In this document: piece by piece, positions 1-64,000 of the stretch | Position numbering within the stretch: the stretch's first letter is position 1 | Layout of the letters: each line of letters begins with the position of its first letter | NCBI GenBank assembly: GCA_016794525.1 | Contig: JAEUJY010000126.1 | Coordinates: 1 to 64,000, forward strand | Reading direction: 5' to 3' | DNA: 64,000 nucleotides | Source of the DNA: Myxococcales bacterium | GTDB taxonomy: Bacteria > Myxococcota_A > Polyangia > Haliangiales > Haliangiaceae | Position numbers and translations under genes: made by a program | Notes under the pieces: model-generated | Databases searched by the model: none | What the model was told of the DNA's origin: nothing | What the model saw: the letters and a program-made list of their open reading frames with translations, nothing else

Positions 1-351
1 CTCCAAACAAACGAAGTGATCAGGGCCGGCGATCCGCGCTGTGTGGGTTGTGAAGAACGGCGCCCCGGCGATCGCGGTCGGAGCGCGCTCCTGGCCGCGC
101 CGTTCTTCAAGGCGGTGTGGGCAACCGCGCGACGCCGACGATGCGCGCCCGCCGGCGCGCCGCCAGGCGCGGTTGTCCACCGCCGCCGGCAACTCCACAG
201 CGCGCTCGGAGCTGGCCGCCTCCCTGGCACGATCGCCGGCCCGCGCGGCGATCGCAGACCGATCGCTCGCCGATCGCCGGTCGATCTGTGCCACTGAATC
301 CTCCTCGGCGCTTGACGTCGGGCTCGTCGGTATTATATTCGCCCATTCAAG
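1..351. other. Gene-free stretch upstream of transposase, rich in GATCGC palindromes
   Basis: I see no convincing gene here; the open frames read as low-complexity Arg/Ala shadows. The stretch is studded with GCGATCGC-like palindromes. The clearest hairpin is at 230-254, where CGATCGCCG (230-238) pairs with CGGCGATCG (246-254) around a 7-nt loop. Hairpins beside a REP-associated transposase can be its substrates, but this one does not match the two-hairpin family found elsewhere in the window. Confidence 0.4.
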
Positions 352-1116
352 ATGGCGACGAAGCGGGCGAGACAGCTGGGGTTGCCGGGGACCGACGGAG
401 CGCCGCGGCGCACAGGCAACGCGACGGGCCACGGCGGCAAGCGCGCCGGCGCCGGGCGCAAGCGGACGCTGCGCGGGCGGGCGCGCGGCAAGCACCGCGC
501 GCGGCCGTTCCACGATCGCCGCCTGCCGGTCCACGTCGTCCTGCGCGTCACGCGGCAGGTCGGCCGCCTGCGTCGGCCGCAGGCGTACGCCGCGGTGCGG
601 GCGGCGATGATCGCGCTGGTCGGGCGCGCCGACTTCCGCGTCGTCCACCTGTCGATCCAGCGCCACCACATCCACCTGTTGTGCGAGGCCGACGATCGGC
701 GCGCGCTGGCCAACGGCGTGCGCGCGCTGTGCGTCTCAGCCGCGAAGCGGCTGAACCGCGCGGTCACCATCGCCGGTGGCGTGCCGCGCCGCGGCCGGGT
801 CTTCACCGACCGCTACCACGCGACGACGCTCGCGAAGCCGCGCCAGGCGCGCCACGCGCTGGCCTACGTGCTCAACAACTGGCGCCGCCACCGCGAGGAT
901 CACGCCGGCCTCGGGCAGCGCCGCGCGCCGCTCGACCGCTACGCCAGCGGCGTGGCCTTCGCCGGCTGGGCCGAGCGCGACGGCCTGCCGTTCGCCTGGC
1001 CCAAGGACTTCGAGCCGATGCCGACGGCGGCGCCGCAGACCTGGCTCATGCAGGGCGGCTGGAAGCGCGGCGGCCCGGCACCCAGCCTGTGGGAGCGCCC
1101 GGGTCCGCTCGCGTGA
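352..1116 (+). CDS. REP-associated tyrosine transposase (IS200-like Y1 family)
   Basis: 254 aa. A basic N-terminal tail (about residues 1-55, Arg/Gly/Lys rich) precedes a Y1 transposase-like domain. The HUH metal-binding motif is visible as H106-I-H108 after a beta strand, and the likely nucleophilic tyrosine is Y172 in AYVLNNWRRH, at the usual place near the end of the catalytic core. RAYTs are single-copy domesticated relatives of IS200/IS605 transposases that nick REP hairpins in single-stranded DNA. There is no second IS gene or terminal repeat, which fits a RAYT better than an active insertion sequence. It stands alone, with hairpins on both sides (230-254 and 1135-1155). Family is well supported by motifs; activity is inferred. 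Confidence 0.85.
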   Translation: MATKRARQLGLPGTDGAPRRTGNATGHGGKRAGAGRKRTLRGRARGKHRARPFHDRRLPVHVVLRVTRQVGRLRRPQAYAAVRAAMIALVGRADFRVVHLSIQRHHIHLLCEADDRRALANGVRALCVSAAKRLNRAVTIAGGVPRRGRVFTDRYHATTLAKPRQARHALAYVLNNWRRHREDHAGLGQRRAPLDRYASGVAFAGWAERDGLPFAWPKDFEPMPTAAPQTWLMQGGWKRGGPAPSLWERPGPLA

Positions 1117-1134
1117 CGGGGAGGCGCGCAGGAT

Positions 1135-1155
1135 GCGCGAGGCGGTCCCTCGCGC
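1135..1155. repeat. Hairpin just downstream of the transposase gene
   Basis: GCGCGAGG (1135-1142) and CCTCGCGC (1148-1155) form a perfect 8-bp stem with a 5-nt loop, 18 bases after the transposase stop codon. It could be a terminator without a T tract or a REP-like substrate; the sequence does not decide. Confidence 0.4.
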
Positions 1156-1236
1156 GATGGCCGTTCGCGGCGGCGGCGGTCGCACGCGCCAGGTCGCCGT
1201 GGAGATGTGATGAACGAGCGGGCGCTGGTTAGCGGG

Positions 1237-2232
1237 TCACGGCACCAGCGCGGCCGGGACCTGCCCCGGCGTCGGCGCGGTGTAGGGCGACGCGTCCCAC
1301 GTCGTCCCGAGCTGCTCGCTGGTCTCGTCGTGGCCGGCGACGCCGTTGCCGGTGCCGGCCTGGGTCTCGACCAGCGTCGACTCGAGCGCGATCCGCTTGG
1401 TCGACTTGGCCGCGCCGGGCGCGGACTGGGTCGGCAGGGTGTTGGCGTCGGTGGCGTAGGCGCCGGTGGCGCTGTCGGCGTCGGGGCCGTCGATCGCGAC
1501 GCCGCTCTTGTTGGCGAGCAGGTTTGCCGCCGACGGCGAGCCGGCGATCATGATGTCGACGTCGGTCACCTTGTCGGACGCGCCGTCCCAGAAGAACAGC
1601 ACGATCGGCTCGCCGGCGTTGGTCAGGGTCGCGGTGCCGGTGGTCAGCACGGTCATCGTCGCCGACGACACCGAGTAGGTCGGCGTGACGCCGGGGTACG
1701 TGGTCGTGAAGTTGGCCGCGGTGTCGAGGGCGACGGTGACGACGCCGTGGGCCGGGATCGACGCGCCGGCCGGGAACCGCGCGACGAAGTCGGTGGCGTC
1801 GGCCGCGACCGCGGCGACCCCGGCCGGCAGCCGGAAGTACTGGGAGGTGTCGCTGACGTAGAAGTTCGACAGGTCGACCGCGGCCGCCGTGGGGTTGACG
1901 ATCTCGACGAACTCGCCGCCGGTCGGGGTCAGCACCACCTCGGACAGGAGCAGCGAGGTGATCACCGGCGGCGGCCCGTCGATGGGTGGCGCGGCGTCGA
2001 TCGGCGGCGGCGCGTCGATCACCGCGGCGTCGATCACCGCGGCGTCGACCACCCGCGCGTCGACCACCGCGGCGTCGGGGCCAGCCCCCGGCGCGTCGAC
2101 CGCGGCGGCGTCCACCGCCGCGGCGTCGACCGTCCGGCCGTCGGTCGGCGAGGTCGCCGCGTCGATCGGCTGGTCGCTCGAGCCCGACGCGCAGGCAGCG
2201 GTGGCGACAAGGACGGCAAGGAGCGGGCGCAT
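1237..2232 (-). CDS. Lipoprotein with lamin-tail domain
   Basis: 331 aa from the ATG at 2232, chosen because it opens a clean lipoprotein signal (MRPLLAVLVATAAC, lipobox Cys at residue 14); the frame stays open further upstream without one. After the Cys comes an Asp/Ala/Pro linker of repeated VDAA/IDAP units (about residues 20-85). A lamin-tail-like (LTD) beta-sandwich follows, recognisable from LLLSEVVLTPTGGEFVEIVN and then LSNFYVSD. The C-terminal half is Ala/Thr/Gly-rich. LTD domains occur in many secreted bacterial proteins, often with nucleases or calcium-binding repeats; no catalytic domain is seen here. Likely anchored in the outer membrane or periplasm. Function unknown. Confidence 0.75.
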   Translation of the reverse strand: MRPLLAVLVATAACASGSSDQPIDAATSPTDGRTVDAAAVDAAAVDAPGAGPDAAVVDARVVDAAVIDAAVIDAPPPIDAAPPIDGPPPVITSLLLSEVVLTPTGGEFVEIVNPTAAAVDLSNFYVSDTSQYFRLPAGVAAVAADATDFVARFPAGASIPAHGVVTVALDTAANFTTTYPGVTPTYSVSSATMTVLTTGTATLTNAGEPIVLFFWDGASDKVTDVDIMIAGSPSAANLLANKSGVAIDGPDADSATGAYATDANTLPTQSAPGAAKSTKRIALESTLVETQAGTGNGVAGHDETSEQLGTTWDASPYTAPTPGQVPAALVP

Positions 2233-2373
2233 GGATCGCGAGTACCAGCCGCCGCCCCTGCTGGCAATCGAGATCCGACGACGATCATGCAACATGTGGG
2301 TCGCTGCGTACCCGCCAGCAAGGATGGTATACAAGCCCACGGTTCTTGCACTTCCGGCATCGCACGCCGCGCA

Positions 2374-2379
2374 AAGGAG
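2374..2379 (+). promoter_or_regulatory. Ribosome binding site for the TerB-like gene
   Basis: AAGGAG lies 6 nt before a GTG at 2386. This supports GTG 2386 over the in-frame ATG at 2401 and over the much longer upstream open frame. Confidence 0.6.
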
Positions 2380-2385
2380 TTACCC

Positions 2386-2952
<567 letters not shown>

Positions 2953-2976
2953 GCGCGACGGGGCGCTGTGACGACG

Positions 2977-3037
2977 TGAGGGGCTTTCGCAAAGCCCCTC
3001 CCCCACAAGACGTGGGGCCCCCACCCGAAACGCGAGA
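2977..3037 (+). repeat. Two-hairpin 3'-end element, copy 1
   Basis: Hairpin 1 (2978-3000) has 10-bp arms GAGGGGCTTT/AAAGCCCCTC around loop CGC. Hairpin 2 (3001-3017) has arms CCCCAC/GTGGGG. The tail is CCCCCACCCGAAACGCGAGA (3018-3037). It lies downstream of the TerB-like gene in the sense orientation. Stems differ from the other copies but remain paired. It may terminate transcription, but the conserved tail and tandem layout suggest a REP-like family rather than a plain terminator. Confidence 0.75.
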
Positions 3038-3058
3038 TCGCCCTCGGGGTTCCGCAGC

Positions 3059-4060
3059 GTGACCAACTCGGTGAGCCGCTGGCTCGGCAAGACCGGCGTC
3101 CGCGTGTCGCCGCTGGCGCTGGGCTGCATGTCGTTCGGCGGCGACGCCGACGAGGCGACCAGCGCGGCGCTGTACGCGCGCGCCCGCGACGCCGGCGTGA
3201 CGTTCTTCGACACCGCCGACGTCTACAACCACGGCCGGTCCGAGGAGATCCTCGGCCGGCTGACCGCCGGCGCGCGCGACGAGCTGGTGATCGCGACCAA
3301 GGCGTACTTCCCGACCGGCCCCGACGGCAACGCCCGCGGCACGTCGCGCTACCACCTGGTGCGCGCGTGCGAGGCCAGCCTGCGGCGGCTGGGCCGCGAT
3401 CACGTCGACGTCTACTACTTGCACCGCTGGGACGACCGCACCGATCTCGACGAGACGCTGCGGGCGATGGACGACCTGGTGCGCGCCGGCAAGGTGCTGT
3501 ACCCGGCGTGCTCGAACTTCGCGGCGTGGCAGGTGGCGCGGGCGCTGGGCGCGGCCGCGCTCGGGCGGCTGGCGCCGCTGGTCGCGATCCAGCCGATGTA
3601 CAACCTGCTCAAGCGCCAGGCCGAGGTCGAGATCCTGCCGATGGCGGAGGCGCTCGGCGTCGCGGTCGTGCCGTACAGCCCGACCGCCGGCGGCCTGTTG
3701 ACCGGCAAGTGGGGCGTCGCCAAGCGTCCGGATTCCGGACGCATGACGAGCAACGCGATGTACCAGACCCGCTACGCCGACCCGGCCTACCTGGCCGCGG
3801 CCGACGGGCTGACCGCGATCGCCGGCGAGCTCGGCGTCGCGCCGGCGGCGCTGGCGGTGGCGTGGGTGCTGGGGCACCCGGCGGTGACGTCGGTGCTGCT
3901 GGGCGCCCGCGACGTGGCGCAGCTCGATCAGCTGCTGACCGCGGCGGCGATCGCGATGCCGCCCGCGCTGCGGGGACGGATCGCGGCGCTGGTGCCCGAG
4001 CCGCCGCCGGCCACCGACCGCAACGAGGAGCGCAGCTCCGCCAACTACGGCGCGCGGTGA
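3059..4060 (+). CDS. Aldo/keto reductase
   Basis: 333 aa, GTG start at 3059, full family length. The NADPH-dependent (beta/alpha)8 barrel is clear: opening LGKTGVRVSPLALGCMSFGG, and catalytic tetrad D51 (FFDTADVY), Y56, K81 (IATK) and H122 (YYLHRWD). The C-terminal cofactor segment runs VAWVLGHPAVTSVLLGARDV. It resembles the YajO/Tas-type AKR group that reduces carbonyls; the substrate cannot be told. Its stop overlaps the next gene's GTG start (GTGA at 4057-4060), so it is probably co-translated with the M14 peptidase. Confidence 0.9.
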   Translation: MTNSVSRWLGKTGVRVSPLALGCMSFGGDADEATSAALYARARDAGVTFFDTADVYNHGRSEEILGRLTAGARDELVIATKAYFPTGPDGNARGTSRYHLVRACEASLRRLGRDHVDVYYLHRWDDRTDLDETLRAMDDLVRAGKVLYPACSNFAAWQVARALGAAALGRLAPLVAIQPMYNLLKRQAEVEILPMAEALGVAVVPYSPTAGGLLTGKWGVAKRPDSGRMTSNAMYQTRYADPAYLAAADGLTAIAGELGVAPAALAVAWVLGHPAVTSVLLGARDVAQLDQLLTAAAIAMPPALRGRIAALVPEPPPATDRNEERSSANYGAR

Positions 4061-4914
4061 CCGGCGCCCGGCCGCTGCCGGATGGCTACCGCGGCCTCGC
4101 CGAGCTCGACGCCGGCCTGGCGATCGGCGCGACCCGCGGCGGCCGGACGATCCGCGCGATCGCGATCGGTGCGCGCGGGCCGACGACGCTGGTGGTCGCC
4201 GGCGTCCACCCGATCGAGTGGATCGGCGTCGAGGTGGCGCGGGCGCTGGCCGCGGCGCTGGTGGCCGCGCCGCCGGTCGATCGCCGCGTCGTGATCGTGC
4301 CGGTGCTCAACCCCGACGGCTACGCCGCGGTCGAGGCCGACCTGCGCGCCGGCCGCCGGCGCTGGCACCGCACCAGCGGCCCCGACGGCAAGAGCCTCGG
4401 CGTCGATCTCAACCGCAACTTCCCGGTGGCGCACCACGCGGCGCCAGCGTGGTGGCGCGGCCTGCCCCACGGCGGCGCGGCGCCGTGGAGCGAGCCCGAG
4501 AGCCGGGCGCTGCGCGCGGTGGTCGACGATCCGCGCTGGGGGCCGATCGATCGCGCGGTGTCGTTGCACTCGGTCGGCCGGGTGATCCTGCTGCCGTGGG
4601 CCCACACCGGCGCGCGCCCGCCGCGCTACCGCGAGCTGCGCGCCCACGCCGACGCGGTCGCGGCGCGGATGCCCGAGCGCTACCGGGTGTGGCAGGCCGG
4701 GCGGTTCCCGCCGTTCCGGCTCGGCGGCCTCGAGCTCGACTGGCTCACCAGCCAGGGCGCGCTGACGCTGCTGATCGAGTGCACCGGCGGCGGGCTCGCG
4801 CTCGGCGCGCCCGCCACCTGGGCCTCGCCGTTCGCCTGGTACAACCCCGCCGACGGCGCCGCCCGCGCCGCGCCGATCGCCCGCGCGCTCGAGCCGTTCG
4901 TCCGCGGCGCGTGA
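4057..4914 (+). CDS. M14-family zinc carboxypeptidase
   Basis: 285 aa from the GTG at 4057, which overlaps the reductase stop. Zinc ligands are visible as H51-x-x-E54 (HPIEW) and H171 (SLHSVG). The substrate-binding segment is D117-LNRNF, and the general base is E241 in LLIECTGG. The length suits a single-domain M14 enzyme such as the murein-peptide amidase (MpaA) or DUF2817-like groups. No signal peptide is seen, so it is probably cytoplasmic, which fits trimming of recycled muropeptides or short peptides. Substrate is inferred only. Confidence 0.85.
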   Translation: MTGARPLPDGYRGLAELDAGLAIGATRGGRTIRAIAIGARGPTTLVVAGVHPIEWIGVEVARALAAALVAAPPVDRRVVIVPVLNPDGYAAVEADLRAGRRRWHRTSGPDGKSLGVDLNRNFPVAHHAAPAWWRGLPHGGAAPWSEPESRALRAVVDDPRWGPIDRAVSLHSVGRVILLPWAHTGARPPRYRELRAHADAVAARMPERYRVWQAGRFPPFRLGGLELDWLTSQGALTLLIECTGGGLALGAPATWASPFAWYNPADGAARAAPIARALEPFVRGA

Positions 4915-4970
4915 GCGGCGGGCGCCGCCTCAGCGCCCGCACCTCGTTCGCTCGCGGACCGACCCGCGCG

Positions 4971-5054
4971 CCGGGCGTCTCGCGTCCTGGAGGGAGGCTC
5001 GGCGGGGACCTGACCCCGCCGAGGGAGGTGCGGCGACGCACCTCCTGAGACTCA
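4971..5054 (-). repeat. Two-hairpin 3'-end element, copy 2
   Basis: On the minus strand it begins at the stop codon of the C45 gene (TGAGTCTCAGG). Hairpin 1 is at 5024-5045 with 9-bp arms and loop TCGC. Hairpin 2 is at 4998-5023 with 10-bp arms CTCGGCGGGG/CCCCGCCGAG. The tail is CCTCCAGGACGCGAGACGCC. The ACGCGAGA in the tail is shared with copies 1 and 4. It sits between two convergent genes. Confidence 0.75.
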
Positions 5055-6782
5055 GTACGTCGCCTCGAGCAGGAGCAGGTTGGCGCGCGGGCGGCGGCGG
5101 AAGCGGCGCGGCGCCTCGCGGGCGTCGCGGGTGGCCTCGTCGCGCAGCGGCGCGCTGTCGCGATCGACGGTCGCGGCGAGCGCGGCGCGCCACGCGCTCG
5201 CCTGCGGCGCGTCGTCGGCCGCGGCGGCGGCGCGCGCGCCCCACAGCAGCAGCTGGGCGCGGCGAAACGGCAACGTCTCGAGGGCGAGGCCGGCCGCGGC
5301 GTGGGCCTGGGCCGCGCGCCACTGCCCGCGCCCCAGCTCGGTCCACAGCATCGCCAGGCGCAGCGACGGATCGGCCGGCGCCAGCGCGATCGCCTCGGTC
5401 AGCGCGGCGGCGATCGCGTCGACGTCGTGGGTCGATTGCTCGACCGCCATCGCCCGCGCCACCGCGTCGGTGGCCGGCGCGCGCGGCCGCGACGGCCCCG
5501 GCGTCACCGCGATCCCGGCGGCCGCGGGGATCGCCGCGCCCAGCTCCCAGGCGCCGGGCACGCCGTCCCAGTCGATCGTCAGCGTGGTCCACGCGCCGTC
5601 GCCGACCGGCGCCGCCGCCGCGCCCAGCGTCACCCGGTTGTGGGCCGGCTCGACGACGACGCTGTGGACCTGGCACGGCTGCGCCACCACCGCGCCCAGC
5701 TGGCGGGGCACGCTCGGCGCCGCCGGATCGCAGCGATCGGTCAGCATCGCGATCAGCGCGTCGACGTCGGCGCCGCCGGTCGGCTGCGCCTGCGCGATCA
5801 GCTCGGCGAGCCGCAGCTCGCGGCGATCCGAGTGCAGCGCCCACGCCGGCGTCGCGGTGACCTCGCCGTCGGCCATCGCCGGATCGCGGTAGCGGTTGGC
5901 GACGATCAGGTGATCGTCCCCCGGGCGCGGCCGCACCACGCCGACGCCGCCGCGGTGCAGCTCGAACGACCGCGCGGTGCGCTCGCGCCACGACGACACC
6001 GCCAGGCCCCAGCTCGACGCCGACGCCCGCGCGCGCAGCAGCCGCTCGACGTCGGCCAGCGACTCGGCCTGCATCGCCAGGCCGTGGACCAGATCGACGA
6101 CGGTCGCGCCGTCGAAGCCGACCTGCCGGTGGAACCGGGTGTGGCTGGTGAACGTCAGCCCGGCCTGGTTCCACACCGTCACCACCGGCGTGTCGCCGCC
6201 GCGGGTCGTGATGAACGCGTAGCGTTGCCCCTCGGTCGGGTGGCACACCACCACCGCCGGCGCGGCGTCCCACACGCCGATGCCGGGGAAGTCGAAGTTG
6301 CGCGCGTGGCGCAGCGTGCCGTCGGCCGACGCCCCGCCCCACACGATCGCGGTCGAGCACGCGGGCTGCGCCGCGGTCGTCGCCAGCCGCTCGGCCGGGC
6401 GCGCGAACCGACCGACGCCCAGCCGCGCGGCGACGCCGACGACGTTCTGGAACAGATCCATCACGGCGAGGTAGCGCGACCACGCCGCCGGTCGCCCGGT
6501 CGCGGTCAGGAACGCGCGGCTGCGCTCGACCAGCGCCGGCGGCCGCGCCGCCTCGAGCCGCGCCAGCAGCAGCTCGGCGACGCCGCGGATCGCCACCCGC
6601 GCCGCCGGGCGCAGCGCCGCGGGCACGTCGCCGCCGAGCATCTGCCCGGGCAGATCGCGGTAGTGCTCGATGGTGGCGTCGGCGCCGCCGGCGGCGGCGA
6701 GCAGCGCGCCGTGCTGGCGCCCCATCTCGGCCTGGGTGCCGGCGACGCGCGCGATCCACAACGGACGGGGGACGAGAGTCAT
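5052..6782 (-). CDS. C45-type Ntn acyltransferase/peptidase-like protein
   Basis: 576 aa. The N-terminal two thirds match the acyl-CoA:6-aminopenicillanate acyltransferase-like C45 family. The likely nucleophile is C142 (PACSTAIVW), followed by R161-N-F-D164, the usual oxyanion and substrate-binding motif of this Ntn fold. In these proteins the Cys becomes N-terminal after self-cleavage, here expected between A141 and C142. The last ~150 residues (from about 430) are helical and Ala/Leu-rich, like TPR repeats. No signal peptide. The start ATG overlaps the tetR stop (ATGA, 6779-6782), so it is coupled to the regulator. Substrate unknown; hydrolysis of an amide in a small molecule or peptide is likely. 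Confidence 0.8.
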   Translation of the reverse strand: MTLVPRPLWIARVAGTQAEMGRQHGALLAAAGGADATIEHYRDLPGQMLGGDVPAALRPAARVAIRGVAELLLARLEAARPPALVERSRAFLTATGRPAAWSRYLAVMDLFQNVVGVAARLGVGRFARPAERLATTAAQPACSTAIVWGGASADGTLRHARNFDFPGIGVWDAAPAVVVCHPTEGQRYAFITTRGGDTPVVTVWNQAGLTFTSHTRFHRQVGFDGATVVDLVHGLAMQAESLADVERLLRARASASSWGLAVSSWRERTARSFELHRGGVGVVRPRPGDDHLIVANRYRDPAMADGEVTATPAWALHSDRRELRLAELIAQAQPTGGADVDALIAMLTDRCDPAAPSVPRQLGAVVAQPCQVHSVVVEPAHNRVTLGAAAAPVGDGAWTTLTIDWDGVPGAWELGAAIPAAAGIAVTPGPSRPRAPATDAVARAMAVEQSTHDVDAIAAALTEAIALAPADPSLRLAMLWTELGRGQWRAAQAHAAAGLALETLPFRRAQLLLWGARAAAAADDAPQASAWRAALAATVDRDSAPLRDEATRDAREAPRRFRRRPRANLLLLEATY

Positions 6783-7414
6783 GACGCACCTCGGGTCGAT
6801 CGGCGCGCGCGACGGCGGGCCGACGGGTTGACGATCAGCGGCGCCAGCACCTGGCGCCAGAGTTCTTCGACGGCCACCCCCGGCGCGCCGCTGCCGGTGA
6901 CCGCGGCGACGATGGTGCCGTCGAGCACCGTCAGCACCAGGTCCACCGTGCGCTCGGGATCGCAGGGCGCGACGACGCCGCGGTCGATGCCGGCGCGCAG
7001 CCGCGACACCAGATCGGCGCGCAGCACCTGCCCGGCCGCGCGGCTGCGCGCGAGCAGCAGCTCGGGATCGGTGTCACCCGCGGCCCACAGCTGGAACAGC
7101 AGGATCACCAGGTCGCGGCGCTCGCGCTGGTACTCGACGGTGGCGCGCGCCAGCTCGCCGAGCGCCTCGATCGGGTGATCGATCGGCGCCAGGCGCGCCG
7201 TGATGTGCACCGCGTACGCGCGGTAGACGTCCTCGACCGCGGCCAGCAGCAGCCCCGACAGGTCGCGGAAGTAGAAGTACAGGGTCGGCCGCTTCACGCC
7301 GAGCGCGCTGGCCAGCTCGCTCATCGTCAGCCGCCCCGGCCGCCGCGTGCGCAGCAGCTCGAGGGTCTGCGCCACCAGGGCGGAGCGACGAGCGGCGTCG
7401 AAGGTCCGGGCCAT
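6779..7414 (-). CDS. TetR-family transcriptional regulator
   Basis: 211 aa from ATG 7414. The N-terminal HTH covers residues ~28-50 (LTMSELASALGVKRPTLYFY), with the family's YFYF turn before the ligand domain. The start was chosen because it places the HTH at the usual distance and because two operator-like palindromes lie just upstream (7419-7458). The C-terminal domain is helical, of ordinary length, with no recognisable ligand signature. The C-terminus is Arg-rich. It is first in an operon with the C45-type enzyme, so it probably senses a substrate or product of that enzyme and represses its own operon. Confidence 0.85.
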   Translation of the reverse strand: MARTFDAARRSALVAQTLELLRTRRPGRLTMSELASALGVKRPTLYFYFRDLSGLLLAAVEDVYRAYAVHITARLAPIDHPIEALGELARATVEYQRERRDLVILLFQLWAAGDTDPELLLARSRAAGQVLRADLVSRLRAGIDRGVVAPCDPERTVDLVLTVLDGTIVAAVTGSGAPGVAVEELWRQVLAPLIVNPSARRRARRSTRGAS

Positions 7415-7418
7415 AAGC

Positions 7419-7458
7419 TGACAGTTCGTCAGACTATGCATTCCCTGACATGCTGTCA
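7419..7458. promoter_or_regulatory. Two operator-like palindromes upstream of tetR
   Basis: TGACAGTTCGTCA (7419-7431) and TGACATGCTGTCA (7446-7458) share the pattern TGACA-N3-(T/C)GTCA, with centres 27 bp apart. They lie within 45 bp of the TetR start codon, where autorepressor sites usually sit. Confidence 0.5.
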
Positions 7459-7617
7459 AGGAACGATCCGATCGCGGCGCGGGGAGGAAGGTCGCGCGCG
7501 CGCCGCTCGTATTCCTTGTGCCGGATTTGCCGGCGCCAGCGGCCGCGGTTCTGCCGGGGATTTCCTGGCGCCGGGTCCGTATCTCTCGCAGCCGGTTCGT
7601 GTAACCTCCGAGCGCCA

Positions 7618-8223
7618 ATGGCCGAGTCGCGGCTCCGTTCCCCGGGTGATGACGACGTGGTCCTCGAGCGGCCACAGGACTCGCGCGTCGCGATCCCGGT
7701 GTTCCACACCCAGACCCAGTGCGCCGGGTCGGCGGCCGCGTACCTGTTGCGCCGCATCGCGTACCGCGCCGGCGCCTACGCGCCCGGCATCCAGGAGTAC
7801 GTGTTCTTCGAGCTGTCGAACCACGCCGTGGCCGGCGGCTCGATCGACGCGGTCCAGCGCTGGTTCGGGGCCAAGGTCGGCGACCTCCAGGAGATGGGCT
7901 ACCGGCTGAACGCGCGTCGCGTCGCCGAGCCCACCCCGACGATCCTCGAGTGGGTCAAGGAGGGCCGCGGCTTCCGCGGCGCGCTCATCCCCACCAACTT
8001 CCGCAAGCTGCACCCGGCCGAGAGCGAGGACGTCATGCACGCCGTCGCCGTCGCGGTCGATCGCCTCGAGCCCGGCGCCGACGAGCAGCTCGTCATGGTC
8101 GATCCGTGGCCCGGCGTCGCCAACGGCGCCCGCGACAAGACCACCGTCCCGCCCGTCCTCGAGTCGGCCCACCGCGACTACAAGTTCAACGCGATCATCT
8201 TCTACTGGGCCGGCTGGAGCTGA
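7618..8223 (+). CDS. Putative C39-like cysteine-peptidase-fold protein
   Basis: 201 aa from ATG 7618. I do not recognise the family with certainty, but a papain-like C39 layout can be seen: Q33-x-C35 (TQTQCAGSAAAYLLRR) at the start of a long helix, H141 (EDVMHAVAVAV) before a beta strand, and D162 (LVMVDPWPG) at the next turn. These would be oxyanion Gln, nucleophile, base and Asp. There is no transporter domain and no signal peptide. C39 peptidases usually remove double-glycine leaders; the absence of an ABC partner argues for another role, such as a standalone protease or inactive relative. A two-hairpin element starts at its stop codon. Confidence 0.45.
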   Translation: MAESRLRSPGDDDVVLERPQDSRVAIPVFHTQTQCAGSAAAYLLRRIAYRAGAYAPGIQEYVFFELSNHAVAGGSIDAVQRWFGAKVGDLQEMGYRLNARRVAEPTPTILEWVKEGRGFRGALIPTNFRKLHPAESEDVMHAVAVAVDRLEPGADEQLVMVDPWPGVANGARDKTTVPPVLESAHRDYKFNAIIFYWAGWS

Positions 8224-8287
8224 GATAGAGAGAGGGTTTTTCGCAAAAACCCTCCCCCGGCCTTCGCCGGGGCCCCCACCCAAAACG
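8221..8287 (+). repeat. Two-hairpin 3'-end element, copy 3
   Basis: It begins at the TGA of the preceding gene. Hairpin 1 (8232-8254) has arms GAGGGTTTTT/AAAAACCCTC with loop CGC. Hairpin 2 (8255-8272) has arms CCCCGGC/GCCGGGG. The tail is CCCCCACCCAAAACG. Compared with copy 1, two positions in each arm of hairpin 1 have changed together, so pairing is kept. Confidence 0.75.
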
Positions 8288-8480
8288 GCCCAGAGCGTGG
8301 CGCGGAAGTTCGGCGCCGGTACCGACCACCGACGTGGCGCGCGGATCTGGCGTTGCGGTCCGCCGAAGCGATCCGTAGCGCCGAGGCATCGAAGCGTGTT
8401 CGCGGTGGAACCTCCGCTCGAGCCGCAGGTGGTGGTGGTCTAGCTGGACCGCGCGAGGAGGCCCAGGGGCAAGGCGACGG
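8288..8480. other. Gene-free leader region upstream of aconitase, first part
   Basis: No coding frame here has family character or a ribosome binding site, and no clear promoter boxes are visible. It runs from the end of repeat copy 3 into the structured region starting at 8482. Confidence 0.35.
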
Positions 8481-8481
8481 T

Positions 8482-8554
8482 GGGGCCCCGAGGCCGAGCG
8501 TACTCCTGTACGTGAGGCGCTCGGGGGGGACCGGCAACGCCGACCATGGGCCCC
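8482..8554 (+). ncRNA. Candidate structured RNA in the aconitase leader
   Basis: Nested pairing can be drawn by eye. GGGGCCC (8482-8488) pairs with GGGCCCC (8548-8554). Inside it CCGAG (8494-8498) pairs with CTCGG (8520-8524), and inside that CGTAC (8499-8503) pairs with GTACG (8508-8512) around loop TCCT. The fold lies 67-139 bases upstream of the acnA start and reads as a leader structure. It could be a cis-regulatory RNA or an unrelated repeat; only one copy is in the window. Confidence 0.3.
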
Positions 8555-8557
8555 GCA

Positions 8558-8601
8558 GCCGGTCCGGTGGGTCGGGCCCCCGCGTTACGCCGGTCCGGTG
8601 G
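8558..8601 (+). repeat. 13-bp direct repeat before acnA
   Basis: GCCGGTCCGGTGG occurs at 8558-8570 and again at 8589-8601, 31 bp apart, ending 19 bases before the acnA start. The spacing is close to three helical turns, as for a regulator binding one face of the DNA. Confidence 0.4.
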
Positions 8602-8620
8602 ATCGAGTAGAGTCCCCGCC

Positions 8621-11359
<2,739 letters not shown>

Positions 11360-11449
11360 CCGCCGCCGGGGCGCGCCGCGTCGCCGCGCCCGCGCGCGGC
11401 CAGCAGCGCGTACCGCGTCGACCCTGAGAATCGCCTCGCTGGCGCTCGG

Positions 11450-12814
11450 CTAGCGGCGGCCGCGGTACGGCAGCGGGATGCCGAGGCGGCGGGCGCGATC
11501 GGCGAAGGTCGACTTGGCCATGCCCAGCGAGTCGGCGGCCGAGCGCAGCGACCCGTGGCGCTGCAGCGCCTCGACCATCGCGTCCTTGACCATCGCCTCG
11601 TAGCCGGCCAGCGACGCGATCGCCGGCGACAGCGCCGGCGGCGCCGAGGGCGGCACCAGGCCGGGGCCGATCGGCGCGATCGCCGGGTCGATCGGCTGGC
11701 GCCACGCGGTCGGGAACAGGTGCTCGGCCTCGATGATCTCGGTCGAGAACGTCACCGCCCGCAGCACCGCCTGGCGCAGCTCGCGCACGTTGCCCGGCCA
11801 GGTGTGCTCGCGGATCGCGCGGCGCGCGCCCGACGACAGCCGGCGCGGCCCGTGCTCGCGGCCCAGCTCCTCGAGGAACGCCCCGACCAGCTCGTCGAGA
11901 TCGCCGGGGCGCGCCCGCAGCGGCGGCAGCCGCACCAGCACCGTGGCGAGCCGGTGGTACAGGTCGACCCGCAGCGCGCCGCGCTCGGTGCCCAGCCCGC
12001 CGTCGCGGTTGGTCGCGGCGATGACGCGGGCGTCGAAGGGCAGCTCGCCGACGCCGCCGACCGGCCGCACCCGGCGGGTCTCGAGCGCGCGCAGGAGGTG
12101 CGGCTGCTGCGCGAGCGGCAGCTCGCCGAGCTCGTCGAGGAACAGCGTGCCGCCGGTAGCCTGCACGAACACCCCGACGCGATCGCCGATGGCCCCGGTG
12201 AAGGCGCCGCGTTCGTGGCCGAACAGCTCCGAGCCGATCAACTCGCGCGGGATGGCGCCGCAGTTGAGCGCGACGAACGGCCCGTCGGCCCGCCGCGACG
12301 TCTCGTGGATCGCCTGCGCCACCACCTCCTTGCCGGTGCCGGTCTCGCCGAGGATCAGCACGCTGCAGTCGGTGCCGGCGGCGCGCGACGCCAGCTCCAC
12401 CGCGGTGCGCAGGGTCGGATCGCGGCCGACCAGCCGATCGAACCCGGTGCGGACCCGGCACGGCGGGCCCAGCGCGACCAGGTGGGTCAGCCCGACCGTG
12501 AGCACCGTGCCCGGGGTCAGCTCGGCGCTCTCGACCCGCCGGTCGTTGATGAACGTGCCGTTGCGGCTGCCGGAGTCGCGCACGAACCACGCCCCGCCCC
12601 GCCGCTCGAGCACGCAGTGCACCCGCGACACGCACGGGTCGGCCAGCGCGATGTCACAGTTCTCGCCCTTGCCCACCACGTAGCGCCGGTCGTCGGCCAG
12701 CGGGATCTCGACGCCGGTGCGCGCCTCGCGCAGCGCCGCCACGCGGCCGAACCCACGCCGGGCGGTCGGCCCCGACTGCGTCACCGGACTCCCGTCGCGC
12801 GGCTCGGCTTTCAT
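11450..12814 (-). CDS. FHA-domain sigma-54-dependent transcriptional activator
   Basis: 454 aa from ATG 12814. An N-terminal FHA domain (residues ~35-115; [16 protein letters not shown] and RNGTFIN) recognises phosphothreonine. An AAA+ sigma-54 interaction domain follows: Walker A GETGTGKE at 156-163, GAFTGA loop at 203-208, Walker [10 protein letters not shown] at 223-231. A Fis-type HTH is at the C-terminus (~420-450, [20 protein letters not shown]). FHA-fused enhancer-binding proteins are typical of myxobacteria, where Ser/Thr kinases control them. The PEGA kinase at 26.5 kb could in principle be a partner, but nothing here proves it. A dense cluster of GGACA half-sites lies 140-230 bp upstream of its start. 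Confidence 0.93.
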
Positions 12815-12952
12815 CTCCACCGCGCTATCGGCCACCCCGGGCGGCGGTTGCGTGTAGAGCGTCCGGCCACCCACGATTCCGTCCAGCACCATCATGGGCG
12901 GCGCCCAGAGCACGGCGGATGCCAAGCCCAAGCCGGCGAGATCACGTAGCGC

Positions 12953-13011
12953 GGCTGTCCGGAGTGGCCGGGCGCGTCCGGGTTTCGGACAAATCCGGCC
13001 GGACACCGGAC
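12953..13011. promoter_or_regulatory. Cluster of TGTCC/GGACA half-sites
   Basis: TGTCC or GGACA occurs at 12956-12960, 12987-12991, 13001-13005 and 13007-13011, with two more in the adjoining palindrome at 13019-13038. GGCTGTCCGG (12953-12962) is the exact inverse of CCGGACAGCC (13006-13015). The cluster lies upstream of the FHA activator gene and could be its enhancer-type binding region, or long-range base pairing in an RNA. Confidence 0.4.
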
Positions 13012-13012
13012 A

Positions 13013-13045
13013 GCCGGCGCTGTCCGGGCCCGGACAGCGGCCGGC
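13013..13045 (-). terminator. Large hairpin directly after the lipoprotein stop
   Basis: GCTGTCCGGGCCCGGACAGC (13019-13038) is a perfect 20-bp palindrome. It is extended by GCCGGC (13013-13018) pairing with GCCGGC (13040-13045) across one bulged G. It starts at the base next to the stop codon of the minus-strand lipoprotein gene. No T run follows, so it is either a T-less terminator or a protein site. Confidence 0.45.
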
Positions 13046-13777
13046 TCACCCGCCGCCGACGACGTGGCGCTGGTAGGTGTTCTGCAGCTCGTCCTGGATC
13101 ACGGTCGCGGTCCCGGCGGCGCGCACCTCGAGCGGCGCCGCCAGCGTGCGCACCTGGTAGCGCCAGCCAGCCGGCGGCGCCAGCCGGGCCCCGAGCCCGG
13201 GCAGCGCCGCCTCGGTCAGCGCCGGGTCGACGATCTGCGCGTACGACTGCATCACGTAGACCGCGCCGTCGGGCGCGACCAGCTCGTAGATCTCGGCGCC
13301 GGCGAAGAACGTGAACGCGGTGTCGCGCGCGACCGTGCGCGGCGTGTACGGCGCGTTGCCGAGCTGGCTGATCGGGAAGCGCACCGTGGCCAGGAGCCGC
13401 ATCTCGAGGTCGCCGAACCAGCGGTGCTCGGCGGTCGGCAGCGCGAACGCGACGACGGTGTCGAGCACCCAGTGGCGCGGGCCGTTCATCACCACCATGA
13501 ACGCGCCGAGCTGCTGCTGGATGGCCGACGGGTCGAGCGCCGTCCACGCCGCCGCCGGGCAGTCGCTCAGCCCCTGCGTGCCCCACACCTGCGCCTCGAC
13601 CTGATCGCCGGTGATGAACACCGGCAGCACCTCGCAGTAGCGGGCGCCGCGCACGCTGACCGCCGCGTCGATCTCCGCCGCGTCGACGGCCGGCGGCGCG
13701 TCGACGCCCGCGCCCGGGCGATCATCCCCGCAGGCAGCGGCGAGCAGCAACGACAGCACGAGCGCGCGGCGGGACAT
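13046..13777 (-). CDS. Lipoprotein of unknown function
   Basis: 243 aa from ATG 13777, chosen for the signal MSRRALVLSLLLAAAC (lipobox Cys at residue 16); the frame extends 14 codons upstream without one. An Asp/Ala linker (VDAPPAVDAAEIDAAV) follows. The rest looks like a mixed alpha/beta globular domain: YCEVLPVFITGDQVEAQVWG near its start, an HWVLDTVVAFALP stretch, then aromatic-rich FTFFAGAEIYELVAPDGAVY. I do not recognise the domain. Two Cys (near residues 47 and 67) could form a disulfide. Probably tethered to a membrane and facing the periplasm or outside. Confidence 0.7.
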   Translation of the reverse strand: MSRRALVLSLLLAAACGDDRPGAGVDAPPAVDAAEIDAAVSVRGARYCEVLPVFITGDQVEAQVWGTQGLSDCPAAAWTALDPSAIQQQLGAFMVVMNGPRHWVLDTVVAFALPTAEHRWFGDLEMRLLATVRFPISQLGNAPYTPRTVARDTAFTFFAGAEIYELVAPDGAVYVMQSYAQIVDPALTEAALPGLGARLAPPAGWRYQVRTLAAPLEVRAAGTATVIQDELQNTYQRHVVGGG

Positions 13778-13818
13778 CACCGCCAGCGTACCGCGGGACC
13801 GGCGCGCCCTGCCACGCA

Positions 13819-16800
13819 CTACGGGTACTGGCGGGTCGCCGGCGTGCCGGTCGAGAACTTGGTGCGCACGACCGCCATGCCGTCCTGGACCAGCGGCACG
13901 CGGGTGTTGAAGCGGGCGATGCCGATCGAGCCGCCGCCCCCGCCGGCGTCGGCGCTGCCGCCGAAGCTACCGGAGACCGGGCACCCGGCGCCAGCCCCCG
14001 GACAGGTCTCGAGCCCACCGGCGCCGCCGGCCGCGCCCGTCGACGTGCCGCCCGGCGCGGCCGCGCCGCCGGGGCCGTTGAAGTCGCCGTCCTTGCCGTG
14101 GTGCCCGGCGGTGCCGTTGCCAGCCGCGGCGCCGCCACCGCCCTTGGTCGAGACGATGGAGCTCGCCGCCAGCGACACGGTCGGCGCCTCGAGCAGCACG
14201 CCGCCACCCGAGCCACCACCACCGCCGCCGATGAAGAGGCCGGTCGGCGTGGTGCCCGACTCGCCGCCGCCGCCGGTGGCGTTGATGACGCCGGTGGAGG
14301 TCACGGTGATGCTGCTGCGGCTGACGATCTCGATGACGCCGCCGCCGGCGCCGCCCGACGACGAGTCCGCGAAGCCGACCTGCGCCGACGACTGCGAGGT
14401 GTAACCGCCCGTGCAGCCACCCACCAGCGGCACCAGGTCGAGGTCGCCGTACGCGGCGCCCGCCGGGCCCGCCGGGATGCCGGTCGATGAACCACCGGTC
14501 GCGCCGCTGCCCCAGTTGCCGCCGCCGCCGCCGCCCGACGACACCGTGCCGCCGCTGCCACCGCTCGAGCCAGCGCCGCCGACGCACGCCCCGCTGGTCT
14601 GGGCGCCCGGGCCGCGGGTCAAGAAGTCCGCCGACACGTCGATCGTGCCGCTGATGCTGACGGCCCCGTAGATCAGGAACACCGGCGCGGCGGTGCCGGT
14701 GATCTTCAGCGTGCCCTGGATGTTCATCGACGCGCCGCGCACGACGCGGCCGACGCCGGCCACCGACGCCTGCGGCGGCAGCGCGCCCTGGAAGCCGGCC
14801 ATCGCGCCGGTGCTGGTGTTGAGCGTGCAGGTGGTCGCCGCCGGGCACACGATCGCCGGCGCGGTCGCCGCCATGTCGAGGTAGGTCGACAGCTCGCTGG
14901 TCGCGGTGTCGTTGCTGGGCTTGATCTCGAGGCACTTCTCGACGCCAGACGCGCAACCCATCGAGCACGCCAGCTGCAGCGTGCGCTGGCCGGTGGCCGA
15001 GCACGCGGTGTACGTCTCGGTGGCCTCGGCGCAGACCTCGGCCTGGGTGCGGTCGCACTGGTCGAAGGTCGCGGTGACCGTGGTCGCCGCGGTGACGGTC
15101 GTCGTGCAGGTGCCGGTGCCCGAGCAGCCGCCGCCCGACCAGCCGAAGAACACGTCGCCCGCCGTCGGCGTCGCGCTCAGCGTCACCATCGTGCCGTGGT
15201 TGACGGTCTCGGTGCAGTCGGTGCCGCAGCTGATCGCGCCGGCCGGCAGCGTCGACGTGACCGTGCCGGTGCCGAACCCGTTCCTGGCGACCGTCAGCAC
15301 CCAGGTCTTGAGCACGAACGTCGCGGTCACCGACCGCGCCGCGTCCATCGTGACGGTGCAGGTGGTCATCGTGCCGCTGCAGCTGCCGCCGCTCCAGCCG
15401 GTGAAGTCCGACGTGGTGGCGTTGGCCGTCGCGGTCAGCGTGACCATCGTCCCGTGGGCGTAGGCCTCGGTGCCGTCGGTCGGCGCGTTGATGCCCACCG
15501 GGTTCGACGTGACGGTGCCGGTGCCGGTGCCGCTCACGGTCACGGTCAGCGTCTTGTCGGTGCGCTTGAAGTCGGCGCTGACCGTCCGGTCGGTGGTCAT
15601 CGTGACCGAGCAGCTCGCGCCGCTGCACGCGCCGCCCCAGGCGACGAACTGCGAGTCGGCGCCGGCCAGCTGGCTGAGCACGACGACCTGGCCGTGGTTG
15701 TAGGTGGCCGACTGGGTGGCGCACGCGGTGCCGCAGCTGATGCCGGTGACGTCGGAGGTGACGGTGCCGGCGCCGGCGCCCGCCTTGTTGAGCGTGAGCG
15801 TGTAGGTCTTGAGGTTGAAGGTCGCGGTGACCGAGCGCGCCTGATCCATCGTCACCGTGCAGCTGGTCATCGTGCCGGTGCAGGCGCCGGCCCAGCCGGC
15901 GAAGTTCGACGTCGCGGCGGTCGCGGCCGCGGTCAGCGTCACCATCGTCCCGTGCGCGTAGGCCTCGGTGGTGTCGCCGGGCGCGCTGATGCCGGCCGGC
16001 GTCGAGACCACCGTGCCGGTGCCGGTGCCGTTGAGCGACACCGTCAGCGTCTTGTCGCCCTCGAACGCGGCGCTGACGTTGCGCGCCTGCGACATCGTGA
16101 CGGTGCAGCTGCCGGTGCCGGTGCAGCCCTCGCCGCTCCAGCCCAGGAACACGACGCCCGGCATCGTGGTGGCGGCCAGCTGCACGCTCTGGTTGAAGCT
16201 GAAGCCGGCCGAGCACGTCGGGCCGCAGTTGATGCCGGCCGGCGTCGAGGTCACGGTGCCGAGGTTGGTGCTGGTGCCGGTCTTGGTGACCGCGAGCGTG
16301 AACTGCTGGAGCGTGAACGCCGCGGTGACCGACTTGGCGCCGTCGACGAAGACGTCGCACGAGCCGACGCCGGGGCAGCCGGCGACGCCAGCCCAGCTGG
16401 TGAAGTTCGAGCCGGCGCTGGCCGACGCGGTCAGCGTCACGGTGGTGCCGTAGGCGTAGGCCGCGGCCGGCGTCGTCGGGGCGTTGATGCCGGTCGGCAC
16501 CGACGTGACCGTGCCCGAGCCGGTGCCGCCGTTGACCGCGACCGAGACGGTGTGCGAGCGGATCGCGAAGGTCGCGGTGACCGCCTGCGCCTGGTTCATG
16601 CGCACGGTGCAGGTGGTGGCCGCGCCGCTGCAGCCGCCCCCCGACCAGCCGGTGAACGTCGCCGCCGCCGGGATCGGCACCGACGCGGTGAGGTCGACGA
16701 ACGTGTCGAACGGGTAGCCCTGCGCGCAGTCGCCGCCGCAGTCGACGCCGGCCGGGCTCGACAGCACGCGGCCGTAGCTGGCGCCGGTCCCGGCGCGCGA

Positions 16801-19698
16801 CACGGTCAGCGGCTGATCGGCCTCGAAGGTGGCGGTGACGGTGGTGGCGGCGGTGACGGTCACGACGCAGGCGCCGGCGCCGCTGCAGCCGCCGCCCGAC
16901 CAGCCGATGAAGGTCGCGCCCGAGGCCGCCGACGCCATCAGCGTCAGCTGGCTGCCGTAGTTGACCGACTCGGTGCAGTCGGCGCCGCAGCTGATGCCGG
17001 CCGGCGTCGACGTCACGGTGCCCTGGGCCGCGCCCGAGCCGGCGCGGCTGACGGTGAGCAGGTGGGTCGTGAGCGTGAACGTCGCCTGGACGGTGCGCGC
17101 CGCGGTCATCGTGACGGTGCAGGTGCCGGTGCCGCTGCAGCCGCCGCCCGACCAGCCGCCAAACACCGAGCCGGTGCTGGGCGTGGCGGTCAGCACGACC
17201 ATCGCGCCGTGGGTGTACGGCTGGGCGCAGTCCGACGGGCAGTTGATGCCGGTCGGCGCCGAGGTGACCGAGCCCGCGCCGTTGCCGGCGAGCGTGACGG
17301 TCAGCGCGCGATCGTTCTGGAACGTCGCCGTGACGGTGGCGGCGGCGGTGATGGTGACGTTGCACGCGCCGGTGCCGCTGCAGCCCCCGCCCGACCAGCC
17401 GGTGAACGTGGCGCCGGCGTCGGGGGTCGCGGTCAGCGCGACCATCGTGCCGTAGTCGAAGGCCTCGGTGCAGTCGGTGCCGCAGCTGATGCCGACCGGG
17501 TTCGACTCGATCGTGCCGCCGCCGTCCCCCGCGCGGGCGGCGGTCAGCGTGTACGGCACCAGCGCGAACGCCGCGATCGCGTTGGTGGCGCCCGCGACGG
17601 TGACCACGCAGGTCGGGCTGGTGCCCGAGCACGCGCCGCTCCAGCCGGTGAACGTCGCCGCGCCGGCGGTGACCGACGCGGTCAGCGTCACCATCGTGCC
17701 GACGCCGAAGTTCTCGGAGCAGTCGTTGCCGCAGGCGATGCCGGCCGGCGCCGACGTGACCGTGCCGTACAGCGCGCCGGTCCCGGTCTTGGTGACGGTC
17801 AGCGCCTCGTTGAGCGTGAACGTCGCGGTGATGGTCTTGGCGGCGTCGACCGTGACGACGCACGTGCCGCTGCCGCCGCAGCCGCCGCCGGTCCACCCGG
17901 CGAAGGTGCTGCCGGCGCCGGCGGTCGCGGTCAGCGTCACCTGGGTGCCGAACGCGTAGGGCTCGTCGCAGTCGTTGGTGGCGGTGTTGCACGTGATGCC
18001 GGCGGGGGCCGAGGTCACGGCGCCGGTGCCGGCGGCGTTGCCGGCGCGCACGACCGCCAAGGTGTAGTTGTCGAGCGTGAAGTTGGCGGTGACCGCGGTG
18101 TCGCCGCCCAGCGTCACGACGCAGCTGCCGGTGCCGGAGCAGCTGCCGCCGTTCCAGCCGGCGAAGGTCGCGCCGCTGGCGGCGGTCGCGGTCAGCGTGA
18201 CCGACTGGCCGAACTGGTACGGCTCGCTGCAGTCGGCGCCGCAGCTGATCCCCATCGGGCTCGACGTGACCGTGCCCAGCGACGCGCCGGTGCCCGAGCG
18301 CGAGACCGACAGCGTGTACTGGTTGAGCATGAACGTCGCGGTGACGCTCTGCGCGCCGGAGATCGTGACGACGCAGTTGCCGGTGCCGGCGCAGCCGGCG
18401 CCCGCCCAGCCCATGAACGACGCCCCGGGCGCGGTGGTCGCCGACAGCGTGACGACCGTGTTCGCGTCGTAGAGCTCGTCGCAGTCGGCGCCGCAGTTGA
18501 TGCCGGTCGGCGTCGAGGTCACGGTGCCCAGCGCCGTGGCGTTGCCGGCCTTGGCGACGGTCAGCGGGTAGCGGTTGAGCGCGAAGCCGGCGCCGACGGT
18601 GCGGGCGCCGGTCATCGTCACGACGCAGGCGCCGAGCCCGGTGCAGCTGGGATCGGACCAGCCGGTGAACGCCGACACCGCGTCGGGGGTGGCGGTCAGC
18701 GTCACCTGGGTGCCGTGGTCGTAGACCTCGTCGCAGTCGGCGCCGCAGCTGATGCCCGCGGGGTTCGACGCGATCGCGCCGCCGCCGGCGCCCGAGCGGG
18801 TCGTCGTCAGCGTGTAGCGCTTGAGCTCGAAGTTGGCGGTGACCGCGACCACCGCGTTGACGGTGACCATGCAGGCGCCGGTGCCGCTGCACATGCCGCC
18901 CCAGCCGACGAAGTTGGAGTCGGGGTCCGGCGTCGCGGTGAGCGACACCATCGCGCCGGCGCTGTAGACCTGATCGCAGTCGACGCCGCAGTCGATGCCG
19001 GCCGGCGACGACGTGACCAGGCCGTGGCCGTTGCCGTTCTTGCTGACGGTGACCGTGTAGTTGAGGACGAACGGCGCGTCGATCACCTCGTCCTGCGTGA
19101 CGGTGAAGGTGCACGGGCCGGTGCCGGTGCAGCCGACGTCGTTCCAGCCGGCGAACAGCGACGGCGCGACCGCGGCCGGCGTCAGCGTCACCTGGGTGCC
19201 GTAGGGGACGGTGGCGTCGCAGGTGCCGGGGCACGCGATGCCGCCGACGTTGGCCGTCACCATGCCAACGCCGTTGCCGGTCGGCGTGATCGTGACGTGG
19301 TGCTGCGCGATGTCGAAGCTGGCGGTGACCGAGGTGTCCTCGGACAGCGTGAACGAGCAGGTCGGCGTGCTGCCGGTGCACGCGCCGCCCCAGCCGGCGA
19401 AGGTCGCGCCGGTGTCGGGGGTCGCGGTCAGGGTCACCAGCGTGCCGATCGGGAACGCCGCCATGCAGGTCGACCCGCAGTCGATCATCGCGCCGCCGGC
19501 GGTGTTCGACGCGACCGCGCCGGTCGCGGTGCCGCTGCGGATGACCGTCAGCGTCGCGGTCGGCACGCCGTCGATCGACGCGTCGACCGGCGGCCCGTCG
19601 GGGCCGACCACGTCAGGGGGCATGTCGAACTGACAGCCGGCGAACACCACGGACACCAGGAGCAACGTCGCCACGATGCGACAAGACCGAACCACCAT
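13819..19698 (-). CDS. Giant lipoprotein with 18 InlB-like beta repeats and Gly-rich C-terminus
   Basis: 1959 aa. Lipoprotein signal MVVRSCRIVATLLLVSVVFAGC (Cys at residue 22), a short Asp/Pro linker, then 18 tandem units of ~80 residues. Each runs: beta strand, GxGxGxVTSxPxGIxCGxDCxExY, GTxVTLTATPxxGxxFxGWSGxxCSGTGxCxVTM, ATVTATF. This is the divergent InlB B-repeat/bacterial-repeat type seen in secreted adhesin-like proteins. Most units carry two Cys pairs; units 13, 15 and 17 lack the first. A Cys-rich stretch follows (CDRTQAEVCAEATETYTACS). The last ~400 residues form a Gly/Ser-rich parallel-beta-like region with long GGGGGG tracts. Likely a long surface filament or adhesin. The start ATG at 19698 leads directly into the signal peptide. 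Confidence 0.85.
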   Translation of the reverse strand: MVVRSCRIVATLLLVSVVFAGCQFDMPPDVVGPDGPPVDASIDGVPTATLTVIRSGTATGAVASNTAGGAMIDCGSTCMAAFPIGTLVTLTATPDTGATFAGWGGACTGSTPTCSFTLSEDTSVTASFDIAQHHVTITPTGNGVGMVTANVGGIACPGTCDATVPYGTQVTLTPAAVAPSLFAGWNDVGCTGTGPCTFTVTQDEVIDAPFVLNYTVTVSKNGNGHGLVTSSPAGIDCGVDCDQVYSAGAMVSLTATPDPDSNFVGWGGMCSGTGACMVTVNAVVAVTANFELKRYTLTTTRSGAGGGAIASNPAGISCGADCDEVYDHGTQVTLTATPDAVSAFTGWSDPSCTGLGACVVTMTGARTVGAGFALNRYPLTVAKAGNATALGTVTSTPTGINCGADCDELYDANTVVTLSATTAPGASFMGWAGAGCAGTGNCVVTISGAQSVTATFMLNQYTLSVSRSGTGASLGTVTSSPMGISCGADCSEPYQFGQSVTLTATAASGATFAGWNGGSCSGTGSCVVTLGGDTAVTANFTLDNYTLAVVRAGNAAGTGAVTSAPAGITCNTATNDCDEPYAFGTQVTLTATAGAGSTFAGWTGGGCGGSGTCVVTVDAAKTITATFTLNEALTVTKTGTGALYGTVTSAPAGIACGNDCSENFGVGTMVTLTASVTAGAATFTGWSGACSGTSPTCVVTVAGATNAIAAFALVPYTLTAARAGDGGGTIESNPVGISCGTDCTEAFDYGTMVALTATPDAGATFTGWSGGGCSGTGACNVTITAAATVTATFQNDRALTVTLAGNGAGSVTSAPTGINCPSDCAQPYTHGAMVVLTATPSTGSVFGGWSGGGCSGTGTCTVTMTAARTVQATFTLTTHLLTVSRAGSGAAQGTVTSTPAGISCGADCTESVNYGSQLTLMASAASGATFIGWSGGGCSGAGACVVTVTAATTVTATFEADQPLTVSRAGTGASYGRVLSSPAGVDCGGDCAQGYPFDTFVDLTASVPIPAAATFTGWSGGGCSGAATTCTVRMNQAQAVTATFAIRSHTVSVAVNGGTGSGTVTSVPTGINAPTTPAAAYAYGTTVTLTASASAGSNFTSWAGVAGCPGVGSCDVFVDGAKSVTAAFTLQQFTLAVTKTGTSTNLGTVTSTPAGINCGPTCSAGFSFNQSVQLAATTMPGVVFLGWSGEGCTGTGSCTVTMSQARNVSAAFEGDKTLTVSLNGTGTGTVVSTPAGISAPGDTTEAYAHGTMVTLTAAATAATSNFAGWAGACTGTMTSCTVTMDQARSVTATFNLKTYTLTLNKAGAGAGTVTSDVTGISCGTACATQSATYNHGQVVVLSQLAGADSQFVAWGGACSGASCSVTMTTDRTVSADFKRTDKTLTVTVSGTGTGTVTSNPVGINAPTDGTEAYAHGTMVTLTATANATTSDFTGWSGGSCSGTMTTCTVTMDAARSVTATFVLKTWVLTVARNGFGTGTVTSTLPAGAISCGTDCTETVNHGTMVTLSATPTAGDVFFGWSGGGCSGTGTCTTTVTAATTVTATFDQCDRTQAEVCAEATETYTACSATGQRTLQLACSMGCASGVEKCLEIKPSNDTATSELSTYLDMAATAPAIVCPAATTCTLNTSTGAMAGFQGALPPQASVAGVGRVVRGASMNIQGTLKITGTAAPVFLIYGAVSISGTIDVSADFLTRGPGAQTSGACVGGAGSSGGSGGTVSSGGGGGGNWGSGATGGSSTGIPAGPAGAAYGDLDLVPLVGGCTGGYTSQSSAQVGFADSSSGGAGGGVIEIVSRSSITVTSTGVINATGGGGESGTTPTGLFIGGGGGGSGGGVLLEAPTVSLAASSIVSTKGGGGAAAGNGTAGHHGKDGDFNGPGGAAAPGGTSTGAAGGAGGLETCPGAGAGCPVSGSFGGSADAGGGGGSIGIARFNTRVPLVQDGMAVVRTKFSTGTPATRQYP
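15058..19560 (-). repeat. 18 tandem ~240-bp coding repeats
   Basis: This is the DNA encoding the 18 InlB-like units. Neighbouring copies share short stretches but are diverged, so the array is old or under selection for protein structure. The C-terminal units pair up: 15 resembles 17 and 16 resembles 18, suggesting duplication of a two-unit block. Confidence 0.75.
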
Positions 19699-19886
19699 GC
19701 GCGCACGCTAGCGTGCGGAGAGATACAGGATCAAGCGCCAACGATGGCGCGTCGACGAAACCGCCACGCCGCGCGCCCGTCGACGGTGCCGACGTGCTCC
19801 CGCGCACGTCGACCGCAGCCGCCCGCGCCGCCACTCCACCGACGTGCGGCCGCGGCGCCACGTCCGCACCGGTCCCGAAACGGCGA

Positions 19887-19908
19887 ACGCCCAGCCGAGG
19901 CTGGGCGT
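19887..19908 (-). terminator. Hairpin after the Cys-rich lipoprotein gene
   Basis: ACGCCCAGCC (19887-19896) pairs perfectly with GGCTGGGCGT (19899-19908), about 30 bases past the stop of the minus-strand gene at 19940. Transcribed leftward it is followed by a short mixed T stretch. Likely an intrinsic terminator, which fits the 241-bp gap before the next promoter-proximal gene. Confidence 0.5.
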
Positions 19909-19939
19909 CCGTGAGCGACGAGGCCGCGCTAGGCGCGAA

Positions 19940-21133
19940 TCACTCGGGGCTGAGCGTGTCGACGTTGCCGACCAGCTCCGCCATGTAGCGCTTCGAGTGA
20001 CCGACCGCGCCCGTGAGCATGGTCGGCTGCTTGATGCACCAGAAGAACAGCGGGTCCGGCACCGGCGGGCTGCCGATCGGCGGCAGCAGGTCCATGCCCA
20101 CCGGCAGCGTGGTGCAGCGCGGGGTCTTCATGTCGCCGGTCATGTCGTTGTTCGAGTCGTACCAGAGCAGGGTGTGATCCCAGCAGAAGCCGAGCGTGTT
20201 CGAGAACGGCGAGAGGTTGGTGAACGGCTCGCGCGCCCAGAAGTAGCGGCACGACTCGCCGCCGACGACGGTCTCCGGGGGCGGCGCGTTGAGGTCCGCG
20301 CAGGTGTGGTTGCCCACGCCGCCCTCGTCACCGACGTTGAGGTTCTGCGACACGTCGTTGGGCTGGCACAGCGCGCCGCACTCGAAGGTGGTGGCGCCGG
20401 GGCCGGTGCGGCGCGGCGCGTGGAACGGGCGGCAGGCGTTGGCCGAGGCCGAGCCGGGGATCGGGTCGTTGTGGCCGAGGGTCGTGCCCATCATGTCCCA
20501 GACGACGGTGCGCGCGCAGACCGCGGTGGTCTCGGTGTTGCTGGTCAGCGTGTAGCAGCCCTGACCCATCGGGCACGGCTGGTTGTTGTCGTCGCGCAGC
20601 TGGGTGATCGGCTGGCAGGTCGGGTTGCACGCGCCGGCGATCGGATCCTCCATCGCGTTGGCGAACGTGTTCTGGTAGCGGGTGCAAGCCTGGCCCGCGG
20701 CGCAGGCGGCGTTGGCGCTGCCGTCGAAGCCGCAGATGTCCTGGCAGATGCCGCCGGTCGAGGGGCCGATGCAGATGCTGCCGGCGACGCAGGTGTCGTA
20801 GCCGGTGGTCTGGCCGTCGGGGCCGCGGGTGCAGGTGCCGCCGAGGGCGACCGTGCCGTCGGGCACGCAGCCCAGCGCGCCGATGACGCTCGGCGTGGTC
20901 TGGACGCGGATCCAGGTGCACTTCTCGTTGGCGGCGCAGCCCTGGCTGCCAGGAGCCGCGAGGGGGTCACAGACCAGCGACACGGGCGCGTCGGTGGTGT
21001 CGGCGGCGTCGATGGTGGTGTTGCTGCCGTCGGTCCGCGCGTCGATCGGCTGGACGACGTCGTCACCCGAGCCCCCGCCGCCACACGCGGCGAGGAACCC
21101 GGCCAGTAGTGCTCCCAAAGCTAGCTTCTTCAT
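19940..21133 (-). CDS. Cysteine-rich lipoprotein of unknown function
   Basis: 397 aa. Signal MKKLALGALLAGFLAAC with lipobox Cys at 17, a GGGGSGDD spacer and an Asp/Thr linker. The body has about 20 cysteines in short spaced groups (CDP, CAANEKCTW, CTRG, CVAGSICIG, CQDICGF, CAAGQACTRY, CNPTCQP, CPMGQGCYT). The pattern resembles small EGF/disulfide-knot modules common in myxobacterial surface lipoproteins. The C-terminal third is aromatic (CRYFWAREPF, FCWDHTLLWYD). No enzyme motif was seen. A GAGGAG ribosome site stands before ATG 21133. It is probably extracellular, stabilised by disulfides. Confidence 0.75.
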   Translation of the reverse strand: MKKLALGALLAGFLAACGGGGSGDDVVQPIDARTDGSNTTIDAADTTDAPVSLVCDPLAAPGSQGCAANEKCTWIRVQTTPSVIGALGCVPDGTVALGGTCTRGPDGQTTGYDTCVAGSICIGPSTGGICQDICGFDGSANAACAAGQACTRYQNTFANAMEDPIAGACNPTCQPITQLRDDNNQPCPMGQGCYTLTSNTETTAVCARTVVWDMMGTTLGHNDPIPGSASANACRPFHAPRRTGPGATTFECGALCQPNDVSQNLNVGDEGGVGNHTCADLNAPPPETVVGGESCRYFWAREPFTNLSPFSNTLGFCWDHTLLWYDSNNDMTGDMKTPRCTTLPVGMDLLPPIGSPPVPDPLFFWCIKQPTMLTGAVGHSKRYMAELVGNVDTLSPE

Positions 21134-21358
21134 CAGGTAGTCTCCTCTTCGGTTGGGTCCCAGCGGCCACGCTGGACAGGAATCAGCGCCGTACGTAACC
21201 GACCTTCCCCTACAGCGTCAAGGAAGAACCTTGGCGCCGACTGCCGTCCAGTATGACCGTGCGGCGGGGCGAACCATGCATGAGGTCGATCACAGTCGGG
21301 GCTAACAGCGACTGTCACCGCGCCGCGTCGCCACCGCCACCGCGGTCGTCGTCGGCGG
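21134..21358. other. Intergenic gap, no gene seen
   Basis: This 225-bp stretch separates the Cys-rich lipoprotein from the end of the next minus-strand gene. It is less GC-rich near 21190-21310 than its surroundings and should hold the promoter for the lipoprotein, but no box is clear enough to call. Confidence 0.35.
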
Positions 21359-22207
21359 CTACGGCGTCACGGTCACGCGGCCGGGCGGCAGGCTTCCGTC
21401 GTCGACCCCGCCAGAAGCCGCCCAGATCACGGCGCCGGTCGCCCCGGCCGCCAGCACGGCCGCGCCGGTGATGACGTACCAGCGGCCGTACCAGGCGCCA
21501 CCGGCGCCGACCCCGCCCGCCCCCACCGGGATCGACAGCGGCGTGTCGGGGCTGGCGATGCGGGCCAGCACCGCGCCGGCGGTGCCGCGGGCCTCGACGT
21601 AGTACTCGACCGCGTAGGCCTGGCGCGCGGCGGGCAAGGGCACCGCGGTCCGCCAGCGATCGTCGGCGGCGCTGCGGGCCGGCTGTTCGCGGTAGGCGAG
21701 CGCGCCGAGGCGGCGGTACAGCACCACCACCGCGCGGACCTCGTCGGCGCCGCGGGTCGCGCGGACGTCGAGCTCGACCTTGCCGCCGGCGGTGGCGCCG
21801 CGGGGCGCGGCGTGCTCGAGGTCGACGTCGCTGGCGGCCGCGGCCGGCACCACCTCGGCGCGGATCTTGTCGAAGAACGCGCGGATCCGCGGCGAGCCCG
21901 AGGTGTCGCGCAGCTGGAAGCCGGGATCGGCCTCGAGCAGGCGCTCGAACGCGTCCCGGGCGCCGCCGAGGTCGCCGTCGATGTAGCGCGCCAGCGCGAT
22001 CAGCTCCCAGGCGCGCACCCGCACCGCGCGGGCGGCGTTGCCGTCGCGGGTCACCGGGATCAGCACCTTCACCGCGCGGCCGTACTCCTGATCGGCGAAC
22101 AGCCGCTCGCCCTCGGCCAGCGCCTTGCGCGCCCGGGCGTCGGGGGCGTCGGCGTGGGCCGCGCCGGCGACCACCGCGACCGCGACCAGCGCGCTGGCCG
22201 CTCTCAT
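21359..22207 (-). CDS. Exported TPR-like protein with C-terminal membrane segment
   Basis: 282 aa. Sec-type signal (MRAASALVAVAVVAGAAHA, cleavage likely after residue 19). Helical TPR-like repeats cover ~25-110 (LAEGERLFADQEYGRAVKVL, then GARDAFERLLEADPGFQL), followed by a beta-rich middle domain. A hydrophobic segment (YVITGAAVLAAGATGAVIWA) near the C-terminus could span the membrane. The opening matches the many myxobacterial proteins that begin with an accumulating-TPR module and end in a membrane anchor. Its start overlaps the stop of the FG-GAP lipoprotein gene (ATGA, 22204-22207), so the two are co-translated. Role unknown. Confidence 0.7.
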   Translation of the reverse strand: MRAASALVAVAVVAGAAHADAPDARARKALAEGERLFADQEYGRAVKVLIPVTRDGNAARAVRVRAWELIALARYIDGDLGGARDAFERLLEADPGFQLRDTSGSPRIRAFFDKIRAEVVPAAAASDVDLEHAAPRGATAGGKVELDVRATRGADEVRAVVVLYRRLGALAYREQPARSAADDRWRTAVPLPAARQAYAVEYYVEARGTAGAVLARIASPDTPLSIPVGAGGVGAGGAWYGRWYVITGAAVLAAGATGAVIWAASGGVDDGSLPPGRVTVTP

Positions 22208-23523
22208 CGGTGCACCCAGGTCGCGCCGGCCGGCCCCACGACGACCCGGTCGTCGGCGCCGTCGTCGTCGAGATCGACCGCGACCACCGCGGCGGCCGCG
22301 GCCAGGTCGGCCTCGGCGGTGAACGGCGCGTCGCCGCCGCCGTGGAGCGCGACCGCCGGCGTCGCGGCCAGCACCAGGTCGGGCTGGCAGTCGCCGTCCC
22401 AGTCGCCGATCGCCAGCCCGGCCGCGGTCGGCGCCGGCTGCGGCAGGCGATCGAAGCTGCGATCCTCGAGCAGGCCGCCGCGGTTGACGAACAGCCGCGG
22501 GCCGCCGCCGGCGACCGCGATCGCGACGTCGGTGTCGAGATCGCCGTCGACGTCGCCGGCCACCACCGCGACGACGGTGCGCGCGGTGGCAGTGAACACG
22601 CCCGGCGCGCCGGTCAACGCGCCGGTGCCGCCGGGGTCACCGAGCAACGCCACCACCGGCGCGGCGGCCTGGCCGACGATCAGATCGGCGTGGCCGTCGC
22701 CGTCGAGATCGCCGGCGGCCAGCGCCGCGACCGCGGTGACCACGCCGCGGGGATCGATCGCGCCGGCGTCGGCCGCGAACCCGCCGGCGCCGTCGTTGCG
22801 CCACAGCGTCACCGCCGCGCCGGCGCCGGTGATCAGGTCGAGGTCGGCGTCGCCGTCGACGTCGGCGGCCGCCAGCGCCACCGCGGCGGTCGCGACGACC
22901 GGGCCGGCGACGAAGCCGCGCCGCTGCCGCCACCACACCTCGACCTGGCCGCCGCGGGCGACCGCCAGATCGTCGTCGCAGTCACCGTCGAGGTCGGCGG
23001 CGACCAGCGCGTCCCCGCCGCCGCCGGGCAGCGCCTCGGCGGTGAGCGCCCCGCCCTGCGCGTCGACGATCGCGCCGGCGCCGGCGTCGATCGCGACCAC
23101 CACCGCGCCGCCGGCGCCCTGCGACGCGACCGCGCGCCCGGCCGGGGCCGCGATCGGCGGCGCGCTGGTGATCGCGCCGCCGCGGGCCTGCGGGCAGCGA
23201 TCGATCCGCACCACCGCGTCGCCGCCGAAGTCGAGGCCGGCGCTGCCGCGCGCGACCACCACGCCGGCGCGGTAGCCGGTGGCCCACACGCTGGCGGCGT
23301 CGGCGCCGCCCGGCTCGACCGCCAGCGTCTGGGGCAACGTCGCCAGGCGATCGATCAGCTGGTACGTGCGGCCGAAGCTGCCGCCGGCGACGTCGCGATC
23401 GGCGATGCCCAGGCACATCGCGTCGAGCTCGGTCGGCACCGCGCGATCGCTGTCGATCGTGAGCGTGACGCCGCCCTGGCACGCGGCCAGGCTAGCGAGC
23501 GCGGCGACGACGGAACAGCGCAC
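22204..23523 (-). CDS. Lipoprotein with FG-GAP/VCBS repeats
   Basis: 439 aa from GTG 23523, chosen because it gives a lipoprotein signal (VRCSVVAALASLAAC, Cys at 15) inside a longer open frame; it overlaps the end of the upstream gene by 32 bases. The body is a beta-propeller-like array with calcium-binding DxDxDxxxD loops: ADLDGDCDDDLAV, ADVDGDADLDLIT, GDLDGDGHADLIV, GDVDGDLDTDVAI, GDWDGDCQPDLVL and VDLDDDGADDRVV. Six to seven blades would close a propeller. Such proteins are extracellular and often bind partners or polysaccharide. Coupled to the TPR-like gene downstream. GTG start is the weakest part of this call. Confidence 0.75.
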   Translation of the reverse strand: MRCSVVAALASLAACQGGVTLTIDSDRAVPTELDAMCLGIADRDVAGGSFGRTYQLIDRLATLPQTLAVEPGGADAASVWATGYRAGVVVARGSAGLDFGGDAVVRIDRCPQARGGAITSAPPIAAPAGRAVASQGAGGAVVVAIDAGAGAIVDAQGGALTAEALPGGGGDALVAADLDGDCDDDLAVARGGQVEVWWRQRRGFVAGPVVATAAVALAAADVDGDADLDLITGAGAAVTLWRNDGAGGFAADAGAIDPRGVVTAVAALAAGDLDGDGHADLIVGQAAAPVVALLGDPGGTGALTGAPGVFTATARTVVAVVAGDVDGDLDTDVAIAVAGGGPRLFVNRGGLLEDRSFDRLPQPAPTAAGLAIGDWDGDCQPDLVLAATPAVALHGGGDAPFTAEADLAAAAAVVAVDLDDDGADDRVVVGPAGATWVHR

Positions 23524-26338
23524 CGACGGCGAGGATGACACAGAGGGTCGACGAGCCGCCACCGCCGGCGGCACAGCCGCCCGAGGCGTCGCCGCCGGGA
23601 TCCGTGCCGGTGCCGCCGTCGGGGCCACCGGCGCCGTCGCGCGGCATGACCATGATGTCCATCGCGACCACGGGGCCGAACCAGCCGACGCCCTCCTGCA
23701 CCAGCTGGAACGCCTCGTGGTACGGCGTCGGCGTGGTCACCTCGGGCGCCTTGATCGCGAACGTGAAGCGGCCGGTCGCGCCCGGCGCGTAGTCGGAGTG
23801 ATCGGCGCCGGTGGCGCGGTTGGGCGCCAGCCAGTTGCCGTCGACGAAGAACGCCGACGCGCGATCCATCGGCTCGGCGGTGCCCAGCCGGGTGGCGTCG
23901 AGGCCCCAGGTGATCGTCGAGCCGTTGACGAACTCGAAGTACGCGACCGCCTCCTCGCCGGAGATCATCGTCGTCGGGTACTCGGCGCTGGCCGCGGTGG
24001 CGGCCAGGGTCGGCGTGCCGTTGCCGCCGACCAGCGCGAGGTAGTGGGCCCAGTCCCAGCCAGGGCCAGGGTCGGTGTGATCGGAGCAGTCGGGGGCGTC
24101 GCCGTGCCCGTAGATGTGCATCCGATCCTTGGGGATGCCGTACTGATCGCACACCCACGCGGTCAGCGCCGCCGACCGCATGTACATCGCCTCGGTGTAC
24201 CAGCGGCCGGGATCGTCGACGAAGCCCTCGTGCTCGATGCCGATCGACTCGGTGTTGAAGCACGCGTCGTGGTAGGCGACGTCCTTGTCGTCGACCATCT
24301 GGGTGAGGTCGCCGTCCGAGCTGCGCACGACGTAGTGCGAGCTGACGCCGGCCGCGGTGTTCTGGAACCAGCTGATCGTGCCGGCGTAGCTGCCCTGCGT
24401 GGTGTGGACGACGACGTAGTTGATGTCGGCGGCGCCGCGGCTGGCGACGCGGTAGTTGCCGGCCACCGCGGGCACCCAGCGGGCGCCGGGGAAGCCGAGC
24501 TCGGTGGGCTCGGTGACGATCGTGTCGCCGCCCGGCACGTAGGCGTCGGGGCGCCCCGTGATCGTCACCGCGCGGCCGAGATCGTCCTGGCCGCGCGCGC
24601 CGCGGGCGAGCGTCGCGAGCACGCCGTCGGCCAGCCCGGCGCCGGCCGCGCCGCCGCCGCCGAACGCGACCAGCGCGGGCCGCCAGCCGGCCAGCGTCGC
24701 CGGCGCGGGGCCGGCCAGATCGGCGAGCAGCGCCGCCGCGGCGCGGGTGGTCGCCAGCGGATCGGTGCGCACCGCGGCGGGATCGAGGCCGGCCAGCGCG
24801 GCGCCGCGGACCAGGCCGCGGGGGCCGTCACCGTCGACCAGCGCGAACAGGCCCCAGGCCGGCGGGCCGTGGGCGCCGTCGTCGGGGGCGATCATCGCCA
24901 GCCGGGTCTCGTGGTAGGCGAGCGCGGCGAGCAGCGACGCCGGGACGCCGGTCTCGCCGGCGACCTGCGCGAACACGTCGACCAGCGGCGACGGGCCGCC
25001 GAGCCCGCGGCCGTGGGTCGCCGGCGGCGGCGCCGACGCGGGATCGCCGCCGCAGCCGAGCGCGATCACCGCCACGAGCGCGAGCGCGCGGCGCCGCCAC
25101 GCGACCAGCGCCAGCACCACCAGCGCGGTCAGGAGCCCGGCCCCGCCGCCGGTCGAGCAGCCACCGTCGGCCGCGCCGGCATCGCCGTCGGCGCGCGGGT
25201 TGACGGTGATCGTCCACGCCACCGCGAGATCGTCGGGGCCGAACCACGCGCCGTCGGCGGTCACCAGCGCGAAGTGCTCGACGAACGTCGTCGGCGCGTC
25301 GACCTCGGGCGCGACCATCGCGAACGTGAAGCGGCCGGTCGCGCCCGGCGCGACCGACGCCTGATCGAGCGCGGTCGGACGGCTGGCGCTGAGCCAGTTG
25401 CCGTCCTTCCAGAACGGGCTGGTCCGATCGCGGGGCCCGGTGGTGCCGAGCTGCACGTCGGCCGGGGTCCAGGTGCGGCTGCCGGCGTTGACGTACTCGA
25501 CGTACACCACCATCTCGTCGCCGCTGGTCAGCGTCGCGGCGTGCTCCTCGGCGGCGAGCGTCGCCGCCAGCGCCGGCGCCGGCGTGGTCAGCGTCGCGCC
25601 CGGGTAGTAGTGGGTGACGATCCAGTCCCAGGTCTTGCCGTCCTGGGCCCAGCGCTGGGTGCCCCACTGGCAGGTGCCGCGGCCGTGGCCGTTGACCGCG
25701 CGGCCGGTGCACAGCGGCTCGCTCACGCCGGTCGCGGTGGGATCACCGTTCTCGGCGCTGTACTCGGCGAACACCAGCGCGTCGTTCTTGATCACGTAGA
25801 CGCCGGCGGTGGCCGCGACCGCGGCGTCGCTGTCGGCGAAGAACTCGTCCTTGTAGACCTGCGACGCGGTGGTGTCGTCGAGGTCGGCGCAGTCGTACTT
25901 GCCGCCGGCGGCGACCCAGTACGCGGCGTAGGTGCGGATCGCCACCGCGCCGGCCTTGAGCGACTCGGGGTTCCACGAGCGGATCCACTCGTGCGGCAAG
26001 ACGCCGCGCACGTACTGCTCGAACGGGATGACGTCGACCCGGCCGCTGCACGACGCGGTCGATCCATCGAGCGCGCGGCGCCACACCCGGATCGTCGCCG
26101 GCGGCTCGAGCGCCGGCGCGACCGGCGCGCCGAGGTCGCCGAGGTCGGCGGTGGTCAGCACGCGATCGGGCGCGGCGTCGGCGGCGTCGAGGATCGCGTG
26201 GGCGACCGGGCGCAGGTCGCCGCTGCGGTCGGCGCCGAGCGGGACGTCGCGCTGCCAGCGCTCGGGCACCGCCGCGTCGGGTGCGGCGGCCGCGGTCGAG
26301 GCCGCGGCCAGTACGAAGATCCCCCAGAGCAGGCGCAT
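23492..26338 (-). CDS. SpoIID-domain and amidase chimera with internal MYXO-CTERM and lipobox
   Basis: 948 aa that read as two exported cell-wall proteins joined in frame. Part 1: signal peptide, a SpoIID/LytB domain (~85-250; PFEQYVRGVLPHEW, KAGAVAIRTYA), an NBR1-like Ig domain (~265-375), then a MYXO-CTERM-like end (Cys394-STGGG, hydrophobic span, Arg415-417). Part 2 begins at once with a lipoprotein-type signal (ALALVAVIALGC, Cys429), a lytic-transglycosylase-like helical region (~445-590; LLAALAYHETRL), an Amidase_2 domain (~635-775; VVHTTQGS, IGIEHEG, DHTDPGPGWDW), a second NBR1-like domain and a second MYXO-CTERM (GGCAAGGGGSS, RRRRAR). The same three arginines end the first anchor and start the second signal. 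No stop or ATG lies at the join. It may be a true fusion, an internally started second protein, or a sequence error. Confidence 0.8.
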   Translation of the reverse strand: MRLLWGIFVLAAASTAAAAPDAAVPERWQRDVPLGADRSGDLRPVAHAILDAADAAPDRVLTTADLGDLGAPVAPALEPPATIRVWRRALDGSTASCSGRVDVIPFEQYVRGVLPHEWIRSWNPESLKAGAVAIRTYAAYWVAAGGKYDCADLDDTTASQVYKDEFFADSDAAVAATAGVYVIKNDALVFAEYSAENGDPTATGVSEPLCTGRAVNGHGRGTCQWGTQRWAQDGKTWDWIVTHYYPGATLTTPAPALAATLAAEEHAATLTSGDEMVVYVEYVNAGSRTWTPADVQLGTTGPRDRTSPFWKDGNWLSASRPTALDQASVAPGATGRFTFAMVAPEVDAPTTFVEHFALVTADGAWFGPDDLAVAWTITVNPRADGDAGAADGGCSTGGGAGLLTALVVLALVAWRRRALALVAVIALGCGGDPASAPPPATHGRGLGGPSPLVDVFAQVAGETGVPASLLAALAYHETRLAMIAPDDGAHGPPAWGLFALVDGDGPRGLVRGAALAGLDPAAVRTDPLATTRAAAALLADLAGPAPATLAGWRPALVAFGGGGAAGAGLADGVLATLARGARGQDDLGRAVTITGRPDAYVPGGDTIVTEPTELGFPGARWVPAVAGNYRVASRGAADINYVVVHTTQGSYAGTISWFQNTAAGVSSHYVVRSSDGDLTQMVDDKDVAYHDACFNTESIGIEHEGFVDDPGRWYTEAMYMRSAALTAWVCDQYGIPKDRMHIYGHGDAPDCSDHTDPGPGWDWAHYLALVGGNGTPTLAATAASAEYPTTMISGEEAVAYFEFVNGSTITWGLDATRLGTAEPMDRASAFFVDGNWLAPNRATGADHSDYAPGATGRFTFAIKAPEVTTPTPYHEAFQLVQEGVGWFGPVVAMDIMVMPRDGAGGPDGGTGTDPGGDASGGCAAGGGGSSTLCVILAVGALFRRRRAR

Positions 26339-26439
26339 GGCCCACCATTATTGCACTGCTGGTGCCAGAACCGAACCGTGGTGCGCACGGTGTAACCGCG
26401 CCCACGCGCTGTCGACCGCGGTCGGCGGCGTCACCCCCA

Positions 26440-26502
26440 GTGCAACCGGTCGTGGGCATCTGCACACGCCGAGGCGATCGGCTTGCACATCGAAGGTTGC
26501 AC
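26440..26502. promoter_or_regulatory. Inverted GTGCAACC sites in a divergent promoter region
   Basis: GTGCAACC (26440-26447) and its exact inverse GGTTGCAC (26495-26502) lie 55 bp apart between the divergent chimera gene and the kinase gene, ending 21 bases before the kinase start. The placement suits a shared regulator. Confidence 0.35.
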
Positions 26503-26523
26503 CCGGCATGGTTGGTCGAGCGC

Positions 26524-28539
26524 GTGTCCGAGCCCGCCGGCATCAAGTTCGGTCACTTCACGCTGGGCAAGCGCCTGGCGCGCGGCGGCATGGCCGAGGT
26601 GTTCCTCGCGCGGCAGCGCGGCCCCGAGGGCTTCGATCGCAAGGTCGCGGTCAAGCGCATCCTGCCCCACCTCGCCGAGACCGCCGACTTCGTCCGCATG
26701 TTCCTGTCCGAGGCGCGGCTCGCCGCGCGGCTGTCGCATCCGAACATCGTCCACATCTACGAGCTCGGCCAGGTCGCCGGCGACTACTTCATCGCGATGG
26801 AGTACGTCGACGGCATCCACGCCGGCCAGCTGATCAGCCACGCCGAGCGCGAGCGCCTGCCGCCCGAGCTGGTGGCGCGGATCGGCGCCGACGCCGCCGC
26901 CGCGCTCGCCTACGCCCACCGCCTCGAGGACGCCGACGGCACGCCGCTCGCGCTGGTCCACCGCGACGTCTCGCCGCACAACCTGATGGTGTCGTTCGAC
27001 GGCGTCACCAAGCTGGTGGACTTCGGCATCGCCAAGGCGGCGATCAAGGCCGACGAGACCCGGCCCGGCGTGGTCAAGGGCAAGTACGCGTACATGTCCC
27101 CCGAGCAGACCGTCGGCCGCCCGCTCGATGGCCGCTCCGACGTGTTCTCGCTCGGCGTCGTGCTGTGGGAGCTGCTGGCCGGCAAGACCATCGTCGACCG
27201 CGGCGACGTCGTCGAGGCGATGAAGGTGATCCGCGATGGCCGGTGGACGCCGATCGAGGTCGCCGCGCCGCGGACGCCGCCCGCGCTGGCCAAGGCGATC
27301 GGCTGGGCGCTGGCCCACAAGCGCGACGCGCGCGCCACCGCGGCGCAGCTGCAGGTCGCGCTCGAGGAGTTCCTCAAGACCTGGCCGCAGCTGGCGACCG
27401 CCGCGCAGCTCGCCGACTGGATCCGGCCGCGGTTCCCGCGCCAGACCGGCGCCCTGCCGGCGCTGGGCGACGGCCGCGGCGCGCGCCGCACCGAGCCGCC
27501 GCCGACGACGATGCCGGCCGGCACCGCGATGTCGGCCGTGCTGCCGGCGCGCCCCGGCACCGAGCCGGCGGCGGTGACCGACGGCGCGCCGCCGGCGCTC
27601 GGGACCGCGGTGGTGGCGATCACGATGTCGGCGGCGGAGCTCGAGGCGGCGACGCCGCAGCCGCCGCCGCGCCCGGCGTCGCGTCCGACGTCACGCCCGC
27701 CATCGCGCCGCACCGCGCCGCCGCCGCTGCCGCGCTCGGTGCGCGCGCCGACCCACCTCGACGAGGCCGGCGACGTCGACGACAGCCCCGACGCGCCGAC
27801 CCGCGAGCACCAGGCCTCGGCGATGATGCGCCGGCTGCCGCCGGCCCCCCGCGCGCGGTGGTGGATCCCGGCGGCGGTGATCGCGGCGCTGGCGGTGGCG
27901 ATCGCGCTGGCGATCGTGATCGGCCGCAAGGGCGGCGCGCCGACGGCGCCGATCGACGCCGCCGCGGCCACCGCCGCCGACGCGGCGCTCGACGTGGTGG
28001 CCCGGCCGATGCCGATCGACGCCGGGCCACCGCGGCCCGACGCCGCCGCCGCGGCCGACGCCGACGCCGCCGCGACCGCCGCCGCCGCGACCGCGACGCT
28101 CGACGTGATCACCCGGCCGGCCGGGGCCAAGGTCCGCGTCGCCGGCGGCGCGTCGGTGACCACGCCGGCGACGCTGGCGCTGCCGCCCGGCGCCGTCACG
28201 CTCGGCATCAGCCGCGACGGCTACGCGTCGATCGAGCGGACGCTCGAGCTGGCGCCCGGCGAGCACCGCAGCCTCGAGCTCGTGCTCGACAAGAAGAGCG
28301 GCGGCGGTGGCGGTGGCGCCGCGCGCCCGGTCGACGTCGGCTACCTGACCGTCCGCACCAACCCGTACTCGATCGTGACGCTCGGCAAGAAGAAGCTCGG
28401 CGAGACGCCGTTCGCCGGCGTCGAGGTGCCGGCCGGCACCCACGTCCTCACCTTCACCAACCCCGACCGCGGCACGGTCAAGCGCACCGTGCTGGTGCGC
28501 CCGGGCCAGACCGTCAAGCTCAGCTTCCAGCTGCCGTGA
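26524..28539 (+). CDS. Transmembrane Ser/Thr protein kinase with two PEGA domains
   Basis: 671 aa from GTG 26524, the closest start before the kinase fold (an in-frame TTG at 26512 is possible). Kinase domain ~8-285: glycine loop LARGGMAEVFLA, K44 (VAVK), catalytic H146-RD-VSPHN, D167FG, activation segment ending MSPEQ. A Pro/Ala-rich linker (~290-440) leads to one membrane span (~446-470, IPAAVIAALAVAIALAIVIG). Two PEGA-type beta domains follow outside (~524-590 and ~605-671; LDVITRPAGAKVRVAG and LTVRTNPYSIVTLG). HRDVSPHN is the usual myxobacterial form. The extracytoplasmic PEGA repeats probably sense envelope state. Targets unknown; FHA proteins such as the activator at 11.5 kb are natural candidates. 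Confidence 0.95.
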   Translation: MSEPAGIKFGHFTLGKRLARGGMAEVFLARQRGPEGFDRKVAVKRILPHLAETADFVRMFLSEARLAARLSHPNIVHIYELGQVAGDYFIAMEYVDGIHAGQLISHAERERLPPELVARIGADAAAALAYAHRLEDADGTPLALVHRDVSPHNLMVSFDGVTKLVDFGIAKAAIKADETRPGVVKGKYAYMSPEQTVGRPLDGRSDVFSLGVVLWELLAGKTIVDRGDVVEAMKVIRDGRWTPIEVAAPRTPPALAKAIGWALAHKRDARATAAQLQVALEEFLKTWPQLATAAQLADWIRPRFPRQTGALPALGDGRGARRTEPPPTTMPAGTAMSAVLPARPGTEPAAVTDGAPPALGTAVVAITMSAAELEAATPQPPPRPASRPTSRPPSRRTAPPPLPRSVRAPTHLDEAGDVDDSPDAPTREHQASAMMRRLPPAPRARWWIPAAVIAALAVAIALAIVIGRKGGAPTAPIDAAAATAADAALDVVARPMPIDAGPPRPDAAAAADADAAATAAAATATLDVITRPAGAKVRVAGGASVTTPATLALPPGAVTLGISRDGYASIERTLELAPGEHRSLELVLDKKSGGGGGGAARPVDVGYLTVRTNPYSIVTLGKKKLGETPFAGVEVPAGTHVLTFTNPDRGTVKRTVLVRPGQTVKLSFQLP

Positions 28540-28592
28540 CCCCGGCGGCCCACGCCGCCTAACCTCGCCGCCCCGCCGCGGGTCGATCCCGC

Positions 28593-29765
28593 ATGTCGCC
28601 CGTCGTCGGCGCGCGCGCCGCCGCCCTGAGCCTCGTCGTCGCGGTCGCCGCGTGCGCCGATCCGCCGCCGTCCACCGACGAGCCCGCAACCGCGGCGATG
28701 GTGGACGCGATCATGGCCCCGGCGTTCGGCCGCGACGCGCTCGGCGATCCGGCGCGGTGCGTCGGCGGGGTCGCGGTGGTGGTGACGCCGACCGGGGCGC
28801 TGGTGCGCGGCTACGGCGCGACCGTCGCCGGTGGCGCCGCGGCGCCCGACGCTGCGACGCTGTTCCAGATCGGCTCGATCTCGAAGGTGATCACCGGCCT
28901 GGCGCTGGCGCGGCAGGTGGACGCCGGCGCGCTGACGGCGACCACCCCGGCGCTCGCGATCGGCGGCGCCGATCTGCGCGCGGCGATGCCGGGGGCGACC
29001 TTCACGCTGGCCGATCTGGTCAGCCACCACGCCGGCTTCCCGACGATGCCGGCCAACTTGATCGATCGCGACGGCGACGGCGTGCGCGATCCGGCGGCCG
29101 ATCCCTTGAGCCCGGCGCGCGGCTACGCCCGCGCCGATCTGCTGCGCGCGGTGGCGGCGCTCCCGCTCGCCGGCGCGGCCCCATACGCCTACTCGAACCT
29201 CGGCCTCGGGCTGCTGGGGCTGGTGCTGCAGGACCACCTCGCGCTCCCCGACAACCACGCGCTGCTGACGACCACGCTGGCCCCGCTCGCGCCGACGGCC
29301 ACGTGGGGCACCGTCGCGGCGATCCCGGCGAACGCGCGCGACCGGGTCGCCCAGGGCTACGCGCTCGGGGGTGGCGCGCGCATCACCGGCGGCCTCGCCG
29401 AGATGGGGGTGCTGGCCGGCGCCGGCGAGGTCACGACGACCGGCGCCGACATGGCCTTGCTGCTGGCCGCCCTCACCGGTCAAGCCACGACCCCGCTGGC
29501 CCCGGCGGTCGAGCTGGCGCTGACGCCGATCGCTACCGGCGGCCAGCCCGACGTCGAACTGGGGTACGCGATCGAGATCCGCCGCGAGGCCGGCGGCACC
29601 CGCTACACCAAGGGTGGCGCGACGCCGTCGTACACCGCCTACCTCAGCTTCCACCGCGCGCCGCCGGTCGGCGCGCTGGTGCTGACGTCGTGCGGCGGCT
29701 TCGACGCGGCGCGCGCGCTGGCGCTGGCGCTCGACGACGGGCTGGTCACCGCCGCGGCGCCGTGA
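28593..29765 (+). CDS. Beta-lactamase-fold serine hydrolase lipoprotein
   Basis: 390 aa. Lipoprotein signal MSPVVGARAAALSLVVAVAAC (Cys 21). Class C beta-lactamase/DD-peptidase fold: S95-I-S-K98 (SxxK, with S95 as nucleophile), Y200-S-N202 (YxN), and KGG (TKGGATPSYTAY) in place of the KTG/HxG box. DRDGDGVRD near 160 is an inserted acidic loop that may bind calcium. The family includes esterases, D-aminopeptidases and penicillin-binding relatives as well as resistance enzymes, so resistance should not be assumed. It follows the kinase gene by 53 bases in the same direction and converges on glpX with 3 bases between stops. Confidence 0.88.
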   Translation: MSPVVGARAAALSLVVAVAACADPPPSTDEPATAAMVDAIMAPAFGRDALGDPARCVGGVAVVVTPTGALVRGYGATVAGGAAAPDAATLFQIGSISKVITGLALARQVDAGALTATTPALAIGGADLRAAMPGATFTLADLVSHHAGFPTMPANLIDRDGDGVRDPAADPLSPARGYARADLLRAVAALPLAGAAPYAYSNLGLGLLGLVLQDHLALPDNHALLTTTLAPLAPTATWGTVAAIPANARDRVAQGYALGGGARITGGLAEMGVLAGAGEVTTTGADMALLLAALTGQATTPLAPAVELALTPIATGGQPDVELGYAIEIRREAGGTRYTKGGATPSYTAYLSFHRAPPVGALVLTSCGGFDAARALALALDDGLVTAAAP

Positions 29766-29768
29766 CGG

Positions 29769-30761
<993 letters not shown>

Positions 30762-30861
30762 CGCCGGCGAATAGACCACGGCACCCGCGAAGCGATCAAT
30801 CGCGGCGCGCCGCGGTCGGGCACGCGTGGGGTAATCCGCCGGCCGGCGCGATGATCGCCGC

Positions 30862-31259
30862 TCACGCCGGGGGCAGCGGCTCGACCGGCAGCTTGGCGCG
30901 CAGCGCCGGCGGCAGCGCCTTGGGCTTGCCGGCCGCGCCGATCACCGCGTGGCGGGTCCAGCCGTCGGCGAGCAGCTCGCCGCCGCGCCGGATCTGGTAG
31001 CTGAACGTGAGCGACGCGCCGCGCAGCTCGCTGACGACGACCGCGATCGCCAGCAGGTCCTCGTAGTAGGCCGGGCGGCGGTAGCGGCAGTGGGCCTCGA
31101 CCACCGGCAGCGCGACGTCGGCCGCCTCGAGGTCCTTGTAGCTGTGGCCCTGGCCGCGCCAGTAGGCCGCGCGCGCCGCCTCGAAGAACCGCAGGTAGTT
31201 GGCGTAGTACACGACCCCCATCTGGTCGGTGTCGCCGAAGATGACCCGGTGCTCGACGA

Positions 31260-31263
<4 letters not shown>
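30862..31263 (-). CDS. YbgC-type acyl-CoA thioesterase (4HBT hotdog fold)
   Basis: 133 aa from the GTG at 31263, which overlaps the homoserine dehydrogenase stop (GTGA). Hotdog fold with the 4-hydroxybenzoyl-CoA thioesterase signature: VIFGDTDQMGVVYYANYLRFFE holds the catalytic Asp (D12) and the Y-x-N-Y motif at the start of the long helix; CRYRRPAYYEDLL follows. Single-domain size is right for YbgC/FadM-like enzymes that cleave short or medium acyl-CoA. No link to amino-acid synthesis is obvious, so its coupling to hom may reflect shared expression only. Confidence 0.88.
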
Positions 31264-34411
<3,148 letters not shown>

Positions 34412-34425
34412 GCTGGAGGAGAGCG

Positions 34426-35187
34426 GTGCGGCGGCGCGTGAGGTGGATCGCGGCGGCGGTGATCGTGGCGACGGGATGTGGGCGTGGCGCGGCGCGTGAG
34501 CCCGCGGCGCCGACGCCGCTGCCGGTGCCGGCGCACCTCGCCGGCCTGTTCGCCGGTGACCGCGCGCTGACGTACGGGGCCGTGCACAGCGAGACCGTGT
34601 TCGGCGACGAGCGCGAGGAGTTCGTCACGACCGCGGGGCGGCTGCGCTGCGCACGGCAGGTGGCCGTGATCGCGGAGTTTCGCGTCGCGCGGATCACGTG
34701 CGAAGACGAAGTCACGCCGTGGGACGGAGACGGCGTCGGAGACGGGCTCGGGGGCGGGGACGGGGACGGCGTCGGGGACGGGAACGGGGACGGGGACGGG
34801 GACGAGGCGCTGTCGATGCCGATCGATCGGGACCTCGCGGGGGTGTACGTCACCGATGGCGTCGGGCTGTGGCGCAGCGACGCCACCGAGCCGTGGCCGC
34901 TACCGCTCGCGGAGCTGCGCGCGCTGGTGCAGACGCCGGCGCTGATCGCCGGGGTGCCGGTCCCGGGCCGCGACGGTCACCCGACGGGCGCCGACGAGGA
35001 ACGGGGCGACTATCACGAGGTCTACCGCGATGACGGCGCCGGCCTGTGCGGCGGCGACGTGTCGATCGGCGCGGGCAGTTCGCTGGTGACGTGGTGTTTC
35101 GACGGCGCCCGCGGCCTGTATTTCGTCAAGCGGGCGTCGGACAACAGCGCGACACGCGAGGACCGGGCGGAGCTGCTCGACGAGTAG
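34426..35187 (+). CDS. Small lipoprotein with Gly-Asp simple-sequence linker
   Basis: 253 aa from GTG 34426 with GGAGGA 5 nt upstream. Lipoprotein-type signal (VRRRVRWIAAAVIVATGC, Cys 18). Globular sequence before and after a Gly/Asp tract (about residues 100-126; GDGVGDGLGGGDGDGVGDGN) coded by the GGGGAC-type repeat at 34721-34807. The rest includes YGAVHSETVFGDEREEFVT, VAVIAEFRVARITCED, and a C-terminal LCGGDVSIGAGSSLVTWCFD that resembles the end of a beta barrel or sandwich. No known family recognised. The tract length probably changes by slippage in steps of two residues. Confidence 0.65.
   Translation: MRRRVRWIAAAVIVATGCGRGAAREPAAPTPLPVPAHLAGLFAGDRALTYGAVHSETVFGDEREEFVTTAGRLRCARQVAVIAEFRVARITCEDEVTPWDGDGVGDGLGGGDGDGVGDGNGDGDGDEALSMPIDRDLAGVYVTDGVGLWRSDATEPWPLPLAELRALVQTPALIAGVPVPGRDGHPTGADEERGDYHEVYRDDGAGLCGGDVSIGAGSSLVTWCFDGARGLYFVKRASDNSATREDRAELLDE
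34721..34807 (+). repeat. In-gene GGGGAC hexanucleotide repeat
   Basis: A degenerate run of GGGGAC/GGAGAC hexamers, cleanest at 34780-34804, encodes Gly-Asp pairs inside the lipoprotein. The hexamer keeps frame if copies are gained or lost. The same hexamer recurs at 41151-41180 outside a gene. The G runs could form quadruplexes. Confidence 0.75.
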
Positions 35188-35191
35188 CTTG

Positions 35192-35494
35192 CTACGGGCG
35201 CGGGTAGCGCGTGCGCAGCGCGGCGAGGGCGCCGGTGGCCGGGGCGTCGACCAGGCCGAAGCAGTCGGCGAGGAGCGCGCCGATGTCGGCGTCGCTGCCG
35301 GTGGTGACCGCGGTGCGCAGGCCCATGGCCTTGGGCATGAACGCGGGGTCGGCCATGCGGCCGCGGAAGTGCGCGGTGGCCGCGGCGGCGGTGGCGCCGT
35401 CGAGGCCGAGCAGCGTCGCCAGCACCGCCTCGGCCGCGGGCGCGTCGTTGCGCATGATCGCCGCGGCGAAGTCGCGGAAGGTGACGTCGGACAT
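35192..35494 (-). CDS. Small hypothetical helical protein
   Basis: 100 aa from ATG 35494 (preferred over an earlier in-frame ATG-like start because the sequence before it is Arg-rich and non-conserved in style). Predicted mostly helical: VTFRDFAAAIMRNDAPAAEAVLATLLGL, then AAAATAHFRGRMADPAF and DIGALLADCFGLV. Spacing resembles TPR- or HEAT-like pairs, and similar sequences are found in proteins that count repeats. I do not recognise it. Same strand as the Coq4-family gene upstream, 54 bases away; it converges on the Gly-Asp lipoprotein with 4 bases between stops. Confidence 0.5.
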   Translation of the reverse strand: MSDVTFRDFAAAIMRNDAPAAEAVLATLLGLDGATAAAATAHFRGRMADPAFMPKAMGLRTAVTTGSDADIGALLADCFGLVDAPATGALAALRTRYPRP

Positions 35495-35548
35495 GGCGGC
35501 ACGGTAGCGGGGCACGCCGCGCGGTCGCAAGGGCGCCGCGACGCCGGG

Positions 35549-36211
35549 TCAGGCCGCGGCGCGGGCGGCGTCGATCGGCGCGGTGACGCCGAGGCGGGCG
35601 CGCACCTCGGTCAGCGGCAGGGTCCACAGGTCGGCCCAGCGCACGGCGAGGAACGGGCGCGCGGCCTTGCCGAGCTGCCAGCCGCGCGCGATCGCGTCGG
35701 TGCGGGCGTCGCGCTCGTCGAACGCGTAGAGGAACGTGTTGATGAAGCCGATGGCCAGGATCGCCGCGGCGAGGCGCGCCGGGAACTGCGCCAGGTAGAA
35801 CGCCTGCAGGCCGAGCTCGCCGGCGACGTCGGTGTCGAAGCCGGTGACGACGTGCCACAGGTCGTGGGTCTCGTAGAGGTGCGCGCGGACCCACGCCTTG
35901 CCGTCGTCGGCGGGGCGACGCGGCAGGTCGGCGGGATCGAGGCCGCGGGCGTCGAGGAACCGCGCGGCCTCGCGGCCGAAGGTGCCGTCGGGGAGCTGGC
36001 GCAGGCGCGGCAGGTCGAGATCGACCCGCGGCCGCTCGGCCATCGCCGCCTGCCCGCCCGGCATCTGCTCGACGTGGCGCACGATCGCCTCGAACGCCGG
36101 CGACTCGCCGAGATCGTCGGCCATCGCGATGACCTCGTCGAGGCGGTTGGGATCGCGGACCAGGCGGAGGGCGGCGCGGGCGATGCGGAAGGCGGTGAGC
36201 GGGTTCTGCAT
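35549..36211 (-). CDS. Coq4-family protein
   Basis: 220 aa. Matches the Coq4 family by H116-D-L-W-H120 (THDLWHVVTGFDTD) and a Glu at 132 (GELGLQAFYL), the metal-binding HDxxH-x(11)-E signature. A helical N-terminus (ALRLVRDPNRLDEVIAM) and RQLPDGTFGREAARFL are also typical. In eukaryotes Coq4 organises and may help catalyse ubiquinone synthesis; bacterial members are less studied. No other ubiquinone gene is near. Divergent from the TetR gene with 195 bp between starts, so it may be that regulator's target. Confidence 0.88.
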   Translation of the reverse strand: MQNPLTAFRIARAALRLVRDPNRLDEVIAMADDLGESPAFEAIVRHVEQMPGGQAAMAERPRVDLDLPRLRQLPDGTFGREAARFLDARGLDPADLPRRPADDGKAWVRAHLYETHDLWHVVTGFDTDVAGELGLQAFYLAQFPARLAAAILAIGFINTFLYAFDERDARTDAIARGWQLGKAARPFLAVRWADLWTLPLTEVRARLGVTAPIDAARAAA

Positions 36212-36359
36212 CTCGCCATAATGCGAGCTTTTGCTCGCGTTGTCAGCTCGCGTCCGGGTGATCGAGGCTGATCGATCGGTCGCCGATGCAAGCGGTCGAG
36301 ATCATGTAACACAGAGGAAAGATCGCGCCAGAATGACACACCGGCGCACACCGGCCGCG

Positions 36360-36431
36360 CTCGTGTTTCGCTTGACCTGCCCGTACCCGGCCGGCACGCT
36401 CCACCGATGCGAGCAGACACTCGTGTTTCGC
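36360..36431. repeat. Direct repeat CTCGTGTTTCGC flanking the TetR start
   Basis: The 12-mer occurs at 36360-36371 and 36420-36431, exactly 60 bp apart. The second copy is inside the first codons of the TetR gene. It is a candidate operator pair for autoregulation or control of the divergent coq4-like gene. Confidence 0.35.
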
Positions 36432-37063
36432 CCCGCCCTGCCCGGCCGCGCCGCAGCACCTCGCGCAAGCAGCCGCAGCAGGCGCGCTCGCGGGCGATGG
36501 TCGACACCATCCTCGACGCGGCGGCGCGCGTGCTGCGCAAGCACGGCTACGAGGAGACCTCGACCAACCGGGTCGCCGAGGTGGCCGGGGTCAGCGTCGG
36601 CTCGCTGTACCAGTACTTCCCCAACAAGGAGGCGCTGGTCCACGCGTTGATCGAGCGCCACGACGCGGCGATGTGGTCGGTGTTCACCCACCACGCGACC
36701 GCGGCGATCGGCCGGCCGTTCGCGGTCGCGATCCCGGCGGTGATCGACGCGCTGTTCGCCGCGCACCTGGTCGATCCCGAGCTGCACCGCGTCGTGCACC
36801 AGCAGATCCCGTGGGTCGGCGCGCTGGCGATCCTGCAGACCACCAACCAGCGCTCGCGCGCCGTGGTCGAGGATCTGCTGCGCGCCCGGCCCGATCAGCA
36901 CCAGCGCTCGGACGACGTGGTCACGGCGGCGCTGGTGGTGGTCGAAGCGGTGGAGGCCCTGATCCACGCGTCGATCGAGCTGCCGCTCGAGCAGGCCAAG
37001 GCGGTGCAGCGGCACACCAGCGAGCTGATCTTGCGGTACCTGGGGAGCCCGCAGGTCGAGTAG
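36407..37063 (+). CDS. TetR-family transcriptional regulator
   Basis: 218 aa from ATG 36407. Basic N-terminal arm (RPRRSTSRKQPQQARSRAMV), HTH at ~47-70 (TSTNRVAEVAGVSVGSLYQYF) with the family's YQYFPNKEAL signature. The C-terminal ligand domain is helical and resembles the TetR_C members that begin HxDAAM and contain HRVVHQQIP. Divergent from the Coq4-family gene. The 1.06-kb palindromic minisatellite starts 31 bases after its stop codon. Confidence 0.92.
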   Translation: MRADTRVSPRPARPRRSTSRKQPQQARSRAMVDTILDAAARVLRKHGYEETSTNRVAEVAGVSVGSLYQYFPNKEALVHALIERHDAAMWSVFTHHATAAIGRPFAVAIPAVIDALFAAHLVDPELHRVVHQQIPWVGALAILQTTNQRSRAVVEDLLRARPDQHQRSDDVVTAALVVVEAVEALIHASIELPLEQAKAVQRHTSELILRYLGSPQVE

Positions 37064-37093
37064 AACTCGCTGACCGGTCAGCCCGGCGCCGGC

Positions 37094-38155
37094 GTGCCAC
37101 GTGGGAGTCGCGGACCGTCCGGCGCGGCCTGGCGCGGCCGGCGTCCCCGTGGGAGATCGCTGGCCGGTCATCCCGGCGCGGCCTGGCGCGGCCGACGTCC
37201 CACGTGGGAGATCGCTGGACGTCCGGCGCGGCCTGGCGCGGCCGGCGTCCCACCAGGGAGATGGCTGACCGTCCAGCTCGGCCCGGCGCGGCCGGCGTCC
37301 CACGTGGGAGATCGCTGACCGTCCAGCGCGGCCCAGCGGCCGGTGTCCCACGTGGGAGGTCGTTGACCGTCCAGCGCGGCCCGGCGCGGCCGGTGTCCCA
37401 CGTGGGAGGTCGTTGACCGGTCATCCCGGCGCGGCCGGTGTCCCACGTGGGAGATCGCTGGTCATCCGGCGCGGCCGGTGTCCCACGTGGGAGTTCGCTG
37501 ACCGTCCAGCGCGGCCCGGCGCGGCCGGCGTCCCGCGTGGGAGGTCGCTGGTCATCCGGCGCGGCCGGCGTCCCGTGTGGGAGATCGCGAGTCGGCCCGG
37601 CGCGGCCGGCGTCCCACGGGGAGAGCGCTGACCGTCCAGCGCGGCCCAGCGCGGCCGGTGTCCCACGTGGGAGATCGTTGACCGGTCATCCGGCGCGGCC
37701 GGTGTCCACGTGGGAGATCGCTGACCGTCCAGCGCGGCCCGGCGCGGCCGGCGTCCCACGTGGGAGATCGGTGGCCGGTCATCCCGGCGCGGCCGGCGTC
37801 CCACGTGGGAGATCGGTGGCCGGTCATCCCGGCGCGGCCGGTGTCCCACGTGGGAGATCGCTGGCCATCCGGCGCGGCCGGCGTCCCACGTGGGAGATCG
37901 TGAGTCGGCCCGGCGCGGCCGGCGTCCCACGGGGAGAGCGCTGACCGTCCAGCGCGGCCCAGCGCGGCCGGTGCCCCATGTGGGAGGTCGTTGACCGGTC
38001 ATCCCGGCGCGGCCGGTGTCCCACGTGGGAGATCGTTGACCGGTCATCCCGGCGCGGCGGGCGTCCCACGTGGGAGCTCACTAACCGGCCGGCCCGGCGC
38101 GGCCGCGTCCCACGTGGGAGATCCCGGCGCGGCCGGCGTCCCACGTGGGAGACCG
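37094..38155. repeat. Minisatellite: 24 copies of a palindromic 12-mer core
   Basis: 24 cores of the form TCCCACGTGGGA, itself a perfect palindrome, follow each other with centre spacing from 32 to 54 bp. About 15 are exact; others carry one to three changes. Between cores are three kinds of linker built from the same phrases: a long one with ACCGTCCAGCGCGGCC, a middle one with CCGGTCATCCCGGCGCGGCC and a short one with GTCATCCGGCGCGGCC. A larger block is duplicated: units near 37540-37675 recur near 37853-37987, offset about 313 bp. Unit lengths are not multiples of three, so the open frames across it are not coding. Not CRISPR, since linkers repeat. Confidence 0.9.
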
Positions 38156-38248
38156 CGGCACGCACGGCCTCCTGCGCGGGACCGAGGCCACGGCCGGCAG
38201 GGTCCGGCAACGATGTCACATCAAGGCTCGAGGCCGCTCTACAAGTGC

Positions 38249-41143
38249 ATGTACAGGTCCTTCGTCCCGCTCATCGCCGCGCTGGCTCTCGCCGCGTGCG
38301 GTCAGATCACTCCTCCCATCGCCGACGGGCCGACGGCGCCTGACGCCGGCATCGACGGCGCGAACGACCCGATCGACGCGGCCATCGACGCGCCGCCGGT
38401 GCAACCGGTGACGCTGACGGTGAGCCGCAACGGCGCGGGCACGGTCACGTCGACCCCGGCCGGCATCGCCTGCGGCGCGACCTGCCAGGCCGACTTCTCG
38501 ATGGGCACGCAGGTCACGCTGACCGCGGCGGCGGACGCCGGCAGCGTCTTCACCGGCTGGACCGGCGCCTGCACCGGCTCGCAGCCGACCTGCACGCTGA
38601 CCCTGGCCGCCGCGACCTCGGTGACCGCGGCGTTCGCGCCGGTGATGTTCACGGTGACGACGGCGATCGTCGGCAACGGCACCGGCACGGTGGCGGCGAC
38701 GCCGGCGGCGCTCGGGCTGTCGTGCCCGTCGGCGTGCACGGCGACGGTCGCGTACGACACCCCGATCACCCTGACCGCGACGCCGACCGGCGCCTCGCTG
38801 TTCGTCGGCTGGAGCGGCGGCGTCTGTAGCGGCACCGGGCCGTGCACGTTCAACGTGCGCGACAACGTGACGATCAACGCGGCGTTCGCGCTCAACTACA
38901 CGCTGGTGGTCACGCGCACCGGCAACGGCGCCGGCGGCGTGACCTCGACGCCGGCCGGCATCGACTGCGGCGCCGACTGCAGCGAGACCTACAGCGCCAA
39001 CCAGCAGGTGACGCTGACCGCGACCCCGGACGCCGCGTCGACGTTCGCCGGCTGGAGCGGCGCGTGCACGGGCACCGGCGCGTGCGTCGTGACGATGGAC
39101 GCCGCCAAGACCGTCGCCGCGGACTTCCGCCTGCGGCAGTACACGCTCACCACCTCGGTGGGCGGCACGGGCACCGGCACGATCACCTCGAACCCGGTCG
39201 GCATCGCGTGCGGCGCGACGTGCGCGGCGACCTTCGACCACGGCACGATGGTGGCGCTGACCGCCACCGCCGGCGGCACCTCGGCGTTCTCGGGCTGGAC
39301 CGGCGCCTGCACCGGCGTCGGCGCCTGCGTCGTGACGATGGATCAGGCCCGCACCGTCGGCGCCACCTTCACCGTCAACCAGGTGGCGCTGACCGTGAGC
39401 AAGACCGGCACCGGCAGCGGCACGGTGACGTCGACCCCGGCGGGCATCGCCTGTGGCGCGACCTGCACCGCGCCGTTCAACGCCGGCACCTCGATCACCC
39501 TCGCGGCCGCCGCCGACGCCGGCTCGACGTTCGCCGGCTGGAGCGGCGGCGGCTGCAGCGGCCTGGGCGCGTGCACCGTGGCGCTGGCCGCGTCGACCAC
39601 GGTCACCGCGACCTTCACGCTGAACCGCTACACCCTCACCGTGACCCGCTCGGGCGCTGGCGCCATGTACGGCACCGTGACCTCGGCGCCGGCCGGCATC
39701 AACTGCGGCACCGACTGCACCGAGCCCTACGACCACGGCACGATGATCACGCTCACCGCCAGCGGCGGCGCCGGCGGCACGTTCACCGGCTGGAGCGGCG
39801 GCGGCTGCAGCGGCACCGGCACCTGCACCGTCGCGCTGACCGCGGCCGCCACGGTCGACGCGGCGTTCGCGGTGCGGCAGTACACGATCACCGCGGCGAT
39901 CGGCGGCACCGGCCTGGGCACCGTGACCTCGAGCCCGGCGGGCATCTCCTGCCCGAGCACGTGCGCGCGGCCGTTCGACTACGGCACCACCGTGACGTTG
40001 ACCGCCGCGCCGACCGCGGGCGGCCATGTGTTCACCGGCTGGTCGGGCGCGGGCTGCAGCGGCACCGGCACCTGCGTGATCACCGTGGCCGCCGCCGTCA
40101 CCGCCACCGCCAGCTTCGCGCCGCCGCCGAACGTCGCGTTCGTCACGTCGACGGTGCACACCGGCGCGCTCGGCGGCCTCGCCGGCGCCGACGCCATCTG
40201 TCAGGCCCGCGCCAGCGCGGGCGGCCTCACCGGCACGTACCGCGCGTGGCTGTCGACGTCGACCGTCAACGCGTCGACCCGGTTCGGCGCCGCGTCGGGG
40301 TGGGTGCGCGTCGACGGCAAGCCGTTCGTGAACTCGATCAGCGACCTCACCGCCGGCCGCGTCTTCTACCCGCTGTCGATCAACGAGCGCGGCTCGACCG
40401 AGCTGGGCTCGACGGTGTGGACCGGCACCGCCGCCAACGGCACGCTGGCCGGCACCGCCTGCACCGACTGGACCGACGGGACGTCGACCACCATCTCCGG
40501 CGTGATCGGCTTCCCCGAGTACGGGACCTCGGGCTGGACCCAGAACGGCGGCTCGACTTGCAACAACACCCAGCACCTGTACTGCCTGGGCACGAACTGG
40601 ACCGCGACCGTCGCGCCTGCCGCCGCGCCCACCGCGCGCCGCGCGTTCATCTCGAACGCCGCGTGGATCCCGAGCGGCGGCCTGACCGGCGCCGACGCGC
40701 TGTGCGCCAGCGAGGCCAGCGCCGCCGGCCTGACCGGCACGTTCCGCGCGCTCCTCGCCACGACCGGCGCCTCGGCGGCGTCGCGCTTCTCGACCACGGG
40801 CACGCCGTGGGCGCGCGTCGACAACGTGCTCCTGGCGCCGACCGCGGCGGGGTTCCTCGGCAGCGCGGTGGCCGGCCCGCCGACCTTCTGGGACGCGGCG
40901 CTCAACGTCACCGCGGCGGGCAGCTACCGCTTCGATCGCTCGTGGGCGGGCGCCGCGTCGGTGCAGACCTCGGGGTCCGGCACCAGCTGCAGCGGCTGGT
41001 CGACGGTGGCGAACACCGCGTTCGGTGCGGTGGGCATCTCGGCGTCGACGCGGACCGCGACCGCGTTCGCGAACTACACCGGCTCGAGCAGCATCACGAC
41101 CTGCGATAATACGGCGCACAAGATCATGTGCCTGCAGATGTAG
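38249..41143 (+). CDS. Lipoprotein with seven InlB-like repeats and two DUF1554-like domains
   Basis: 964 aa from ATG 38249, which gives a compact lipoprotein signal (MYRSFVPLIAALALAAC); ATG 38213 twelve codons earlier is possible. Asp/Ala linker, then seven ~80-residue InlB-like units (~50-625) of the same type as in the giant lipoprotein at 13.8-19.7 kb. The C-terminus has two related ~160-residue domains (~628-790 and ~795-964) opening FVTSTVHTGALGGLAGADAICQ and ISNAAWIPSGGLTGADALC. They have the DUF1554/endostatin-like pattern (LxGADAxCxxxAxxAGLTGTxRAxL, later CSxW, and a final C-x-M). The domain is found in surface proteins of several bacteria. Its stop is followed by a GC-rich simple repeat. 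Probably a surface adhesin. Confidence 0.82.
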   Translation: MYRSFVPLIAALALAACGQITPPIADGPTAPDAGIDGANDPIDAAIDAPPVQPVTLTVSRNGAGTVTSTPAGIACGATCQADFSMGTQVTLTAAADAGSVFTGWTGACTGSQPTCTLTLAAATSVTAAFAPVMFTVTTAIVGNGTGTVAATPAALGLSCPSACTATVAYDTPITLTATPTGASLFVGWSGGVCSGTGPCTFNVRDNVTINAAFALNYTLVVTRTGNGAGGVTSTPAGIDCGADCSETYSANQQVTLTATPDAASTFAGWSGACTGTGACVVTMDAAKTVAADFRLRQYTLTTSVGGTGTGTITSNPVGIACGATCAATFDHGTMVALTATAGGTSAFSGWTGACTGVGACVVTMDQARTVGATFTVNQVALTVSKTGTGSGTVTSTPAGIACGATCTAPFNAGTSITLAAAADAGSTFAGWSGGGCSGLGACTVALAASTTVTATFTLNRYTLTVTRSGAGAMYGTVTSAPAGINCGTDCTEPYDHGTMITLTASGGAGGTFTGWSGGGCSGTGTCTVALTAAATVDAAFAVRQYTITAAIGGTGLGTVTSSPAGISCPSTCARPFDYGTTVTLTAAPTAGGHVFTGWSGAGCSGTGTCVITVAAAVTATASFAPPPNVAFVTSTVHTGALGGLAGADAICQARASAGGLTGTYRAWLSTSTVNASTRFGAASGWVRVDGKPFVNSISDLTAGRVFYPLSINERGSTELGSTVWTGTAANGTLAGTACTDWTDGTSTTISGVIGFPEYGTSGWTQNGGSTCNNTQHLYCLGTNWTATVAPAAAPTARRAFISNAAWIPSGGLTGADALCASEASAAGLTGTFRALLATTGASAASRFSTTGTPWARVDNVLLAPTAAGFLGSAVAGPPTFWDAALNVTAAGSYRFDRSWAGAASVQTSGSGTSCSGWSTVANTAFGAVGISASTRTATAFANYTGSSSITTCDNTAHKIMCLQM

Positions 41144-41144
41144 G

Positions 41145-41329
41145 CGGGGGGCGGGGACGGGGACGGGGACGGGGACGGGATCCGGATCGGGATCGGGGAG
41201 CGGGATCGGGGAGCGGGATCCGGATCGGGATCCGGATCGGGATCCGGATCGGGATCCGCCACGAGATCGGGCACGGGCACGGGCACGGGCACGGGCACGG
41301 GATCCGGCACCGGCACGGGATCCGCGCGT
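41145..41329 (+). repeat. Intergenic GGGGAC and GGATCC-type simple repeats
   Basis: Three blocks follow each other: GGGGAC hexamers (~41151-41180), then GGATCCGGATCGGGATCC-type 12-mers (~41181-41260), then GGGCAC hexamers (~41272-41300). Open frames here give only Arg-Asp or Asp-Pro runs and are not genes. The region separates the lipoprotein stop from queE and could form quadruplexes on the plus strand. Confidence 0.8.
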
Positions 41330-41362
41330 GACAGGGGGGTGGGCGTCGATTAGGGTGGCGGC

Positions 41363-42013
41363 GTGTACGCGGTCAAGGAGCTGTTCCTCACGCTGCAGGG
41401 CGAAGGCGCCCAGGCGGGTCGGGCGGCGGTGTTCGTGCGGTTCACGGGCTGCAACCTGTGGTCGGGGCGCGCGGCGGATCGCGGGCGCGGGACGGGTGGA
41501 TGCGCGGCGTGGTGCGACACCGACTTCGTCGGCACCGACGGCGCGGGCGGCGGCAAGTTCGCCACCGCGGACGCGCTGGCGGACGCGGTGATCGCGGCGT
41601 GGGCGCCGCGGGCGGCGGCGCCGTACGTGGTGTGCACCGGCGGCGAGCCGCTGTTGCAGCTCGACGCGCCGCTGATCGCGGCGCTGCGGGCGCGCGGCGC
41701 GACGATCGCGATCGAGACCAACGGCACCCAGGCGGTGCCGGCGGGGATCGACTGGGTGTGCGTCAGCCCCAAGGCCGGCGCGCCGCTGGCGATCACCGGG
41801 GGCGACGAGCTGAAGCTGGTGTACCCGCAGCCGGCGGCGCCCGCCGAGCTGGCGCCGGAGCGGCTGCGCGCCCTGCCCTTCACCCACTACTTCTTGCAGC
41901 CCCTCGACGGCCCCGACCGCGACGCGGCGATCGCCGCGTGCGTCGCCTACTGCCGCGACCACCCGCCGTGGCGGGTGTCGCTGCAGACCCACAAGCTCTT
42001 GCGCATCCCGTGA
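41363..42013 (+). CDS. queE: 7-carboxy-7-deazaguanine synthase
   Basis: 216 aa from ATG 41363. Radical SAM enzyme that forms the 7-deazaguanine ring for queuosine or archaeosine-type modification. Typical sequence: ELFLTLQGEGAQAGRAAVFVRFTGCNLW, ending CDTDFVGTDG, then VVCTGGEPLLQLD, IETNGTQ, VSPKAG and HYFLQPLDGP. The three cluster cysteines are C30, C47 and C51, giving Cx16Cx3C instead of the classic Cx3Cx2C; QueE with an insertion in this motif is known. The rest of the pathway is not in the window. No preQ1 riboswitch is visible upstream; the leader is a simple repeat. Confidence 0.92.
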   Translation: MYAVKELFLTLQGEGAQAGRAAVFVRFTGCNLWSGRAADRGRGTGGCAAWCDTDFVGTDGAGGGKFATADALADAVIAAWAPRAAAPYVVCTGGEPLLQLDAPLIAALRARGATIAIETNGTQAVPAGIDWVCVSPKAGAPLAITGGDELKLVYPQPAAPAELAPERLRALPFTHYFLQPLDGPDRDAAIAACVAYCRDHPPWRVSLQTHKLLRIP

Positions 42014-42017
42014 TCGA

Positions 42018-42986
42018 TCACGGCGTGGCCGGCGCGCCGAGCGCCTTGAGCGACTTGTCGTAGCCCATCGCGGTGAGGCCGCCGCTGTCGCCGGCCTTGC
42101 CCTTCTGCAGCAGCTCGATCAGCTCGGCCTTGAGCTCGGCCGGCGCCTTGTCGGCGACGTCGGCCAGGAAGTTGGCCGCGTCGGAGCGATCGTAGACGTC
42201 CTTGGACTTGAGCCCGGCGACGAACACGTCGAAGTGCGCGGTGTCGCCCAGCGCGATCGCCTTGGCGGCGAGGCGGTGGCGCGCCATCAGGTCCTTGGTG
42301 ACGCCGAGCAGCTCGACGATCGTCGGCAGGTCGGCGGCGGTGGCGCTGTCGGTGATGAGGTCGGCGTAGTAGGTCTGGTCGTCCTTGGCCTTGGCCATGT
42401 TGGCCTTGACCCACGCCACCGACTCGGCCGGGAACGCGCCCAGGCCGTGGCGCAGCGGGATCTCGCGATCGTCGTCGGTCGACGCCGCGGCCTTCACGAA
42501 CTCGGCGATCAGCGCGTCGAACACCGCCTGCCCGCCGCTGGCGCCGGCGGCCTCGTACAGGTCGCCCTGCAGCATGAAGTCGTCCTTGACCGCGTTGGCG
42601 GCCTCGACGAGCTTCGCGCCGACCTCGGGCGCCTTGAGCTTGGTCAGCGCCGCCGCGGCCAGCCGCCGCGCGTCGCTGGTGGCGGTGGCGTCGACCGCGA
42701 GCGCCAGCACCTCGGGGGCGGCCTTCGCGCCGAAGCCGACCAGCGTCTCGAACGCGGCGCAGTTGAACTCGCTCGAGCACTTGCCCAGCTCGCCGACCGC
42801 GGCCTTGGCGGCCTCGGGGCTGTAGGTCGGCGCGGCCGGCGCGGGCGGCGGCGCCGGCGACGCGGCGGCGGCGGGCTCGGTGGGCTTGGGCGTGGGCGCG
42901 GGCGGCGCGGGCGCGTCGTCCTTCTTCTTGCCGCAGGCGAGCGCGGCGGTGAGGAGCAGCGAGGTCAGGATCGCGGTGGGCTTCAT
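42018..42986 (-). CDS. Lipoprotein with HEAT-like repeats
   Basis: 322 aa from ATG 42986. Lipoprotein signal MKPTAILTSLLLTAALAC (Cys 18), then a KKKDD/Pro-Ala linker to about residue 55. The rest is a helical solenoid with regularly spaced Ala/Leu/Asp helices: YSPEAAKAAVGELGKCSSEF, CAAFETLVGFGAKAAPEVLAL, ATSDARRLAAAALTKL, APEVGAKLVEAANAV, RHRLAAKAIALGDTAHFDVF. This is the HEAT/armadillo-like repeat style common in myxobacterial periplasmic proteins and usually mediates protein binding. Two Cys in the first helical pair may bridge. Converges on queE with 4 bases between stops. Confidence 0.75.
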   Translation of the reverse strand: MKPTAILTSLLLTAALACGKKKDDAPAPPAPTPKPTEPAAAASPAPPPAPAAPTYSPEAAKAAVGELGKCSSEFNCAAFETLVGFGAKAAPEVLALAVDATATSDARRLAAAALTKLKAPEVGAKLVEAANAVKDDFMLQGDLYEAAGASGGQAVFDALIAEFVKAAASTDDDREIPLRHGLGAFPAESVAWVKANMAKAKDDQTYYADLITDSATAADLPTIVELLGVTKDLMARHRLAAKAIALGDTAHFDVFVAGLKSKDVYDRSDAANFLADVADKAPAELKAELIELLQKGKAGDSGGLTAMGYDKSLKALGAPATP

Positions 42987-43144
42987 GATGGGCGACGATG
43001 AGCAAGCCCCGCGCCAGGACGCAAGCCGCCAACGACGCAACCGCCGCGCCGAGGTGGGTCGCCGCAGCCCCAGGAGCGGCGCTCGCCCGCGGCCCGGCCG
43101 CCCCAGCGCTTGACCGGTCGCGCCGCCCCCGGCCTGATGCGCGC

Positions 43145-43861
43145 ATGAGCGAGTTGATCCTCCGCCAGCCACCGCGCCGCGCCTGGGGCACGCCGAACAT
43201 GAGCCCGTTCTGCGGCAAGCTCGAGACCTACCTGCGCGCGAGCCAGACGCCACACGCCGTCGCGCCCGCCGACTTCCGCACCGCGCCGCGCGGCAAGATC
43301 CCGTACGTCGAGCTCGACGGCGCGGTGCTGACCGACTCGCAGCTGATCATCGAGGAGCTCGAGCGGCGGGCCGCGGCGCCGCTCGACGCCGGGCTGACCG
43401 ACGCCGACCGCGCGCTGGCGCGGGTGGTGCGGCGCACGCTCGAGGAGGGGACGTACTTCCTGTCGGTGCGGATGCGGTGGGTCGAGGACGATGGCTGGCC
43501 GGTGGTGCAGGCCGAGATGAAGACGCTGGTGCCGGCGCCGCTGCGGCTGGCGCTGCCGCTGATCCGCCGCAAGGTGACGAAGATGATCCACGCCCAGGGC
43601 AGCGGCCGGCGCAGCCGCGCCGAGGCCAGCCAGATGATCGCCGACGACTGGGCCGCGATCGCGACGCTGCTGGGCGACCGACCGTACATGCTGGGCGATC
43701 GCGTCCGCACCGTCGACTGCACGGTCTACGCGTTCCTCGAGGCCGTCCTCGGCTTCCCGGTCGAGAGCCCGCACCGCGCGGCGGTGGCGGGCCACGCCAA
43801 CCTCGTCGCCTACCGCCAGCGGCTGCGCGCGGCGTACTGGAGCGACCTGCCGGCGATCTAG
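43145..43861 (+). CDS. Glutathione S-transferase-like protein (metaxin/FAX group)
   Basis: 238 aa from ATG 43145. Thioredoxin-fold N-terminus (LILRQPPRRAWGTPNMSPFCGKLETYLR) with Cys at 35 in place of the classic GST Tyr/Ser, then GKIPYVELDGAVLTDSQLIIEEL, the cis-Pro and ESxxI-like segment. The helical C-terminal half includes WAAIATLLGDRPYMLGDRVRTVDCTVYAFL, the N-capping motif of the metaxin/FAX subgroup. The opening resembles proteins named metaxin-like or failed-axon-connections. Substrate unknown; probably cytoplasmic. Confidence 0.82.
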   Translation: MSELILRQPPRRAWGTPNMSPFCGKLETYLRASQTPHAVAPADFRTAPRGKIPYVELDGAVLTDSQLIIEELERRAAAPLDAGLTDADRALARVVRRTLEEGTYFLSVRMRWVEDDGWPVVQAEMKTLVPAPLRLALPLIRRKVTKMIHAQGSGRRSRAEASQMIADDWAAIATLLGDRPYMLGDRVRTVDCTVYAFLEAVLGFPVESPHRAAVAGHANLVAYRQRLRAAYWSDLPAI

Positions 43862-43907
43862 CCGAGCGCCAGCGAGGCCACGCGCTGGGGCTACGCGGTA
43901 CGACCTC

Positions 43908-45875
43908 CTAGCCGCTGACCGGCAGCACGTTCAGCCGCCGGACCGGCCGCGCCGCGGGCGCCGCCGTGTCGACGGTGACGACCCCGACCTCGAGGCGGGT
44001 CCGCACCACCGCCAGGTGCGTCGTGACGAAGTCGGCGGCGGTCGCGACGTCGACGTAGCTGGGCGGCGCGAAGCTCACGCGCGTCGGCGCGACCGCCGGT
44101 CCGGCGGCGGTGGCGCCGCTGGCCACGTAGCGCGGCCAGTCGTGCGCGAAGCTCGCGCTGATCGGCGCGGCCGCCTGCCAGCGCGGCGTGATCAGCCGCT
44201 GGTACGCGAACGCCTCGGCGGTCACCAGCGCCGCCGCGGCGGTCAGCGGCGCCAGCGCCGCCGCGGTCTCGGCCAGGAACGCGTCGTAGCGATCGAGCGC
44301 GAGCGCCGCCAGCGCCTCGTCGACGGTGACCGGCGTCGCCGCCGGGTCGGCGCCCGGCGGCGGCAGCACCAGCGGCCCGCTGGCGAGGATCGAGTCGGCG
44401 TAGCGATCGAGGGTCGCGCTCAGCGCGGCGTAGACGCTGCCCGGCGCGGCGGCCGTCAGCGCGTCGCCCAGCGCCAGCAGCAGCGCGCGCCGCGGCACGC
44501 CGCCGGCCTCGACCACCGCGTGCATGACCACGCGCAGCAGGCGCAGGTTGTAGAGCGCGGCGGTGAGGAAGCACAGGCGGTAGGCCTGCCGCCACGCCGC
44601 GATCGGCAGGTCGCGGGTCGCGACCACCAGCTCCTGGGTCTCCTCGACGAACGCCTCGACGCCGGTCGAGCTGGGCCAGCGGCAGCGGCGGGTCTCGAGG
44701 CCGTGGCGCGCCCGCGACGCCGGCGAGCCCAGCTCGGCGTTGTCGATCAGCCGGCACAGGAACAGGACGAAGTCGTGGCGCGGCCACGGCGGCGTCGCCT
44801 CGGCCAGCGTGGTCGCGATCGTCGCGTAGGTCTGGCCGGGCAGCCCGAGGATCAGCTCGTTGAAGGTCGGGATGCCGCGCGCGCCGCAGATCGCGCGCAG
44901 CGCGCTGGCCTCGCCGGTCTGGATGTTGTCGCGCTCGACCGCGGCCAGCACGCCCTCGTCGAAGTCCTGGACCGCGAGGCCGACCCAGGTGCCGATGCCG
45001 GCGCCGTGCAGGATGTCGATCGTCTCGAGGTTGCGCGCGTGGTCGTTCTTGGTCAGGTAGAAGTAGAACGTCGCCGGGCGGCCGGTGCGCGCGCGGTGCT
45101 CGGCCAGCCGGCGCGCGATGCCGGTGTCGCGCGGGCGGATGCCGAAATTGGCGTCGGCCAGCATCACGTGCGACAGCCCGTGCTCGACCACCCACGCCAG
45201 CTCGGCCTCGACGCGGGCCAGCGGGAACTCGACCACCTTCTTGGTCAGCGACCAGTCGCAGAACGTGCACGAGAACGGGCAGCCGCGGTTGGTCTCGAGC
45301 AGCGCCATCGCGATCCGCGACCGGTGCGCGGCCAGCAGCGCGGCGAACGTGCCGTCGAGGAACGGCGAGCCGGTGGCGCCGAGGTCGAGGACGCGCTCCG
45401 GCGGCGCCGTGATCGCGACGTCGTCGCCCCGCCGCAGCGCCAGGCCGGGCTGGTGGCGGGCGTCGCCGCCGCGCAGGTGGGCGCGCAGGAGCTCGCGGAA
45501 CGCGACCTCGCCCTCGGCGAAGACCAGGGCGTCGAGGGCCGGCTGCGCGGCCAGGAACGCGCGGGCCTCGTCGGGGCGGCGCGGCACCGACGGGCCGCCA
45601 GCGACCAGCAGCGCGCGCGGGTAGGCGACGCGGGCCGCCGCGGCGACCGCCAGCGCGTAGCGCGCGTTCCACGGGTACAGCGAGAAGCCGAGCACGTCGG
45701 GATCGCGGTAGGCGGCGACCGCCTCGGCGATGGGGCGGCGCACGATCTCGATCGCGAGGTCGCACGCCGGCCCGAGCTCGGCGTCGGCGCGCGCGGTCGC
45801 CACCAGCACCCCGGCGGCCAGCGGCAAGACCGGCGTGGTGTCGATGCCCTCGAACTGGCTCACGACCACGCGCAT
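43908..45875 (-). CDS. B12-binding-domain radical SAM protein
   Basis: 655 aa from ATG 45875. N-terminal cobalamin-binding-like Rossmann domain (~1-130: VLGFSLYPWNARYALAVAAA, LLVAGGPSVPRR, ALVFAEGEVAFRELL). The radical SAM core has C199-x3-C203-x2-C206 (RGCPFSCTFCDWSLTKK), the CDW variant, then VMLADANFGIRPRDTGIA, YFYLTKND and NELILGLPGQTY. A long C-terminal helical extension (~430-655) with several Trp/His has no recognised family. Enzymes of this architecture methylate or rearrange unactivated carbons, often in natural-product pathways. Start-to-start it is 53 bases from the divergent PhyH-type gene, suggesting a shared control region and pathway. Substrate unknown. Confidence 0.85.
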   Translation of the reverse strand: MRVVVSQFEGIDTTPVLPLAAGVLVATARADAELGPACDLAIEIVRRPIAEAVAAYRDPDVLGFSLYPWNARYALAVAAAARVAYPRALLVAGGPSVPRRPDEARAFLAAQPALDALVFAEGEVAFRELLRAHLRGGDARHQPGLALRRGDDVAITAPPERVLDLGATGSPFLDGTFAALLAAHRSRIAMALLETNRGCPFSCTFCDWSLTKKVVEFPLARVEAELAWVVEHGLSHVMLADANFGIRPRDTGIARRLAEHRARTGRPATFYFYLTKNDHARNLETIDILHGAGIGTWVGLAVQDFDEGVLAAVERDNIQTGEASALRAICGARGIPTFNELILGLPGQTYATIATTLAEATPPWPRHDFVLFLCRLIDNAELGSPASRARHGLETRRCRWPSSTGVEAFVEETQELVVATRDLPIAAWRQAYRLCFLTAALYNLRLLRVVMHAVVEAGGVPRRALLLALGDALTAAAPGSVYAALSATLDRYADSILASGPLVLPPPGADPAATPVTVDEALAALALDRYDAFLAETAAALAPLTAAAALVTAEAFAYQRLITPRWQAAAPISASFAHDWPRYVASGATAAGPAVAPTRVSFAPPSYVDVATAADFVTTHLAVVRTRLEVGVVTVDTAAPAARPVRRLNVLPVSG

Positions 45876-45928
45876 CGGGCGATCATGCCACAGCCCCGCG
45901 CCGGCGCCGGCGGTGTACGCTGGCGGCG

Positions 45929-46675
45929 ATGACCGCGTGGCCACCGCCACCAGGCTCGCCCGCCGAGCAGTTCGCGACCACCGGCGCCGCGGTGCTGGGC
46001 CGCGTCCTCGACGACGATCAGCTCGCGACCGCGCGGGCCGCGTTCGCCGAGCTCTTGCCCAGCGGCACCACCGGCGGCTACGCGACGATCGTCCACGACG
46101 GCTGGCGCCGCGCGCCGGCGCTGGCGGCGCTGGTGCCGGTGGTGGGCCGCGCCGCCGCCGCCGCGGTCGGGGTGCCGGCGCTGGTCCTGTTCCACGAGCA
46201 CCTGCTGTGGAAGCCGCCCGGCGGCGAGGACATGGCCTGGCACCAGGACTACTCGTACCTGCCGCTCGATCGCCCCGACGGCTGCACGCTGTGGATCGCC
46301 CTCGACGACTGCGACGCCGCCAACGGCTGCATCTACTACCAGCTCGCGACCCACACCACCGGCGAGTACCGCGCGGCGTGGGGCATCTGGGAGGACGACG
46401 ATCCGCGCGCGGCCTTGCCGGCGCTGCCGCTGGGCGAGCGCGACCTCGGCGTGCCGGCGCCGACCGCCGCCGGTCACGCGATCGCCCACCACACGCTGAC
46501 CTTCCACCGATCGCCGGCCAACCGCAGCGATCGCCCGCGCCGCGCCTGGGCCCTGTCGTTCGTCAGCCCCGACGCGCGCTGGTGGCCGCGCCACGCGCCG
46601 CACCCGCGCAGCGCGGTCGCGCCCCGGGCCGCCGGCGACCCGCTCGAGGCCGACCTCCCGCGCGCGGCGCGCTGA
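45929..46675 (+). CDS. Phytanoyl-CoA dioxygenase (PhyH)-family protein
   Basis: 248 aa from ATG 45929. Fe(II)/2-oxoglutarate oxygenase fold: H105-x-D107 (AWHQDYSYLPLD) supplies two iron ligands, H193 (LTFHRSPANRSDRPRRAW) the third, and the Arg in RPRRAW the 2-oxoglutarate anchor. LWIALDDCDAANGCIYY between them is the standard PhyH core strand pair. Usual reaction is hydroxylation of an aliphatic carbon. Divergent from one radical SAM gene and 54 bases upstream of another on the same strand; the trio looks like one pathway. Confidence 0.88.
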   Translation: MTAWPPPPGSPAEQFATTGAAVLGRVLDDDQLATARAAFAELLPSGTTGGYATIVHDGWRRAPALAALVPVVGRAAAAAVGVPALVLFHEHLLWKPPGGEDMAWHQDYSYLPLDRPDGCTLWIALDDCDAANGCIYYQLATHTTGEYRAAWGIWEDDDPRAALPALPLGERDLGVPAPTAAGHAIAHHTLTFHRSPANRSDRPRRAWALSFVSPDARWWPRHAPHPRSAVAPRAAGDPLEADLPRAAR

Positions 46676-46729
46676 CCGGTCCCTCGTCGGCGCGCGCCCG
46701 CCGCCCCGCGACTCTGGTACCCTGCCCCG

Positions 46730-48076
46730 ATGCGCGTCGTCTTCGTCGAGGTCGACACCGAGCGGAGCTGGGCGGTGGCCTCGATCGGCCCGGGCTTCCT
46801 GGCCGCGTACCTGCGCGAGCACGGCCACGAGGTCGCGTTCATCCGCGCCACCGTCGAGCTCAGCGACGCCGAGGTGGTGGCCAAGGTGGTGGCGGCCGGC
46901 CCGCAGCTGCTGGCGTTCTCGCTGACCACCCGGCAGTGGCTGCGCGGCGCCCACCTGGTGGCGTGCCTGCGCGCCGATCCGGCGCTGGCGGCGGTGCCGG
47001 TCGTGGCCGGCGGGCTGCACCCCACGTTCGCGCCCGAGCAGGTGCTGGCGACGCCGGGCTTCGACTACGCATGCCTCGGCGAGGGCGAGGAGGCGCTGCT
47101 CGAGCTGGTGACCGCGCTCGAGGCCGGCAAGCCGACCTGGCGCATCGCCAACATGTGGAAGCGCGATCGGCCGCGGCCGGGGCTGCGCCCGCCGTTCGAG
47201 CCGCTCGACCGCCTGCCGTTCGCCGCCCGCGACGTGCTCGACGAGCCGCTCGGCACGGTGCACATGTGCACGCAGCGCGGCTGCCCGTTCCCGTGCACCT
47301 ACTGCGCGGCGCGCATGTACAACCAGCTCTACGACGAGGCCGGCGCCGGCGAGTACGGCCGCCGGCGCAGCCACGACAACGTCCTGGCCGAGCTGCACGC
47401 GCTGCGCGCCGCCGGCCGGCTCGGCTACGTGATCTTCCTCGACGACACCTTCACGATCAACCACGGCTGGGTCCGCGAGTTCTGCCGCCGCTACGGCGAG
47501 GAGCTGCGCGCGCCGTTCTCGCTGCACGCCCGGGTCGAGACGGTCAACGAGAAGATGCTGCACATGCTGGCCGCCGCCGGTTGCCAGATGATCACCTACG
47601 GCGTCGAGAGCGGCAGCGAGCGGGTGCGCCGCGAGATCATGGATCGCCAGGTCACCAACCAGCGCTTCCGCGACGTCTTCCAGTGGACGCGCGACGCCGG
47701 CATCCTGCTCACCTGCAACTTCATGCTCGGGCTGCCCGGCGAGACCCGGGACGATCTGCAGCAGACGCTCGACCTCGCCGAGGAGCTCGGCGTCCACGAC
47801 TTCGGCTACTTCGTCTTCTACCCGTACCCCGGCACCGCGCTGTTCAAGGTGTGCCAGGAGCGCGGCTACCTGCCCGACGACTACCTGACCCGCCCGGCCA
47901 ACCACCGGCAGTCGATCCTCACCCTGCCCGGCCTCAGCCGGGACGACATCGGCGAGTACTTCGATCGCTTCACCGCGCTGCGCCGCCGGATGTACGTGGC
48001 GCGCACCGGCACGCTCCCGCCCGAGGAGCAGCTCGGCGCGTACGATCACGTCGATCGCCTGGCCGCGACCGGGTGA
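46730..48076 (+). CDS. B12-binding-domain radical SAM protein
   Basis: 448 aa. N-terminal cobalamin-binding domain (~1-125: SIGPGFLAAYLREHGHEVAF, VPVVAGGLHPTFAPEQVL, FDYACLGEGEEALLEL). Radical SAM core with C185-x3-C189-x2-C192 (RGCPFPCTYCAARM), GYVIFLDDTFTINHGWVREF, MITYGVESGSERVRREIM and NFMLGLPGETRDDLQQTLDLA. The C-terminal part is short. It is typical of the B12-radical SAM group (hopanoid, bacteriochlorophyll, antibiotic tailoring). With CTYC rather than CTFCDW it is not a paralog copy of the first enzyme. It follows the PhyH gene by 54 bases and is likely co-transcribed. Confidence 0.88.
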   Translation: MRVVFVEVDTERSWAVASIGPGFLAAYLREHGHEVAFIRATVELSDAEVVAKVVAAGPQLLAFSLTTRQWLRGAHLVACLRADPALAAVPVVAGGLHPTFAPEQVLATPGFDYACLGEGEEALLELVTALEAGKPTWRIANMWKRDRPRPGLRPPFEPLDRLPFAARDVLDEPLGTVHMCTQRGCPFPCTYCAARMYNQLYDEAGAGEYGRRRSHDNVLAELHALRAAGRLGYVIFLDDTFTINHGWVREFCRRYGEELRAPFSLHARVETVNEKMLHMLAAAGCQMITYGVESGSERVRREIMDRQVTNQRFRDVFQWTRDAGILLTCNFMLGLPGETRDDLQQTLDLAEELGVHDFGYFVFYPYPGTALFKVCQERGYLPDDYLTRPANHRQSILTLPGLSRDDIGEYFDRFTALRRRMYVARTGTLPPEEQLGAYDHVDRLAATG

Positions 48077-48090
48077 CGCGCGGCGCGCCG

Positions 48091-49176
48091 CTAGCCGCGC
48101 GGCGTGCGGGCCAGCCGCAAGAGGTGCAGGCGGTAGTGCATCGTCGACCGCGCGTTGAGCGTGAGCAGCCACGGCACGTCGTCGCGCTCCGCCGCGATCG
48201 TCAGGCCGGTGTCGATGCCGGCGGCGAAGTCGGCCGACAGCAGCCGCCGCAGCTCGGGCTCGCTGGCGCCCCGGTGGTCGCCGCGCTGCGAGTGACCACC
48301 CAGCCACTGCTCCATCGCCGAGGCGTTGGTGGCCCAGTCGTACGGCGTCGACATCAGCACCGCGCCGGCGTCGGCCACCACGCGGCCCAGCTCGCCGAGG
48401 TGCCCGACCGGCGACGGCACGCAGTCGAGAACGTTGAGCGACAGCGCGCCGGCGAAGCTGGCGTCCTCGAACGGCAGCACGCCGAGGTCGGCGCACACGA
48501 ACGCGACGCGATCGCGCGGGAGATCGTCGCAGGTCGCGCGGCCGGGGTCGAAGACCTGGCCGACCCGGCGGCGTGGCCATGTCGCCACGCCGGTGCGCCG
48601 CGCCTGCTCGGCCCGCCGCAGCATCGCCATGTTGAGATCGACGCCGACCACCAGCTCGGCGCCGGCGGCGGCCAGCTCGAGCGCGCCGCGCCCGACGCTG
48701 CACCCGGCGTCGAGCCACACGCCGGCGGGCGGCGCCGGCAACGTCGCCGTCGCGGTCGCGACCAGGTCGGCCATCCGCCCGGCGGCCGGTAGCGGATCGC
48801 GCTCGGCGCGATCGCCCCAGTGGGCCTGGCCGTAGGTCGACAGATCGTGGCGCTCCTTGTCGAAGCTGCCGCCGCGGCCGAGCGCGTCGCCCAGCATGCT
48901 CTCGGTGATCGGCGACAGATCGTGGCGGCGCAGCACCGCGTCGCCCTGGTGCTCGGCCCAGCTCGCGATGTTGGCGACCGCGACGACGACGCCGTCGAGG
49001 ATCGGGTGCTCGCGCATGCACGCCGGGCACACCAGCACGCCCTCGATCAGATCCTCGCCGGCCGGCGTGGCGTCGATCTGGATCATCGTGCCGCGCACCA
49101 GCCGCGGCGCGGGGCGCCCGTAGGCGCGGCAGCTCGGGCACACCAGCCCGAGCCGCTCGAGGTGCGAGGTCAGCAC
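48091..49176 (-). CDS. SAM-dependent methyltransferase with Trm112-type zinc domain
   Basis: 361 aa. The N-terminus has two CPxC pairs (C13/C16 in LVCPSCRAYG and C50/C53 in LVCPACMREHP), the Trm112-like zinc fold, with the typical hydrophobic strand ILDGVVVAVANI after it. The class I methyltransferase domain starts near 150: motif I WLDAGCSVGRGALELA, then LVVGVDLNMAMLRRA, CADLGVLPFEDASFAGALSLNVLDCV and VGHLGELGRVV. Fused Trm112/methyltransferases are frequent in secondary-metabolite and glycan loci. It is convergent with the radical SAM gene (14 bases between stops) and lies 10 bases after the PAAR gene on its own strand, so it could serve either neighbour. Confidence 0.86.
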   Translation of the reverse strand: MLTSHLERLGLVCPSCRAYGRPAPRLVRGTMIQIDATPAGEDLIEGVLVCPACMREHPILDGVVVAVANIASWAEHQGDAVLRRHDLSPITESMLGDALGRGGSFDKERHDLSTYGQAHWGDRAERDPLPAAGRMADLVATATATLPAPPAGVWLDAGCSVGRGALELAAAGAELVVGVDLNMAMLRRAEQARRTGVATWPRRRVGQVFDPGRATCDDLPRDRVAFVCADLGVLPFEDASFAGALSLNVLDCVPSPVGHLGELGRVVADAGAVLMSTPYDWATNASAMEQWLGGHSQRGDHRGASEPELRRLLSADFAAGIDTGLTIAAERDDVPWLLTLNARSTMHYRLHLLRLARTPRG

Positions 49177-49186
49177 GCGGGCTGGA

Positions 49187-49573
49187 TCAGCCGCCGATGA
49201 TGACGGTCGGCGAGCACGGCGGGATGATCTTGCCGGTCGGGCTGGGGATCGGCGCCACGCACCCCGTCCACGACACCATGTCGCCCATGCGCGCCGCCGG
49301 CAGGCCGCTCATCAGCACGGTGGTGCTGCCCTTGGCCACCATGCCGGGGCCGTTGGGCACGCACGGCGGGATCGTACAGACCTTGGTGATCGACGTGACC
49401 GTCGCCGCCTCGAGGTTGTTGATCTTGATGGTCGGCTGGGTCGCGCTGATGATCGGGTGCGGGATCGGCGGGTGCGGCACCGGCGTCGGCACCGGCGCCG
49501 GCGGATGGATCGGCGCGTGGCAGTGCGGGCTGTCGTGCAGCACGTTGTCGGTCTTGCGCGCGGCTGGTGGCAT
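49187..49573 (-). CDS. PAAR-like spike-tip protein (DUF4150 type)
   Basis: 128 aa. The whole protein is a PAAR-like domain: opening MPPAARKTDNVLHDSPHCHAP, a Pro/His-rich loop, IKINNLEAATVTSITKVCTIPPCVPNGPG, then VAKGSTTVLMSGLPAARMGDMVSWTGC and a final PCSPTVIIGG. Cys and His around residues 18-25, 81-87, 104 and 116 could bind zinc. PAAR cones cap the VgrG trimer in type VI secretion or the spike of contractile injection systems. No effector domain is fused. Adjacent genes on the strand are a gp5-like protein upstream and a methyltransferase 10 bases downstream. Confidence 0.85.
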   Translation of the reverse strand: MPPAARKTDNVLHDSPHCHAPIHPPAPVPTPVPHPPIPHPIISATQPTIKINNLEAATVTSITKVCTIPPCVPNGPGMVAKGSTTVLMSGLPAARMGDMVSWTGCVAPIPSPTGKIIPPCSPTVIIGG

Positions 49574-49656
49574 GGTGTTCCTCGCGGGTGCTGCGGAGCG
49601 CGGCAGGGTCAGGGTCAGTGGTCAGGGGCTTGCGGCGGCGTTCGAACGGCGTTCGG

Positions 49657-49744
49657 GTCCAGGCGTCTCGCGTCCTGGGGGGAGGCTCGATCCCGGCTTC
49701 GCCGGGATCGAGGGGGGGCTCGGCGACGAGCCCCCTGGCACTCA
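49657..49744 (-). repeat. Two-hairpin 3'-end element, copy 4
   Basis: On the minus strand it starts at the stop codon of the gp5-like gene (TGAGTGCCAGG). Hairpin 1 is at 49714-49735 with arms GGGGGCTCG/CGAGCCCCC and loop TCGC. Hairpin 2 is at 49686-49712 with 12-bp arms CTCGATCCCGGC/GCCGGGATCGAG. The tail is CCTCCCCCCAGGACGCGAGA. Copy 2, 44.7 kb away, shares TGAGTNYCAGG, the TCGC loop and the ACGCGAGACGCC tail while both stems differ. Confidence 0.78.
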
Positions 49745-50143
49745 GTTCAGGTAGATCATCTTGCCGTTGATGCGGACCTCGCCGTTGGCGTCGACGCGCA
49801 CGTCGGCCTCGCCGGTGAGCTTGATCTCGCCCTTGGAGGTGAGGTTCACGCCCTCCTCGGTCTTGACGTTGAACTGCTTGGCCTCGACGTCGACCGACTC
49901 GGCGGCCTTGAGCGACAGCCGGACGCTCTCCATCTGCAGGACCGGCCCCTGCTCGGTCATCTTGATGCGCAGCTCGAGCATGCCCGACGACGCGTGGATC
50001 TCGACCAGCTCCTCCGCGCCGCGGCCCGACACCGTCAGGGTCCGCCCGTCGCGCAGGTACAGCTGGCGGGTCTCGACGCCGTCGGTCGCCTCGGTGGCGA
50101 CCTCGGCGGTGGCGAGCTCCTGGGTCTCCTTCGGGTCGGCCAT
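49742..50143 (-). CDS. gp5/VgrG C-terminal-like beta-helix protein
   Basis: 133 aa from ATG 50143. Charged N-terminus (ETQELATAEVATEATDG), then strands with a short repeating pattern: VRLSLKAAESVDVEAKQFNVKTEEGVNLTSKGEIKLTGEADVRVDANGEVRINGKMIYLN. Such alternating hydrophobic/charged repeats form the triple-stranded beta needle at the C-terminus of VgrG/gp5 spikes, and the ending NGKMIYLN is typical there. It lacks the OB-fold and hub, so it is either a separate needle or an accessory protein. It lies between the 515-aa helical protein and the PAAR protein, all in one direction. A two-hairpin element begins at its stop. Confidence 0.7.
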   Translation of the reverse strand: MADPKETQELATAEVATEATDGVETRQLYLRDGRTLTVSGRGAEELVEIHASSGMLELRIKMTEQGPVLQMESVRLSLKAAESVDVEAKQFNVKTEEGVNLTSKGEIKLTGEADVRVDANGEVRINGKMIYLN

Positions 50144-50164
50144 GTTCGGTGACGCTACCATATC

Positions 50165-51712
50165 CTACGGATCCGGCGCCGCGGACCTTCCCGGCAGCGG
50201 CGGCCGGACCGGCACCGACGGGCCGAGCGCGTCGACCGCCAGCGCCTGGCCCCACAGGCGCACGGTCGCGCCGGGCCGCGGCGCGCGCGGGCCCCACGCG
50301 TCGGCCAGCCGCGCCGCGACCACCGCTGGCGCGCGCGCGTCCACCCCCGCGACCGCCAGCCACGCCCGGGCCTCGCCGACGATCGCGTGGCCGGTCTCGC
50401 CCAGGAAGGCGCCCAGCTCGCTGGCCTGGCGATGCTGGACGATCGCCGCCATCACCTGGCCCGCCAGCGGCGTCGCGATCAGCTCGCCGCCGACGCCGGC
50501 GATCGCGTCCGCCAGGCGCCACGCCGCGTCGACGCCGGGGCCCCCGGTCGGATCCCAGCCGGCCACGCACGCCGCCATGATCGGCGCCAGCACCACGTCG
50601 GCCAGGCCGCGCGCCCAGCTCGCCTCGACCAGCGCGCACGCGCCGTGGTGCATCGCCGCCGCGTCGGCCCACGTGCCGGTGCGCGCCGCGGCCACGTCGG
50701 CGATCAACGCGCGGGCGCCGGCGGCCCGCAGCGGATCGGGCCACGCCGCCTGCCGCGTCAGCACCGCCTCGGCCTCGGCGATCACCGGCGCCGCGCTCAA
50801 CGCCACCAGGTGGCCGCCCTCGGTCCAGGCGGCCAGCAGCGCCTGCGGGCTGCGCGCGCCGGCGGCCGCGTCGATCATCCGCCGCGCCGCGGCGCGCAGC
50901 GCGGCCATCGCCGGCGCGTCGCCCGGCACGTCGAGCAGGCCGCGGTACGGCGCGACCACCTCGGCGACGGTCGGCTCGTGGCTGGCCGCCGGCGCGGGCG
51001 CCGCGGTCGGCAGCCCCGCGAGGTAGGCCGCGACGCGGGCGTCGATCCGCGCGGCGGTCGCCGCGACCGCCTCGACCGCGACCGGCTCGCCCGGCGTCGG
51101 CGGCAGGTGCGGCGCCAGCAGCGCGCCCAGCGCGTCGAGGCCGGCCTCGGCCCACGGCAGCACCTCGCGGTAGCGCGGCCGGCGGAGCAGCGCACCGACC
51201 GTCCCCGCCGCCAGCGGCTCGAGCTCGGCCAGCGCGGCGACGCTCGCCGCGATCAGCCCGGCGGCCTCGCCCTGGCTGCCCGGGCGGCGATCCCACGCGG
51301 CGAGGCTGGCCCCGGCGATCAGGTTGGCGAACGCCGCCTTCGCGGTCGCGGCCCGGGCGTGCCAGGCCTGCCCCGCCGTCGAGCCCGCCGTCAGGCACGC
51401 GGTCCAGTCGCCGTGGTCGCGCGCGGCCAGCGCCGCCTCCAGCTCGACCAGCGCGGCGGTCGCGGTCCACGGATCGTCGCGGTCGATCGCCACCCGCGCG
51501 TGCGCGACGAGGCGATCGAGCCACGCCGCGCGCGCGGTCTCGAACAGATCGCCCGAGGTGCGGCGGTAGGTCGCGCTGTCGCCGGCCGCCGCCGCCAGCG
51601 CCTGCTCACGCGCCAGCGCCGCCAGCTGGCAGCGGTGCAGCGCGGGCGCCGGCGCGGCCGCGGCGACCAGCGCGGCCAGGTAGCGCCGCTGATCGTCGAG
51701 CGCGGGATCCAC
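50165..51712 (-). CDS. Helical protein of unknown function next to spike genes
   Basis: 515 aa, nearly all helix, with over a quarter Ala and no membrane span, signal peptide or catalytic motif that I can see. Segments such as RRYLAALVAAAAPAPALHRC and LAALAREQALAAAAGDSATY at the N-terminus resemble armadillo or TPR-type bundles. The C-terminal half is similar in style (WRLADAIAGVGGELIATPL, then VMAAIVQHRQASELGAFLGE). Being first in the run gp5-like, PAAR and methyltransferase, with 21 bases to the gp5-like start, it is a candidate adaptor or effector for the spike, but that is guesswork from position. Real gene status is supported by operon structure and codon use. Confidence 0.65.
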   Translation of the reverse strand: MDPALDDQRRYLAALVAAAAPAPALHRCQLAALAREQALAAAAGDSATYRRTSGDLFETARAAWLDRLVAHARVAIDRDDPWTATAALVELEAALAARDHGDWTACLTAGSTAGQAWHARAATAKAAFANLIAGASLAAWDRRPGSQGEAAGLIAASVAALAELEPLAAGTVGALLRRPRYREVLPWAEAGLDALGALLAPHLPPTPGEPVAVEAVAATAARIDARVAAYLAGLPTAAPAPAASHEPTVAEVVAPYRGLLDVPGDAPAMAALRAAARRMIDAAAGARSPQALLAAWTEGGHLVALSAAPVIAEAEAVLTRQAAWPDPLRAAGARALIADVAAARTGTWADAAAMHHGACALVEASWARGLADVVLAPIMAACVAGWDPTGGPGVDAAWRLADAIAGVGGELIATPLAGQVMAAIVQHRQASELGAFLGETGHAIVGEARAWLAVAGVDARAPAVVAARLADAWGPRAPRPGATVRLWGQALAVDALGPSVPVRPPLPGRSAAPDP

Positions 51713-51741
51713 GCCGCATCCTACCGCGGTACACTCGGGCC

Positions 51742-51990
51742 ATGGACATCAACCAGGCGACCGACGCGGTCGAGCGGTTCGTCACCTCGTTCAGCGATGC
51801 CAGCAAGCGCACGGCCCGGGAGATCAAGGTGCGGCCGTCGGGCGACGACGCGACCCACATCAAGGTGTGGGTCGACCTGGGGCCGGGCGTCGACGACGCC
51901 GCGTGCCACGCGTGGGCCGAGGCCTGCAAGGCGGCGGTGGCCAAGGTCACCGGCGAGTTCACGGTCGAAGTCCGCGCCGAGTCGCTGTAG
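51742..51990 (+). CDS. Small conserved-looking hypothetical protein
   Basis: 82 aa from ATG 51742. Compact alpha/beta sequence: helix ATDAVERFVTSFSDASKRT, strand EIKVRPSGDDATHIKVWVDL, helix AACHAWAEACKAAVAKV and strand FTVEVRAESL. A two-strand, two-helix layout like this suits a small ferredoxin-like fold. No family recognised. It starts a plus-strand run: 11 bases to the NRDE gene, which then overlaps the Nudix gene. The start is divergent from the 515-aa gene with 29 bases between. Confidence 0.55.
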   Translation: MDINQATDAVERFVTSFSDASKRTAREIKVRPSGDDATHIKVWVDLGPGVDDAACHAWAEACKAAVAKVTGEFTVEVRAESL

Positions 51991-52001
51991 CGGTCGCGGC
52001 G

Positions 52002-52778
52002 GTGTGCACGATCGCCATCCTGGTCGACGTGCTGGCCGACGCCCCGGTGGCGATCGCGGCCAACCGCGACGAGTTCCACGCCCGCCCGGCGCGCGCGCCG
52101 GTGCAGCTGGCGCCGGGCATCGTCGGCGGCAAGGACGAGCTGCTCGGCGGCTCGTGGCTGGCGTTCAGCGCCGACGGCCGCTTCGCCGCGGTGACCAACC
52201 AGCGCGAGCCGGTGACCGCGCGGGCGCCGCGGTCGCGCGGCGCGTGGGTGACCGGGCTGCTCGCCGCCGGCGATCGCCGCGCGATGGCGGCGTTCGTCGA
52301 CGCGCTCGACCCGCGGGCGTACGCCAGCGGCAACCTGGTCTACGGCGACGCCGGCGGCGTCGAGGTGGCGTACCTGCGGCGCGACGGGAGCCGGGCGCGC
52401 CACGCGCTGCCGCCCGGGCTCACCGTGCTCGCCAACGATCGGGTCGACGCGCCCGGCCAGCCCAAGCAGCCGCGGCTGCGCGGCCTGCTCGCCGGCGCCC
52501 GCGACGTCGCGAGCTTCGCCGCGCTCGCGCCGACGGCGCTGGCCGATCACGACGTGCCGGCCGAGCTGCCGCCGCTGGCGCCGGGGCTGCCGGTGCCCCC
52601 CGAGGCGTGGGGCCCGCTGCAGGCGGTGTGCGTCCACGCCGGGCCCTACGGCACGCGCAGCGCGACGGTGGCGGCGCTGGTGCCCGGCGGGATCGCCGCG
52701 CTGGCGTGGGCCGACGGGCCGCCCTGCACCACCGCGTTCGCCGACGCGCGCCCGCGGTTTGGTACCGTCGGCGGATGA
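52002..52778 (+). CDS. NRDE/TANGO2-family protein
   Basis: 258 aa from GTG 52002. The start is fixed by family: members begin MCT with Cys 2 as proposed N-terminal nucleophile, here (GTG)CTIAILVD. The motif N-R-D-E follows at 26-29 (AANRDEFHARP), then GGKDELLGGSWLAFSADGRFAAVTNQRE, all hallmarks. Human TANGO2 and bacterial relatives have been linked to heme and lipid handling; enzyme activity is unproven. Stop overlaps the Nudix start (ATGA at 52775-52778). No signal peptide; cytoplasmic. Confidence 0.9.
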   Translation: MCTIAILVDVLADAPVAIAANRDEFHARPARAPVQLAPGIVGGKDELLGGSWLAFSADGRFAAVTNQREPVTARAPRSRGAWVTGLLAAGDRRAMAAFVDALDPRAYASGNLVYGDAGGVEVAYLRRDGSRARHALPPGLTVLANDRVDAPGQPKQPRLRGLLAGARDVASFAALAPTALADHDVPAELPPLAPGLPVPPEAWGPLQAVCVHAGPYGTRSATVAALVPGGIAALAWADGPPCTTAFADARPRFGTVGG

Positions 52779-53332
52779 CCGACGACGAGCTGCGCTGGCG
52801 GGAGATCGCGCGGGCCCCGGCCCACGACTACCGCATCTTCCAGAGCCAGCGCATCCGCGCCACCCACCCGCACACCGGCGCCGAGCGCGAGTTCGTCGGG
52901 CTGCACGCCCCCGACTGGGTCAACGTCATCGCCCGCACGCCCGCCGGCGACGTCGTGCTGATCCGCCAGTACCGCCACGGCACCGCCGCGGTCCACGTCG
53001 AGATCCCCGGCGGGATGGTCGATCCCGGCGAGGCGCCGCTGGTCGCCGCCCAGCGCGAGCTGGCCGAGGAGACCGGCTACCACGCGGCGCGCTGGCTGCT
53101 GCTCGGCGTGGTCGCGCCCAACCCGGCCATCATGGACAACCGCCTGCACATGTACCTCGCCGACGACGCCGCGCCGGGCAGCGCGCCCGACTTCGACGAG
53201 GGCGAGGTGGTCACGACGTTCACCGCGCCGCTGGCCGAGGCCTACGCGATGATCCGCCGGGGCGACATCGACCACGCCCTGGTGGTGGCGGCGTTCGCCC
53301 ACCTGGCGATCGCGGGCCCCGCCGGCCCTTGA
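52775..53332 (+). CDS. Nudix hydrolase
   Basis: 185 aa from ATG 52775. The complete Nudix box lies at 80-102: G80-x5-E86-x7-R94-E-L-A-E-E-T-G-Y (starting in IPGGMVDPGE). N-terminal context (DYRIFQSQRIRATHPHTGAEREFVGL, WVNVIARTPAGDVVLIRQYRHG) resembles the ADP-ribose pyrophosphatase group, so an ADP-sugar substrate is plausible. Translationally coupled to the NRDE gene and 34 bases before the next gene. Confidence 0.9.
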   Translation: MTDDELRWREIARAPAHDYRIFQSQRIRATHPHTGAEREFVGLHAPDWVNVIARTPAGDVVLIRQYRHGTAAVHVEIPGGMVDPGEAPLVAAQRELAEETGYHAARWLLLGVVAPNPAIMDNRLHMYLADDAAPGSAPDFDEGEVVTTFTAPLAEAYAMIRRGDIDHALVVAAFAHLAIAGPAGP

Positions 53333-53366
53333 TAGCGCACCGACGCGGCGCGTACGATCGGCGGCG

Positions 53367-54104
53367 ATGAGGCTGCGCCTGCCGCTGACCGCGGCTGCCC
53401 TGGTGATCGTGTCGGCGCTCGCGGCGCCATCCGCCCGTGCGGGCTCGCTGGCGGGCAAGCTCGAGCTGCCGCCCGACGTCGGGGCGCCGCCGGTCTTGCC
53501 GCGCGGCTACCTGCCGCGCATCGACAACCCGCTGGCGCCGGTGCGCCCGCTCGACCCGCTGCCGGCGATGGTGGTGGTGCTGGTGCCGGCCAACCCCGAG
53601 CTGGTGCCGGCCGGCAAGCCGGCCACGGTGAACTGGGAGCTGCGCGGCGACTCGTTCGCGCGGCCGGTGGTGGCGGCGCGGCTGGGCGACGCGATCGAGA
53701 TCAAGAACGCCGGCCGGGCGGCGCCGGTGCTGGTGGCCCACGGCCAGCCGGCGCTCCTGCCCAAGAAGCCGCTCAACCCCACCGATCGCGTCCAGTTCAC
53801 GCCGACCGCCGCCGGGCTGGTCGACATCGTCGACGAGTCGACGCCGCACCTGCGCGGCCGGGCGCTGATCGTCGATCGCGCGCTGGTCGCGTTCCCCGAC
53901 GCCAGCGGCAAGTTCGAGTTCGCCGACGTGCCGGCCGGCGACTGGACGGTGCGGGTCTTCTACGCGCCGCGCAACCTCGCCCGCGCCGCCGCCGCGCCCA
54001 CGCCCGCCGGGTGGATCGATCGCACCGACGACAAGCTGACGATCGGCGCCAAGAAGAGCGAGCTCACCATCAAGCTGCCGCCGGCGCTGCCGGTCAAGCC
54101 GTAG
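53367..54104 (+). CDS. Secreted beta-sandwich protein
   Basis: 245 aa. Sec signal peptide (MRLRLPLTAAALVIVSALAAPSARA, cleavage likely after residue 25). The body has beta-strand character: MVVVLVPANPELVPAGKPATVNWELRG, VVAARLGDAIEIKNAG, VQFTPTAAGLVDIVDES and a last segment FEFADVPAGDWTVRVFYAPR like a carboxypeptidase-regulatory domain. The strand order recalls cupredoxin-like modules, but no full copper site can be picked out; one His near 119 (VLVAHGQ) and one near 153 remain. Located 14 bases before the MXAN_5187-type gene, probably one transcript. Role unknown. Confidence 0.7.
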   Translation: MRLRLPLTAAALVIVSALAAPSARAGSLAGKLELPPDVGAPPVLPRGYLPRIDNPLAPVRPLDPLPAMVVVLVPANPELVPAGKPATVNWELRGDSFARPVVAARLGDAIEIKNAGRAAPVLVAHGQPALLPKKPLNPTDRVQFTPTAAGLVDIVDESTPHLRGRALIVDRALVAFPDASGKFEFADVPAGDWTVRVFYAPRNLARAAAAPTPAGWIDRTDDKLTIGAKKSELTIKLPPALPVKP

Positions 54105-54118
54105 GCCGAGGAGCCCCG

Positions 54119-55849
54119 ATGTTCTGGTCGAAGATCTGGCTGTTCCTCCTCGCCGCCGCCGCGGCGATCGCGTTCACGATCGCGCTGCTGCTGCCGCGCC
54201 CGGCGCAGCGGGCCCGCACCGACGACGATCGCCAGCGGCTGGTGGTCGCGTGCGACGTCGTCAACATCCAGCTCAAGAGCGCGGCGCGGGTGCAGATCGA
54301 CGTCGCCAGCGCGTTCGCGCGCCAGGGCGACGTCGTCGCCGCGCTCGATCGCGCCGGCGGGCTCGAGACGATCGACGAGGCGACCTCGAAGACCGCCCGC
54401 GAGCTGGCGGCGCAGACGATCGCCGGCGTGTCGGGCACCCGCCCCGACTTCGCGATCCTGATCGATCGCAAGGGCCGGGTGCTGGCCCGCGCCGGCTCGG
54501 CCGGCGTCGACGAGGCGCTCTACGGCGACACGATCGCCGGCCGGTTCCTGGTCGACGACGCGCTGGCCGGCTACCTGCGCGACGACCTGTGGCAGGTCGG
54601 CAAGCGGCTGTACCGGGTGGCCGGCTCGCCGGTCATCAAGCGCGATCCGCCGGTCACCTACGTCGGCGCGGTGGTCGTCGGCAACGCGGTGTCCAAGCAG
54701 TTCGCCGAGGAGCTGATGAAGCCGCTCGGCGCGACCGTCGGCTTCTACGTCAAGGGCGACCTGGCGATCTCGTCGTCGGCGACCGTCCTCGATCGCGAGG
54801 TGCTGACCGAGTACGCCAAGCTGGCCGCCAGCCCGGCCGACCTCGACACCGACTGCAAGTCGAGCCAGCCGTTCATCGCCACCTCGGGCAAGCAGCGGCT
54901 GTCGGCGGTGGTGGCGCGGCTGCCCGGCGAGGCGCGCTACGACGACGCGTTCTTCGCGGTCTACCTCGAGCAGCAGCCGCCGGCCGGCCTGGGCCGCACG
55001 CTCGATCAGGTGCGCAAGGACGACCTGTCGTTCGCCAACTTCCCGTGGGTGCTGCTCGGGATCGGCTTCGTCGGCGCGCTGGCGATCGGGCTGGGGCTGA
55101 TGGTGGTCGAGCACGATCGCCCGGTGCGGCGGCTGGCCGCCGACGCGGTCGAGCTGGCCAAGGGCAAGGGCGAGCGCCTGCCCGAGGAGCGCCACGGCGG
55201 CCGGCTCGGCTCGGTGGCGCGCTCGGTGAACATCCACATCGACAAGCTGGCCCGCGAGGCCCGCGCCGCGCGCCGCGATCTCGACCAGCTGCTGGGGCCG
55301 GCCGACGGCTCGTTCGGCTCGCTCGACGCCGTCGACGTGCCGGCGCCGCCGCCGCGCCCGGCGCCGCCGCCCGCCGAGTTCCGGTTCTCGTCGCCTGGCG
55401 TCAAGCCGCCCGAGCTGGACCTGGCCCCGGCGCGCCCGACCCCGCCGCCGGCCCGCCCCGCCGCGCCGCCGCCGGCCCCGACGCCGCCGCCCACGCCGCG
55501 CACCAAGACCCCGCCGCCGTTCGCCGCGGTGCCGACGCCGCCGCCGCCGCCGGCCAAGAACCTCGACGACGACATCCTGGCCAGCCTGGCCGGCGCCCGG
55601 GTGCCGGCGCCGCCGCCGCCCGAGGCCGACGAGGAGGCGTACTTCCGCTCGGTGTTCGACGAGTTCGTCGCGCTCAAGGCCAAGTGTGGCGAGCCGACCG
55701 CCGGCCTGACCTACGCCAAGTTCGTCGACAAGCTGCGCAAGAACCAGGAGGAGCTCCTGGCCAAGCCGGGCACGGTCGGCGTGCGGTTCTCGGTCTACGT
55801 CAAGGACGGCAAGGCCGCGCTCAAGGCCACGCCGGTCAAGGACGCTTGA
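54119..55849 (+). CDS. MXAN_5187-family membrane protein
   Basis: 576 aa from ATG 54119 with GAGGAG upstream. N-terminal membrane span (~7-25, WLFLLAAAAAIAFTIALLL), an extracytoplasmic dCache/PAS-like domain (~35-300; DFAILIDRKGRVLARAGS), a second span (~304-326, FPWVLLGIGFVGALAIGLGLMVV), HAMP-like helices (DRPVRRLAADAVELAKGKG), a Pro/Ala-rich linker (~400-495) and a C-terminal domain (~505-572; YFRSVFDEFVALKAKCGEPT, then YAKFVDKLRKNQ) that defines this family of myxobacterial proteins. It looks like a receptor that ends in an uncharacterised output domain. Its last 14 bases overlap the converging histidine kinase gene. Confidence 0.8.
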   Translation: MFWSKIWLFLLAAAAAIAFTIALLLPRPAQRARTDDDRQRLVVACDVVNIQLKSAARVQIDVASAFARQGDVVAALDRAGGLETIDEATSKTARELAAQTIAGVSGTRPDFAILIDRKGRVLARAGSAGVDEALYGDTIAGRFLVDDALAGYLRDDLWQVGKRLYRVAGSPVIKRDPPVTYVGAVVVGNAVSKQFAEELMKPLGATVGFYVKGDLAISSSATVLDREVLTEYAKLAASPADLDTDCKSSQPFIATSGKQRLSAVVARLPGEARYDDAFFAVYLEQQPPAGLGRTLDQVRKDDLSFANFPWVLLGIGFVGALAIGLGLMVVEHDRPVRRLAADAVELAKGKGERLPEERHGGRLGSVARSVNIHIDKLAREARAARRDLDQLLGPADGSFGSLDAVDVPAPPPRPAPPPAEFRFSSPGVKPPELDLAPARPTPPPARPAAPPPAPTPPPTPRTKTPPPFAAVPTPPPPPAKNLDDDILASLAGARVPAPPPPEADEEAYFRSVFDEFVALKAKCGEPTAGLTYAKFVDKLRKNQEELLAKPGTVGVRFSVYVKDGKAALKATPVKDA

Positions 55850-57575
55850 CCAGCGACGCCAGCAGCGGCTGACCGCGCTCGAGCGGCAGCTCGATCGCGA
55901 AGCGCGCGCCGCCGGTCGGCGCCTCGGCGATCACGATGCGGCCGCCGTGATCGCTGACGATCCGGTGGACGATCGCCAGGCCGAGGCCGGTGCCGCCCTG
56001 GCCGTGCTTGGTCGTGAAGTACGGCGCGAACACCTTGTCGCGCAGCTCGGCGGCGACGCCCGGGCCGTTGTCGTCGACGATCAGCTCGACGCGATCGCCG
56101 GCGTCGCCCTTCTTGGTGGTCACGACGATCGCGCCGTCGGGCTTGCCGGCGATCGCGTCGCGGGCGTTCTCGACGAGGTTGAGCACCACCTGCGTCAGCT
56201 GGCCGCGATCGGCGGCCACCGGCGGCAGGTCGGCGGCCAGCCGCCGCTCGACCGGGGTCTCGCCCTGGTACAGCGCCAGCGCCGCGCCCACCGCCTCGCT
56301 GAGGTCGAGCGGGTGCGGATCGGCCTTGGGCATGCGCGCGAAGTCGGAGAACTCGCTGACGATCCGCCGCAGCCGATCGGACTCCTCGAGCACGGTCGCG
56401 GTCGACTCCTCGAGGATCTCGCCGAACGACGGGTGCTGCTTGCGCCAGGTCTTGCGCAGGTTGTCCATCGCCATCTGGATCGGCGTCAGCGGGTTCTTGA
56501 TCTCGTGGGCCAGGCGGCGCGCGATCTCCTGCCACGCCGCGATCCGCTCGGCGATCACCAGCCGCTCCTCGGCGGTGCGCAGATCCTCGAGCATCAGGTT
56601 CATCGCGCCGGCCACCTCGCCGAGCTCGTCGGTCGACGTCACCGGCACCCGGTGCTCGAGCTCGCCCTTGGCGGCGGCCTGTGCGCCGGTGACCAGATCG
56701 TCGAGGCCGGCGGTGATCCGCCGCGCCACCACCGCGCCGAGCAGCATCGTCAGGCCGAGCGCCAGCACCGCGAGCACCGCGGCCACCAGCGTCACCTGCC
56801 GCTGCAGCCGCGCCAGATCGCGATCGCGCACCAGCACCTCGATCCACGCCGCCACCGTCGCGCCCTCGCCGGGCAGCGCGATCCGCACCCGCTGCCCGCC
56901 GCGCGTGCTCCAGCCGGCCTCGGCCGGCGCCGCCAGCTCGCGGCCGGTGGCGTCGACGATCCGGGTGTCGATCTGCCCGGCCCGGCGCACCGCGGTCACC
57001 AGCCGGGCGTCGATCGCGCGCCCGACCGCGACGACGACGGTGTACGGGCCGTCCTTGGCGATGCGGGCGGTCTCGGCGACCAGCACCGTCTGCATGGCCC
57101 GCGAGCCCATGATCTTCTCCTCGCGGTAGACCACCTTGGCCGAGGTCGCCAGCGCGCGCAGCGCCGGCGCGGGGTCGCCGACGATGCCGCGGTTGTGCGG
57201 CGCCGCCAGGATCTGGTCGTCGGGGCCGACCACGGTCAGCACGTCGATGCCGCGCCCGGCCATGCCCGGGCCGGCCTGCTCGCGCAGCCGGCGCCGCGCC
57301 TCGGGCGGCAGCGCGACGCCGTCCTTGACCAGATCCTGCAAGAGCGTGCCGATGATCGGATCCTCGCGGCGGGCCAGCGCGGTGGCGGTCTCGGCGAGGT
57401 CTTGCTCGAGCCGCTCGACCTCGGCCCGCGCCGCGCGCTCGGCGGCGCCGCGGGTGCGCTGGTACTCGTCGCGGTAGCTGCGCGCGACGACCTGCCGGGT
57501 GACCATCGCCGCCACCGCGATCGGCACCAGCGCCGCCAGCCCGAACCACAGCATGAAGCGGTTGCGCAGCCGCAT
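55836..57575 (-). CDS. NtrY-like sensor histidine kinase
   Basis: 579 aa from ATG 57575, sharing one base with the stop of the upstream gene (TGATG). Span 1 ~8-27, large periplasmic sensor (~30-257; dCache-like, DVLTVVGPDDQILAAP), span 2 ~258-283, HAMP ~284-335, phosphoacceptor H357 (RRLAHEIKNPLTPIQMAMDNL), and ATPase boxes NLVENARDAI, VDDNGPGV and GGTGLGLAIVHRIV. This form is typical of NtrY-type kinases that regulate enhancer-binding proteins. No response regulator is in the window on either side, so it is orphan here. Tight coupling to the solute-binding protein gene suggests that protein feeds it a signal. Confidence 0.93.
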   Translation of the reverse strand: MRLRNRFMLWFGLAALVPIAVAAMVTRQVVARSYRDEYQRTRGAAERAARAEVERLEQDLAETATALARREDPIIGTLLQDLVKDGVALPPEARRRLREQAGPGMAGRGIDVLTVVGPDDQILAAPHNRGIVGDPAPALRALATSAKVVYREEKIMGSRAMQTVLVAETARIAKDGPYTVVVAVGRAIDARLVTAVRRAGQIDTRIVDATGRELAAPAEAGWSTRGGQRVRIALPGEGATVAAWIEVLVRDRDLARLQRQVTLVAAVLAVLALGLTMLLGAVVARRITAGLDDLVTGAQAAAKGELEHRVPVTSTDELGEVAGAMNLMLEDLRTAEERLVIAERIAAWQEIARRLAHEIKNPLTPIQMAMDNLRKTWRKQHPSFGEILEESTATVLEESDRLRRIVSEFSDFARMPKADPHPLDLSEAVGAALALYQGETPVERRLAADLPPVAADRGQLTQVVLNLVENARDAIAGKPDGAIVVTTKKGDAGDRVELIVDDNGPGVAAELRDKVFAPYFTTKHGQGGTGLGLAIVHRIVSDHGGRIVIAEAPTGGARFAIELPLERGQPLLASLVKRP

Positions 57576-59035
57576 CAGCGATCCCACCGGAACAGATCGG
57601 CGATCGCCAGCCGCGCGCCGGCGTCGAACCAGGCGCCGCGGAGGTCCTTGCGCACGTGCAGCCGCACGCCGCGATCGAGCAGCGGCACGATCGGCAGCCG
57701 CTTGGTGAACGCCGCCCGCACCCGGGTCGGATCGATCGTCCCGCCGGCGGCCAGCTTGTCGGCCACCGCGCGCTCGCCGCCGGCGGCGTAGGCGGCGGCG
57801 AACAAGAGCGCCGGCGTGGTCACCGTCGCCGCCAGCTGGCCGACGTAGAGATCGCAGGTGCCGGCCTCGACCCGGCGCGCCAGCTCGGGCGCGGCCACCG
57901 CGGCGATCGTCGCCGCCAGGCCGAGCTTGTCGAGGGCGTTGACCACCCGCTCGGCGATCTCGCGATCGTCGGGCCGCGACGCGTCGACCAGGATCTCGAG
58001 CGTGGTCTTGCCGATCGCGGCCGGGGCCAGCGCCGGCACCGCGGCGGCGGCGGCGGCCAGCGCGGCCTGGGCGTCGGCCAGCTGCGCGCCGGCCTGGGCG
58101 TCGGTGAGCTCGGGCCCGCCGAGCTCGGCCGGCACCGGATCGCGGGTCGGCACGGTGCGCTCGCCGGCGCCGATGCCGTCGAGCCCGCCGCGGGCGATCG
58201 CCGCGTCGAGCGCGATCCGGAAGTCGCGGTTGTCGGTGATCGCGGCGTGGGCCTTGCCGAAGCCCAGGTAGACCAGGATCGTCGCCGGCCCGTCGAGCTG
58301 CACCGTCGGGTGCTTGGGCGCGCCGCTGGCGAACACGGTGGCGCCGTGCACCGACCAGTCGGCGCCGCCGGTCTCGTACAGCCGGGCCTCGCCGTCGGCG
58401 CTGGTGAACCAGCGCAGCGTCACCCGATCGAGGTACGGCCGGCCGCCGTGGTGCTCGGCGTAGGCCTCGAGCTCGATGCGATCGCGGGCCACCCTGGCGA
58501 CGCGGAACGGCCCCGAGCCGATCGGCTGGCCGGCGCGCGGCGCGGCGCCCTTGGGCGTGATCGCGGTCGCCGGCGCGGCGAGGATCGCGGCCAGGTCCTT
58601 GCGCGTCGTGCCCAGCACGACCGCGTCGCCGTCGACGGCGATGTCGTCGACGGTGGCCAGCAGCCAACCGGCCGACGCGCTGGCCTTGGCCCGGGCCAGC
58701 GACGCGGCGACGTCGGCCGCGCCCAGCGCCGCGCCGTTGTGGAAGTGCACGCCGGGGCGGATCACCACCCGGGCCTTGCCGTCGACGATCTCCGGCATCG
58801 CGGTGGCCAGGTGCGGCGCGATCCGGCCGTCGGGGCCGAACCGGTAGAGCGTGTCGAAGACCAGCCCGACGACCGTCGTCTCGGCCACCGAGCGCGCCGC
58901 CACCGGATCGAGGCTGCCCGGCTCGCCCAGCGCGCTGCCCACGACCGCGCGGCCGTAGCGCGGCCGCGACTCGGCGCGCACGCCAGCGGCCAGCGCCACC
59001 AGCGCGAGCGCCGCGAGCGGGCCCCGGAGGATCAA
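57575..59035 (-). CDS. Family 5 extracellular solute-binding protein
   Basis: 486 aa from a TTG at 59035 that overlaps the preceding stop (TTGA); it gives a Sec signal (ILRGPLAALALVALAAGVRA). SBP_bac_5-type fold: AVVGSALGEPGSLDPVAARS, then VFDTLYRFGPDGRIAPHLATAMPEI and VVIRPGVHFHNGAALGAADVA, with GSGPFRVARVARDRIELEAY in the middle. These bind oligopeptides or nickel-like ligands for ABC transporters. No permease or ATPase gene follows; a histidine kinase does, so the protein may act as a sensor input rather than a transporter part. The TTG start is the least sure part. Confidence 0.82.
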   Translation of the reverse strand: MILRGPLAALALVALAAGVRAESRPRYGRAVVGSALGEPGSLDPVAARSVAETTVVGLVFDTLYRFGPDGRIAPHLATAMPEIVDGKARVVIRPGVHFHNGAALGAADVAASLARAKASASAGWLLATVDDIAVDGDAVVLGTTRKDLAAILAAPATAITPKGAAPRAGQPIGSGPFRVARVARDRIELEAYAEHHGGRPYLDRVTLRWFTSADGEARLYETGGADWSVHGATVFASGAPKHPTVQLDGPATILVYLGFGKAHAAITDNRDFRIALDAAIARGGLDGIGAGERTVPTRDPVPAELGGPELTDAQAGAQLADAQAALAAAAAAVPALAPAAIGKTTLEILVDASRPDDREIAERVVNALDKLGLAATIAAVAAPELARRVEAGTCDLYVGQLAATVTTPALLFAAAYAAGGERAVADKLAAGGTIDPTRVRAAFTKRLPIVPLLDRGVRLHVRKDLRGAWFDAGARLAIADLFRWDR

Positions 59036-60072
59036 TCCAGGAGCCACAGGTCCACCTTGCGGGCGCCGGTCAGCCGCACCGCCGCGAACGCCTCGCGATC
59101 GCCGTCGCCGTCGACGTCGCCGACCGCGATCGCCACGACGCCGCCGAGGAACGCGCGGCGGAACCGCGGCTTGGCGGCGAAGCCGTCGGCGCCCAGCGCG
59201 TGCACGACGACCGCGTCTGGATCGCCGGGCGCGCCGGCGCCGGCCACCAGCACCTCGAGCGCGCCGTCGCGATCGACGTCGGCCACCTCGATCGCGGTGC
59301 CGACGCCGGTCAGCGTCGCGCGGGTGGTCGCCGGGCACGCCGCGGTGCTGCCGCGGCAGCGGGTGTCGACGGTGACGGTCAGCTCGCCGCCGGTGGTCAC
59401 CGCGGCGGTCGCGACCACCGCGCGGCCGAGGCGATCGACCTCGCCCAGCCGGCAGCGCACCGCCCACAGCTCGGCGCCGCCGTCGACGGCGTAGTTGCGG
59501 CCGGCCGCGAGGTCGAGCACGCGATCGGCGCACCACGGGTACCCGGCCAGCTCGCCGACCTCGACCAGCGCCCCGCCCTGCCACGCGTAGCGCGCGCCGC
59601 GGGCCGCGCTCGACGCCCGCGCCCACAGCTCGACGCCGCCACCGCCGGCCACCACCACCGCGGCGCCGACCGGATCGCGCGGGCGCAACGCCGGCGCCGC
59701 CGCCGGCAGCGCCACCCGCGCGCGCTCGCGCAGGCCCTTGCCGTGGGGCGCGAGCACGATCACGTGGCGCTCGGTCAACGCCAGCAGCTCCTCGGTGCCG
59801 TCGCCGTCGAGGTCGCCGGCGGTCAGCGCCAGGAGCGCGCCGCCGAGATCGAGCGACGCGACGCGCCGCGCCTTCCACGCCACCGGCCGCGGCGTCGGCG
59901 GCACCAGCGCCGGGACGCGCGCGCGGCTCGCGGCCTCGAGCTCGTCGACCGCCTGCCGCCACAGCACGCCGATCGGGCCTCCCCCCGCGGGCGCCGGCGG
60001 CGGCGCGAACGGCGCCGCGGTCGCGACGCTCGTCAGCGCGGCCAGCGCGAGCACGCCGCCGCGCCAGCTCAC
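59032..60072 (-). CDS. Exported FG-GAP-repeat protein
   Basis: 346 aa from GTG 60072, overlapping the PBP1A stop (GTGA). Signal peptide (VSWRGGVLALAALTSVATA). FG-GAP/VCBS calcium loops: AGDLDGDGTEELLAL, VADVDRDGALEVLVA and VGDVDGDGDREAFAA, among strands, with a four-Cys region (CADR, CRL, CRGSTAAC) between. Fewer blades than in the related lipoprotein at 22.2 kb. Located in the PBP1A-to-kinase run, so it may work at the cell wall. Role unknown. Confidence 0.78.
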   Translation of the reverse strand: MSWRGGVLALAALTSVATAAPFAPPPAPAGGGPIGVLWRQAVDELEAASRARVPALVPPTPRPVAWKARRVASLDLGGALLALTAGDLDGDGTEELLALTERHVIVLAPHGKGLRERARVALPAAAPALRPRDPVGAAVVVAGGGGVELWARASSAARGARYAWQGGALVEVGELAGYPWCADRVLDLAAGRNYAVDGGAELWAVRCRLGEVDRLGRAVVATAAVTTGGELTVTVDTRCRGSTAACPATTRATLTGVGTAIEVADVDRDGALEVLVAGAGAPGDPDAVVVHALGADGFAAKPRFRRAFLGGVVAIAVGDVDGDGDREAFAAVRLTGARKVDLWLLD

Positions 60073-62498
60073 GGTGATGGGGCCTCGGGCGTGGCCTCGT
60101 CGCCGTACTCGTCGGTGACGAAGGTAGTGGCGTCGACCTCGCCCGGCAGCGGCGCCACCTCGGTGGGCGCGGTGCCGTCGAGGAACACCTCGGTCGTGTG
60201 GGTCTTGGCCGGCGCGCCGGGCGCGGCGAGCAGGCCGGTCACCAGATCGATGTCGGCGGTGACGACGCCGGGCGGCCGCGGGAACGGCTGGTTCTTGGGC
60301 GCCATCGCCTTGACCGTCGCGACGAACGCCGGCAGCGCGGTCACGCCGCCGGCCTCGTGGCTGCCGAGCGGGCGGTTGTCGTCGTTGCCGACCCACACGC
60401 CGACGACGACGTCGGCGGTCATGCCGACGAACCAGGTGTCGCGCGCGTCGTTCGAGGTGCCGGTCTTGCCGGCGATCGTCAGGCCCAGGCTCTTGGCCTT
60501 GGTCGCGGTGCCCGCCTCGACCACCGACCGCATCATGTCGGTGATGGTGTAGGCCACCGCCGGCGACAGCACCTCGCGGCTCGGCGCCACCGGCACCGGC
60601 CCGTCGGGAGTCTCGGTCAGGAACCGCGGCGGCGCGTACTGGCCGCCGGCGGCGAAGGTCGCGTAGGCGTTGGTCAGCTCGAGCGGCGTGACCTCGCCGG
60701 AGCCCAGCGCCAGGGACAGCGTGCGCGGCAGCTTGCCGGTGATGCCGAGCTGCGCCGCGAGATCGGCCGCCGCGTCGGGCCCGATGTCGTGCAGCACCTT
60801 GATCGCGACGGTGTTGATCGACTTGGCCAGCGCGTAGCGCAGCCGCACCGGGCCCTCGAAGCCGTCGGAGTGGTTCTCGGGCTTCCACAGGTCGTAGACC
60901 TCGGGCGAGTCGTTGACGATCGAGGCCGGCGTGTAGCGCTTGCTGGCCAGCGCCGCGGCGTAAACGATCGGCTTGAAGCTCGAGCCGGGCTGGCGGTGCG
61001 CGGCCATCGCGCGGTTGAGCCCGCCGGCCACCCGCTGGTAGCCGCCGACCATCGCCAGCACCTCGCGGGTCTTGGGATCGATCACGACGACCGCGCCCTC
61101 GGCGCCCGGCGCGAACGCGACCGCGCGATCGCCGTGCTTGACCTTGGGCGGCAGCTTGCCGAGCGTCGCCGCGATCGGCGTGACCTTGACGACGTCGCCG
61201 GCGGCGAACCGCTCGCTCGGCTTCTTGCGCTGGCCGTCGTCGGCCGGCGGGTTGAAGCGCTCGTCGTCGGCGCCGCCCAGCACCACCACCGCGCGCCAGC
61301 CGCCGAGGTCGACCTCGAGCTCGGCGTCGCCGTCGTGGACCGCGGTGACGATCGCCTCGTAGACCTCGCCCTTGGCCGGCCCGCCCTTGGGCAGCTTCTT
61401 GCCCAGCCGGGCCAGCTCGTCGGCGATCTTGTCGGCCTTCACCTTGCGCACCGGCCGGCCGATCTTGTGGCGGGCGTCGACCGCGCGCAGCGCGGCCTGC
61501 AGGCCGGCGCGCGCCGCCTCCTGGATCTCGGGGCGCAAGGTCGTGCGCACGACGCCGCCCAGCTTGTCGAAGCCGTCCTTGCCGTGCGCCTTCTCGAGCT
61601 CGGCGCGCGCGACCTCGACCCACTCGGGCGCGTCGCCCAGGTGCGGGAACGGATCGCGCACCACCTGGATCGGCGCGTCGATCCACTTCTTGGCCTCGGC
61701 CGCGGTGATCTTGCCGTGGCGCGCCAGCTCGTTGAGCACGTAGGTCTGGCGCACCTTGGCCCGCTGCGGGTTGACCAGCGGCGAGATGTTGTTGGGCGAC
61801 TGCGGCAGGCCGGCCAGGAGCGCGGCCTCGCCGATGTTGAGGTCCTTGACGTCCTTGCCGAAGTAGAACCGGGCCGCCTCCTGCACGCCGTACCGGCCGT
61901 GCCCGAAGAAGATCTGGTTCATGTACAGCGTCAGGATGTCCTTCTTGGACAGGCTCTTGTCGAGCCGGCGGGCCAGGATGATCTCCTGGATCTTGCGCTT
62001 GAAGGTGCGCTCGGGCGTGAGCAGGAACGTCTTGACGACCTGCTGGGTGATCGTCGACGCGCCCTGCTTGGTCTTGCCCGAGCGCAGGTTGGTGAAGAAC
62101 GCGCGCACCATGCCGCGGTAGTCGATGCCGCCGTGGGTCCAGAAGTTGGCGTCCTCGGCGGCGACGAACGCGTCGACCAGGATCGGCGGCACCTCGTCGA
62201 ACTTCACCACCGTGCGCCGCTCGTCGCTGTACAGCTCGCCGATGCGGTCGCCGTGGACGTCGAGGATCGCGGTGACCTGGCGCGGGTGGTAGTCGCCGAC
62301 CTTGGTGATGGCCGGCAGGTTGCGCGAGTACATCCAGAACACGCCGGCGATGACCAGCGCGCCGAGCGCGGCCAGCGCCAGCCCGACCACCGCCATCCAC
62401 CCGCACACCCGCAGCACCTTCTGGCCGGGCGTGCGCGGCGCGCGGGGCGGACGGGCGGCGGGGCGCTTGGGCGCGGGGACGGCGGGGCGTGGGTGCAT
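60069..62498 (-). CDS. Class A penicillin-binding protein (PBP1A type)
   Basis: 809 aa from ATG 62498 (a TTG seven codons upstream is less likely). Pro/Arg-rich cytoplasmic N-tail, membrane span ~36-56, GT51 transglycosylase domain (E115 in AFVAAEDANFWTHGGID as catalytic base; GASTITQQVVKTFLL, RRLDKSLSKKDILTLYMNQIFFG). A linker/OB-like region follows (~330-470; EVYEAIVTAVHDGDAELEVDLGG). The transpeptidase domain has S506 in GSSFKP, SIN in LAKSINTVAIK and KTGTS near 676. It polymerises and cross-links peptidoglycan. Downstream genes overlap it, so wall synthesis is tied to a secreted FG-GAP protein, a solute-binding protein and a kinase. Confidence 0.96.
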   Translation of the reverse strand: MHPRPAVPAPKRPAARPPRAPRTPGQKVLRVCGWMAVVGLALAALGALVIAGVFWMYSRNLPAITKVGDYHPRQVTAILDVHGDRIGELYSDERRTVVKFDEVPPILVDAFVAAEDANFWTHGGIDYRGMVRAFFTNLRSGKTKQGASTITQQVVKTFLLTPERTFKRKIQEIILARRLDKSLSKKDILTLYMNQIFFGHGRYGVQEAARFYFGKDVKDLNIGEAALLAGLPQSPNNISPLVNPQRAKVRQTYVLNELARHGKITAAEAKKWIDAPIQVVRDPFPHLGDAPEWVEVARAELEKAHGKDGFDKLGGVVRTTLRPEIQEAARAGLQAALRAVDARHKIGRPVRKVKADKIADELARLGKKLPKGGPAKGEVYEAIVTAVHDGDAELEVDLGGWRAVVVLGGADDERFNPPADDGQRKKPSERFAAGDVVKVTPIAATLGKLPPKVKHGDRAVAFAPGAEGAVVVIDPKTREVLAMVGGYQRVAGGLNRAMAAHRQPGSSFKPIVYAAALASKRYTPASIVNDSPEVYDLWKPENHSDGFEGPVRLRYALAKSINTVAIKVLHDIGPDAAADLAAQLGITGKLPRTLSLALGSGEVTPLELTNAYATFAAGGQYAPPRFLTETPDGPVPVAPSREVLSPAVAYTITDMMRSVVEAGTATKAKSLGLTIAGKTGTSNDARDTWFVGMTADVVVGVWVGNDDNRPLGSHEAGGVTALPAFVATVKAMAPKNQPFPRPPGVVTADIDLVTGLLAAPGAPAKTHTTEVFLDGTAPTEVAPLPGEVDATTFVTDEYGDEATPEAPSP

Positions 62499-62520
62499 GG
62501 GACGACCGGGGGACTGCAAA

Positions 62521-62538
62521 CCCGGGACCGGTCCCGGG
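62521..62538 (-). terminator. Perfect 18-bp palindrome between trmH-like and PBP1A genes
   Basis: CCCGGGACCGGTCCCGGG sits 22 bases upstream of the PBP1A start and 8 bases after the methyltransferase stop. On the minus strand it is followed by TTTGC. It can fold with a 7-bp stem, so weak termination or attenuation is possible; an operator is equally possible. Confidence 0.4.
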
Positions 62539-62546
62539 AGCGCGTG

Positions 62547-63368
62547 TCAGGGGTTATCGCGCGAATGCGGCTGGGTGGCCACACTCGCGTGTGTCTCGCC
62601 AGCCACGATCCGCTCGATCATCCCCACCGCGCCGCGCACCTTGAGCGCGAACCAGCGGGCGCGCAGCGTGTGGATCTGGGTCGGCGTCAGATCGCCGATC
62701 GCGCCCAGGTGCGCGCGGCGGCGGCTGGCCAGCTGGGCCAGCGCCAGCGCCGCCGACACCGACAGGTTGAAGCTCTGGGTGAAGCCGTGCATCGGCAGGC
62801 TGATCGCGCCGTCGCACGCGGCCACCGTGGCCGCCGGCAGCCCGGCGTGCTCGTTGCCGAACACCACCGCGATCGGCCGGCTCACGTCGACGGTGTCGAT
62901 CTGGTGGGTGGCGCCGGGCGCGGTGGCGTAGACCGCGAAGCCGCGGGCGTGGAGCGCGTCGACGCACGCGGCGGCGCCCGGCCAGCGCTCGAGCTGCATC
63001 CACCGGTGGCAGCCGCGGGTGATGCCCTTGGCCGCCTGGAACCGCAGCCCGGTCTCGATGACGTGGAGCCCGTGGAGGCCCAGCGCCTCGGAGGTGCGGA
63101 TCACCGCCGCGCCGTTGAACGGATCGTAGACGTCCTCGACCACGCCGACCACGCTGGCCAGCCGCGCCGCGAGCACGGCGTCGATGCGGGCCGCGCGCTC
63201 GGCGGTGACGTAGGGCGCCAGCGCGGCGATCACCGCGTCGGGGCCGAGCCGCGCGATCATCCGATCGATCGCGTCGGGGCCGCGCGGCACCACGACGGCG
63301 TCGGGATCGTCGGCCGGCGCCGGGGCGCGCGGCGCGGGGCTGGGTTGCGGCGGGCGCGCCTTGCGCAT
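62547..63368 (-). CDS. SpoU/TrmH-type RNA 2'-O-methyltransferase
   Basis: 273 aa from ATG 63368. SPOUT fold with the knot motifs: VEDVYDPFNGAAVIRTSEALG (motif 1), AVVFGNEHAGL (motif 2) and ISLPMHGFTQSFNLSVSAALAL (motif 3), all intact. N-terminal extension PQPSPAPRAPAPADDPDA is Pro/Ala rich. A target such as G18 of tRNA (TrmH) is likely from PMHGFTQSFNLSVSA but is not proven. First gene upstream of the PBP1A run; a palindrome separates them. Divergent from a small membrane protein gene. Confidence 0.9.
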   Translation of the reverse strand: MRKARPPQPSPAPRAPAPADDPDAVVVPRGPDAIDRMIARLGPDAVIAALAPYVTAERAARIDAVLAARLASVVGVVEDVYDPFNGAAVIRTSEALGLHGLHVIETGLRFQAAKGITRGCHRWMQLERWPGAAACVDALHARGFAVYATAPGATHQIDTVDVSRPIAVVFGNEHAGLPAATVAACDGAISLPMHGFTQSFNLSVSAALALAQLASRRRAHLGAIGDLTPTQIHTLRARWFALKVRGAVGMIERIVAGETHASVATQPHSRDNP

Positions 63369-63471
63369 CGAGCAGCGGTGGATGCCACAGATGCGCGCGC
63401 GCGTCCATCTGCGACGCGCGGTCGCGGCGGATCGCGGTTGCCGGCGGCGGCGGCCCGCGGTACACGGCCGC

Positions 63472-63798
63472 ATGCGCCTCGTCGTCGCCATCGCGTTGGT
63501 CCTGGGCCTGGGCGTCGCCGACGTCGCCGCGCAGCCCGACCCCGGCGGCTTCGGCGCGCCGCCGGCCGAGACCGAGGGCGGCATGCGCAAGCCGGAGGTG
63601 CTGGTCGGTCGCCCGTCGGGCTTCTGGACCTCGACCCGCCCGGCCAAGGGCGCGCGCTACCGCTGGCGGATCATGGCGGTCGGCGGGCTCGCGCTGGCGA
63701 TCACCGGCTTCTTCGTCGCGCGCGCGATCAGGAACGCCAACGCCGGCTCGGTGCGCGGCGATCGGTCCAACTGGCAGCCGTCGCGCGCCCGCCGCTGA
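63472..63798 (+). CDS. Small exported protein with one membrane span
   Basis: 108 aa from ATG 63472. Sec signal (MRLVVAIALVLGLGVADVAA, cleavage likely after residue 20), a Gly/Pro-rich stretch, then a hydrophobic segment (~70-85, IMAVGGLALAITGFFV) flanked by Arg. Ends RSNWQPSRARR. Probably a small inner-membrane protein; no family recognised. Confidence 0.55.
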   Translation: MRLVVAIALVLGLGVADVAAQPDPGGFGAPPAETEGGMRKPEVLVGRPSGFWTSTRPAKGARYRWRIMAVGGLALAITGFFVARAIRNANAGSVRGDRSNWQPSRARR

Positions 63799-63870
63799 GC
63801 CCCGGCGTGGGCCTTCCGAGCTAGCGCGCGCCGCTCGACGGCGCGGCCGCGGCTCCCGTAGAATCGGCGG

Positions 63871-64000
63871 ATGAAGCTCCGCGCGCTGGTGGTGCTGACG
63901 CTGATCGGCTGCGGCGGCGACGACGGCGGCGCCCCGATCGATCCCTCGGTGCCCGCCACGCCGTACTGCGCGCCGGTGGCCGGCTTCACGTCGACCGCGC
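63871..64000 (+). CDS. Lipoprotein, truncated by the window edge
   Basis: ATG 63871 opens a lipoprotein signal (MKLRALVVLTLIGC, Cys 14), then GGDDGGAPIDPSVPATPYC. Frame stays open to the last base, so only 43 residues are visible. Function unknown. Confidence 0.6.
   Translation, partial: MKLRALVVLTLIGCGGDDGGAPIDPSVPATPYCAPVAGFTSTA

Follow-up and report, generated by a model that had tools for sequence, protein, structure and literature searches.

Dispersed palindromic minisatellite arrays, non-coding and species-specific, in a Myxococcales genome

The array and its neighbourhood

In the window (the whole stretch of 64,000 nucleotides analysed here), a tandem array of palindromic cores starts about 31 bp beyond the stop codon of a gene for a TetR-family regulator and is followed by a lipoprotein gene (table 1). 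A second tandem repeat, unrelated to the array, lies directly 3' of the lipoprotein stop codon. The array is no assembly artefact, since it is embedded in 64 kb of contig sequence and other arrays of its kind stand between unique genes. In the closest sister species (G006; the genome of the window is called G000), the genes follow in the order eno-coq4-tetR-queE, and the start of queE overlaps the stop codon of tetR. Relative to that order, the window carries about 4.3 kb of extra DNA between tetR and queE, an insertion made up of the array, the lipoprotein gene, which is missing at the corresponding place in G006, and the second repeat. TetR proteins are palindrome binders, and the preliminary description had named this regulator, or another factor, as a candidate ligand of the cores. 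Adjacency is the one point in favour of an operator array of the neighbouring regulator; yet the array lies 3' of tetR and not before it, the TetR orthologue of G006 (70% identity) has no adjoining array, and other arrays adjoin unrelated genes. A special link to TetR is thus not supported, and we give the operator reading almost no credence.

Table 1. Positions of the array, its parts and other features of the window
Feature	Position	Strand	Remarks
Y1 transposase copy	316-1116	+	other copies on contigs C57, C15, C19, C95, C26, C143, C51, C106, C25, C47, C109, C72, C127, C102, C151
Coq4-like protein	35549-36211	-	conserved neighbour
TetR-family regulator	36407-37063	+	domain matches TetR_N, TetR_C_15
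Tandem array, 24 palindromic cores	37094-38155	.	non-coding; units 31-54 bp
Shared-seed example	37196-37215	-	reads CGATCTCCCACGTGGGACGT on the - strand; 35-array consensus
313-bp higher-order block, first full copy	37612-37924	.	Tandem Repeats Finder period 313 and core distances
313-bp block, second copy, partial	37925-38123	.	Tandem Repeats Finder and core distances
Lipoprotein	38214-41143	+	divergent InlB B-repeats and DUF1554; start approximate
Second tandem repeat	41147-41322	.	units GGGGAC / CGGGATCCGGAT / CACGGG
Radical-SAM protein	41363-42013	+	sub-threshold Pfam match; queE-like by inference

The core TCCCACGTGGGA is exact in 15 of the 24 copies, and these 15, spanning 37198-38150, are the only exact occurrences in the window (none in 100 shuffles); the other nine differ from it by one to three edits. 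The 24 perfect palindromes of the preliminary description therefore shrink to 15, the higher figure standing if near-cores are counted. With these included, the cores run from 37095 to 38150 in tandem, as described before, at core-to-core distances of 31-54 bp (previously given as 32-54), and a very degenerate 25th core lies at 38170. Tandem Repeats Finder reports a period of 45 at 37181-38123 (score 844), together with a higher-order period of 313 bp at 37278-38123 (2.7 copies, 86% matches). The latter bears out the earlier observation of a copied block of several units, which between the cores at 37612 and 37925 follow one another as 49-44-49-45-45-40-41. Three main linker lengths, giving units of about 50, 45 and 40 bp, likewise match the three mixed linker kinds first proposed. 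The unit lengths are not multiples of three, which supports the non-coding reading. In an Rfam search the array gave no match, the single chance match falling outside it, and searches of plasmids, phages and viral contigs returned no relative.

One core and private linkers across the genome

The window array belongs to a dispersed, species-specific family of non-coding palindromic minisatellites. In G000 (9.8 Mb in 177 contigs) the exact core occurs 348 times; base composition leads us to expect about one occurrence, and a reversed control gave none. The cores are gathered at no fewer than 44 places, about 40 of them distinct after joining contig ends where a single array seems to be split in two; both totals are lower bounds. 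The period differs between arrays, from 24 bp up to about 64 bp. Outside arrays, a 400-kb sample of G000 (360 kb readable) contained no core. About 16 of the 44 places are contig ends, so the copy numbers of other arrays are probably underestimated, and the arrays seem to break short-read assemblies. At the contig ends C38/C82, C48/C167 and C50/C173 we observed array halves with matching linkers, which suggests that these contigs adjoin and that the assembly was broken by the arrays.

Across the 35 arrays that were compared, each oriented to its flank pattern and given one vote in the consensus, nothing is shared but an approximately 18-bp seed, [G/C]ATC-TCCCACGTGGGA-CG, with [G/C]ATC on one side of the core and CG followed by variable sequence on the other; it recurs genome-wide in the form CGATCTCCCACGTGGGACGT. 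The 12-mer itself is invariant bar one position in one array. Linkers, on the other hand, are unrelated between arrays: once the shared seed flanks had been removed, 136 pairs scored against dinucleotide shuffles gave a mean z of -0.06, and none exceeded 3. Within arrays, 3.4% of copies deviate at core positions versus 13.4% at linker positions, an approximately fourfold difference which is inflated where linker types were already mixed at birth. Core error lies below linker error in every array tested (Wilcoxon P = 2e-6), although arrays were found via the core, so that a family whose cores had drifted would escape notice, and the error jumps sharply at the borders of the 12-mer. Since the core is kept globally while the linkers are private, each array was seemingly amplified locally around the same seed.

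The preliminary description had offered both a protein site and a cruciform for the core. The first proposal gains from these data, as the deviation pattern is what a putative sequence-specific recognition site would leave. The cruciform, as a selected feature, is not favoured: only 2 of 46 double-mutant cores carry compensated changes, no clear excess, and the linkers contribute no more folding than shuffled ones do (mean z 0.07). It is thus the sequence, not the hairpin, that is kept.

The reader might be a DNA-binding protein of the host, whether nucleoid-associated, ParB/Noc-like or a global regulator, making of the arrays some 40 chromosome-organising or protein-storage clusters whose core is kept by binding selection. 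The sharp 12-bp borders of the constraint, and an identical core recurring in arrays that are otherwise unrelated, speak in its favour. So does a likeness to parS, which like the Noc site (NBS) is palindromic, the two having the centres CACGTG and CCCGGG, respectively (PMC7383237); each half-site of the core differs by one change from the parS sites of G000, GTTCCACGTGGAAC. However, each half-site also departs from the consensus TGTTYCACGTGRAACA in one position or more, the genome has six true parS sites in other places, with canonical parS at C79:125.9-126.9 kb, and the cores occur in dispersed tandem arrays. A search with TIGR00180 found one ParB in G000 and no ParB/Noc paralogue with an altered recognition helix; the recognition region of this ParB is nearly identical to that of array-free G006, on which ground a switch in parS/Noc specificity was rejected. 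Core spacings also vary from 20 to 59 bp over the arrays with no consistent helical phase (a hint of phasing, vector 0.38, was not accepted, as it stems for the most part from the abundance of 24-26-bp units), and as all sister species examined lack the arrays, these are not needed for a conserved process. On balance, we consider a role of the arrays as binding sites of a host protein rather unlikely. A role of the window array in recombination or chromosome organisation, as first suggested, is possible.

Gene ends as a probable site of repeat growth

Arrays mostly start 7-60 bp beyond stop codons. Of the array edges that come within 60 bp of a gene, 28 are at its 3' end and 3 at its 5' end. 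The gaps that hold arrays are convergent in 9 cases, tandem in 14 and divergent in 2; control gaps 100 bp long or more divide into 9, 50 and 34, a control that rests on home-made gene calls. The neighbouring genes, judged by eye from first residues, are ordinary ones, among them genes for a HisS-like synthetase, transketolase-like, ribosomal protein S15-like and DnaJ-like proteins, and several lipoproteins. The seed shows no preferred orientation relative to the nearest gene (8 same, 11 opposite, by hand count).

Such strong 3' placement would suit an RNA element, namely a terminator or mRNA-stabilising hairpins, and the core as UCCC-ACGU-GGGA could form a 4-bp hairpin. Yet the folding of the arrays does not exceed that of linker shuffles, compensated changes are few, as set out above, and there is no U-run. 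At the transketolase site, moreover, a separate perfect hairpin with a 10-bp stem, GGAGGGTTTC-TCGC-GAAACCCTCC, already stands between stop codon and array (L071:2065-2110); as it precedes the array, the terminator-like element there is distinct from it. We regard an RNA function of the arrays as very doubtful.

The copy count in related genomes, suggested as a check in the preliminary description, gave a one-sided answer: pairs of cores number 180 in G000 and none in 55 relatives, six genomes of the same genus included. Nor did any such array turn up in those six genomes or in the 378 other genomes of the phylum (379 in total). Among about 85,000 species genomes, arrays of three cores occurred elsewhere only in one remote Tannerellaceae genome. 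That metagenome-assembled genome holds two AT-rich arrays with the TCCCACGTGGGA core and other linkers (L081:2840-3130 and L082:1870-2100), whose core variants include TCTCACGTGAGA, a compensated double change. Given the distance, the AT-rich genome and the different linkers, these were not accepted as relatives and were taken as chance or convergence.

Two gaps illustrate the gain. Between the CinA-like and HisS genes, G000 has 480 bp including an array, versus 240 in G006 and 103 in G004, a further sister species; the transketolase gap measures 354 bp, versus 73 in G006, 60 in G004 and 10 in G005. With neighbours conserved on both sides and sister species free of the array, both are array-only gains. 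By eye, the empty sites of the sister species contain no linker-like stretch. Other repeats occupy the CinA-like/HisS gap there, (GAGACC/GAGGCC)n in G006 and (CGGGCA)n in G002 and G005. The hexamer arrays of G006 share the niche of the palindromic arrays, directly 3' of genes and mostly in convergent gaps, and even hold this orthologous gap; they differ in their unrelated 6-bp unit, their want of a palindrome and their far greater number. In 400 kb of G006 we counted 35 intergenic tandem arrays, mainly of the GAGACC/GAGGCC hexamer. When a few at sample edges are added, 44 array edges come to within 60 bp of a 3' end and 7 as close to a 5' end, and 22 arrays stand in convergent gaps. In the same 400 kb (L113-L131), about 30 hexamer arrays (GAGACC/GAGGCC and variants) stand directly 3' of genes, which extrapolates to several hundred genome-wide. 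A sample of G002 contained only three intergenic arrays, so the habit of growing repeats is not uniform in the genus. The gene-end spacers of the genus thus seem to be where tandem repeats grow, the repeat differing by species.

Origin and relation to known repeats

We lean, with reserve, towards an origin in two stages, in which a seed was copied to gene ends and then amplified locally, leaving a species-specific satellite with a global seed and local linkers. A short seed would have been copied into gene-end spacers; at each site the seed and some adjacent DNA would have been tandemly amplified; and later block rearrangement, such as the 313-bp duplication, would have followed. Local amplification and rearrangement would make the linkers local and leave the core global. 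The conservation pattern suggests that a trans-acting, sequence-specific protein kept the core intact by recognising it, candidate readers being an enzyme that copies or amplifies the core and a host DNA-binding protein that came to use it. The placement would fit selection that tolerates growth behind stop codons and not in promoters. The copying step is one that we infer, as the analysis brought to light no recombinase, transposase or protein that binds the core. Two observations count against the scheme. Solitary seeds, expected if seeds move singly, did not turn up in about 0.5 Mb. Array ends are no more degenerate than middles (36 of 54 versus 165 of 242 cores exact), unlike a classic, neutrally homogenised satellite.

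The two-stage scheme can be set against several known systems. Prokaryotic non-coding satellites, as in Leptospira or Chloroflexus, consist of tandem repeats that are specific to a species and dispersed through its genome (PMC6749651), and the arrays described here are likewise non-coding, head-to-tail, species-specific and scattered; there, however, a family shares its repeat unit, whereas here only the palindromic seed is common and the rest is private to each array. In CRISPR arrays the spacers are unique and similar in length, while the present linkers are near-copies of varying length.

In neisserial intergenic mosaic elements (NIMEs), hundreds of short inverted-repeat cores alternate with linkers and form intergenic arrays 200-2,700 bp long (PMC3898611). 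Were the arrays recombination elements of that kind, a site-specific recombinase or a phage integrase would act at the core, and the arrays would promote exchange of adjacent genes such as gain of the lipoprotein. The layout resembles the neisserial dRS3/RS arrays in the alternation of inverted-repeat cores and linkers. In the window, array and lipoprotein both belong to the extra DNA that separates tetR from queE; at another array, the right-hand neighbour of the DnaJ-like gene differs from that in the sister species. Against this stand the two array-only gains with both neighbours conserved, the lack of phage or plasmid relatives in the searches made and of any integration event seen inside a core. 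Lipoprotein genes are not significantly enriched among array neighbours either (5 of 33 versus 19 of 238 genes, P = 0.15). The elements differ as well: dRS3 is ATTCCC(N8)GGGAAT, with no match in the window, and the conserved core is another sequence; NIMEs have RS linker families, whereas the present linkers are array-specific; and the 12-bp core is conserved throughout, with no integrase or phage known for it. A NIME-like recombination system is therefore an improbable explanation.

REPs are short palindromes found mostly 3' of genes and between convergent genes (PMC3733652), and the arrays share the 3' placement. An REP/BIME-type element mobilised by an RAYT (Y1) transposase could also draw on the 17 Y1 transposase genes of G000, versus 0-10 in sister species of the genus. 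Yet the core is absent from the flanks of all 17, inspected over up to about 2.5 kb per side and less at contig ends. REPs are palindromes of 20-40 bp with a GTAG or CGTC tag at one end, whereas the core is a perfect 12-bp palindrome without either; they occur as scattered singlets or inverted pairs, whereas in the G000 sample cores were confined to direct tandem arrays. Mobilisation by RAYT has, in our view, only a slim chance of being right. On the best reading, the arrays are REP-like in placement and NIME-like in layout and belong to neither class, nor do they conform to parS/Noc sites or CRISPR.

Beyond the two-stage scheme, a bolder extension, which we offer as speculation with perhaps a minor share of the probability, would have a putative sequence-specific protein read the core, the approximately 40 independently grown arrays being chromosome-organising landing platforms or the target of a new seed-amplification enzyme, and the gene-end spacers of the genus being recurrent nurseries that raise a different satellite in each species. 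If a protein does read the core, some 40 chromosomal platforms become traceable. A kept core beside unrelated linkers separates copying across the genome from amplification on the spot, two processes usually mixed in satellite DNA, and where sister species have unrelated repeats in one and the same gap at a gene end, the birth and replacement of bacterial satellites become directly testable.

The Y1 genes deserve a separate remark. Most of the 17 RAYT-like genes of G000 are near-identical in protein sequence, and G006 has none. Their match to the NCBIfam model REP_Tyr_transpos falls far below the cut-off, and upstream of many copies lies a conserved stretch that includes GCGCTGTGTGGGTTGTGAAGAACG.
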